Positions 1 to 29,128 of a DNA stretch of 29,128 nucleotides are shown here, piece after piece. Made by a program: the position numbers and the translations under genes. The notes below the pieces were generated by a model, which was not told where the DNA came from, did no database searches, and saw only the letters and a program-made list of their open reading frames with translations. How positions within the stretch are numbered: position 1 is the stretch's first letter; every line of letters begins with the position of its first letter. This DNA comes from a virus. The stretch covers positions 1 to 29,128 of the IMG/VR virus record IMGVR_UViG_3300025767_000095, one strand, 5' to 3'.

Positions 1-438
1 TTTAACTTAGCAGCAGATGGTATGATTAGAGATGAGATCAAGTTTGGTAAATTTATCAAGCGTTTAAGATCTATCTTTATGGAAATTTTAGCTAAGCCTC
101 TTTATATTCAAATGTGTCTTAAATATCCTGATTTTACAAATGATCCTCAATTTAAAACTCAAATTGCACTCAGGTTCAATGAAGAAAATGTTTTCTCAGA
201 ATTAAAAGATATGGAATTGATGGAGAAGAGACTTGACTTTATAGGTACAATGAGAGATAGTCTAATGACAACTAATCAAGAGACTATGGAAGAAGAATAC
301 TACTTCGATCAAGAATATTTAGTTAAGAAATATCTTAAATTAAGTGACGACGAGATTAGAGCTAACGAAGCATTTAAATCTAAGTTAAAGAAGAAGACTG
401 CTGAAGAGCCAGAGGCTGAAGATCCATTTGCAATGTAA
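1..438 (+). CDS. 20: Portal vertex protein, C-terminal part (T4 gp20 family), 5' end cut by window
   Basis: The frame is open from base 1, so this is the 3' end of a longer gene; the first ATG (22) is internal. The visible 145 residues include an RDEIKF-GKFIKRLR segment, then FSELKDMELMEKRLDFI and a YLVKKYLKLSDDEI segment, which match the C-terminal pattern of T4 gp20 (R-D-E-I/V-K-F, ELKD-E--RERL, V-LK-SDEEI). The portal is the dodecameric DNA channel and packaging-motor dock at one capsid vertex and nucleates prohead assembly. The protein ends in an acidic tail closing with EDPFAM; the next protein ends in DDPLAGM. It is followed by a prohead protein and the protease, the same general order as T4 20-67-68-21-22-23. 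The family call is firm; only the C-terminal part could be examined. Confidence 0.88.
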   Translation, partial: FNLAADGMIRDEIKFGKFIKRLRSIFMEILAKPLYIQMCLKYPDFTNDPQFKTQIALRFNEENVFSELKDMELMEKRLDFIGTMRDSLMTTNQETMEEEYYFDQEYLVKKYLKLSDDEIRANEAFKSKLKKKTAEEPEAEDPFAM

Positions 439-454
439 AAATAAAGATAAAAAA

Positions 455-465
455 GATATATAAAT
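455..465 (+). promoter_or_regulatory. Late-promoter-like motif GATATATAAAT
   Basis: It has the same GATATATAA core found before most virion genes here. It ends 1 base before the ATG at 467, so a transcript starting about 16 bases after the G would begin inside that gene. It may therefore serve the protease-scaffold gene at 862 instead, or be part of an A/T-rich start region. Confidence 0.35.
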
Positions 466-466
466 T

Positions 467-805
467 ATGAAAATTATTAAAACATTTGAAGACTTTATCT
501 CTGAAGAAGCACTGAGAGCTGGAGAAAATTCTAAAGTAGTTATAGATGACATTGCTTTGGACTCAGGTTCAACTATTAAAGCTGCAGAAATTTTAGGTGC
601 TATTACGGCGTCTATGACTGACGAAGAGTTTAAGCAATATTTCTATGACAATTACGGAGAAGCTGCCTTTGGAGAAGGTGAGATAGATCAATTAGTAAAG
701 ATCTATAACGATAAGCAAGCCGAAGATTTAGAGGCTGAAAAAGAGGCTGAAAAAGAGGAAGAAGAAGGCGCAGAAGGCGGCGATGATCCTCTGGCTGGAA
801 TGTAA
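467..805 (+). CDS. Small acidic prohead core protein with capsid-targeting-like N-terminus
   Basis: 112 residues. The N-terminus MKIIKTFEDFISE-EA resembles the capsid targeting sequence of T4 internal proteins (MKTYQEFIAE-A), which the gp21 protease removes by cutting after Glu in an (L/I)-x-E context; I-S-E at residues 11-13 fits. The middle (about 25-85) is predicted helical. The C-terminus is a Glu-rich run ending GDDPLAGM, like the portal's EDPFAM. The gene lies between portal and protease, where T4 has the small prohead core genes 67 and 68; T4 gp67 is also small with an extremely acidic tail. A gp67/68-like core role is inferred from position and composition, not from clear homology. 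The start at 467 has an A/T-rich leader (ATAAATTATG) and no Shine-Dalgarno. Confidence 0.7.
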   Translation: MKIIKTFEDFISEEALRAGENSKVVIDDIALDSGSTIKAAEILGAITASMTDEEFKQYFYDNYGEAAFGEGEIDQLVKIYNDKQAEDLEAEKEAEKEEEEGAEGGDDPLAGM

Positions 806-861
806 TAAGATATTTCAATAATAAAGTATGATATATATTAAAAATAGAAAAATAAAATATT

Positions 862-2931
862 ATGAATAATATTAACGATTTATTAATCGTCGAGATGTCT
901 TCATCCGCTCTGAATGTTACTACATCAGAGAATAAAGATTATATTCTAGAAGGTGTTTTTGGTCAAATTGATCAAAAAAATAGAAACAATCGTATCTATA
1001 CCGAATCTGAATATGTTCCTCAAATTGAAGCATTACAGGCAAAAATTGGAGCTAGCAAATTATTGGGTGAATTAGATCACCCTGCGCAGTTCGACATTTC
1101 TTTAAAGAACGTATCACATATCATTGAAGAATTAACTTACGACAAAGAGAGTAAAGAAGTAAGAGGACGTATCAAATTATTAGATACTGATGCTGGTCGT
1201 CAAGCTAAGGCTTTAGTAGATGCTGGTGTTCCTTTACAAATTTCATCTAGAGCAGCGGGTGCAGTAGAATCTAATGGACAAGTGAAGATCAAACAATTAT
1301 TTACGTATGATCTAGTCGCTGATCCAGGTTTTGAAAACGCTGAACTAAAAAGAGTTAACGAATCTTATGGTTACGACAATGACGGTTTATTGTCTATTTA
1401 TGAGATTAATAAAATGAACTCTAATGAAGAAAACATTGAAAATCAAAATACAAACATAGAAATAAAAGAAAATAAAAACATGGCAGAATTTGTAAAATCT
1501 GAGGATTTCAATAAGTACTCTGAGTATTTAGCGAATGAAATCAAGACATTAAAGGAGTCTATTGAAGCTAAAGATGCTGAAGTTTCTGAAGACAACTCAT
1601 TAGAAAATCTAAAAGAGCACAATGATCATATCGTAGAAAATGTTAATAAATTAACTAACTACGTTGAGTATGTTGCTGGTAAATTAGATGAATCTATTCA
1701 ATACACAGAGCACGTTGCTGAAAAAGCAGATCAAGGTATCTCTTATTCTGAGTCTTTGGCTGAGAAATTAGATCAAGGTATCTCTTATACAGAACATGTT
1801 GCTGAAGCAGTTTCTAAAGTTAAAGATTTCGCTAACTATTTAGCTGAAGCACATAACGAAGGAGCTACATCACATACAACTTTATTAGAGTATGTTGAAT
1901 ACCTAAAAGAAAACTTACAATCAGTTTCTGAATATGCTGAATATATTGCAGAATCTTTAAACGAAACAGTTGAATCTGAAGAAGTTGAAGTTAACGTTGA
2001 AGCTGAAGAAGATAAAGAAGAAGACGTAGAATCAGCTGACAAAGTTGAAGGTGAAGAAGTTGCTAAAGACGTTGTTACTGAAGAGGAAGATCCTGCTAAA
2101 GACGCTGACGAAGCTGAAGAAACTGACGAAATAGAAAATATTGGAGATAATTCAGAAGAAGGTGCAGTTGCTGCAGATAGCGATGAAGCTGGAAAAGAAG
2201 TTGAAGAAATCGAAGACGAAGAAGTAGAAGCTGGAGATAATTCAGAAGAAGGCGATGTCGAAGGTGAAGAAAACGGTGAAGATGCAGAAGATTTGGAATC
2301 TGACGCAGTAACTTCAGACTCAGAAGTAGAAGATGAGGTTGATGCGGCTGAAGCTGGTGAATCAGATGAAGAAGCAGAAGGCGAAGATGGTGCACATGAT
2401 CCATTAGAAGCTTATAAATCAGAAATCTCTTCTAAGTTAGACGCTTTAGTTGAAAATGCAACGAGAAAAGAAAATGAATCTCCATCTTTCTTTAGAGTTG
2501 TTTCTTCTGCAACTAGAGAAAAATACAACACATTAAACGAAGCTGCTAAAACTGAAGTTAGAAATACTGTTTCTAAAAGAGGTTTCATGACAGAATCTGA
2601 AATAGTATCATTAATGAATAGCGCACAACTAATTGTAGAGAGCGTAGGTGAACAACCGTTCTTTATTAGTGCAATGCCAGCAGAATATACTGAAGCATGG
2701 ACAAACTTATCAGAAGCTAAGCAGAATCAAATTGTAGCACAATCTAAATACCATACTTTAAATACTGAATATCAAGTTGCTAATTTCTGGCAAACTAGAG
2801 ACTTAAGAGATACTTCAGTTGTAATGGAAAAAGTAGCAATGGTTACAGAATCTAAAGAAGAAGCTAAATCTACATTAGGATATGACGTATCAGATATGGC
2901 AGATGCATTCAAAAAGAGATTTAACAAATAA
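862..2931 (+). CDS. 21-22: Prohead protease (gp21, S77) joined in frame to a gp22-like scaffolding domain
   Basis: 689 residues. Residues about 25-170 are a T4-type prohead protease: GVFGQID-NRNNRIY, LGELDHP with candidate catalytic His73, and LQISSRAAG with candidate catalytic Ser128/129, matching LGELNHP and GVSSRGLG of T4 gp21. From about residue 185 the protein changes character: a long helical region with 14-residue repeats (267-371), a very acidic low-complexity stretch (about 372-512) and a conserved-looking C-terminal region (about 515-689) ending MADAFKKRFNK. In T4 the protease and scaffold gp22 are separate adjacent genes of about 210 and 270 residues. Here one frame holds both, with a possible internal start at 1480. 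The protease would mature the capsid and digest the scaffold, so a joint polyprotein is plausible. Late-like motif GATATATATT lies at 830-839. Confidence 0.85.
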   Translation: MNNINDLLIVEMSSSALNVTTSENKDYILEGVFGQIDQKNRNNRIYTESEYVPQIEALQAKIGASKLLGELDHPAQFDISLKNVSHIIEELTYDKESKEVRGRIKLLDTDAGRQAKALVDAGVPLQISSRAAGAVESNGQVKIKQLFTYDLVADPGFENAELKRVNESYGYDNDGLLSIYEINKMNSNEENIENQNTNIEIKENKNMAEFVKSEDFNKYSEYLANEIKTLKESIEAKDAEVSEDNSLENLKEHNDHIVENVNKLTNYVEYVAGKLDESIQYTEHVAEKADQGISYSESLAEKLDQGISYTEHVAEAVSKVKDFANYLAEAHNEGATSHTTLLEYVEYLKENLQSVSEYAEYIAESLNETVESEEVEVNVEAEEDKEEDVESADKVEGEEVAKDVVTEEEDPAKDADEAEETDEIENIGDNSEEGAVAADSDEAGKEVEEIEDEEVEAGDNSEEGDVEGEENGEDAEDLESDAVTSDSEVEDEVDAAEAGESDEEAEGEDGAHDPLEAYKSEISSKLDALVENATRKENESPSFFRVVSSATREKYNTLNEAAKTEVRNTVSKRGFMTESEIVSLMNSAQLIVESVGEQPFFISAMPAEYTEAWTNLSEAKQNQIVAQSKYHTLNTEYQVANFWQTRDLRDTSVVMEKVAMVTESKEEAKSTLGYDVSDMADAFKKRFNK
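1450..1482 (+). promoter_or_regulatory. Candidate internal translation start for a separate scaffold protein
   Basis: An in-frame ATG at 1480 (Met207, MAEFVKS) is preceded by an unusually A-rich run (AATAAAAGAAAATAAAAAC). This looks like the leaders of real starts in this phage and falls exactly between the protease and scaffold domains. Starting here gives a 483-residue scaffold. A second in-frame ATG at 1414 (Met185) is less A-rich upstream. No stop codon separates the domains, so this would be an alternative start rather than a separate gene. Confidence 0.45.
1660..1974 (+). repeat. 14-residue repeats in the scaffold domain
   Basis: Residues 267-371 carry units of the form Y-x-E-x-V/L-A-E-K-x-D-x-G-I-S, for example YTEHVAEKADQGIS, YSESLAEKLDQGIS and YTEHVAEAVSKVKD in direct succession, then more divergent units with one longer insertion (337-357). 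Fourteen residues equal two heptads, consistent with a coiled-coil rod in the prohead core. Further downstream a 20-base repeat (GGAGATAATTCAGAAGAAGG) occurs at 2143 and 2233 in the acidic stretch. Confidence 0.8.
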
Positions 2932-2945
2932 TCAAAAAGAATACT

Positions 2946-2957
2946 GATATATAAATA
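2946..2957 (+). promoter_or_regulatory. Late promoter for the major capsid gene, GATATATAAATA
   Basis: It contains the exact T4 late-promoter octamer TATAAATA within the phage-wide GATATATAA motif. It lies 96 bases before the major capsid ATG in the longest leader of the head module. Confidence 0.7.
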
Positions 2958-2961
2958 ACAA

Positions 2962-3005
2962 TCGACGATAAGGGTGACAGAAGCAGAAAACCCATTAAAT
3001 GTCGA
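2962..3005 (+). other. Possible 5'-terminal leader hairpin of the capsid mRNA
   Basis: TCGAC (2962-2966) pairs with GTCGA (3001-3005), and inside it GGGT (2972-2975) pairs with ACCC (2990-2993). The 5' strand begins 16 bases after the G of the late promoter motif, close to where transcription would start, so the fold would sit at the very 5' end of the mRNA. The stems are short. Confidence 0.4.
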
Positions 3006-3052
3006 GTTTTTAACTAAACACAATTAATAAACAAAAAAAACGATCATTAAAA

Positions 3053-4432
3053 ATGGCAAATTTATTAAACGAAGCTGAGATCAAGAATACATGGGCACCG
3101 ATTATCTCGGAAGCTACAGGTATCAACGAATCTAGCAAATTAGCGTGGATGTCGACTTACTGTCACAACCACAAACTTTATGAAGACGCGAACATCATGT
3201 CTTTAACTAACAACCCTGGCCCAATGAACTTAACAGGTATGGGTGCAGTATCATTTCCTGGAAATGTAGGAGGTAACGGAGCGGCAGACGCAGCACCTGG
3301 TTCAGGTGACAAAGCCCCAACTTTATTACCTTTAGCAATGCAAGTTGCTGCTCAAACTATCGGTCTTGACTTAGTACCAGTAGTACCAATGGCTGGTCCA
3401 ATGGGATTATTGTCTTACTTAGACTTTACTTACGAAGGTGGTACTGTTGCATTAGGTGCAACTGCTCCTACTTACGTTAAATCTGATTTAACTATAGCAG
3501 ACGGAAGTAAAGACGAATTAGTTGGTGAATCAAGAATTGATGGTAAAAATATCATCAAAATCGTTGACGCTATCACTGACGCTGAAAAGAACATTGCAGG
3601 TAGATACGCTGACGCTGTATTGGTTGCTGCATTAGAAGATCATATCCCAGGATTCTCTGGTGCTGACGCTAATGGTAAGCCAATGACAAGAGAAGTTGGT
3701 GAAAGAACTGCTGACAAAGTAATGGGTCTTTCTTTATTCTCTAAAAGTGTTGCTGCTGAAACTTTCCAAGTTGCTGCTGCAGTTACAAGAGAGCAAGTAC
3801 AAGATTTAAAACAATTCGGTGTAGATGCTGTTGCTCAAGTAGAAGCAGTATTAACTAACGAATTAACTCAGTCTATTAACAACCACATCTTAGCTAAGAT
3901 GAGAGCTATCGCTGAAGAAGGTATCGGTGCTGTTGCATTATCATACACTAATAATGGTGGTAACACTTACGGTGACGTTAACAGAAGAGTCTTAACTAAC
4001 ATTCTTGCTGCTGCGAACTTAATCGCAAACAGAGGTAGAAGAGGTGCTGGTAACTTCGCAGTTGTTGGAGCAAAAATTGCTTCTGCATTGCAATCAGTTG
4101 CTGGTTTCGTACCAAACCCAATGGCTAACACTTTCAACCAAGTTGCAGGTGCTATCTACCCATTAGGTTCTGTTGCAGGTATCAACATCTATACTGATCC
4201 TAACTTAGAGTGGGAAGGTGATACACAACAAGTATTAGTTGGTAGAAAAGGTGACGGTAACGGTGCTGGATTAGTATTCATGCCTTACTTAATGGCTGAA
4301 TCAGTTCAAATGATCGCTGAAGGAACTATGGCTCCTAAAGTAGCGGTTAAATCTAGATACGCTCTAGTTGAAGCTGGTTTCCACCCAGGTACTCAATACC
4401 AAAAATTCACAGTTACAGGTTTACAATTGTAA
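3053..4432 (+). CDS. 23: Major capsid protein (T4 gp23 family)
   Basis: 459 residues, Ala/Gly-rich, located directly after the protease-scaffold gene as in T4. The segment LLPLAMQVAAQTIGLDLVPV-PM-GPMGLL (about 91-123) aligns with the T4 gp23 segment P-VMGMVRRAIPNLIAFDI-GVQPMNSPTG. The rest fits the HK97-like shell protein: a long central region and a C-terminal AEGTMAPKVAVKSRYALVEAGFHPG segment. The N-terminal APIISE-A (I-S-E, residue 20) and LLNE-A (residue 7) are possible prohead-protease cut sites; T4 gp23 is cut after Glu65, so any propeptide here would be much shorter. Codons are more uniform and C-ending (GGT, AAC, TAC, ATC) than in neighbours, as expected of a very highly expressed gene. 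It has its own late promoter and terminator. No gp24-like vertex gene follows. Confidence 0.93.
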   Translation: MANLLNEAEIKNTWAPIISEATGINESSKLAWMSTYCHNHKLYEDANIMSLTNNPGPMNLTGMGAVSFPGNVGGNGAADAAPGSGDKAPTLLPLAMQVAAQTIGLDLVPVVPMAGPMGLLSYLDFTYEGGTVALGATAPTYVKSDLTIADGSKDELVGESRIDGKNIIKIVDAITDAEKNIAGRYADAVLVAALEDHIPGFSGADANGKPMTREVGERTADKVMGLSLFSKSVAAETFQVAAAVTREQVQDLKQFGVDAVAQVEAVLTNELTQSINNHILAKMRAIAEEGIGAVALSYTNNGGNTYGDVNRRVLTNILAAANLIANRGRRGAGNFAVVGAKIASALQSVAGFVPNPMANTFNQVAGAIYPLGSVAGINIYTDPNLEWEGDTQQVLVGRKGDGNGAGLVFMPYLMAESVQMIAEGTMAPKVAVKSRYALVEAGFHPGTQYQKFTVTGLQL

Positions 4433-4456
4433 TCTTAAACTAGAATAGTTAATATG

Positions 4457-4484
4457 AAAGGTCACCTTCGGGTGACCTTTTTTT
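4457..4484 (+). terminator. Strong intrinsic terminator after the capsid gene
   Basis: A perfect 10-bp stem AAAGGTCACC / GGTGACCTTT closes a TTCG tetraloop (C-TTCG-G, an unusually stable loop), and the T tract runs to 4484. It isolates the capsid gene from the next unit. Confidence 0.95.
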
Positions 4485-4510
4485 GTTTAAAAAGTTTTAA
4501 ATTTAAAGGG

Positions 4511-4520
4511 GATATATAAT
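4511..4520 (+). promoter_or_regulatory. Late-promoter-like motif GATATATAAT
   Basis: It lies between the capsid terminator and the gene at 4561, 40 bases before the ATG. A second related run, TATATAAAT, is at 4536-4544. Confidence 0.6.
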
Positions 4521-4560
4521 ATAATAACATCACAATATATAAATTAAACAAACAAATATT

Positions 4561-6117
4561 ATGAAATTAAAATCTAAATTAAAACTTTACGAAGAATTCG
4601 TAAATGAATCTAAAGAATCTATCGATAGCGTACCGGTAGATCAAGTAACATCAGACGCTACTAGCGCATCCGATACTATTAGAACAGAAGTAATCAGAGA
4701 CGTAGATACTATACTGGACACTTTGTCAGAATTATCAGATAGAATTGGAGAATCTACTTCTATCGATTTAGAAATAGACGAACTATATGAAGAGCTATTT
4801 GACTTAACAAATGTTTCAGAACTTAATGAAGGTATATTAGATTTTATCAAGAGTCCTATTAAATTCATGAAGATTAAGAAAAATCTTAAAGCATATCAAA
4901 AGGCTCTAGTACAAAAGGCAATTAACGATGTCGATTTCGCTAAGAAGAAACAGGTCGGAGACGCTGATGAGAAAGATAAGAAGAGAATGGAAACTTTGAA
5001 GCAAGCTAATCAAGCTAAAAACAAAGCACTAGATGATCAATTATCTGCTATCGGAGAGAGAATGACTGAATTGTCAAGCGGAGACGAAGGTTTAGGTAAA
5101 GTAGTTTCTATAGGAAAAACTAAATCTAAATTAGCTGCGGCTAAAATAGTAATGAAAGCAACTTCAGGTGAAGAGGCAAAACAACTTAAATTAGAAATTG
5201 ATACTTTATCAGATAGAATCGCAGCCGATGAAAAATCTCTTAAAGATTACGCTAAAAAAGTTGGTCCAGCTGATCATACAAGTACTGACCAATCAGGTGA
5301 TAATGATAATACGACTAGTCAAGATCAAATGGCTGGTATAGGCGGTGAAGGTAAACCAAAAACTACACCTAAGGCGACTTCAAAACCAGAACCAACACCG
5401 GAGGCGACTTCAAAACCAGAACCAACACCGGAGGCGACTTCAAAACCAGAACCAACACCGGAGGCGACTTCAAAACCAGAACCAACACCGGAACCTACTC
5501 CAGAAACTGAGACAGAAACTGACACTGAAAAATTAGATGCAGCTGTAACTAAAGCTAAAGAAGCTAAAGATAAATTACCAGCAGATGCTAGTCCAAAAGA
5601 TAAAGCTGCTGCGGATATAGCAGTGTTTACAGCAGAAATTGCTGCAGCTAAAGCTAAAGGTGAAGATACTAAAGATCTTGAAGGAAAATTAGCAGCTGCT
5701 AAAAATACTGCAGCGTTACAAGTTCAAAAAGTAGGTGGAGTAGAGAATGAAGGTATGGAAATAGATTTATCATTTGACACATCATTAGTTGAAGCATCAT
5801 TAAACGGTTTGATGGCATATGACGCTGATGAAGATGGCTACTCATATCTAAAACAACAGGCTAAGAAATTAGGTGTTAAAGTTAGTGTAGATAAAGATCC
5901 ATTCGGAGATGGTTACGATGAATTAAATTACAGTGGTGATAAAGCAGCCATTCTAAAATTAGCTAGTATATCAGGTCATGATTCAGATATTACAAGCGGA
6001 CCAGATGAAGGTGGTTATTGGATTGAAGAATCAGTAAAAGAAGAATTACCTAAAACTATTAAATTAGACGAAGGTTTATCAGTTGCAGAGAAATTTGCAA
6101 TCTTAATGAATAAATAA
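4561..6117 (+). CDS. Candidate internal capsid protein with capsid-targeting-like N-terminus and Pro-Glu repeat linker
   Basis: 518 residues, no recognised enzymatic domain. The N-terminus MKLKSKLKLYEEFVNE-S resembles a T4 capsid targeting sequence, with cleavage expected after V-N-E; a second possible site is L-N-E-G near residue 90. Residues about 90-235 are Lys/Ala-rich and helical. Residues about 271-320 form a Thr-Pro-Glu linker with four 10-residue copies (TSKPEPTPEA type). An Ala/Lys-rich helical stretch follows (about 325-395), and then a compact C-terminal region (about 400-518) with DADEDGYSYLKQQAKKLG and a GGYWIEE segment. It stands where T4 has gp24 but does not resemble it. Packaging inside the head, possibly for injection, is inferred from the N-terminus and the late promoter. 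It is bounded by terminators on both sides, so it is a single-gene unit. Confidence 0.65.
   Translation: MKLKSKLKLYEEFVNESKESIDSVPVDQVTSDATSASDTIRTEVIRDVDTILDTLSELSDRIGESTSIDLEIDELYEELFDLTNVSELNEGILDFIKSPIKFMKIKKNLKAYQKALVQKAINDVDFAKKKQVGDADEKDKKRMETLKQANQAKNKALDDQLSAIGERMTELSSGDEGLGKVVSIGKTKSKLAAAKIVMKATSGEEAKQLKLEIDTLSDRIAADEKSLKDYAKKVGPADHTSTDQSGDNDNTTSQDQMAGIGGEGKPKTTPKATSKPEPTPEATSKPEPTPEATSKPEPTPEATSKPEPTPEPTPETETETDTEKLDAAVTKAKEAKDKLPADASPKDKAAADIAVFTAEIAAAKAKGEDTKDLEGKLAAAKNTAALQVQKVGGVENEGMEIDLSFDTSLVEASLNGLMAYDADEDGYSYLKQQAKKLGVKVSVDKDPFGDGYDELNYSGDKAAILKLASISGHDSDITSGPDEGGYWIEESVKEELPKTIKLDEGLSVAEKFAILMNK
5371..5490 (+). repeat. Four tandem 30-bp coding repeats
   Basis: Four head-to-tail units beginning at 5371, 5401, 5431 and 5461. 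Units 2-4 are identical; unit 1 differs in its first base. Each encodes ten residues of a Pro-Glu linker. Near identity at the DNA level implies recent expansion by slippage or recombination. Confidence 0.97.
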
Positions 6118-6118
6118 T

Positions 6119-6628
6119 TTAAAGAGAGCGCTTAGCGTTCTTCTTTGCAAGTTTAAGAAACTCCTGTCTCTCATTGAGCAGGAGTTTTTTACATTCCTTG
6201 CGAAACTCAATTGAACTTTTGAGGATACGACTGTCTATCATTGGTGCTTTTAAAACATCATGATATTCCGGGTGAACAAAATTTTCTAAATCAAAGTTCA
6301 TAAATTTAGCTTTAATTGGTTTTAAACTCACAGCACAATGCCAATCTACTATATTACAATTTTGATATAGAGTCTCTTTATCTACCATGGATTGGGTAGT
6401 ATTGTCCCAATATTTTTTTAGTAACTTAACACTTTTAACTGGTGGTTTTTGCATTCTAAGTACACAATGTACAAATTGATCATCATCAGACCACCTTTTA
6501 ATGTGCCTGTGTTCAACAAGGAACTTCCTGAAGAACTTAGTTAACGGCGCAAGTATAATACCGTACCTATTCCGTGGATTAGGACCAGATGTGCGGGTGA
6601 TGATTATATGAGAATAAGATCTTGCCAT
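6119..6628 (-). CDS. Hypothetical basic protein, the only minus-strand gene
   Basis: 169 residues starting MARSYSHIIITRTSGPNPRNRYG. I do not recognise the family. It is basic and rich in Lys/Arg, with no membrane segment and no visible nuclease or helix-turn-helix motif; the C-terminal 45 residues (ILKSSIEFRKECKKLL onward) look helical. It is convergent with the 518-residue gene, ending 1 base from that gene's stop, and divergent from the clamp-loader gene. A gene inserted against the direction of its neighbours at a module boundary suggests an accessory acquisition. The length, uninterrupted frame and A/T-rich leader before its ATG support a real gene. Confidence 0.65.
   Translation of the reverse strand: MARSYSHIIITRTSGPNPRNRYGIILAPLTKFFRKFLVEHRHIKRWSDDDQFVHCVLRMQKPPVKSVKLLKKYWDNTTQSMVDKETLYQNCNIVDWHCAVSLKPIKAKFMNFDLENFVHPEYHDVLKAPMIDSRILKSSIEFRKECKKLLLNERQEFLKLAKKNAKRSL
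6158..6190 (+). terminator. Terminator of the head module, embedded in the antisense gene
   Basis: AAACTCCTG (6158-6166) pairs with CAGGAGTTT (6179-6187) and runs into six T's (6185-6190). The loop can pair further (CTC with GAG). It lies about 40 bases past the stop at 6117, inside the coding sequence of the minus-strand gene. Confidence 0.75.
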
Positions 6629-6643
6629 TTATTATATTTATCA

Positions 6644-6676
6644 TTGAAACCTTTTAGCGCTTGACAGTATAATTAG
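6644..6676 (+). promoter_or_regulatory. Sigma70-like promoter before the clamp-loader gene
   Basis: TTGAAA (6644-6649), an 18-base spacer and TATAAT (6668-6673, in TATAATTAG) lie just before the ATG at 6693. No GATATATAA motif is present, which fits a replication gene expressed before the late genes. Confidence 0.5.
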
Positions 6677-6692
6677 TAAATATATCAGATAC

Positions 6693-7649
6693 ATGAATTC
6701 AATAAATCAACTCTTTACAGAGAAATACAGACCATCTAATCTAGAAGAACTTATATTACCAGAGAGAGTAATGTCAAAGTTTAAAGATGGTTTAGTTCAA
6801 AACATGTTGTTCGCAGGTTCACCAGGTACAGGTAAAACCTCATGTGCAAAAGCAATCGTTCAACAATTTAAATTACCATATCTATACATTAATGCATCAA
6901 CTGACACGTCTGTCGATGTAATTAGAACTCGAATTACAGATTTTTGTTCTACTGTTTCTATTATGGATGCACCTGGAATGTTTAAAGTAGTTATTCTCGA
7001 TGAGGTTGATGGTGTATCAGATCAATTCTTTAAGGCACTTCGTGCTACTATGGAAACATTTGCTAGCAATAGTCGTTTTATTGCTACTTGTAATTACATT
7101 AATAAACTACCAGATCCAATCCTTTCAAGATTTGAAGTTATTGATTTCGACTTTGATAAAGCAGAAGAAACTGAATTAACAAAGAAGTACATTAAAAGAG
7201 TGTATGAAATTTGTGGCAAAGAAGGAATGACAATTGAAAAACCAGCTTTGGTTGAATTTGTTAAAAGAAACTTTCCAGATCTTAGAACTACACTTAATAA
7301 ATTACAAGGTTACAAAACACAAGGTACATCGAATATTACAGCAGAAGATGTAAAGAAATTTAATTCGGTATACAAAGATGTATTTGATTTGGTATTTAAT
7401 GAAACGGATCCAGCTAAAAATTATCAAACACTTGTCGGTAATTATGCCAACCGAGTTGATGATGTATTACAAACTTTAGGCGAAGAATTTATTGAATACA
7501 TTCAACAAGAGAAAGGACAATATATAAAACATATACCACAAGTTATTATAACTGTCGCTAAGCATCAAGCTCAACGAGTTCATGTTATCGATCCTGTAAT
7601 TACAATGTTAAGTTGTGTATATGAAATACAAAGTATAATTAATTCGTAA
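6693..7649 (+). CDS. 44: Sliding-clamp loader large subunit, AAA+ ATPase (T4 gp44 family)
   Basis: 318 residues, the same size as T4 gp44 (319). It starts with the family signature EKYRPSNLEELILP. The Walker A is GSPGTGKT (42-49), the Walker B is VVILDEVDG (about 99-107), sensor 1 is FIATCNY, and an SRFEVIDF segment supplies the candidate arginine finger. A later VKRNFPDLRTTLNKLQ stretch matches the gp44 pattern VKKNFPDFRKTI. With a small subunit it loads the ring clamp (gp45) at primer ends for phage DNA replication. Neither gp62 nor gp45 is recognisable in the window. In T4 it sits with gp45, gp62 and polymerase; here it lies beside an RNase H-type nuclease, between head and packaging genes. 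Confidence 0.93.
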   Translation: MNSINQLFTEKYRPSNLEELILPERVMSKFKDGLVQNMLFAGSPGTGKTSCAKAIVQQFKLPYLYINASTDTSVDVIRTRITDFCSTVSIMDAPGMFKVVILDEVDGVSDQFFKALRATMETFASNSRFIATCNYINKLPDPILSRFEVIDFDFDKAEETELTKKYIKRVYEICGKEGMTIEKPALVEFVKRNFPDLRTTLNKLQGYKTQGTSNITAEDVKKFNSVYKDVFDLVFNETDPAKNYQTLVGNYANRVDDVLQTLGEEFIEYIQQEKGQYIKHIPQVIITVAKHQAQRVHVIDPVITMLSCVYEIQSIINS

Positions 7650-7685
7650 ATAATTTTTTAGTCTCAATTTTTTTTAGTATATTGG
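7650..7685 (+). promoter_or_regulatory. Early/middle-type promoter box, TCAA-N10-TATATTGG
   Basis: ATAATTTTTT at 7650, TCAA at 7664-7667 and TATATTGG at 7678-7685. Aligned without gaps to 27791-27826, about 29 of 36 bases match. The TATATT hexamer acts as a likely -10; the ATG at 7707 follows 21 bases later. Confidence 0.6.
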
Positions 7686-7706
7686 ACTAAATAAAGAAAT
7701 ATAAAT

Positions 7707-8975
7707 ATGAAAGTGGGAAAACATACACTATTAATAGACGGTAATTATTTCGTATTCAGTAGACTATTTGTTTTACCGAAACCTAAAACAGGTCAACTGT
7801 TAGGTGACGATAAACAAAAGTCTCAATTCATGAGAAAATTATCTATTGATTTTGCATCCGAGATGCGTAAATTAAAAATGTTCGTAGACGACGTAGTATT
7901 AACAGTTGATTCTAAATCTTGGCGAAAAGATTTATATCCGGAATCAGACTATAAAGGTACTAGAAAGCAAAGTAGCAGTGTAAATTGGACAAATGTATAT
8001 TCAGTATATGAAGAATTTCAAAATATATTAGCATCTAAGGGTGTTACAGTGCATCAAATTCAAGGTGCAGAAGCAGATGATGTTATTTTTGGGTGGTCAA
8101 CTGCATTGAATAATAGAGGCAAATCATGTATTGTTTGGTCTGGTGATAGAGACCTTATTCAATTGGTCAACTATTCTAAAACCAATGATGCACATACTCT
8201 CTGGTATTACAATACTAAGAAATCTTTATATGCATATGAAGGATTTGCTAAAGACATGGAAGCATCGGTTGCATCTGAAATGTCAAATGAAGATCTTCTA
8301 TTTAACATGGGAGGTGAACACATGACAAGAGATTCGTATCAAAATAATATTATGTCATGGGTAAAAGCACTTAAAATAGAAATTACGGAAGTAGATTGTG
8401 ATAGATTTATATTTAATAAAATATTGATAGGTGATAAATCAGACAATATCCAATCCGTTGTGACATGGCAGAAAGAAATGAAAAATGGCAAACTTAGAAC
8501 ATACTCTATCACAGAGAAGATGGCAGATACCATATACGATCAATTCATTAAAGAACTAGATAACTTTACAATAGAGCATCTATTCAATGCTGAACATAAA
8601 AACGCTTTGGCTGATATCATTTATAGAGTCGTCGGTCACACTAATACAACTCTAGTTAAAGCAGCTTTAGCTAATAACATAGCGTTAATGTTACTACACA
8701 TTAAAACCATCCCAGATTCTATTCAAGAAGCTATCTATTCTGCAATCGATAAAGATTGGGAAGGAGCTTTGGAAAATGTAGAACAGTTTATGGATATGGA
8801 AAAAATATTGGAAGGTACGCATTGGTTAAAGGATAAAACAGGATTTGGAGTAGATGCCTTTGCAGGTATGGATATTCCAGATGAAAATAAAAAAGAAATT
8901 CCACCGATGAAGTTAGTAGGTAAGAAAACACAAACTACTACCAGAAATTTAGAACCTACTAAAAAATTATTCTAA
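7707..8975 (+). CDS. rnh: 5'-3' exonuclease / RNase H of the FEN family (T4 Rnh-like)
   Basis: 422 residues. Acidic active-site motifs of the FEN/PIN-like nucleases occur in order: LLIDGNY (Asp11), LTVDSKSWRKDLYP followed by YKGTR (Asp68), GAEADDVI (Glu122, Asp124, Asp125), SGDRDLIQL (Asp147, Asp149) and GDKSDNI (Asp243, Asp246). T4 RNase H, which removes RNA primers from lagging strands, shares this layout but has only 305 residues; here the spacing between the last two motifs is longer and the C-terminus is extended, ending in a basic KKTQTTTRNLEPTKKLF tail. Primer removal during phage replication is the likely role, next to the clamp loader. A purely exonucleolytic FEN role cannot be separated from RNase H by sequence alone. 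Confidence 0.82.
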   Translation: MKVGKHTLLIDGNYFVFSRLFVLPKPKTGQLLGDDKQKSQFMRKLSIDFASEMRKLKMFVDDVVLTVDSKSWRKDLYPESDYKGTRKQSSSVNWTNVYSVYEEFQNILASKGVTVHQIQGAEADDVIFGWSTALNNRGKSCIVWSGDRDLIQLVNYSKTNDAHTLWYYNTKKSLYAYEGFAKDMEASVASEMSNEDLLFNMGGEHMTRDSYQNNIMSWVKALKIEITEVDCDRFIFNKILIGDKSDNIQSVVTWQKEMKNGKLRTYSITEKMADTIYDQFIKELDNFTIEHLFNAEHKNALADIIYRVVGHTNTTLVKAALANNIALMLLHIKTIPDSIQEAIYSAIDKDWEGALENVEQFMDMEKILEGTHWLKDKTGFGVDAFAGMDIPDENKKEIPPMKLVGKKTQTTTRNLEPTKKLF

Positions 8976-8981
8976 ATTAAT

Positions 8982-9140
8982 ATGACATTAGATGACTATA
9001 TACAAATAGAAGAGATATTAGCAGAATCTAATGCGTATGGTCTTAGAATAGAGGTCCATGGGACAGCTTCTCAATTTATAAAGGAAGGTTATGGTTATGT
9101 AGAAGCACATAACTTAGCATTTAACGAGTGGATTAAATAA
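8982..9140 (+). CDS. Small hypothetical protein, 52 residues
   Basis: ATG at 8982 and TAA at 9138-9140; begins MTLDDYIQIEEILAESNAYG and ends EAHNLAFNEWIK. It starts 6 bases after the RNase H stop and reads in the same direction, so it is probably translated from the same transcript. It is acidic and helical, with no membrane segment. The gap to the neighbours fits a gene rather than a spacer. Family not identified. Confidence 0.65.
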   Translation: MTLDDYIQIEEILAESNAYGLRIEVHGTASQFIKEGYGYVEAHNLAFNEWIK

Positions 9141-9169
9141 ACATTCACCCTACTTAACATATAATAGAT

Positions 9170-9598
9170 ATGCTAGACGAAACAAAATTATTTGATTTTG
9201 TGAAAATAATGTTCACAAAACCAGACCAATATAGTAATATTAAAAATCATTCAAAGAAGCGTCATCATTTCATGATCAATCGTTTTTTTGCTATTAAATA
9301 TCCATCTAACGCTAACATGTTTAACGTTAATGGAATTAATGGTGGAAATGTAGTAGAATCATGGTCTATGGTTGCAAAAAGATTTAAAGGTGTTCCGGGT
9401 TGGTTTTATACTAAGACTAAAAAAGCTCCTAAAAAACAAGTAGATAAATATACTCCAAGCGAAGCTTCAATTGAATTGTACTTATCAAAGAATGAAATAG
9501 GTATGCGTGAATTTAATGAATTAAAGCAATACGCTAAGCAGGAATTATTCGATGATTTACAAAAAATTGAAACGCAACTAAATGTTTACAGAAAATAA
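9170..9598 (+). CDS. Conserved-looking hypothetical protein, 142 residues
   Basis: Basic protein with a His/Lys-rich KNHSKKRHHFMINRFFAI segment (about 25-42), an aromatic region with VPGWFYTKTKKAPKK (about 75-90) and a helical C-terminus. I do not recognise a named family. Its position downstream of the clamp loader and RNase H suggests a DNA-replication accessory role, and a divergent clamp-loader small subunit (gp62) is conceivable, but no gp62 motif is visible. ATG at 9170 is preceded by TATAATAGAT, which may be part of the A/T-rich start region rather than a promoter. It overlaps the next gene by 17 bases. Confidence 0.65.
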   Translation: MLDETKLFDFVKIMFTKPDQYSNIKNHSKKRHHFMINRFFAIKYPSNANMFNVNGINGGNVVESWSMVAKRFKGVPGWFYTKTKKAPKKQVDKYTPSEASIELYLSKNEIGMREFNELKQYAKQELFDDLQKIETQLNVYRK

Positions 9599-10232
9599 AG
9601 ATGATTTTTCAGAAGTAATTGACATCACATTATATAAATATAATTCTATAGATGTTAAATTATGGGGTTTAATTTCAAGAGATACGTCTACTAAGAAATT
9701 AGCAGAAACCTCATATTTAGTACCAGTTGATAGAATAAACAATTATATTAATAAATGGTTCGCTAGTGATGTTACTAGATTTCAATCGGTTAGCGATATA
9801 TCAATTCACAAAGAAGCTACTTCAATATATTTTATTTGGCAAATGCTAAATGCAACTCCAAATCTTTCTTGGATTAAAGTTACATTAAATAAAAACTTAA
9901 CTTATAGTAGGCTTGTAACAATAGATCAAATCAAAACTATTAAATATAGTATTAAAACTATTAGAGGTAGTTTAAGACTATTTGATTTGTTTGAATCCAG
10001 AGAATTGAGAATAGTAAATGAGATATTAGAAAAATGTGGACTTCTAAAGTCAGATCAAATGTATAATGTATTTAAACTTAAAAAATTTATGTCTATTTTA
10101 GACATGTTTTTATCTGATGATAATGCTAACGAAACATTTGGTGTAATAAATACTATAATTCAAAAATTAGAACAATACGAAGGAGATGATCCGGAGATAC
10201 TCTTAATAACTGATAGAAATTCAGATATATAA
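9582..10232 (+). CDS. Hypothetical protein, 216 residues
   Basis: Starts MFTENKDDFSEVIDI within the last 17 bases of the preceding gene, in a different frame, which suggests coupled translation. It is mixed alpha/beta in composition with an Ile/Lys-rich centre and an acidic C-terminus. No catalytic motif, signal peptide or membrane helix is evident. It ends just where a late-type motif begins, so it closes the replication-region unit. Function unknown. Confidence 0.65.
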   Translation: MFTENKDDFSEVIDITLYKYNSIDVKLWGLISRDTSTKKLAETSYLVPVDRINNYINKWFASDVTRFQSVSDISIHKEATSIYFIWQMLNATPNLSWIKVTLNKNLTYSRLVTIDQIKTIKYSIKTIRGSLRLFDLFESRELRIVNEILEKCGLLKSDQMYNVFKLKKFMSILDMFLSDDNANETFGVINTIIQKLEQYEGDDPEILLITDRNSDI

Positions 10233-10233
10233 T
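10224..10233 (+). promoter_or_regulatory. Late-promoter-like motif GATATATAAT
   Basis: It overlaps the stop of the 216-residue gene and lies 26 bases before the ATG at 10260, where the gene type changes from replication-linked to virion-like. Confidence 0.6.
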
Positions 10234-10259
10234 AAAAATAAGACATCAGTCAAGTATCA

Positions 10260-12209
10260 ATGGTAAATAACTTTACAGCAAATCAAATCGGTGATTCATT
10301 TACGGCCAAATTAGTAACTCCTTATGAAAATGTAGTTAATATAAACTCATGGGACATTATAGTAGGCGTAAATACACCTAATACGATAGGTACTCTATCA
10401 ATGACAGCTGGTGAAACCCTAGTAACGGGTACCGGTACCAATCTAAATCTCTCATTTGGTAGTAAAATTATAGTAGGAAATACAATATTCGATGTTATAG
10501 AAATTATAGATTCTAATACATTTCGTGTATTAGAAGCGCCCTCATTTTCAGGAGACTCTTTAAAATTTTATGAAACATTAGACCCTAATAACTTTTTTGA
10601 TTATGAATTTAAATGGTCTCAAGAAGATAAAACCAGCGATGGCGGCATCATGTCAGAATACAGACCTCTTAATAATAACACGTCAGATCAAGATTTATTA
10701 GGATTAATATTTGATCCCACAAAACCATTATGGATTACGGTTAGATTTACCGTAAATAGATTATCGACTGCTCATTCACTTTCATTATTAAGTTTAACAT
10801 TTAATTTGGAAACAGAATCTGGAGAATTAGTTTCATGTCCACAATACTGTGGAGATTGTGATGATCCATATGCAATGACAGGATGCGCTAATATAATAGT
10901 AGAATGTAATGAGAATTTATTTGACCCATATGCTTTAAATAAACCTGTCAATATGTATAAACAAATTAGTGATTTATCTACTGATATGTTTGGGCATAAA
11001 GTTAAATATTTTAAAGTAGAAGCTGATAAAAGATCTAAAGATGTTATATTAATGGAATACTCATTATATAACGTGAAATCTTCTGGAGAGTTTAAAGTTA
11101 TGGTACCTGATAATGAAATGCCAGCTAATGATTTTAAATTTGACATATATGGAATGGGATTTGAAGATTTTGAAATTCACATTACAAAAACTCAGTTTGA
11201 ATCGGCATTCGGGGCACATAAAAAACCAAGCGCTAGAGATTATCTTTATTTCCCGTTAATGAATAGAATGTATGAAGTAAGTTCAGTTACCTTTGCAGAT
11301 GAATTTAATATGGAAATGACATACTGGAGAGTAATGTTGAAAAAATATGAAGAAAGAACAAGTTCAATACATACCGATACTGCAATAGAAGAAGAATTAG
11401 ATACATTGGTTACTGGTCTAGATGAAGTTTTTGGTGAAGAGATAAAAGATGAATATGCACAAGTCTCTAAACCTGAACAATATCAAACAGTATTTACACC
11501 GGTAAGCGATGGTATTAGAGATAGAATCCATAATAATTTAACGATATTAGATACAGAAATTAGACACAAATGGACTATCATTAGTAAAAATACATACGAT
11601 CTTAGTAGTATAGCAGATGTTGGTATAGAAGCATTAGTATACAAAAGAAAATCTGTTTTGGCGTCAGATAGTAATTTAGCAGTTGCTTTATGGTTTAAAC
11701 CAAATTTAACTACAACCAATCCTAAAGCAACATTATTAGATGGTTTAATAAGTAGAAAGGGTTTAAAAATATCTACAACTTCAAATGAATTACTAGTTCA
11801 AATAAACGAAGACACACATACATTCGCTTATAATAATTCAGTACAATCAGACGCGTGGTATGGATTAGTAGTTAATTTAAATAATAAATATAATAAATTA
11901 ACCACAGATGTATTTAGATTAGAACCAGGTAATAACATGCTACCCGCAAATTCATTACAAGAAACTATTACATCGGTATTAAGAGAAGATAAAGAAATTT
12001 CTTCATATGGATGGTCTACTCCAAAGCAATGGTCTTTAATGCCCGGTCAAGTTAAATTAACAAACGTTAGATTATTTAAAAAGCCTATAGAGGCAGAACA
12101 AAGAGTTAATATATTACAACAATATGTTGTAAGAGACAATCAATTGGCGTTAATTATCGACAATGCCATTCCATCAATTCAATTAAGAAGATATAACCAA
12201 AATAGGTAA
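10260..12209 (+). CDS. Probable virion structural protein with C-terminal LamG/concanavalin-like region
   Basis: 649 residues, rich in beta-forming residues, Thr and Asn, typical of phage structural proteins. Residues about 40-100 look like a short beta-domain (TLSMTAGETLVTGTGT followed by a FRVLEAP segment). At about 192-210 there is a cysteine cluster CPQYCGDC...CAN...C that could bind metal or form disulfides. Residues about 455-630 (VALWFKPN, LDGLISRKGLKIST, WYGLVVNLNN, LTNVRLFKKP) have the layout of a LamG/concanavalin-like jelly roll, which often binds glycans. It sits before the terminase genes under a late-type motif, a position held by neck genes in T4, but it does not resemble T4 gp13, gp14 or gp15. 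A decoration, neck or fibre role is possible. Confidence 0.65.
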   Translation: MVNNFTANQIGDSFTAKLVTPYENVVNINSWDIIVGVNTPNTIGTLSMTAGETLVTGTGTNLNLSFGSKIIVGNTIFDVIEIIDSNTFRVLEAPSFSGDSLKFYETLDPNNFFDYEFKWSQEDKTSDGGIMSEYRPLNNNTSDQDLLGLIFDPTKPLWITVRFTVNRLSTAHSLSLLSLTFNLETESGELVSCPQYCGDCDDPYAMTGCANIIVECNENLFDPYALNKPVNMYKQISDLSTDMFGHKVKYFKVEADKRSKDVILMEYSLYNVKSSGEFKVMVPDNEMPANDFKFDIYGMGFEDFEIHITKTQFESAFGAHKKPSARDYLYFPLMNRMYEVSSVTFADEFNMEMTYWRVMLKKYEERTSSIHTDTAIEEELDTLVTGLDEVFGEEIKDEYAQVSKPEQYQTVFTPVSDGIRDRIHNNLTILDTEIRHKWTIISKNTYDLSSIADVGIEALVYKRKSVLASDSNLAVALWFKPNLTTTNPKATLLDGLISRKGLKISTTSNELLVQINEDTHTFAYNNSVQSDAWYGLVVNLNNKYNKLTTDVFRLEPGNNMLPANSLQETITSVLREDKEISSYGWSTPKQWSLMPGQVKLTNVRLFKKPIEAEQRVNILQQYVVRDNQLALIIDNAIPSIQLRRYNQNR

Positions 12210-12250
12210 TATCCTGTGCAAATTATTAATTTGTTACTGTGGAATATTTA

Positions 12251-12261
12251 GATATATAAAC
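12251..12261 (+). promoter_or_regulatory. Late-promoter-like motif GATATATAAAC
   Basis: Located 14 bases before the terminase small-subunit ATG at 12276. Confidence 0.55.
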
Positions 12262-12275
12262 TATAATATAATATT

Positions 12276-12941
12276 ATGAGTGAAGACAAAAAGAAAAATA
12301 TATCTGAACAAGCGGATCAAATCCGAAAAGAGTTAGATGATTTAATAGGGGATACGGGTTCTTTGGATGTTGAAAAAGATCCATCAGATTTACCTATAAG
12401 GCGACAAAATACAGACCTTGTTCCCAGAGTTAGTTATGAAGAACTAAAATCTACTGCAACTAAAAAAGCAACTAAAACAATTTCAGCACTTATGAAATTT
12501 TATTTAGATGCAGATATTATTGAAAATGATGAGTATATTCAGGCTAAAAAGAAAATGGATGAAATGACAATGAGTTCATTGATCTATCAACTACAAGCTG
12601 GAGAAAGAGCATTAACTACGCTTTTACAAACGATTGACGACGGTGAATTAGCACCAAGAATGTTCGAGGTACTTGCAACACTACAAAAATCAATGTTAGA
12701 TATCATTAAATCACAAACAATGTACTTGATGGCTTCTGAAGAATCTACTAAAAGAATAGCACGCGATATTGAGATTTATAAAAAGAGAGATGATGTTCGA
12801 GAGATTGAACAATCTGGTGGCGATAAAGAAAATAAAAACCTACAAAGAGGTACAAAAGACCTAATGGCTGCAATTCAAGCAGGTATTAAGAATGCGCCAG
12901 TTGATGATATAGAAGATATAGAAGAATCTACTGAAGAATAA
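12276..12941 (+). CDS. 16: Terminase small subunit (T4 gp16 family)
   Basis: 221 residues, charged and helical throughout. The segment APRMFEVLATLQKSMLDIIK (about 128-147) parallels T4 gp16 [23 protein letters not shown], the central coiled-coil helix of the small terminase ring. The C-terminal half contains LQRGTKDLMAAIQAG and an acidic tail. The stop overlaps the start of the large terminase gene as TAATG, so the two subunits are translationally coupled. The small subunit recognises phage DNA and regulates the ATPase and nuclease of the large subunit during headful packaging. T4 gp16 has 164 residues; the extra length is mainly N-terminal. Confidence 0.82.
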   Translation: MSEDKKKNISEQADQIRKELDDLIGDTGSLDVEKDPSDLPIRRQNTDLVPRVSYEELKSTATKKATKTISALMKFYLDADIIENDEYIQAKKKMDEMTMSSLIYQLQAGERALTTLLQTIDDGELAPRMFEVLATLQKSMLDIIKSQTMYLMASEESTKRIARDIEIYKKRDDVREIEQSGGDKENKNLQRGTKDLMAAIQAGIKNAPVDDIEDIEESTEE

Positions 12942-14767
12942 TGAGTGATTACGTAGGAGATAATAAATGGATACCCAAAGAAGAGGGTGATGTACTATCA
13001 GAGAAAATTGTTTGGTCTACTAAACAAGTAAATGATTTGATGGTTGCTATGGACCAAGGTTTTAGACCTAAAGTTGCTATGCCATTTTATGAAGGTAAAA
13101 ACTTTTTACGTAAAGGTAATATTGTATTTGAGTATACTGATGAAGAAATTACTGAGTTGGCCAGATGTGCCACAGATATTGTTTACTTTGCAGAAAAATA
13201 TGCAGTAGTAATGACAGATGATGGTATTCAACAAGTAAAACTTAGAGAGTATCAAAAAAGGATGTTAAGAAACTTTCAAGATGAAAGATTTAATATTGTT
13301 TTAGCATCTCGTCAAATGGGTAAAACTGTGACAGCATCCATCTTTAATGCATGGTATTTAATCTTTAATACTGATAAAAATACCCTTCTTTTAGCCAATA
13401 AATCTGATTCAACTAAAGAGATTATTGATAAAGCAAAAGTAGTTGTAGAAAACGTACCTTTCTTTATGAAACCAGGTATTGTCAAATATGATGTGATGAA
13501 TGTTAAGTGTGATAATGGTTGTAGACTCGTTGGTCAAGCAACTACTGCGAAAGCAGGTATCGGTTTTACTATTCATAATTTGTACTTAGATGAGTTTGCT
13601 CACATTCACCCGACAATCGTAGATACTTTTTACGAAAACGTTTATCCAACGCTTTCAGCTTCAAAGGTTTCTCGTATTACTATTACATCAACGCCAAATG
13701 GATTTAACAAATTTTATCAAATCTATGCTGCAGCAGATAGAGGTGAAAATGAATATACAGCAATGCGTATCGATTGGTGGGAACACCCTGACAGAGATGA
13801 TGCATGGTATCAAAGAGAACTGGGAAATCTTGGTTCTATTGAGGCGTTTAATAGACAATATGGTAATGAATTTGTTTCATCTTCGAATCTGCTATTAGAT
13901 CCAATTGATTTAAAGAAGATGCGTAAACGTATGCAGAAATATATTTATCATGATTTTGATGAATTTGATTATATTTCAATAGACACAAAAGACTTCTTAA
14001 TGTGGGATCCTATGTTTGATGTAGAATCTACAAAAGATCCTGAGAATTTCTGGTTATTTTCAGTAGATATTGCCGAAGGAAATGGTGGAGATTATTCAGT
14101 GATCAATATATTTCAAGTAGAACCTATGAATAAGGAAGAAATTGTCAATGCCACAAATCCAGGTGCGATGTATGATTTCTTTAAAATAAAACAGGTAGGT
14201 GTTTTTAGGTCAAACGAACATGTCATAGAAGATTTCGCAAAAGTATTATATACATTATCGTGTGAAATCTTTTACAACGAAAACGTTAAATTAATTGTAG
14301 AATACAATACATACGGATCTGTGTTGTTCCAATACTTAAGATCTGTGTTTCCTCAGAAAAATGATTTTGATGATGAAATGGTTGTTAAGTTTAAACACAG
14401 ACATGATTCCAGAACTCTAAAACAAGGTATTAAAATAAAATCTGATAATAAAGCTATATTTTGTCAAAATTTTGCCAAGCTTTACAAAATAAATAGAATA
14501 GATATAACAGATGAAACTACTATAAGTGAAGCTAGTTTATTTGGAGGTTTACCAAGAGGTGGTTATGGAGCTCAAATGGGAAATGACGATACGATCATGA
14601 CGGTTATTAGTTCTACAGAATTCTTTAACACCACAGACTACGCCGACTATATAGAAGAATTATTAGATTTTATTGACCCGGATTTACATTTAGAAATGGA
14701 AAAAGTTTTATATAAAGATAATACAACTGATGGAGATCTACAATATGATATATATGACCTGATATAA
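12941..14767 (+). CDS. 17: Terminase large subunit, packaging ATPase-nuclease (T4 gp17 family)
   Basis: 608 residues, against 610 in T4 gp17. N-terminal ATPase: Walker A ASRQMGKT (122-129), Walker B LYLDEF with Asp217/Glu218, and the coupling motif ITSTPNG. C-terminal RNase H-fold nuclease: SVDIAEGNGGDYS with Asp376, LIVEYN with Glu454 and GNDDTIM with Asp549/550, matching the Asp401, Glu458, Asp542 triad of T4 gp17. It docks on the portal, translocates DNA into the prohead and cuts it when the head is full. The start overlaps the small-subunit stop by one base. An exact TATAAATA octamer straddles its stop (14763-14770), upstream of the sheath gene. Confidence 0.97.
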   Translation: MSDYVGDNKWIPKEEGDVLSEKIVWSTKQVNDLMVAMDQGFRPKVAMPFYEGKNFLRKGNIVFEYTDEEITELARCATDIVYFAEKYAVVMTDDGIQQVKLREYQKRMLRNFQDERFNIVLASRQMGKTVTASIFNAWYLIFNTDKNTLLLANKSDSTKEIIDKAKVVVENVPFFMKPGIVKYDVMNVKCDNGCRLVGQATTAKAGIGFTIHNLYLDEFAHIHPTIVDTFYENVYPTLSASKVSRITITSTPNGFNKFYQIYAAADRGENEYTAMRIDWWEHPDRDDAWYQRELGNLGSIEAFNRQYGNEFVSSSNLLLDPIDLKKMRKRMQKYIYHDFDEFDYISIDTKDFLMWDPMFDVESTKDPENFWLFSVDIAEGNGGDYSVINIFQVEPMNKEEIVNATNPGAMYDFFKIKQVGVFRSNEHVIEDFAKVLYTLSCEIFYNENVKLIVEYNTYGSVLFQYLRSVFPQKNDFDDEMVVKFKHRHDSRTLKQGIKIKSDNKAIFCQNFAKLYKINRIDITDETTISEASLFGGLPRGGYGAQMGNDDTIMTVISSTEFFNTTDYADYIEELLDFIDPDLHLEMEKVLYKDNTTDGDLQYDIYDLI

Positions 14768-14788
14768 ATAAATTTCGAAAGAAGAATA

Positions 14789-14799
14789 GATATATAATA
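14789..14799 (+). promoter_or_regulatory. Late-promoter-like motif GATATATAATA before the sheath gene
   Basis: It lies 28 bases before the sheath ATG. The separate TATAAATA octamer at 14763-14770 may be an additional or alternative late promoter. Confidence 0.6.
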
Positions 14800-14827
14800 A
14801 AAGTAAAAAAAATAAATAAGAACAACT

Positions 14828-17674
14828 ATGGCATTAAGTCCTCAATTATTACAGTTCAAAAGCTCAGGCGTATATCGCTTAGAGTTTGACAAATCACAAA
14901 CAGTGAACATTCCGGCTGAAACTATCAGATTGGTTGTTGGTAGATCTAAAAAAGGTCCTTACAACACACCAGTATTTATTGAAAATGTTGAGCAATTTAC
15001 TCAAGTTTTCGGTGGTATTGATAAATCTTTAGAAAAGAAAGGAATGTATTTCCACAGATCAGCAATCGAAACTCTTTCTAGAGGGCCGATCTTAGCTTTA
15101 AACCTAACAGCAGCGGATGCTGAAGATAGAATTGCAATGGTTTCACCAGCAACTAATTCTTCTGAAGAAGGTTTATCAGCTAAAACAGCATCTGTACAAT
15201 ATAGTAGCATTTTTGATACTGATAAATTCTGGGTTCCTTCAGATATTGAAGTATTAGAAGCTGCTGGAAATTCAGACGAAACATCAAACAATGCAATTAC
15301 TTTTGCTAACATCAAACAAGAGCCAATCTCAGTTATCGTAAGACAAGCTGCTAATACTGCTGGTTTTGAAATGACAGCAAGAGAATGGTACGGTGAAGGT
15401 AATGTACCAGACGGTATTGAAGATTTAGAATACGTATCTGATTATATGGTAGATGTATTTGTATTTAAAGGATCTTATGATTCTGAAAAATTACAAAACG
15501 ATCCAACATACGGTTCATTCTTTAACGAACACGGTTTACACAGAAATCAATTGGCTAAATTTACTGCTTTAAGAGAAGTTAGTTTAGTAGCACAATACAC
15601 AGGTTCAGTAATTCCTGAATTCCAAGATCAAGAAGGTCGTCAATTATACATTGAGACTTTAATTAACTTGGAAGCTAGAAGAACTGGTTTATTCTGTGCT
15701 ATCAACGAAGATGCTCTAGAAAATATTGATTTCGTAGGTGAAAACTTCGATATCTATCAAGATTATAAAGTTCTTTCTCACAGAGTTGAACAAGATGCTA
15801 CACCAGACATATTATCTTTATCTAAAGTAATGATAGTAGATGGTAATGAATTAACTATCGAAGGAGCAACACTATCTGAATTAACTTTATTAGGTATTTC
15901 AGAGAGCGGATTCTTAAGAGCTGAAATCGATGGAGAATTTACACCTATTTCTGCAATTTACGAAGATGGTGCTAACGTAATCGTTGAATGTGAAAGCGCT
16001 ATTAAAGCTTCTACATTTGAATCTTATGAATTAGGTTTAGCTGCAACATTCCACGCAGGAGAAATCACAGTTGTTGACGGAGATATCTATATCGCAGCAC
16101 CAGTAGTTGGAGCGGATCCAGCTGGTAAATTCCTTACATCAGGTAGCGTAATCTTAGGTAACTTCTTACTAGGATCAAACGGTATTGATTATGTTAAAAT
16201 TTCACAAGTTACTGAATTATTTAATTTAGGTGGAGCAAACGTTATCAAAATCACACCGGCTGCAGGAAAATCATTTAGCTCAACATATGCAACTGCATCA
16301 GCTACTTCTATCTCAGCATATTCTAGAAAAGCATCTGCAACATTTGAATTTACTACAATTGAGCCTAACTCAAGAGCGATTATGTTACCAACACAAACTG
16401 ATAACTATTCATTCTTACCAATCGGTGCAGGTCAATTTAGATTATCTGCTACATTAGAAGATGATACATTTGATTGGACATCAGTTTCAGTTGGTATGTA
16501 CATTCCAGCAGATGAAGGTAAATTAGCAAGAATTAAAAGAATTATCAAGACAGTTGTTGGTGGATCAAACGTATATACATTTGAATGTCACAGACCAGTA
16601 TCTGAGAGACCAGGATATGCTCTTAAAAGATATGAAGAAAGTACTTCAACATATACTATGTTCCCATTAGCGGCTGCAACACAATCTGAAAAATCAATTG
16701 CTGAATTGTTAACACAATTAAGACCAGGTAATGGTTTATCAAATACTTTAATTGACAAAGACGCAATTACATTTAGATATGTTGTTGATACATTTGGATC
16801 ATTAGAAAATGGAGGTATTCTTAACAAAGAAGAAATTACTCAACTTTGTAAAGAAAGACAAAATGCTTCTGCGATTCTTAACGCACCGATGGTGAAAGAA
16901 TTTAAAGCAGCTACTAACCCTTCATTTAAAGATGCTAATACTGGATCATTCGAAACTAGATTAGTAGCAACTGGCGGTAACTTAGAACTTAACCCTACTG
17001 CAGTCTACACATTACCATCTATCAACGAGGGTGCAAACTTCGGTTTCTACTACTCACCGGGTCTTAATGTATTAGAAAATGGTAGAACTAAAGTTATTCC
17101 ACCAGCGGCTTACATATCAAACAACTATATCGATAAATATTTAGACGCATTACCATGGTCTATCATCGCAGGACCAAGAAGAGGTGTTGTAGGTGGTACA
17201 GGTGTACAAGGTCTAGAATTTGCATTCGATAAGAACGATAGAGATTACTTAGAGCCATTCGGTATCAACCCAATCGTATTCGAAAGAGGCGTTGGTTTGA
17301 CTATCAAAGGTAATAAGACTGCACAACAATCAGTTCAATCAGCATTGTCTTCAGCTCACGTAAGAGAAGCAATGATCTACATTGAAGATGGTTTAGCAGA
17401 AATCTTGAAAAACTACTTATTCGAGTTTAACAATGCTCAAACAAGATTAGAGATTAAAACTTTAGCTGACTCATTCATGGAATCAGTGAAGAAAGACGGA
17501 GGTGTATACGACTATAGAAACGTTATGGACGGATCCAACAACACTAACGAAGTAATCGATAATAATATGGGTATTTTAGATACATTTGTTGAGCCAGTTA
17601 AAGGTCTTGAGATCTTAGTATCGAGAGTAACTATCTTGAACACGGGTGAAATTGCAACCGGAAACTTTGCATAA
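14828..17674 (+). CDS. 18: Contractile tail sheath protein (T4 gp18 family)
   Basis: 948 residues. The N-terminus (SPQLLQFKSSGVYRLEFDKS, then IRLVVGRSKKGPYNTPVFI and FTQVFGGID) and the C-terminus (REAMIYIEDGLAEILKNYLFEFNN, the final VEPVKGLEILVSRVTILNTG) match the conserved ends of phage sheath proteins, which form the intersubunit mesh. Between them residues about 320-620 form a large beta-rich region. T4 gp18 has 659 residues, so the extra 290 or so probably lie in surface-exposed domains. The sheath contracts to drive the tube through the host envelope. It is followed by the tube gene after a 35-base gap with a late motif. Codons are regular, consistent with high expression. Confidence 0.93.
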   Translation: MALSPQLLQFKSSGVYRLEFDKSQTVNIPAETIRLVVGRSKKGPYNTPVFIENVEQFTQVFGGIDKSLEKKGMYFHRSAIETLSRGPILALNLTAADAEDRIAMVSPATNSSEEGLSAKTASVQYSSIFDTDKFWVPSDIEVLEAAGNSDETSNNAITFANIKQEPISVIVRQAANTAGFEMTAREWYGEGNVPDGIEDLEYVSDYMVDVFVFKGSYDSEKLQNDPTYGSFFNEHGLHRNQLAKFTALREVSLVAQYTGSVIPEFQDQEGRQLYIETLINLEARRTGLFCAINEDALENIDFVGENFDIYQDYKVLSHRVEQDATPDILSLSKVMIVDGNELTIEGATLSELTLLGISESGFLRAEIDGEFTPISAIYEDGANVIVECESAIKASTFESYELGLAATFHAGEITVVDGDIYIAAPVVGADPAGKFLTSGSVILGNFLLGSNGIDYVKISQVTELFNLGGANVIKITPAAGKSFSSTYATASATSISAYSRKASATFEFTTIEPNSRAIMLPTQTDNYSFLPIGAGQFRLSATLEDDTFDWTSVSVGMYIPADEGKLARIKRIIKTVVGGSNVYTFECHRPVSERPGYALKRYEESTSTYTMFPLAAATQSEKSIAELLTQLRPGNGLSNTLIDKDAITFRYVVDTFGSLENGGILNKEEITQLCKERQNASAILNAPMVKEFKAATNPSFKDANTGSFETRLVATGGNLELNPTAVYTLPSINEGANFGFYYSPGLNVLENGRTKVIPPAAYISNNYIDKYLDALPWSIIAGPRRGVVGGTGVQGLEFAFDKNDRDYLEPFGINPIVFERGVGLTIKGNKTAQQSVQSALSSAHVREAMIYIEDGLAEILKNYLFEFNNAQTRLEIKTLADSFMESVKKDGGVYDYRNVMDGSNNTNEVIDNNMGILDTFVEPVKGLEILVSRVTILNTGEIATGNFA

Positions 17675-17682
17675 CAAAATAA

Positions 17683-17694
17683 GATATATAAAAT
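17683..17694 (+). promoter_or_regulatory. Late-promoter-like motif GATATATAAAAT before the tube gene
   Basis: Located 15 bases before the tube ATG at 17710, between sheath and tube genes. Confidence 0.55.
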
Positions 17695-17709
17695 AAACAC
17701 ATACAAATT

Positions 17710-18267
17710 ATGGCTTTACCACATTATTCAGAAGATCAAACACAGAAGAAGGGCAAGAACTTCGAACCAGTACAGGCTAACCTGTTTGAGGTGACAATCT
17801 TACCTCCCGATGGTGTTGCCGGTCAAGAATTGTTATTACAACATGTAAATTCAATTTCAGGCCTTGCAGGTTTACATAAAGATGTTGCTGCAATTGAGCA
17901 GAAGTATAAATTTGCTACTAGATCATTCGCTGGTATGGTAGACAATACTTCAATCGACGTAACTGTTAACTTTTCATTGAACCTAAATGATTCTAACCAA
18001 GCGTACTTATATAAAACTATGAGACAATGGTACAGAGCACAATATAATCCAGAAACTGGTGAAATGGGCTTGAAAAAGAATTACGTAGGAACTATTGTTA
18101 TCGTACAATTTAATAGAGAAGGTGATATTTTTAGAAAAATCACATTAGATGATTGTTTCATCACTTCAGGACTTGGATTTACGGATGCATTAGATTATTC
18201 AGCTGCAGACGTACAAACATTAGAGATCACTTGGAGATCTGATGTATACGCTGAGGAAGTAAACTAA
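17710..18267 (+). CDS. 19: Tail tube protein (T4 gp19 family)
   Basis: 185 residues, against 163 in T4 gp19. It has the family layout: an N-terminal FEVTILPP strand, an ISGLAGL loop, a central KFATRSFAGMVDNTSIDVTVNF stretch, a KTMRQWYRAQYNPETGEMG helix-loop and a C-terminal ITLDDCFITSGLGF and LEITWRSD region. Hexameric rings of this protein stack into the inner tube through which DNA passes. It follows the sheath gene as in T4 and ends in a terminator. Confidence 0.92.
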   Translation: MALPHYSEDQTQKKGKNFEPVQANLFEVTILPPDGVAGQELLLQHVNSISGLAGLHKDVAAIEQKYKFATRSFAGMVDNTSIDVTVNFSLNLNDSNQAYLYKTMRQWYRAQYNPETGEMGLKKNYVGTIVIVQFNREGDIFRKITLDDCFITSGLGFTDALDYSAADVQTLEITWRSDVYAEEVN

Positions 18268-18282
18268 TTAACACACACTACT

Positions 18283-18318
18283 AATAAGAAGGTATCTAAC
18301 GATATCTTCTTATTTTTT
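18283..18318 (+). terminator. Intrinsic terminator after the tube gene
   Basis: A 14-bp stem, AATAAGAAGGTATC with GATATCTTCTTATT (one G-T pair), loop TAAC, and six T's (18313-18318). It separates sheath-tube transcription from the following regulator-chaperone-tape unit. Confidence 0.88.
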
Positions 18319-18358
18319 GCAAGATAAATATATTATATTATTAACATACACAAATATT

Positions 18359-18586
18359 ATGAATAACCACAAGTTAACAAAAAAACTTCAAGTTCTTCTC
18401 ACAGAAGATGAAGTGGCCGATGTTAATCGATGTATCTTAAATGATGCAGTCGAAACTGAAACTAGGCCGGTTTCTGTTAGTGCATGGATTAGAGACTTAA
18501 TTAAAAAGGAATTAAGTTTAAAATCAGGTGAACAGCAATCATATATTAAAACAAAAGTAAAAAACTTAAATAACAAAAAACAATGA
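18359..18586 (+). CDS. Small ribbon-helix-helix-like DNA-binding protein
   Basis: 75 residues from the ATG at 18359, whose leader CAAATATTATG matches other starts of this phage; an in-frame ATG at 18317 lies inside the T tract of the terminator and is unlikely. LTKKLQVLLTEDEVADVNRC has the strand-then-helix pattern and RPVSVSAWIRDLIKKEL the second-helix pattern (S-x-W-I-R-D-L-I-K-K-E-L) of RHH proteins such as the Arc/CopG/MetJ type. These bind operators as dimers. The stop overlaps the next start as ATGA, so it is coupled to the tail gene at 18583. A regulator placed inside the tail operon, right after a terminator, could control its own unit or the switch between expression phases; targets are unknown. 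Confidence 0.65.
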   Translation: MNNHKLTKKLQVLLTEDEVADVNRCILNDAVETETRPVSVSAWIRDLIKKELSLKSGEQQSYIKTKVKNLNNKKQ

Positions 18587-19590
18587 GCGAAGAATTAAAC
18601 AAAAAAGAAGAAGCGGCAAAAGCAATGCTAGACGCTAGGGATCAAATTAATAATCCACAGACTTCTAATGATTCGACAGTTGAAGATGTTTCAGTAGAAA
18701 TGTTGAGCGCAGTTGAATCCAATGGATTAGGTAGAGTTAATATGGACAATTTTGGACAAGCAAGACCAGAAAAGTCTGCGGACCAATTCTTAGGATGGAT
18801 GGTTCTAGATCAAGAAGAATTACCATCTAAAGGTAAATTTTACCCCAATGGTACAGTAATTAAGATTAGATCTGCAAGAGCATCTGAGATTAGACATTTT
18901 TCTACTATGGATGAAAACAACTATATTGACATGGAAGAGAAATTGAACCACATTGTAGAAATGTGTACTCAATTAACGGTGGATGAAAAGAGATTATCTT
19001 ATAAAGATATTTTAGAAGAAGATAGAATTGTAATTCTATTAGCAATTAGAGATCTTACTTTCCCTGAACCAGAAAACAAATTGATTCTTAAGGGTAAAAC
19101 TGAAAACAGTAAAATTCCAGTTGATATTGAATTGTCATCTAGATATTTAGTAGCCACACAGGTTCCTAATGAAATTGAGGCATACTATAGTTCTAAAGAA
19201 AGAACATACGTTATTAAGACTAGATCTGCTGGTGAAGTTAGAATGCGTCCGCCTTCAATTGGTGTTATGCAAGAAATTACTAAATATCTAAAGGATCGTC
19301 AAGAAAAAGAAGTTGAGTTTGATAAAGCATTTATCCAAGTTCTACCTTATATCACGCCAGATTGGAGACAAGTAAATCTACCTAAAATATTTAACTTAGA
19401 AGTTGATTACAAATCATGGGATCAAAATAAGTTTATGGTTATCTATAGACTTGCTGAGAAAATGAAAATTGGAGTTGAAACAACACTTGAAATGGAATTC
19501 GAAGGAGAAATTGCGAAAGCCCCTCTTGATTTCCCAGGTGGCATCAAAAGTCTTTTCATTATTTCAGATCTCGCTGGAGAATTACTTTAA
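18583..19590 (+). CDS. Baseplate-hub/tail-chaperone-type protein (T4 gp26-like)
   Basis: 335 residues. A low-complexity N-terminus (1-60) precedes a core beginning LPSKGKFYPNGTVIKIRSARASEIRHFST, followed by a helical DMEEKLNHIVEMCTQL segment and LLAIRDLTFPE. This pattern (LPSKG-x-FYP, later I-R-D/E-L-TF) is what I associate with gp26-type proteins of T4-like phages. It lies between tube and tape-measure genes, where tail-assembly chaperones sit in many phages, and those are often made in two forms by ribosomal frameshifting. It ends GELL-stop at CTT TAA; a gp51-like segment is open in the +1 frame without a gap. Family assignment is moderate; the chaperone role is inference. Confidence 0.65.
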   Translation: MSEELNKKEEAAKAMLDARDQINNPQTSNDSTVEDVSVEMLSAVESNGLGRVNMDNFGQARPEKSADQFLGWMVLDQEELPSKGKFYPNGTVIKIRSARASEIRHFSTMDENNYIDMEEKLNHIVEMCTQLTVDEKRLSYKDILEEDRIVILLAIRDLTFPEPENKLILKGKTENSKIPVDIELSSRYLVATQVPNEIEAYYSSKERTYVIKTRSAGEVRMRPPSIGVMQEITKYLKDRQEKEVEFDKAFIQVLPYITPDWRQVNLPKIFNLEVDYKSWDQNKFMVIYRLAEKMKIGVETTLEMEFEGEIAKAPLDFPGGIKSLFIISDLAGELL

Positions 19591-19591
19591 G
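19576..19591 (+). promoter_or_regulatory. Candidate programmed +1 ribosomal frameshift site
   Basis: GGAG (19576-19579), five bases, then CTT (19585-19587), TAA (19588-19590) and G. A +1 slip of the Leu tRNA from CUU to UUU continues as AAG ACT AAG into the open downstream frame. The arrangement (purine-rich element, CUU, stop) resembles the prfB frameshift site CUU UGA C, where a Shine-Dalgarno-like element lies 3 bases upstream of CUU. Confidence 0.45.
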
Positions 19592-19837
19592 ACTAAGTTC
19601 TATCTGGGCATACATCTCAGAATGCAACCTTCAGAAGTTGATAATTTATATTACTACGAGTATTGGTATTATGTTAAAAACCTGTCGGATTACATTAAAG
19701 AGAAGAATAATCAGAATAAGGATCAAGAAGAACAACAGGCACAACAACAGAATCAGATGAGTTCTAAATATAAAACGCCTGCGATGCCTAAGATCCCACA
19801 AATGAAAGCACCTTCAATGAAGATGCCTAAATTTTAA
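19589..19837 (+). CDS. gp51-like tail-assembly segment in the +1 frame
   Basis: 82 residues if entered by frameshift (KTKFYLGIHLRMQPSEVDNL onward), giving a 417-residue fusion with the preceding protein; 71 residues if started separately at the ATG at 19622. The segment YYYEYWYYVKNLSDYIKEKN has the aromatic, helical look of phage tail chaperone T-type domains and gp51-like proteins. A Gln-rich stretch and a basic KIPQMKAPSMKMPKF tail follow. Residues just before Met19622 (KTKFYLGIHLR) look like part of the same helix, favouring a start upstream of that ATG. The ATG at 19622 also lacks the A/T-rich leader of other genes. The alternative is that this is a separate gene with a poor start. Confidence 0.6.
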   Translation, partial: KTKFYLGIHLRMQPSEVDNLYYYEYWYYVKNLSDYIKEKNNQNKDQEEQQAQQQNQMSSKYKTPAMPKIPQMKAPSMKMPKF

Positions 19838-19838
19838 A

Positions 19839-19849
19839 GATATATAAAG
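19839..19849 (+). promoter_or_regulatory. Late-promoter-like motif GATATATAAAG before the tape measure
   Basis: Begins just after the stop at 19837, 63 bases before the TTG start at 19913. Confidence 0.6.
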
Positions 19850-19854
19850 AGTAT

Positions 19855-19886
19855 AGACAAACGCTACACATTAGTAGCGTTTGTCT
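19855..19886 (+). other. Perfect 13-bp hairpin in the tape-measure leader
   Basis: AGACAAACGCTAC (19855-19867) and GTAGCGTTTGTCT (19874-19886) with loop ACATTA. There is no T tract, so it is a poor intrinsic terminator. Its 5' strand starts 16 bases after the G of the late motif, the same spacing as the capsid leader hairpin. Confidence 0.85.
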
Positions 19887-19912
19887 TATATTAAAAAATA
19901 CACACACTTAAG

Positions 19913-22900
19913 TTGGCTCAACTAATACCACCTATTTTAGCAAGTGCATTCGAAAGAATGGGATCTGGTAATAAATCACTAGAACAAGTAGCAATAAACA
20001 CAGGTCAAACTGCAGCCGCAGTTTCGGTAGGTGGCGACTTGTATGAAAAAATGGACGAGCTTGTTAAGGCACTTAAAGGCGACACTGGTAAAGGTGGCGG
20101 CAAAGTTTCCATTAAAGAAGCATTAGTTCTTAGAATTACTGCAGGAGCATTAGAACCAATAGGACTTGGTTTAGGTGTAATTATAGATGCTTTAGAAAGA
20201 GCACCTGAGGGTAAAGAACTTAAATTAAAGATGGAAGCCTTGACAAATGGTCTTTTATCTTTAGCCGACATAGGATATTCAATCCTTAAATTTGCAGCCA
20301 CTATGATATTGGCTACTCCACTTTTATTATTAGCCGGTATTGGAGCCATCATTTGGGTTCCATTATTAAAACTTATGATCCAGGGTCTATTGTGGGCCAC
20401 TGAGAAATTAGATAAAAAGGCACTTAAGAAGATTCTTGTACTCGGAGACGTGGGTGCGGCATTATTAATAATGTCAGGTAGTTTAGTCTTAATGTCACTT
20501 CTAGCTCCTTATATTTTAAAAGGTTTATTGGTAGCCGGCGCTATTTTATTAAGTTTTGGTCTATTGGGTATGCTCCTAGATAAAATGAAAATAGGTAAGA
20601 GTTTGCATAAAATGGCCAAAACTCTAAAAACATTATCATTAGCATTATTAGGACTTTCAGTTGGTTTGATATTAATTGGACTTTTAACTGAACCTATTTT
20701 ATATGGTTTAGCCACAGCTTCATTGATAATTCTTACATTAGCTGGAGTATTTTGGTTAATAGATAAGATGCAGGTCGATAAAGCAATGAGGAAAACTAGC
20801 AGGGCACTTATAGCTGCATCTATGGCTATTTTATCAGTAGCAGTTTCATTGGTATTATCTTCTCTTATTATTTCTACATTAGGATGGGATGAAGTAGGTA
20901 AAGTATTACTATTAGTTGGTACTGTTGCCCTCGCATTCTATGTAGTTGATAAAGTATTAGGTAAGAGTACCACAAAGGGTGCAACTATATTAATGTATGC
21001 TGCGGGAGCAATTTTAGCAGTTGCAGTAGCAATTTTCTTAGCTAAATTATTGATAGGCCCGGTTGATGCAGAGAATGCTCTTCAAACCTTCGGTGTTTTA
21101 GTTGTATTAGGCGCAGTTGCTGCAGTTTTTGCACTTGCTGGCGTTGGCGAAAAGTTTATTAAGAAGGGTTCAATAGCAATGATGTTTGCGGGTGGCGCAA
21201 TGATAGTAATAGCAATAGGCGTCTATGCAATGAAAAAAGCAATAGATGGTCTCTCATGGGGTAATTTAGGTATGATGGCAGCGGTGATTGTTGGATTAGC
21301 TGTAGCGATGGGAATTGCGGGAGCAGGACCAATTCCAGCATTTATTGCACTAGGTTCAGCAGCGATGATAGTTGCTGGACTTGCATTGATCGTAATCGGT
21401 GCAGGAGTTGCTGTACTTTCAAAAGCAACCGAAGAACTAACATTAGATAAACTACTTGTAATGGGTGGAGTTATTGCAGGTCTTGCAATAGCGATGGGAA
21501 TAGCAGGCGCAGGTCCTCTTCCAGCCTTTATTGCACTTGGATCAGCAGCGATGATGATTGCAGGTATAGCTCTATTACCTATCGCACTTGGGGTTGCTGC
21601 ATTTGCGAAAGCAACCGAAGAACTAACATTAGATAAAATACTTGTAATGGGAGGAGTAATTGCAGGTATTGCAGTAGCAATGGCTGCAGCGGGTGTAGCC
21701 TCTCCATTTATATTATTAGGTTCAGCTGCGATGTTAGTAGCTGGAGTTGCAACATTAGGTATAAGTTTAGGTTTATTAGCAATTAGTAAATTAGACTTTG
21801 CCGCTTTAGGTAGTATCGATAAAAAAGGTAATAAGCCATTTAACTTCTCTGGAGAAAAGGGATTCTTTGGCGGTAAGAAAACTAATTTCGAGGTTGCAAT
21901 GGATGCAATTGCAGATGGTATGTCATTAGGACCTCTTTCTGTTGCAGGTATTGCAATGGGAGCACCTATGTTGATATTAGCTGGAGCTGCATTAGTTGGT
22001 ATAGTCGCAGGTATTAAAGCATTTTCAGGTATAGCAGAAGATGCTGATCTACCTGGATTAAAGCAAAATGTTAGTCTTATAGTAAGCGGTTTAGCCGATA
22101 CTTTTGCAGAAGTTGGAAAAAAATACCCAGGAGGAGGTTCTTCATTATTATCTGCATTAACAGGTAATACTAGTGGACAATCAGTAGTTGCTATGGGTAT
22201 TTCAGCTGTCGGTGGAATGGGCTCAGCACTTACAGGTATTGCCAAAGGTGTACAAGCTATGGCTAATCTTAAATTCCCAACAGGATTTGATAAAGAAGGT
22301 AATCCAACAGGATTTGAAACTATAGATATTGGTACTGTAGTTCCAGGTTTAATAAAGAATACACAATTATTAGTAGCAGGTTTAAGTTCTGTATTCGCAG
22401 AGGTTGGGAAAAGTGACGCAGCACAAGGTAGTTCATGGTTTAGTAGTTCTAACTATGAGAAGGGTATTAATGTTGTTAAACAAATGGGTGAACCTCTTTA
22501 TAATTTGGCAAATGGTGTACAAGCTATGGCCAATCTTAAATTCCCAACAGGTTATGATAAAGATGGTAATCCAACAGGATTTAAAGCAATTGGTAATGTA
22601 GACGGACTAGTCAAGAAACTTGCTAAAAATACTAAAGCTCTTATTAAAGGTTTAGCTGGAGTTTTTGAAGAAGTTGGTAAATCTAATATTGGTAAAGATG
22701 GCGGATGGTTCTCTTCATCTAGTTTTGAAAAGGGTGTAGAAATTGCAATGCAATTAGGAGAACCTTATTCAACATTAGCATCAGTAGTCGATAATGTTGT
22801 TAAAATTACTTCTAAAATCACAGATGCTCAAGATGTAAAAGAAAAGGTAACTGCTATTATATCAGCAATCACTGATGCAGGTGGAGATGATACTGGTATT

Positions 22901-23836
22901 ATTAATGCTAAAAAGAATTTAATAGCAACCATAGGAAGCACATATACTAAATTGGGTACTGCAATTCCACAGATCATTACTGCTATTGCAACATTTACAG
23001 TAGACAAAGCAAAAGCATTTGCATCTATTTTTGGAGGTGAATCTCCAGCAGAATTGTTTGAATCTAAAACAAATTTCTTAAAAGGCTTAACAACATCATA
23101 TATGAGAATGGCAGTGGCCATTCCAATGATCATAGGATCAATTAATACAGTAAGCGCTGAACAATTAGATGAGTTTACTGCAATATATGGAGGTCGAATG
23201 AATGTCGGAACAGAAGTACTGGATAGTAGATCAAACTTATTTTTAGCAGTAGGAACCGGTTATGAAAAAATGGGCAAGGGCGCTCAAGCTATTTCAGGTG
23301 CTATTAACGGAACTAACATAAAAACGTTAGAAGTATTTAAAGGTATGTTTGTTGGTAAAGTTAGTATGATAAGACCTGTTGCTGGATATGAAGCTCAAGC
23401 TGACTTGTGGAAATCAATAGGTGTTAGTATGAAAACAAGTGGAACTGTATTCCCTACTATAAGTTCTGCTATTAACTCTATGGATTTAGCTAAATTAACT
23501 GAGGCTAGAACAATGTTTGAAGCACTTGCAGTTTTATCAGAAGGAGGTTCTCCTAGCGATGTCTTGGCTCAAATGGGCGAATCTTTAGAAGATGCACTTG
23601 ATAATTTAGCTGAAATGTTAGAGAATTTTAGAAGCACTGTTGAGGAAGGAAATGAACAGAATACAGGTATTATTGAAAAAGTAGGTAATGCAGTTTCTAA
23701 TATGATCGGTAGTAATTCAGGTGGTTCTTCAAGTTCACCTGCACCTAAAATTAATTTCCCGTCTAAAATGGTGGTAAGTTTAGATCGTAAATCTATTGAC
23801 GCAATCAAAGAAGACGGATTAGGCGGAGGTCGTTAA
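19913..23836 (+). CDS. Tail tape measure protein, very hydrophobic
   Basis: 1307 residues, the largest gene here, placed after the tube and chaperone-like genes. The start is TTG (19913) after an A-rich leader; the next in-frame ATG is at 19958 (residue 16). Residues about 110-620 hold many Ala/Gly/Leu/Ile-rich membrane-like helices separated by short polar turns, including three 62-residue repeats. Residues about 620-1210 carry further repeats (FSSS-FEKG, YDKDGNPTGFK and similar); the C-terminus is acidic, then Gly/Ser-rich. Tape measures fill the tail tube, set its length and are ejected first; their hydrophobic segments are thought to help cross the inner membrane. T4 gp29 has 590 residues, so a longer tail is expected if this is the tape. 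The role rests on position, size and composition. Confidence 0.8.
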   Translation: MAQLIPPILASAFERMGSGNKSLEQVAINTGQTAAAVSVGGDLYEKMDELVKALKGDTGKGGGKVSIKEALVLRITAGALEPIGLGLGVIIDALERAPEGKELKLKMEALTNGLLSLADIGYSILKFAATMILATPLLLLAGIGAIIWVPLLKLMIQGLLWATEKLDKKALKKILVLGDVGAALLIMSGSLVLMSLLAPYILKGLLVAGAILLSFGLLGMLLDKMKIGKSLHKMAKTLKTLSLALLGLSVGLILIGLLTEPILYGLATASLIILTLAGVFWLIDKMQVDKAMRKTSRALIAASMAILSVAVSLVLSSLIISTLGWDEVGKVLLLVGTVALAFYVVDKVLGKSTTKGATILMYAAGAILAVAVAIFLAKLLIGPVDAENALQTFGVLVVLGAVAAVFALAGVGEKFIKKGSIAMMFAGGAMIVIAIGVYAMKKAIDGLSWGNLGMMAAVIVGLAVAMGIAGAGPIPAFIALGSAAMIVAGLALIVIGAGVAVLSKATEELTLDKLLVMGGVIAGLAIAMGIAGAGPLPAFIALGSAAMMIAGIALLPIALGVAAFAKATEELTLDKILVMGGVIAGIAVAMAAAGVASPFILLGSAAMLVAGVATLGISLGLLAISKLDFAALGSIDKKGNKPFNFSGEKGFFGGKKTNFEVAMDAIADGMSLGPLSVAGIAMGAPMLILAGAALVGIVAGIKAFSGIAEDADLPGLKQNVSLIVSGLADTFAEVGKKYPGGGSSLLSALTGNTSGQSVVAMGISAVGGMGSALTGIAKGVQAMANLKFPTGFDKEGNPTGFETIDIGTVVPGLIKNTQLLVAGLSSVFAEVGKSDAAQGSSWFSSSNYEKGINVVKQMGEPLYNLANGVQAMANLKFPTGYDKDGNPTGFKAIGNVDGLVKKLAKNTKALIKGLAGVFEEVGKSNIGKDGGWFSSSSFEKGVEIAMQLGEPYSTLASVVDNVVKITSKITDAQDVKEKVTAIISAITDAGGDDTGIINAKKNLIATIGSTYTKLGTAIPQIITAIATFTVDKAKAFASIFGGESPAELFESKTNFLKGLTTSYMRMAVAIPMIIGSINTVSAEQLDEFTAIYGGRMNVGTEVLDSRSNLFLAVGTGYEKMGKGAQAISGAINGTNIKTLEVFKGMFVGKVSMIRPVAGYEAQADLWKSIGVSMKTSGTVFPTISSAINSMDLAKLTEARTMFEALAVLSEGGSPSDVLAQMGESLEDALDNLAEMLENFRSTVEEGNEQNTGIIEKVGNAVSNMIGSNSGGSSSSPAPKINFPSKMVVSLDRKSIDAIKEDGLGGGR
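21284..21841 (+). repeat. 186-bp (62-residue) repeats in the tape measure
   Basis: Units start at 21284, 21470 and 21656, exactly 186 bases apart. Each encodes a VIAGLAIAMGIAGAG-type helix, a FIALGSAAM-type helix and a KATEELTLDK turn; the third unit diverges in its second half. A 27-base stretch beginning GCAACCGAAGAACTAACATT is identical in units 1 and 2. Confidence 0.92.
22247..22583 (+). repeat. 267-bp-spaced repeat in the tape measure
   Basis: A near-identical stretch of about 70 bases starting GGTGTACAAGCTATGGC occurs at 22247 and 22514 (89 residues apart), encoding GVQAMANLKFPTG then DK-GNPTGF. A weaker third copy around 22690-22770 keeps only the GGWFSSSSFEKG part. Confidence 0.88.
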
Positions 23837-23883
23837 TTGAAACAGTATTTTAATAGATCATATAATATTTAAATACATTTAAT

Positions 23884-24126
23884 ATGATCACATCAACACA
23901 TTCACATTACAATAGCTCTACGCTTAAGTCAGCTGCATATAATTATGCACACAAGACTCTATTAGTGCATTTTAATCATGGTTCATATCTATATAAAGAT
24001 GTTGAAGCTGCTGATTGGAATCTATTTAATCTTGCAGAATCTCAGGGCAAAGCTCTCAATCAATTTATTAAAGGTAAATATGAGTTTGAAAAAATTCATA
24101 GCGAAGATACTTCTTTAGTCGAGTAA
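23884..24126 (+). CDS. KTSC-domain protein
   Basis: 80 residues. SSTLKSAAYNYAHKTLLVHFNHGSYLYKDVEAADWNLFNLAESQGKALNQFIKGKYEFEKI follows the KTSC domain pattern: S-x-I/L-x-x-x-x-Y, a L-x-V-x-F-x-x-G-x-x-Y-x-Y/Y-x-x-V core and a C-terminal A-x-S-x-G-x-x-x-N/F-x-I-x-x-x-Y. KTSC proteins are small and common in phages and bacteria and are suspected to bind nucleic acid or proteins; no function is established. It follows the tape measure after 47 bases and is followed closely by a membrane coiled-coil gene. Confidence 0.75.
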   Translation: MITSTHSHYNSSTLKSAAYNYAHKTLLVHFNHGSYLYKDVEAADWNLFNLAESQGKALNQFIKGKYEFEKIHSEDTSLVE

Positions 24127-24143
24127 ATAAAAACAAATAAATT

Positions 24144-24575
24144 ATGGAACAAACAATTGCATACGTTTTAGGTGTATTGTCAGTGTTAGCTTTAGCTGGT
24201 GTTTACAGTATGTTTAAGACTCGTGTACAGATCAAGGATTTGTATACAGAAATTGAAGATTTACAAAATGTTATCAATGACTTAGAACGAGAAATTCACA
24301 GGGATAACGAAATGTTAGATCGCAGAATCGATCAAGAAATAGATAGGATCGACAATATTAGTCATAAATTACATGACTATGCTGATACTCTAAATAATCA
24401 TACGCATGATGAAATGGATAAGCTATATGCTTATGTTGATTCACGTACAGATAAAATGGCAGATGGTATCTCAAAACACATCGCAGACATTAATACAAAA
24501 TTTAATGACAATACTACATTTGTAGATAAACTATATCATATGATAGAGGAAAATAAACTAGTACAAACAAAATAA
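24144..24575 (+). CDS. Membrane-anchored coiled-coil protein
   Basis: 143 residues. One N-terminal hydrophobic helix (IAYVLGVLSVLALAGVYSMF, 5-24) followed by a basic turn and a long charged coiled coil (about 30-140: DLYTEIEDLQNVINDLEREI, MLDRRIDQEIDRIDNI). By topology it is anchored in the inner membrane with either end inside. The size and one-helix-plus-coil form resemble spanin-like, superinfection or cytoskeletal-type proteins, but no holin, endolysin or outer-membrane partner is visible nearby, so I make no functional claim. ATG follows AAATAAATTATG; a terminator lies just after the gene. Confidence 0.7.
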   Translation: MEQTIAYVLGVLSVLALAGVYSMFKTRVQIKDLYTEIEDLQNVINDLEREIHRDNEMLDRRIDQEIDRIDNISHKLHDYADTLNNHTHDEMDKLYAYVDSRTDKMADGISKHIADINTKFNDNTTFVDKLYHMIEENKLVQTK

Positions 24576-24600
24576 ATTAAACTTTCGACTAAAGAATATA

Positions 24601-24628
24601 AAAATGCAACTTCGGTTGCATTTTTTTT
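24601..24628 (+). terminator. Intrinsic terminator with TTCG loop
   Basis: AAAATGCAAC (24601-24610) pairs with GTTGCATTTT (24615-24624) around a TTCG tetraloop; the T tract runs 24621-24628. It closes the KTSC/coiled-coil unit and has the same loop design as the capsid terminator. Confidence 0.92.
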
Positions 24629-24646
24629 GAAACAAATAAAATGTGT

Positions 24647-24657
24647 CATATATAAAC
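24647..24657 (+). promoter_or_regulatory. Late-like motif variant CATATATAAAC
   Basis: Just after the terminator and 17 bases before the ATG at 24675; it differs from GATATATAAAC only in the first base. Confidence 0.4.
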
Positions 24658-24674
24658 TATAAATATAATAATCA

Positions 24675-25031
24675 ATGAAAGATCAAATAATTGAAAGACT
24701 ACTTACACAGGGTCATATTACTGTAAACATGGCAGATATATTATTAAATGATAGGCTTGAGAAAACAAGTACCGTTGCACTACTAAAAGAAGATGGTATT
24801 ATTTCGATTCATGAAGTTATTATTTTATTGAAAGAAGGATATGAATTATATCAACCTTCATTTCCAACCAATCCTTATCAACCTTCATTTCCAACCAATC
24901 CTTATCAACCGCCTTTCACACCCGGAGATGTTCCACCCGGCCAACCCTTTTGGTATACAACAGGAACCACTTATAATAAAACGCCATTTGAATATTCGGA
25001 TACTAAATGGCCCGGAGATAAAAAAGAATAA
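24675..25031 (+). CDS. Hypothetical protein with Pro/Phe/Asn tandem repeat
   Basis: 118 residues. The N-terminal 55 residues are helical (IIERLLTQGHITVNMADILL, then EDGIISIHEVIILLKEG), with the spacing of a small helical adaptor. Residues 59-79 carry YQPSFPTNP repeats encoded by identical 27-bp units, followed by a Pro/Gly/Trp-rich disordered tail (GDVPPGQPFWYTTGTT). No catalytic residues seen. The repeat tail suggests a binding segment or flexible linker. It opens a run of closely packed small genes. Confidence 0.6.
   Translation: MKDQIIERLLTQGHITVNMADILLNDRLEKTSTVALLKEDGIISIHEVIILLKEGYELYQPSFPTNPYQPSFPTNPYQPPFTPGDVPPGQPFWYTTGTTYNKTPFEYSDTKWPGDKKE
24849..24902 (+). repeat. Two identical 27-bp tandem repeats plus partial third
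   Basis: Units at 24849-24875 and 24876-24902 are identical and encode YQPSFPTNP; a third, diverged unit begins at 24903 (YQPPFTP). Confidence 0.95.
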
Positions 25032-25047
25032 TTAAATTACATTAAAA

Positions 25048-25206
25048 ATGAAGAAGCGCAGAACACCGCGTGAAGAGCACACACCGGAAGATAGAAAACG
25101 AAAAATCCATTTCAAAAAAAAGAAACAGAGATTTGAAGAAAACTATTTTAATCCTAAAAGAATGGGAAATCTAGAGGATCTGGATGATCTAGATGAATTT
25201 GATTAA
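25048..25206 (+). CDS. Tiny hypothetical protein, basic N-terminus and acidic C-terminus
   Basis: 52 residues, ATG at 25048 after ATTAAAA, TAA at 25204-25206. The first 30 residues are strongly basic (MKKRRTPREEH, KRKIHFKKKKQRF); the last 12 are acidic (LEDLDDLDEFD). Such a bipartite charge can bind nucleic acid or mimic it. It lies 16 bases after the previous stop and abuts the next gene. Family unknown. Confidence 0.6.
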   Translation: MKKRRTPREEHTPEDRKRKIHFKKKKQRFEENYFNPKRMGNLEDLDDLDEFD

Positions 25207-25213
25207 TAACAAT

Positions 25214-25426
25214 ATGACTGAATCTGACTTTATACACAAATACATTGAAAGCATTTTAGACGTACCTGGTGATCTTAGTTCTGGTGTTAATGGTTGTATA
25301 CCTAAGTCTGTATATAATAGAGTCTGCAGCATCTTAAAATCAAACGGAGCTACTGAGCCACATATAATTCAAGTAATTAAAGATCCGGAAGTAGAAACAA
25401 CTTATATAGTAGAAAATGGGAAATGA
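25214..25426 (+). CDS. Small hypothetical protein, 70 residues
   Basis: Chosen start is the ATG at 25214 (MTESDFIHKY) after TTAATAACAAT; an in-frame ATG at 25193 would add seven residues overlapping the preceding gene. Contents: an acidic helix, a GDLSSGVNGCIPKSVYNRVC segment and a C-terminal IIQVIKDPEVETTYIVENGK. Function unknown. The stop TGA at 25424-25426 lies 1 base before the next ATG. Confidence 0.55.
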   Translation: MTESDFIHKYIESILDVPGDLSSGVNGCIPKSVYNRVCSILKSNGATEPHIIQVIKDPEVETTYIVENGK

Positions 25427-25427
25427 T

Positions 25428-25544
25428 ATGATATTTTGGGATGATATGTGGAATCAATCTACACCAGCACCTACACCGATACTAGAACCGAAAAAGTGCA
25501 CCGGTAATTGTAGCACAAATGGAACATGTAATTGTAAAGAATAA
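25428..25544 (+). CDS. Tiny cysteine-rich protein, 38 residues
   Basis: Starts MIFWDDMWNQ; a Pro-rich middle (STPAPTPILEP) leads to KKCTGNCSTNGTCNCKE, a C-x3-C-x5-C-x-C cluster that could bind zinc or iron or form two disulfides. It fits exactly between its neighbours: 1 base after the previous stop and 1 base before the next ATG. Tight packing supports it, but at this length chance remains possible. Confidence 0.5.
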   Translation: MIFWDDMWNQSTPAPTPILEPKKCTGNCSTNGTCNCKE

Positions 25545-25545
25545 A

Positions 25546-25755
25546 ATGGAACTAAACTATTCAAGATTAAACGGAGAATACCTATCATGGTCAATTAAAC
25601 ATGGTGATGGTAGAAATGAACAAGATTTGAGATTTGGACAATATTTATACTCTAAGTATGATAACATGAAAAACTTCACCGATGTATTTTATAAAGAATC
25701 ATGCGAAGAAGTATATTCTATATTACTAACAGATTTACATAAACTAGAAAAATAA
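25546..25755 (+). CDS. Small hypothetical protein, 69 residues
   Basis: The start chosen is the ATG at 25546 (MELNYSRLNGEYLSW) because it follows the previous stop by one base and has an AATAAA leader; an upstream in-frame ATG (25519) would overlap the Cys-rich gene. Contains SIKHGDGRNEQDLRFGQYLY and a C-terminal helix (EEVYSILLTDLHKLEK). Its stop overlaps the next start as TAATG. Function unknown. Confidence 0.55.
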   Translation: MELNYSRLNGEYLSWSIKHGDGRNEQDLRFGQYLYSKYDNMKNFTDVFYKESCEEVYSILLTDLHKLEK

Positions 25756-26090
25756 TGGGATTATTACAAAAAATAGCATGGCGAACTCGCAGATGGAATC
25801 TGAAGATTAATTTATTCGACCTATTTTTACACGATGGTGACGGTTGTTGGGGATTTACATTCTTTGAAATAGTAAAAGATTTTAGACCATATTCATTATT
25901 GTCCATAGAGTTTAGACTGCCTAATGGTGGAAATGTAAAAGAGTTTACCATTGATAATTGGGACTTTTTATTCTTAGCAACACCTATTTATAAATGGATG
26001 GGAGATTTAGAAGAATCTATTTTGTGGGGTCATAAAGCAACTCGTTTTCAAAAAATAGGACTTATTATAGCCAATAAACTTTTTAAATAA
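25755..26090 (+). CDS. Hypothetical protein, 111 residues
   Basis: Aromatic-rich: an N-terminal basic helix (LLQKIAWRTRRWNLKINLF), a HDGDGCWGFTFFEIV stretch, then WDFLFLATPIYKWMGDLEE and a C-terminal amphipathic helix. No signal peptide or catalytic motif that I can name. Translationally coupled to the previous gene through TAATG. Last member of the small-gene run before the kinase-like gene. Confidence 0.6.
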   Translation: MGLLQKIAWRTRRWNLKINLFDLFLHDGDGCWGFTFFEIVKDFRPYSLLSIEFRLPNGGNVKEFTIDNWDFLFLATPIYKWMGDLEESILWGHKATRFQKIGLIIANKLFK

Positions 26091-26119
26091 ACAAAATCAA
26101 AAAACTCAATATAATCTAC

Positions 26120-26593
26120 ATGAAATTAATATTGGTAGGAAAAGCTGCTTCTGGTAAAGATCACTTAAAACAGAAGTTGCAAAGGAAAGGATTTAAAATA
26201 GGTGTAAGTCATACTACACGAGCACCGAGGGTCAATGAACAAAACGGCGTAGATTATCATTTTATAGATAAAGATGAGTTTTTAACTATGATTGATCAAG
26301 GTTTGTTTATTGAATATATGGAATTTAACGGATGGTATTATGGTCAAACTGAAGAAGATTTTAATAAAGCTGATGTGATGATTATGAGTAAAGATGGATT
26401 GGACATGCTACCAGAGCAGTATAGAAGTCGATGTGCAGTTGTTTATTTAGACATTGACAGAAAGACTAGAATTGAAAGACTTAATTATAGGAATGATGTA
26501 AATGACTCTATAATGAGACGTATGAATACCGATGATGAACAATTTAAAGACTTTAGGGACTTTGATATTAGGATCACGAACGCAGATTTTTAA
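26120..26593 (+). CDS. Guanylate-kinase-like nucleotide kinase
   Basis: 157 residues. P-loop GKAASGKD (8-15 region), then the guanylate kinase signature SHTTRAPRVNEQNGVDYHFI, matching TTR-x-PR-x-x-E-x-x-G-x-DYHF, and FIEYMEFNGWYYGQT, matching the family's F-x-E-x-x-x-x-x-x-x-YG-T. The C-terminal part has RIERLNYRN and MRRMNTDD, as in the lid/R-rich helix. The usual Ser/Thr after the P-loop Lys is Asp, seen in some phage kinases. Cellular guanylate kinases have about 200 residues; this one lacks part of the C-terminus. Likely role: GMP/dGMP phosphorylation for the phage nucleotide pool; activity on another nucleotide is possible. Confidence 0.78.
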   Translation: MKLILVGKAASGKDHLKQKLQRKGFKIGVSHTTRAPRVNEQNGVDYHFIDKDEFLTMIDQGLFIEYMEFNGWYYGQTEEDFNKADVMIMSKDGLDMLPEQYRSRCAVVYLDIDRKTRIERLNYRNDVNDSIMRRMNTDDEQFKDFRDFDIRITNADF

Positions 26594-26632
26594 CTAAGAT
26601 AAATAATAAATATAATTAAATTAATAATAAAC

Positions 26633-27145
26633 ATGAGTACAAAACTAAAAAAGCGCCAATCAGAATTGGCAATTGAAATTGATGCATTGCAAACAGAAGC
26701 AGCAGAAAAAAGATTTGAAATTACATTTGATAATGTTAAATCTATTAAAACTGTTCAAGATCACCTTAATAAAGGTTACACTTGGAAAACTCAAAATGCT
26801 GCAGTAGTTGTATCATTATATGATCAATTCAAAACACAATCTAAGATGTTAGCTCCTGATGCAGATGCGGTGATTTCTTTAAGAGGTCATGAATTGAATG
26901 CACTTTATCAAGCACTTCTTAATGTTGAAGGAACTGGTATTGAAAATGCAAGAAGATTCATCACTATGTTAACTCAAATTGGAGAAGCAGTAGGTGTTGC
27001 AATGCAAGATTTAAGTGCATTGAATACAACGCTTAATGATTTACATACTGAATTAGCAGAAGTTGATTCTCAATTAGAGGCGCTAGAAGGTGTTGAAGTA
27101 GTATCACCTGAGTTAGAAAGTGAAGTTACTGAATCTAATAATTAA
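26633..27145 (+). CDS. Helical/coiled-coil hypothetical protein, 170 residues
   Basis: N-terminal coiled coil (KKRQSELAIEIDALQTEAAE), a globular middle (about 25-110, with YTWKTQNAAVVVSLYDQFKT and ISLRGHELNALYQALL), and a second coiled coil (LNTTLNDLHTELAEVDSQLEAL) before an acidic tail. No recognised family. The leader TAATAATAAACATG is A-rich. Regular codons suggest good expression. A structural or scaffold-like role is only a guess. Confidence 0.65.
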   Translation: MSTKLKKRQSELAIEIDALQTEAAEKRFEITFDNVKSIKTVQDHLNKGYTWKTQNAAVVVSLYDQFKTQSKMLAPDADAVISLRGHELNALYQALLNVEGTGIENARRFITMLTQIGEAVGVAMQDLSALNTTLNDLHTELAEVDSQLEALEGVEVVSPELESEVTESNN

Positions 27146-27172
27146 GATTTAAGAACAAACCACATTGACTTC

Positions 27173-27207
27173 ATTTCACACAATGGGATTCTCCCATTGT
27201 GTGAAAT
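27173..27207 (+). repeat. Perfect 16-bp inverted repeat
   Basis: ATTTCACACAATGGGA (27173-27188) and TCCCATTGTGTGAAAT (27192-27207), with a 3-base spacer. It lies in the gap between the coiled-coil gene and the phosphoesterase-like gene. There is no T tract on either strand, so it is not a canonical terminator. Confidence 0.93.
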
Positions 27208-27242
27208 CATTATAAGATTAAATATAAAACTGTAAAGAACAT

Positions 27243-27758
27243 ATGAAAATATTTGTAACATCTAACCTACAATTGGGTAGACCGGGAGCTTTAAGTAAAT
27301 ATAAGAGACCTTACGAAAATGTAGATCAAATGACAAATGATTTAATTCTTAAATGGAATGAAACAGTGACCAATGAAGATACAGTATACCATTTAGGTAA
27401 TTTCGCACATGATCCTAAAACTGCACAAGATTCTATTACAAGATTAAATGGTACAATTAAATTTATACAAGGTGACTTTGACTCTGCCATTACATTATTA
27501 AACGAAAAGGGTATGTTGCCAGAAAAATGTTCTATTGTTAGGTGCGTGGAAGAACTCAAAAATATCAATGCAGTAGTATCATATTGGCCACTAGGAGCTT
27601 GGCCTAATAAGTCTAAAAAGACATGGTCTATTATAGGATATCCAAATAACAAATATAAATCAGATCCAAAAAAGAGGATTATTAATGCTTCTACTGATTT
27701 ATGGGCTAATAAGCCACAAGAGTTAGAAAAACTCATGGGTATTTTCTCTGATTTCTAA
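27243..27758 (+). CDS. Metallophosphoesterase homologue lacking its metal ligands (pseudoenzyme candidate)
   Basis: 171 residues. The layout is that of small phage/bacterial calcineurin-like phosphoesterases: MKIFVTSNLQLGR, then KRPYENVDQMTNDLILKWNE, DTVYHLGNFAHD, a LNGTIKFIQGDFD segment and VVSYWPLGAWP. In active members these read S-D-x-H-x-G-H, LGDF, GNHD and LSHYP followed by HGHxH. Here Asn8, Gln10, Asn53, Asp78, Phe79 and Tyr114 replace the Asp, His, Asp, Asn, His and His ligands, and no HGHxH is present (IIGYPNN instead). The frame is intact, so it is not a decaying pseudogene. It probably binds rather than cleaves; the partner is unknown. The fold assignment rests on motif spacing. 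Confidence 0.75.
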   Translation: MKIFVTSNLQLGRPGALSKYKRPYENVDQMTNDLILKWNETVTNEDTVYHLGNFAHDPKTAQDSITRLNGTIKFIQGDFDSAITLLNEKGMLPEKCSIVRCVEELKNINAVVSYWPLGAWPNKSKKTWSIIGYPNNKYKSDPKKRIINASTDLWANKPQELEKLMGIFSDF

Positions 27759-27790
27759 TTACTTTCACTTTTTTTAAAAAAACTTTGCCA

Positions 27791-27826
27791 ATAATTTTTT
27801 TATGTCAAAGTTTTTTGGTATATTAG
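27791..27826 (+). promoter_or_regulatory. Early/middle-type promoter box, TCAA-N10-TATATTAG
   Basis: ATAATTTTTT at 27791, TCAA at 27805-27808 and TATATTAG at 27819-27826; same order and spacing as at 7650-7685. The ATG at 27852 follows. Confidence 0.6.
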
Positions 27827-27851
27827 TAGAGTAATTAAAAACAGAGAGTCA

Positions 27852-28211
27852 ATGCAAATAAAAATCAACAAACAACAAGAATCGGTTTTAAAATCAGCCT
27901 TAGAAGATTACATCGAAAACCTAGTAGGTACAGGTGTTAAATATAATAATGCTGTAGAAATTTTAAATCAGATAAATTCAAGTGGCTTTGTAGAAGCTAA
28001 ATCTAGAATCCCTAAAGTATTATTAAAAAAACAATATATGTTTACCTTCGAACAAGGTGGATGGAATACTGTTTGGGCTAAAACTTTACCGGGCGCAAAA
28101 AGACAAGCTATTAAAGAGTATAAAGATTCTGAAAACTTAACAGTTAAATTAGACTCTGTGCACCTAGCAACCAAAAGTGGATTAGAATCAGCAATGAGTT
28201 TATTTTACTAA
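27852..28211 (+). CDS. Hypothetical protein, 119 residues
   Basis: N-terminal amphipathic helix (INKQQESVLKSALEDYIENL), a central LLKKQYMFTFEQGGWNTVWA stretch and AKTLPGAKRQAIKEYKD, then a beta-like LTVKLDSVHLATKSG end. Basic overall. No family recognised. It has its own promoter box of the same class as the RNase H and sigma genes, suggesting expression with them and a possible non-structural role. Confidence 0.65.
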   Translation: MQIKINKQQESVLKSALEDYIENLVGTGVKYNNAVEILNQINSSGFVEAKSRIPKVLLKKQYMFTFEQGGWNTVWAKTLPGAKRQAIKEYKDSENLTVKLDSVHLATKSGLESAMSLFY

Positions 28212-28255
28212 TTGTTCGTAACTTTTGAAAATAAAGGTTAAAACACTTTCCCCTT

Positions 28256-28277
28256 TCAATAAAAAGTGTTATATTAG
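28256..28277 (+). promoter_or_regulatory. Early/middle-type promoter box, TCAA-N10-TATATTAG, before the sigma gene
   Basis: TCAA at 28256-28259 and TATATTAG at 28270-28277, with the same 10-base interval as the other two sites. The upstream T-rich part is less conserved. The ATG at 28309 follows after 31 bases. Confidence 0.55.
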
Positions 28278-28308
28278 CATTATAATTAAAACTTAAAAAA
28301 AGAATCAT

Positions 28309-28914
28309 ATGTCAAAACAACTCAGTTACCGCGAATTATCAGAAAACTTTGTCAAAACTAAATCAGAAAAAGATTACAATGCACTCTATAAGCGCGTAAA
28401 GCCGGGTCTTAAAAACTATATTGCAAATGTAGTTAAAGATACAGAAGCCACTGAAGATATCTTAACTAACACACTAACCAAAATGTGGACCAAGATTGAT
28501 CAATACGATCCATCATATCAAATCACCACATGGTTATATAGAATAGCATTTAATGAATCTTTGGGTTGGATTCGCCAGCGTAATAGCAAATATAGTATTG
28601 ATGCTATGAAAGAATATGGTATTGAAATTTCAGATCAATATGCACATACGTCAGCTAAAGATCTATTAGTCGAACGTGAATTCAAATCAGAAACTGATTG
28701 GTATGAAGAAGATAATGATTTGCAAATGAGATACGAACTAGCTCTATCTAATATCAATAATCTAAAACCAATGTACCGTGAGATTATCGAAGATCGTCTA
28801 TTGAACCATATGAAATATGAAGACATTGCAGAAAAGCATAATTTACCTTTGCAGACCATTAAAAACCGTATTCGTAGAGGTAAATCTATTATAGCTGAAA
28901 ATATGGAATATTAA
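28309..28914 (+). CDS. ECF-like RNA polymerase sigma factor
   Basis: 201 residues. Region 2 (about 18-95) ends in YDPSYQITTWLYRIAFNESLGWIRQR, the sigma-2 pattern F-x-T-W-L-Y-x-I-A-x-N. Region 4 (about 145-198) has an MKYEDIAEKHNLPLQTIKNRIRRGK helix-turn-helix, as in sigma-4. An acidic linker (DWYEEDNDLQ) joins them; regions 1 and 3 are absent, as in ECF factors. It should redirect host RNA polymerase. T4 uses gp55, also a small sigma, for late TATAAATA promoters; this protein is the obvious candidate to read the GATATATAA motif class here. Its own gene carries the other promoter class, consistent with being made before late genes. The target is inference. Confidence 0.88.
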   Translation: MSKQLSYRELSENFVKTKSEKDYNALYKRVKPGLKNYIANVVKDTEATEDILTNTLTKMWTKIDQYDPSYQITTWLYRIAFNESLGWIRQRNSKYSIDAMKEYGIEISDQYAHTSAKDLLVEREFKSETDWYEEDNDLQMRYELALSNINNLKPMYREIIEDRLLNHMKYEDIAEKHNLPLQTIKNRIRRGKSIIAENMEY

Positions 28915-28923
28915 TTCCTAAAT

Positions 28924-28956
28924 TTTGAAACTTAGATATATTATCTAGTATAATAG
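28924..28956 (+). promoter_or_regulatory. Promoter-like sequence TTTG-N21-TATAATAG
   Basis: TTTG (28924-28927) and TATAATAG (28949-28956) in the gap after the sigma gene, directed into a stretch without a clear gene. The TTTG plus distant TA-rich box is reminiscent of the Bacteroidota TTTG / TAnnTTTG promoter, though the -7 box is imperfect. Confidence 0.4.
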
Positions 28957-29128
28957 TAGTAAATTAACAAAAACACTAGTGATTTGATAAAGAGATTAAA
29001 ATGGAAATTAGTTATGAGCCTTGCGCAGGGAAAGCAACTAAAACTAAGTTTGAAAACTAAACTATAAAAAGAAGGAATGATACGAGCCCTCAAAGTTCGA
29101 AAAGAGTCCGCACTAGTTTATTAAGGTA
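28957..29128 (+). other. Gene-free stretch with locally GC-rich, possibly structured RNA; cut by window edge
   Basis: No frame longer than about 20 codons: 29001 (19 residues), 29014 (17) and 29077 (15, after the Shine-Dalgarno-like AGAAGGA). GAGCCTTGCGCAGGGAAAGC (29016-29035) is 65 percent G+C in an AT-rich genome. Pairings available: TTAGTT (29008-29013) with AACTAA (29036-29041); AGGG (29027-29030) with CCCT (29087-29090); ACTAGTG (from 28976) with CACTAGT near 29111. These could make a compact RNA, but I cannot match a known family and the 3' side is missing. It may also be a leader of the next gene. Confidence 0.35.

Follow-up and report, generated by a model that had tools for sequence, protein, structure and literature searches.

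Small phage phosphoesterases of the PHROG 547 and COG4186 type, together with Aquifex aq_1665 (PDB ID: 1xm7), share their fold, length, motif order and motif spacing with a 171-aa protein encoded in the 29-kb virus record analyzed here (IMG/VR record IMGVR_UViG_3300025767_000095, positions 1 to 29,128; hereafter, the window). Scaffold residues (RP, WN, D.VYHLG and LNG) are also held in common, but the window protein has all seven metal ligands replaced and its gene is linked to that of a sigma factor. A phage sigma factor with an associated protein is found in T4, where late transcription involves the sigma factor gp55 and the co-activator gp33. The resemblance of that pair to the present locus, with its phage sigma factor and possible dedicated partner, is one of functional analogy only; the sigma factor described here is of the ECF type, and gp33 does not have a phosphoesterase fold. 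A search for gp33 produced no match, and was uninformative because its positive control was equally silent.

Inactive phosphoesterase folds acting as scaffolds are known in eukaryotes. The retromer component VPS29 uses an inactive phosphatase fold as a scaffold (PMC7539009 and papers cited therein), and the B-subunits of eukaryotic DNA polymerases contain an inactivated phosphodiesterase domain (PMC4996933). VPS29 is comparable to the window protein in being a phosphoesterase fold that serves protein binding, but it is eukaryotic, has other partners and is a weak structural match to our model (5w8m, Foldseek E 0.49). The polymerase B-subunits have likewise lost their catalytic motifs and serve to scaffold the assembly of a nucleic-acid machine, but they are far longer and contain an inserted OB domain, whereas the window protein is a stand-alone domain tied to a transcription gene, aligning along residues 1-169 with 1xm7. 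By analogy, the window protein perhaps works like VPS29 or the polymerase B-subunits. A survey of jumbo phages (PMC7824862) covers phage phosphoesterases and sigma factors in passages that do not mention a pairing of the two. The open-licence full texts that we searched describe neither a phage pseudo-phosphoesterase nor such a link to a sigma factor, which we regard as a weak sign of novelty.

Identification of a phosphoesterase homolog in a probable T4-like phage

The major capsid protein of the window has relatives in phages of Tenacibaculum, Flavobacterium, Chryseobacterium and Prevotella (Lak), and is 49.5% identical to that of the 462-kb uncultured phage LR756500; the exceptions among its relatives are two Sphingomonas phage records. 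These capsid relatives indicate that the source is likely a T4-like phage of Bacteroidota, and the gene under study is probably carried by a lineage of large T4-like phages infecting this phylum. Tandem PEATSKPEPT-type repeats are present at 5325-5536, within a 518-aa ORF (4561-6117).

An earlier note on this sequence had pointed to an intact reading frame with the motif spacing of a phosphoesterase, and our analysis recovers this frame at exactly 27243..27758 on the plus strand. Residues 1-168 of the 171-aa product match the PHROG 547 'phosphoesterase' profile (E=3.4e-18), and tblastn searches yielded matches in 791 phage records. Pfam and NCBIfam profiles do not match the protein, as expected from the disappearance of the conserved catalytic columns, and a sequence search of the PDB returned no meaningful match. 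The homology to phosphoesterases is not due to chance and, together with the predicted fold, it places the protein in the calcineurin-like phosphoesterase superfamily.

We modeled the protein with AlphaFold2 from 68 sequences, obtaining a pLDDT of 95.9 and a pTM of 0.91. Foldseek identified 1xm7 as the sole PDB match below 0.001 (E 3.4e-7), and VIA-align superposed the model on this structure with a Z score of 17.3 (rmsd 2.6 over 158 residues), followed by LpxH, YfcE (1su1, Z 10.7) and, at Z ~9-9.6, Mre11/SbcD and the inactive B-subunits of eukaryotic DNA polymerases (~9.1-9.6); structures missing from the VIA-align matches were not counted as evidence. Among the top matches to the model in BFVD, those with names are phage phosphoesterases or metallophosphatases. 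We are hence confident that the predicted structure of the window protein preserves an intact phosphoesterase fold, and not a different one.

Replacement of the metal ligands

We compared the ligand positions of 24 active homologs with those of 67 distinct relatives, the window protein being counted among the latter. The seven di-metal ligands (D8, H10, D53, N78, H114, H133 and H135) are each present in all 24 active homologs, and H13 in 22 of them, so these positions do hold metal ligands in homologs. In the window protein, by comparison, none of the seven is left (D8N, H10Q, D53N, N78D, H114Y, H133Y and H135N), and position 13 is an arginine. On the plus strand, N8, Q10 and R13 stand for D, H and H at the motif I site (27264..27281), where SDxHxGH reads SNLQLGR; N53 (27399..27401) substitutes for the bridging Asp in LGD, giving LGNF; the GNHD site (27474..27482) reads GDFD, with D78, F79 and D80; the HYP site (27582..27590) contains Y114, W115 and P116 within VSYWP; and the GHxH site (27636..27647) retains G132, with Y133 and N135 in place of two His, the stretch IIGYPNNKY occupying the HGHxH site.

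These replacements are common to the group. Residues N8, Q10, R13, N53 and Y114 are each found in 67/67 relatives, and position 78 is acidic in 66 of the 67 (D in the window, E in most). Position 133 is mostly Y, H or F, and position 135 varies freely. The second-shell residue D80 of GNHD is kept in the window and in 66/67 relatives, while W120 (27600..27602, plus strand) is present in all 67 and in 13/24 active relatives. The earlier note's statement that every recognizable metal ligand had been replaced therefore holds, with D80 retained and N78 now acidic; this D/E78 could in principle still contact a cation. A recent loss of the ligands in a single phage is rejected.

The ligand-less sequences form one clade in our phylogeny (SH-aLRT 98, ligand columns included), and the sigma-linked sequences likewise form one clade (SH-aLRT 99) when the ligand columns are omitted and intermediates are added, although these are trees of a quick kind with long branches, in which the order of the sub-lineages is unsure. 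The losses are thus shared by a clade, as the earlier note had wondered, and a single scan of IMG/VR gave 166 matches to it. Four deep sub-lineages can be distinguished. Besides the window clade, these are LR756500/L097/L220, with D8, M10, R13, N53, N78, T79, D80, H114, H133 and Y135; L210-L219, with D8, W10, R13, N53, N or S at 78, C, S, A or N at 79, H114 and H133; and L221/L228, with D8, F10, R13, N53 and Q or I at 78. All four share R13 and N53. We take the first metal site to consist of D8, H10, D53 and H135 and the second of D53, N78, H114 and H133, as is usual for this fold. The ligands listed for DP1 (PMC4996933) are consistent with this assignment. By this assignment, the first metal site is broken in all four sub-lineages and most of the second is kept in two.

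Selection on the rebuilt site

Several lines of evidence indicate that the protein is under purifying selection. Pairing the window with its relatives gives dN/dS values of ~0.07-0.22, a rough range given that dS exceeds 1 in most pairs; for the closest relative (L007), dN is 0.035 and dS 0.49. The invariant replaced sites show silent codon variation (N8 AAT/AAC, Q10 CAA/CAG, R13 five codons, N53 AAC/AAT, Y114 TAT/TAC). Among 39 sequences below 85% identity, the motif loops of the old active site have an entropy of 0.52 bits, versus 1.63 bits in the rest of the protein; a value as low as that of the loops arose in 0 of 20000 random permutations. Polar or charged residues that are invariant or nearly so comprise N8, Q10, R13, N53, D80, K139, N148 and D152. 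The silent codon variation, the dN/dS values and the low loop entropy indicate that the site has been rebuilt and held, and is not decaying. The frame is full-length in all distinct relatives except one cut by a contig end and one that is frameshifted (L019 and L127, which are the same contig); the split in the latter reflects either an assembly error or a recent loss.

With a fold that is kept, catalytic residues lost throughout a clade and purifying selection, the protein is very probably a pseudoenzyme, whatever its role, and its residues imply that it would no longer hydrolyze phosphoesters. The proposal of the earlier note that selection maintains the fold without catalysis is thereby sustained, as far as can be judged from sequence.

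Linkage to a phage ECF-type sigma factor

Downstream of the pseudo-phosphoesterase, at 28309..28914 on the plus strand, lies a gene for a 201-aa protein containing sigma regions 2 and 4 (Pfam Sigma70_r2, 8.1e-10; Sigma70_r4_2, 3.7e-9), as is typical of ECF sigma factors. In the window and its nearest relatives only (5/35 loci), ORF119 (27852..28211, plus strand) is found between the two genes. The sigma gene is near the pseudo-phosphoesterase in 35/35 non-redundant loci of the window clade. The uncharacterized ORF170 (26633..27145, plus strand), with weak sub-threshold matches to coiled-coil families only, is present in 33/35, a 178-aa ORF in 25/35 and an upstream Fpg-like gene in 23/35. Apart from a guanylate-kinase-family gene considered below, no other gene exceeds 13/35.

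The linkage is also recovered from the opposite direction. Starting from the sigma factor, with a profile drawn from the window clade and not intended as a census of all phage sigma factors, we found the pseudo-phosphoesterase 0.5-1.2 kb upstream in 75 of 79 IMG/VR loci; in three of the remaining four (the L014, L015 and L017 contigs) the genes are ~6 kb apart, and the fourth is truncated where its contig ends. A third set of homologs, assembled to include intermediates, was chosen with no regard to sigma factors. In this set, all 13 homologs with R13 and N53 have the sigma gene 0.5-2.2 kb downstream, compared to 0/58 of those with all seven ligands that have one within 1.5 kb, the latter including an intact paralog in L210 located 4.2 kb from the sigma gene of its pseudo copy. 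The other nine members of the set (N78 to S or P, one H114N, truncations and poor alignments) are not sigma-linked. Furthermore, across eight loci from the four deep sub-lineages, the phosphoesterase and the sigma factor are the only genes common to all. Each of 10 large contigs from the clade contains just one Sigma70_r2 match above the cut-off, the adjacent sigma gene; a jumbo phage has four. No phosphoesterase adjoins the sigma gene in huge phages whose sigma factor is a more distant relative (L201-L206, Lak phages among them), which is a point against the partnership proposed below.

The conserved linkage to the sigma gene probably has one origin, as a single event long kept and not many independent ones. 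All neighbors were tallied to address a plain conserved-neighborhood effect, and the sigma gene stands out, although this effect is not wholly removed.

Several other features of the neighborhood were recorded. A perfect 16-bp inverted repeat with a 3-nt loop (27173..27207) precedes the pseudo-phosphoesterase start by 35 bp; in some of the relatives that lack the 178-aa ORF, this position is taken by hairpins of 9-12 bp whose sequence is not conserved. The 178-aa ORF, missing in the window, sits between ORF170 and the pseudo-phosphoesterase and has a PD-(D/E)xK-like stretch with a weak HSDR_N match (L013:5461-5997, L017:5461-5997, L021:5465-6001 and others). A TATATTAGYA-like motif, possibly a phage promoter element, occurs before ORF119 (27819-27828), before the sigma gene (28270-28279) and after it (28949-28958), and the window contains 24 near matches versus 13.3 expected. 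Rfam gave no match within the window.

Proposed role and alternatives

Our best reading, which we advance tentatively, is that the protein is a repurposed, non-catalytic phosphoesterase fold forming a core component of a module with the phage ECF-type sigma factor. The face of the old active site would be a binding surface, on which R13 and the acidic D/E78-D80 plausibly stand in for the metal-ligand network. Working with the phage sigma factor, or with host RNA polymerase to which that factor is bound, the protein would scaffold or regulate the switch in phage transcription. The more specific proposal that the fold became a dedicated partner or regulator of the sigma factor, with the intermediates recording the dismantling of the metal sites, is put forward with slightly greater reserve. 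An AlphaFold2 prediction of a read-through chain from L039 (phosphoesterase, intergenic codons with stops as Gly, and sigma factor) had a pTM of 0.47 with only 11 linked rows, each domain being confidently predicted but placed relative to the other without a confident interface. With so few rows linked and a true partner that may be the polymerase, this model does not refute direct contact, nor does it support it. A point against the proposed association is that shared late expression alone can keep gene order.

The remodeled pocket could instead be a non-cleaving binding site for a small ligand (a nucleotide, phosphate or nucleic acid end), making the protein a sensor linked to the sigma gene through shared regulation. 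We consider this unlikely, but it would account for active-site loops far more conserved than the remainder of the protein and for polar and charged residues that seem more than a pure scaffold requires. The presence of a guanylate-kinase-family gene (26120..26593, plus strand) at 30/35 window-clade loci is consistent with such a sensor; outside this clade, however, the gene was located solely in L211-L219, ~4 kb upstream, and was not found near in L210, L005 or L221/L228.

Pseudoenzymes in general can act as decoys, sponges or inhibitors, and the earlier note had raised this possibility, of a decoy, a sponge for nucleotide signals or an inhibitor of a host homolog, which would amount to an anti-defense role. 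The presence of an intact paralog elsewhere in some genomes would fit this role, which we nevertheless judge improbable: the gene is strongly conserved, has a fixed place in a conserved cassette outside any accessory region and is a core gene tied to a sigma factor, which is not what an accessory decoy or a sponge for signals would lead one to expect. A scan of genome contigs with clade-specific patterns returned another phage-like contig and no host homolog, a result that says little. The earlier interpretation is thus upheld for a fold under selection without catalysis, not for its proposed role, and it missed the sigma factor context.

A separate intact phosphoesterase is present in several genomes of the clade. 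In others the pseudo form is accompanied only by more remote superfamily members, among them a ~373-aa protein that we took for SbcD-like by its length and position in the profile, although these contigs may be incomplete. An apparently intact metallophosphoesterase of another type (L022:11327-12043) lies near the pseudo form in 5/35 loci. Enterococcus phage vB_OCPT_Bill (L112:2498-3678) has two adjacent phosphoesterase genes, one with GNYE and HEP for GNHD and HYP. Genes for RNA ligase or polynucleotide kinase lie no more than a few kb from intact phage phosphoesterases in L114, L116, L118 and L121, an arrangement suggesting that the active family takes part in RNA repair.

It is very improbable that the protein is still an enzyme with a one-metal or metal-free mechanism. 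Intermediates such as L005 and L210, which retain N78, H114 and H133 in the second site, might accommodate one metal, and D78 and D80 are kept in the window. In the window clade, however, Asn has replaced both Asp ligands, no His ligand survives apart from H133 in some members, and position 135 varies. A sequencing artefact, or a decaying relic kept only through its position between selected genes, as the one frameshifted relative might suggest, is hardly credible and is rejected on the basis of the dN/dS values, the clade-wide identity of the replacements and the full-length frames of the other distinct relatives, bar the one cut by a contig end.

The pseudo-phosphoesterase clade is large, contains graded intermediates and is tied to what is apparently the only sigma gene of these phages. 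It therefore allows direct tests of how a pseudoenzyme evolves and of how gene expression is switched in widespread phages, most of them uncultured.
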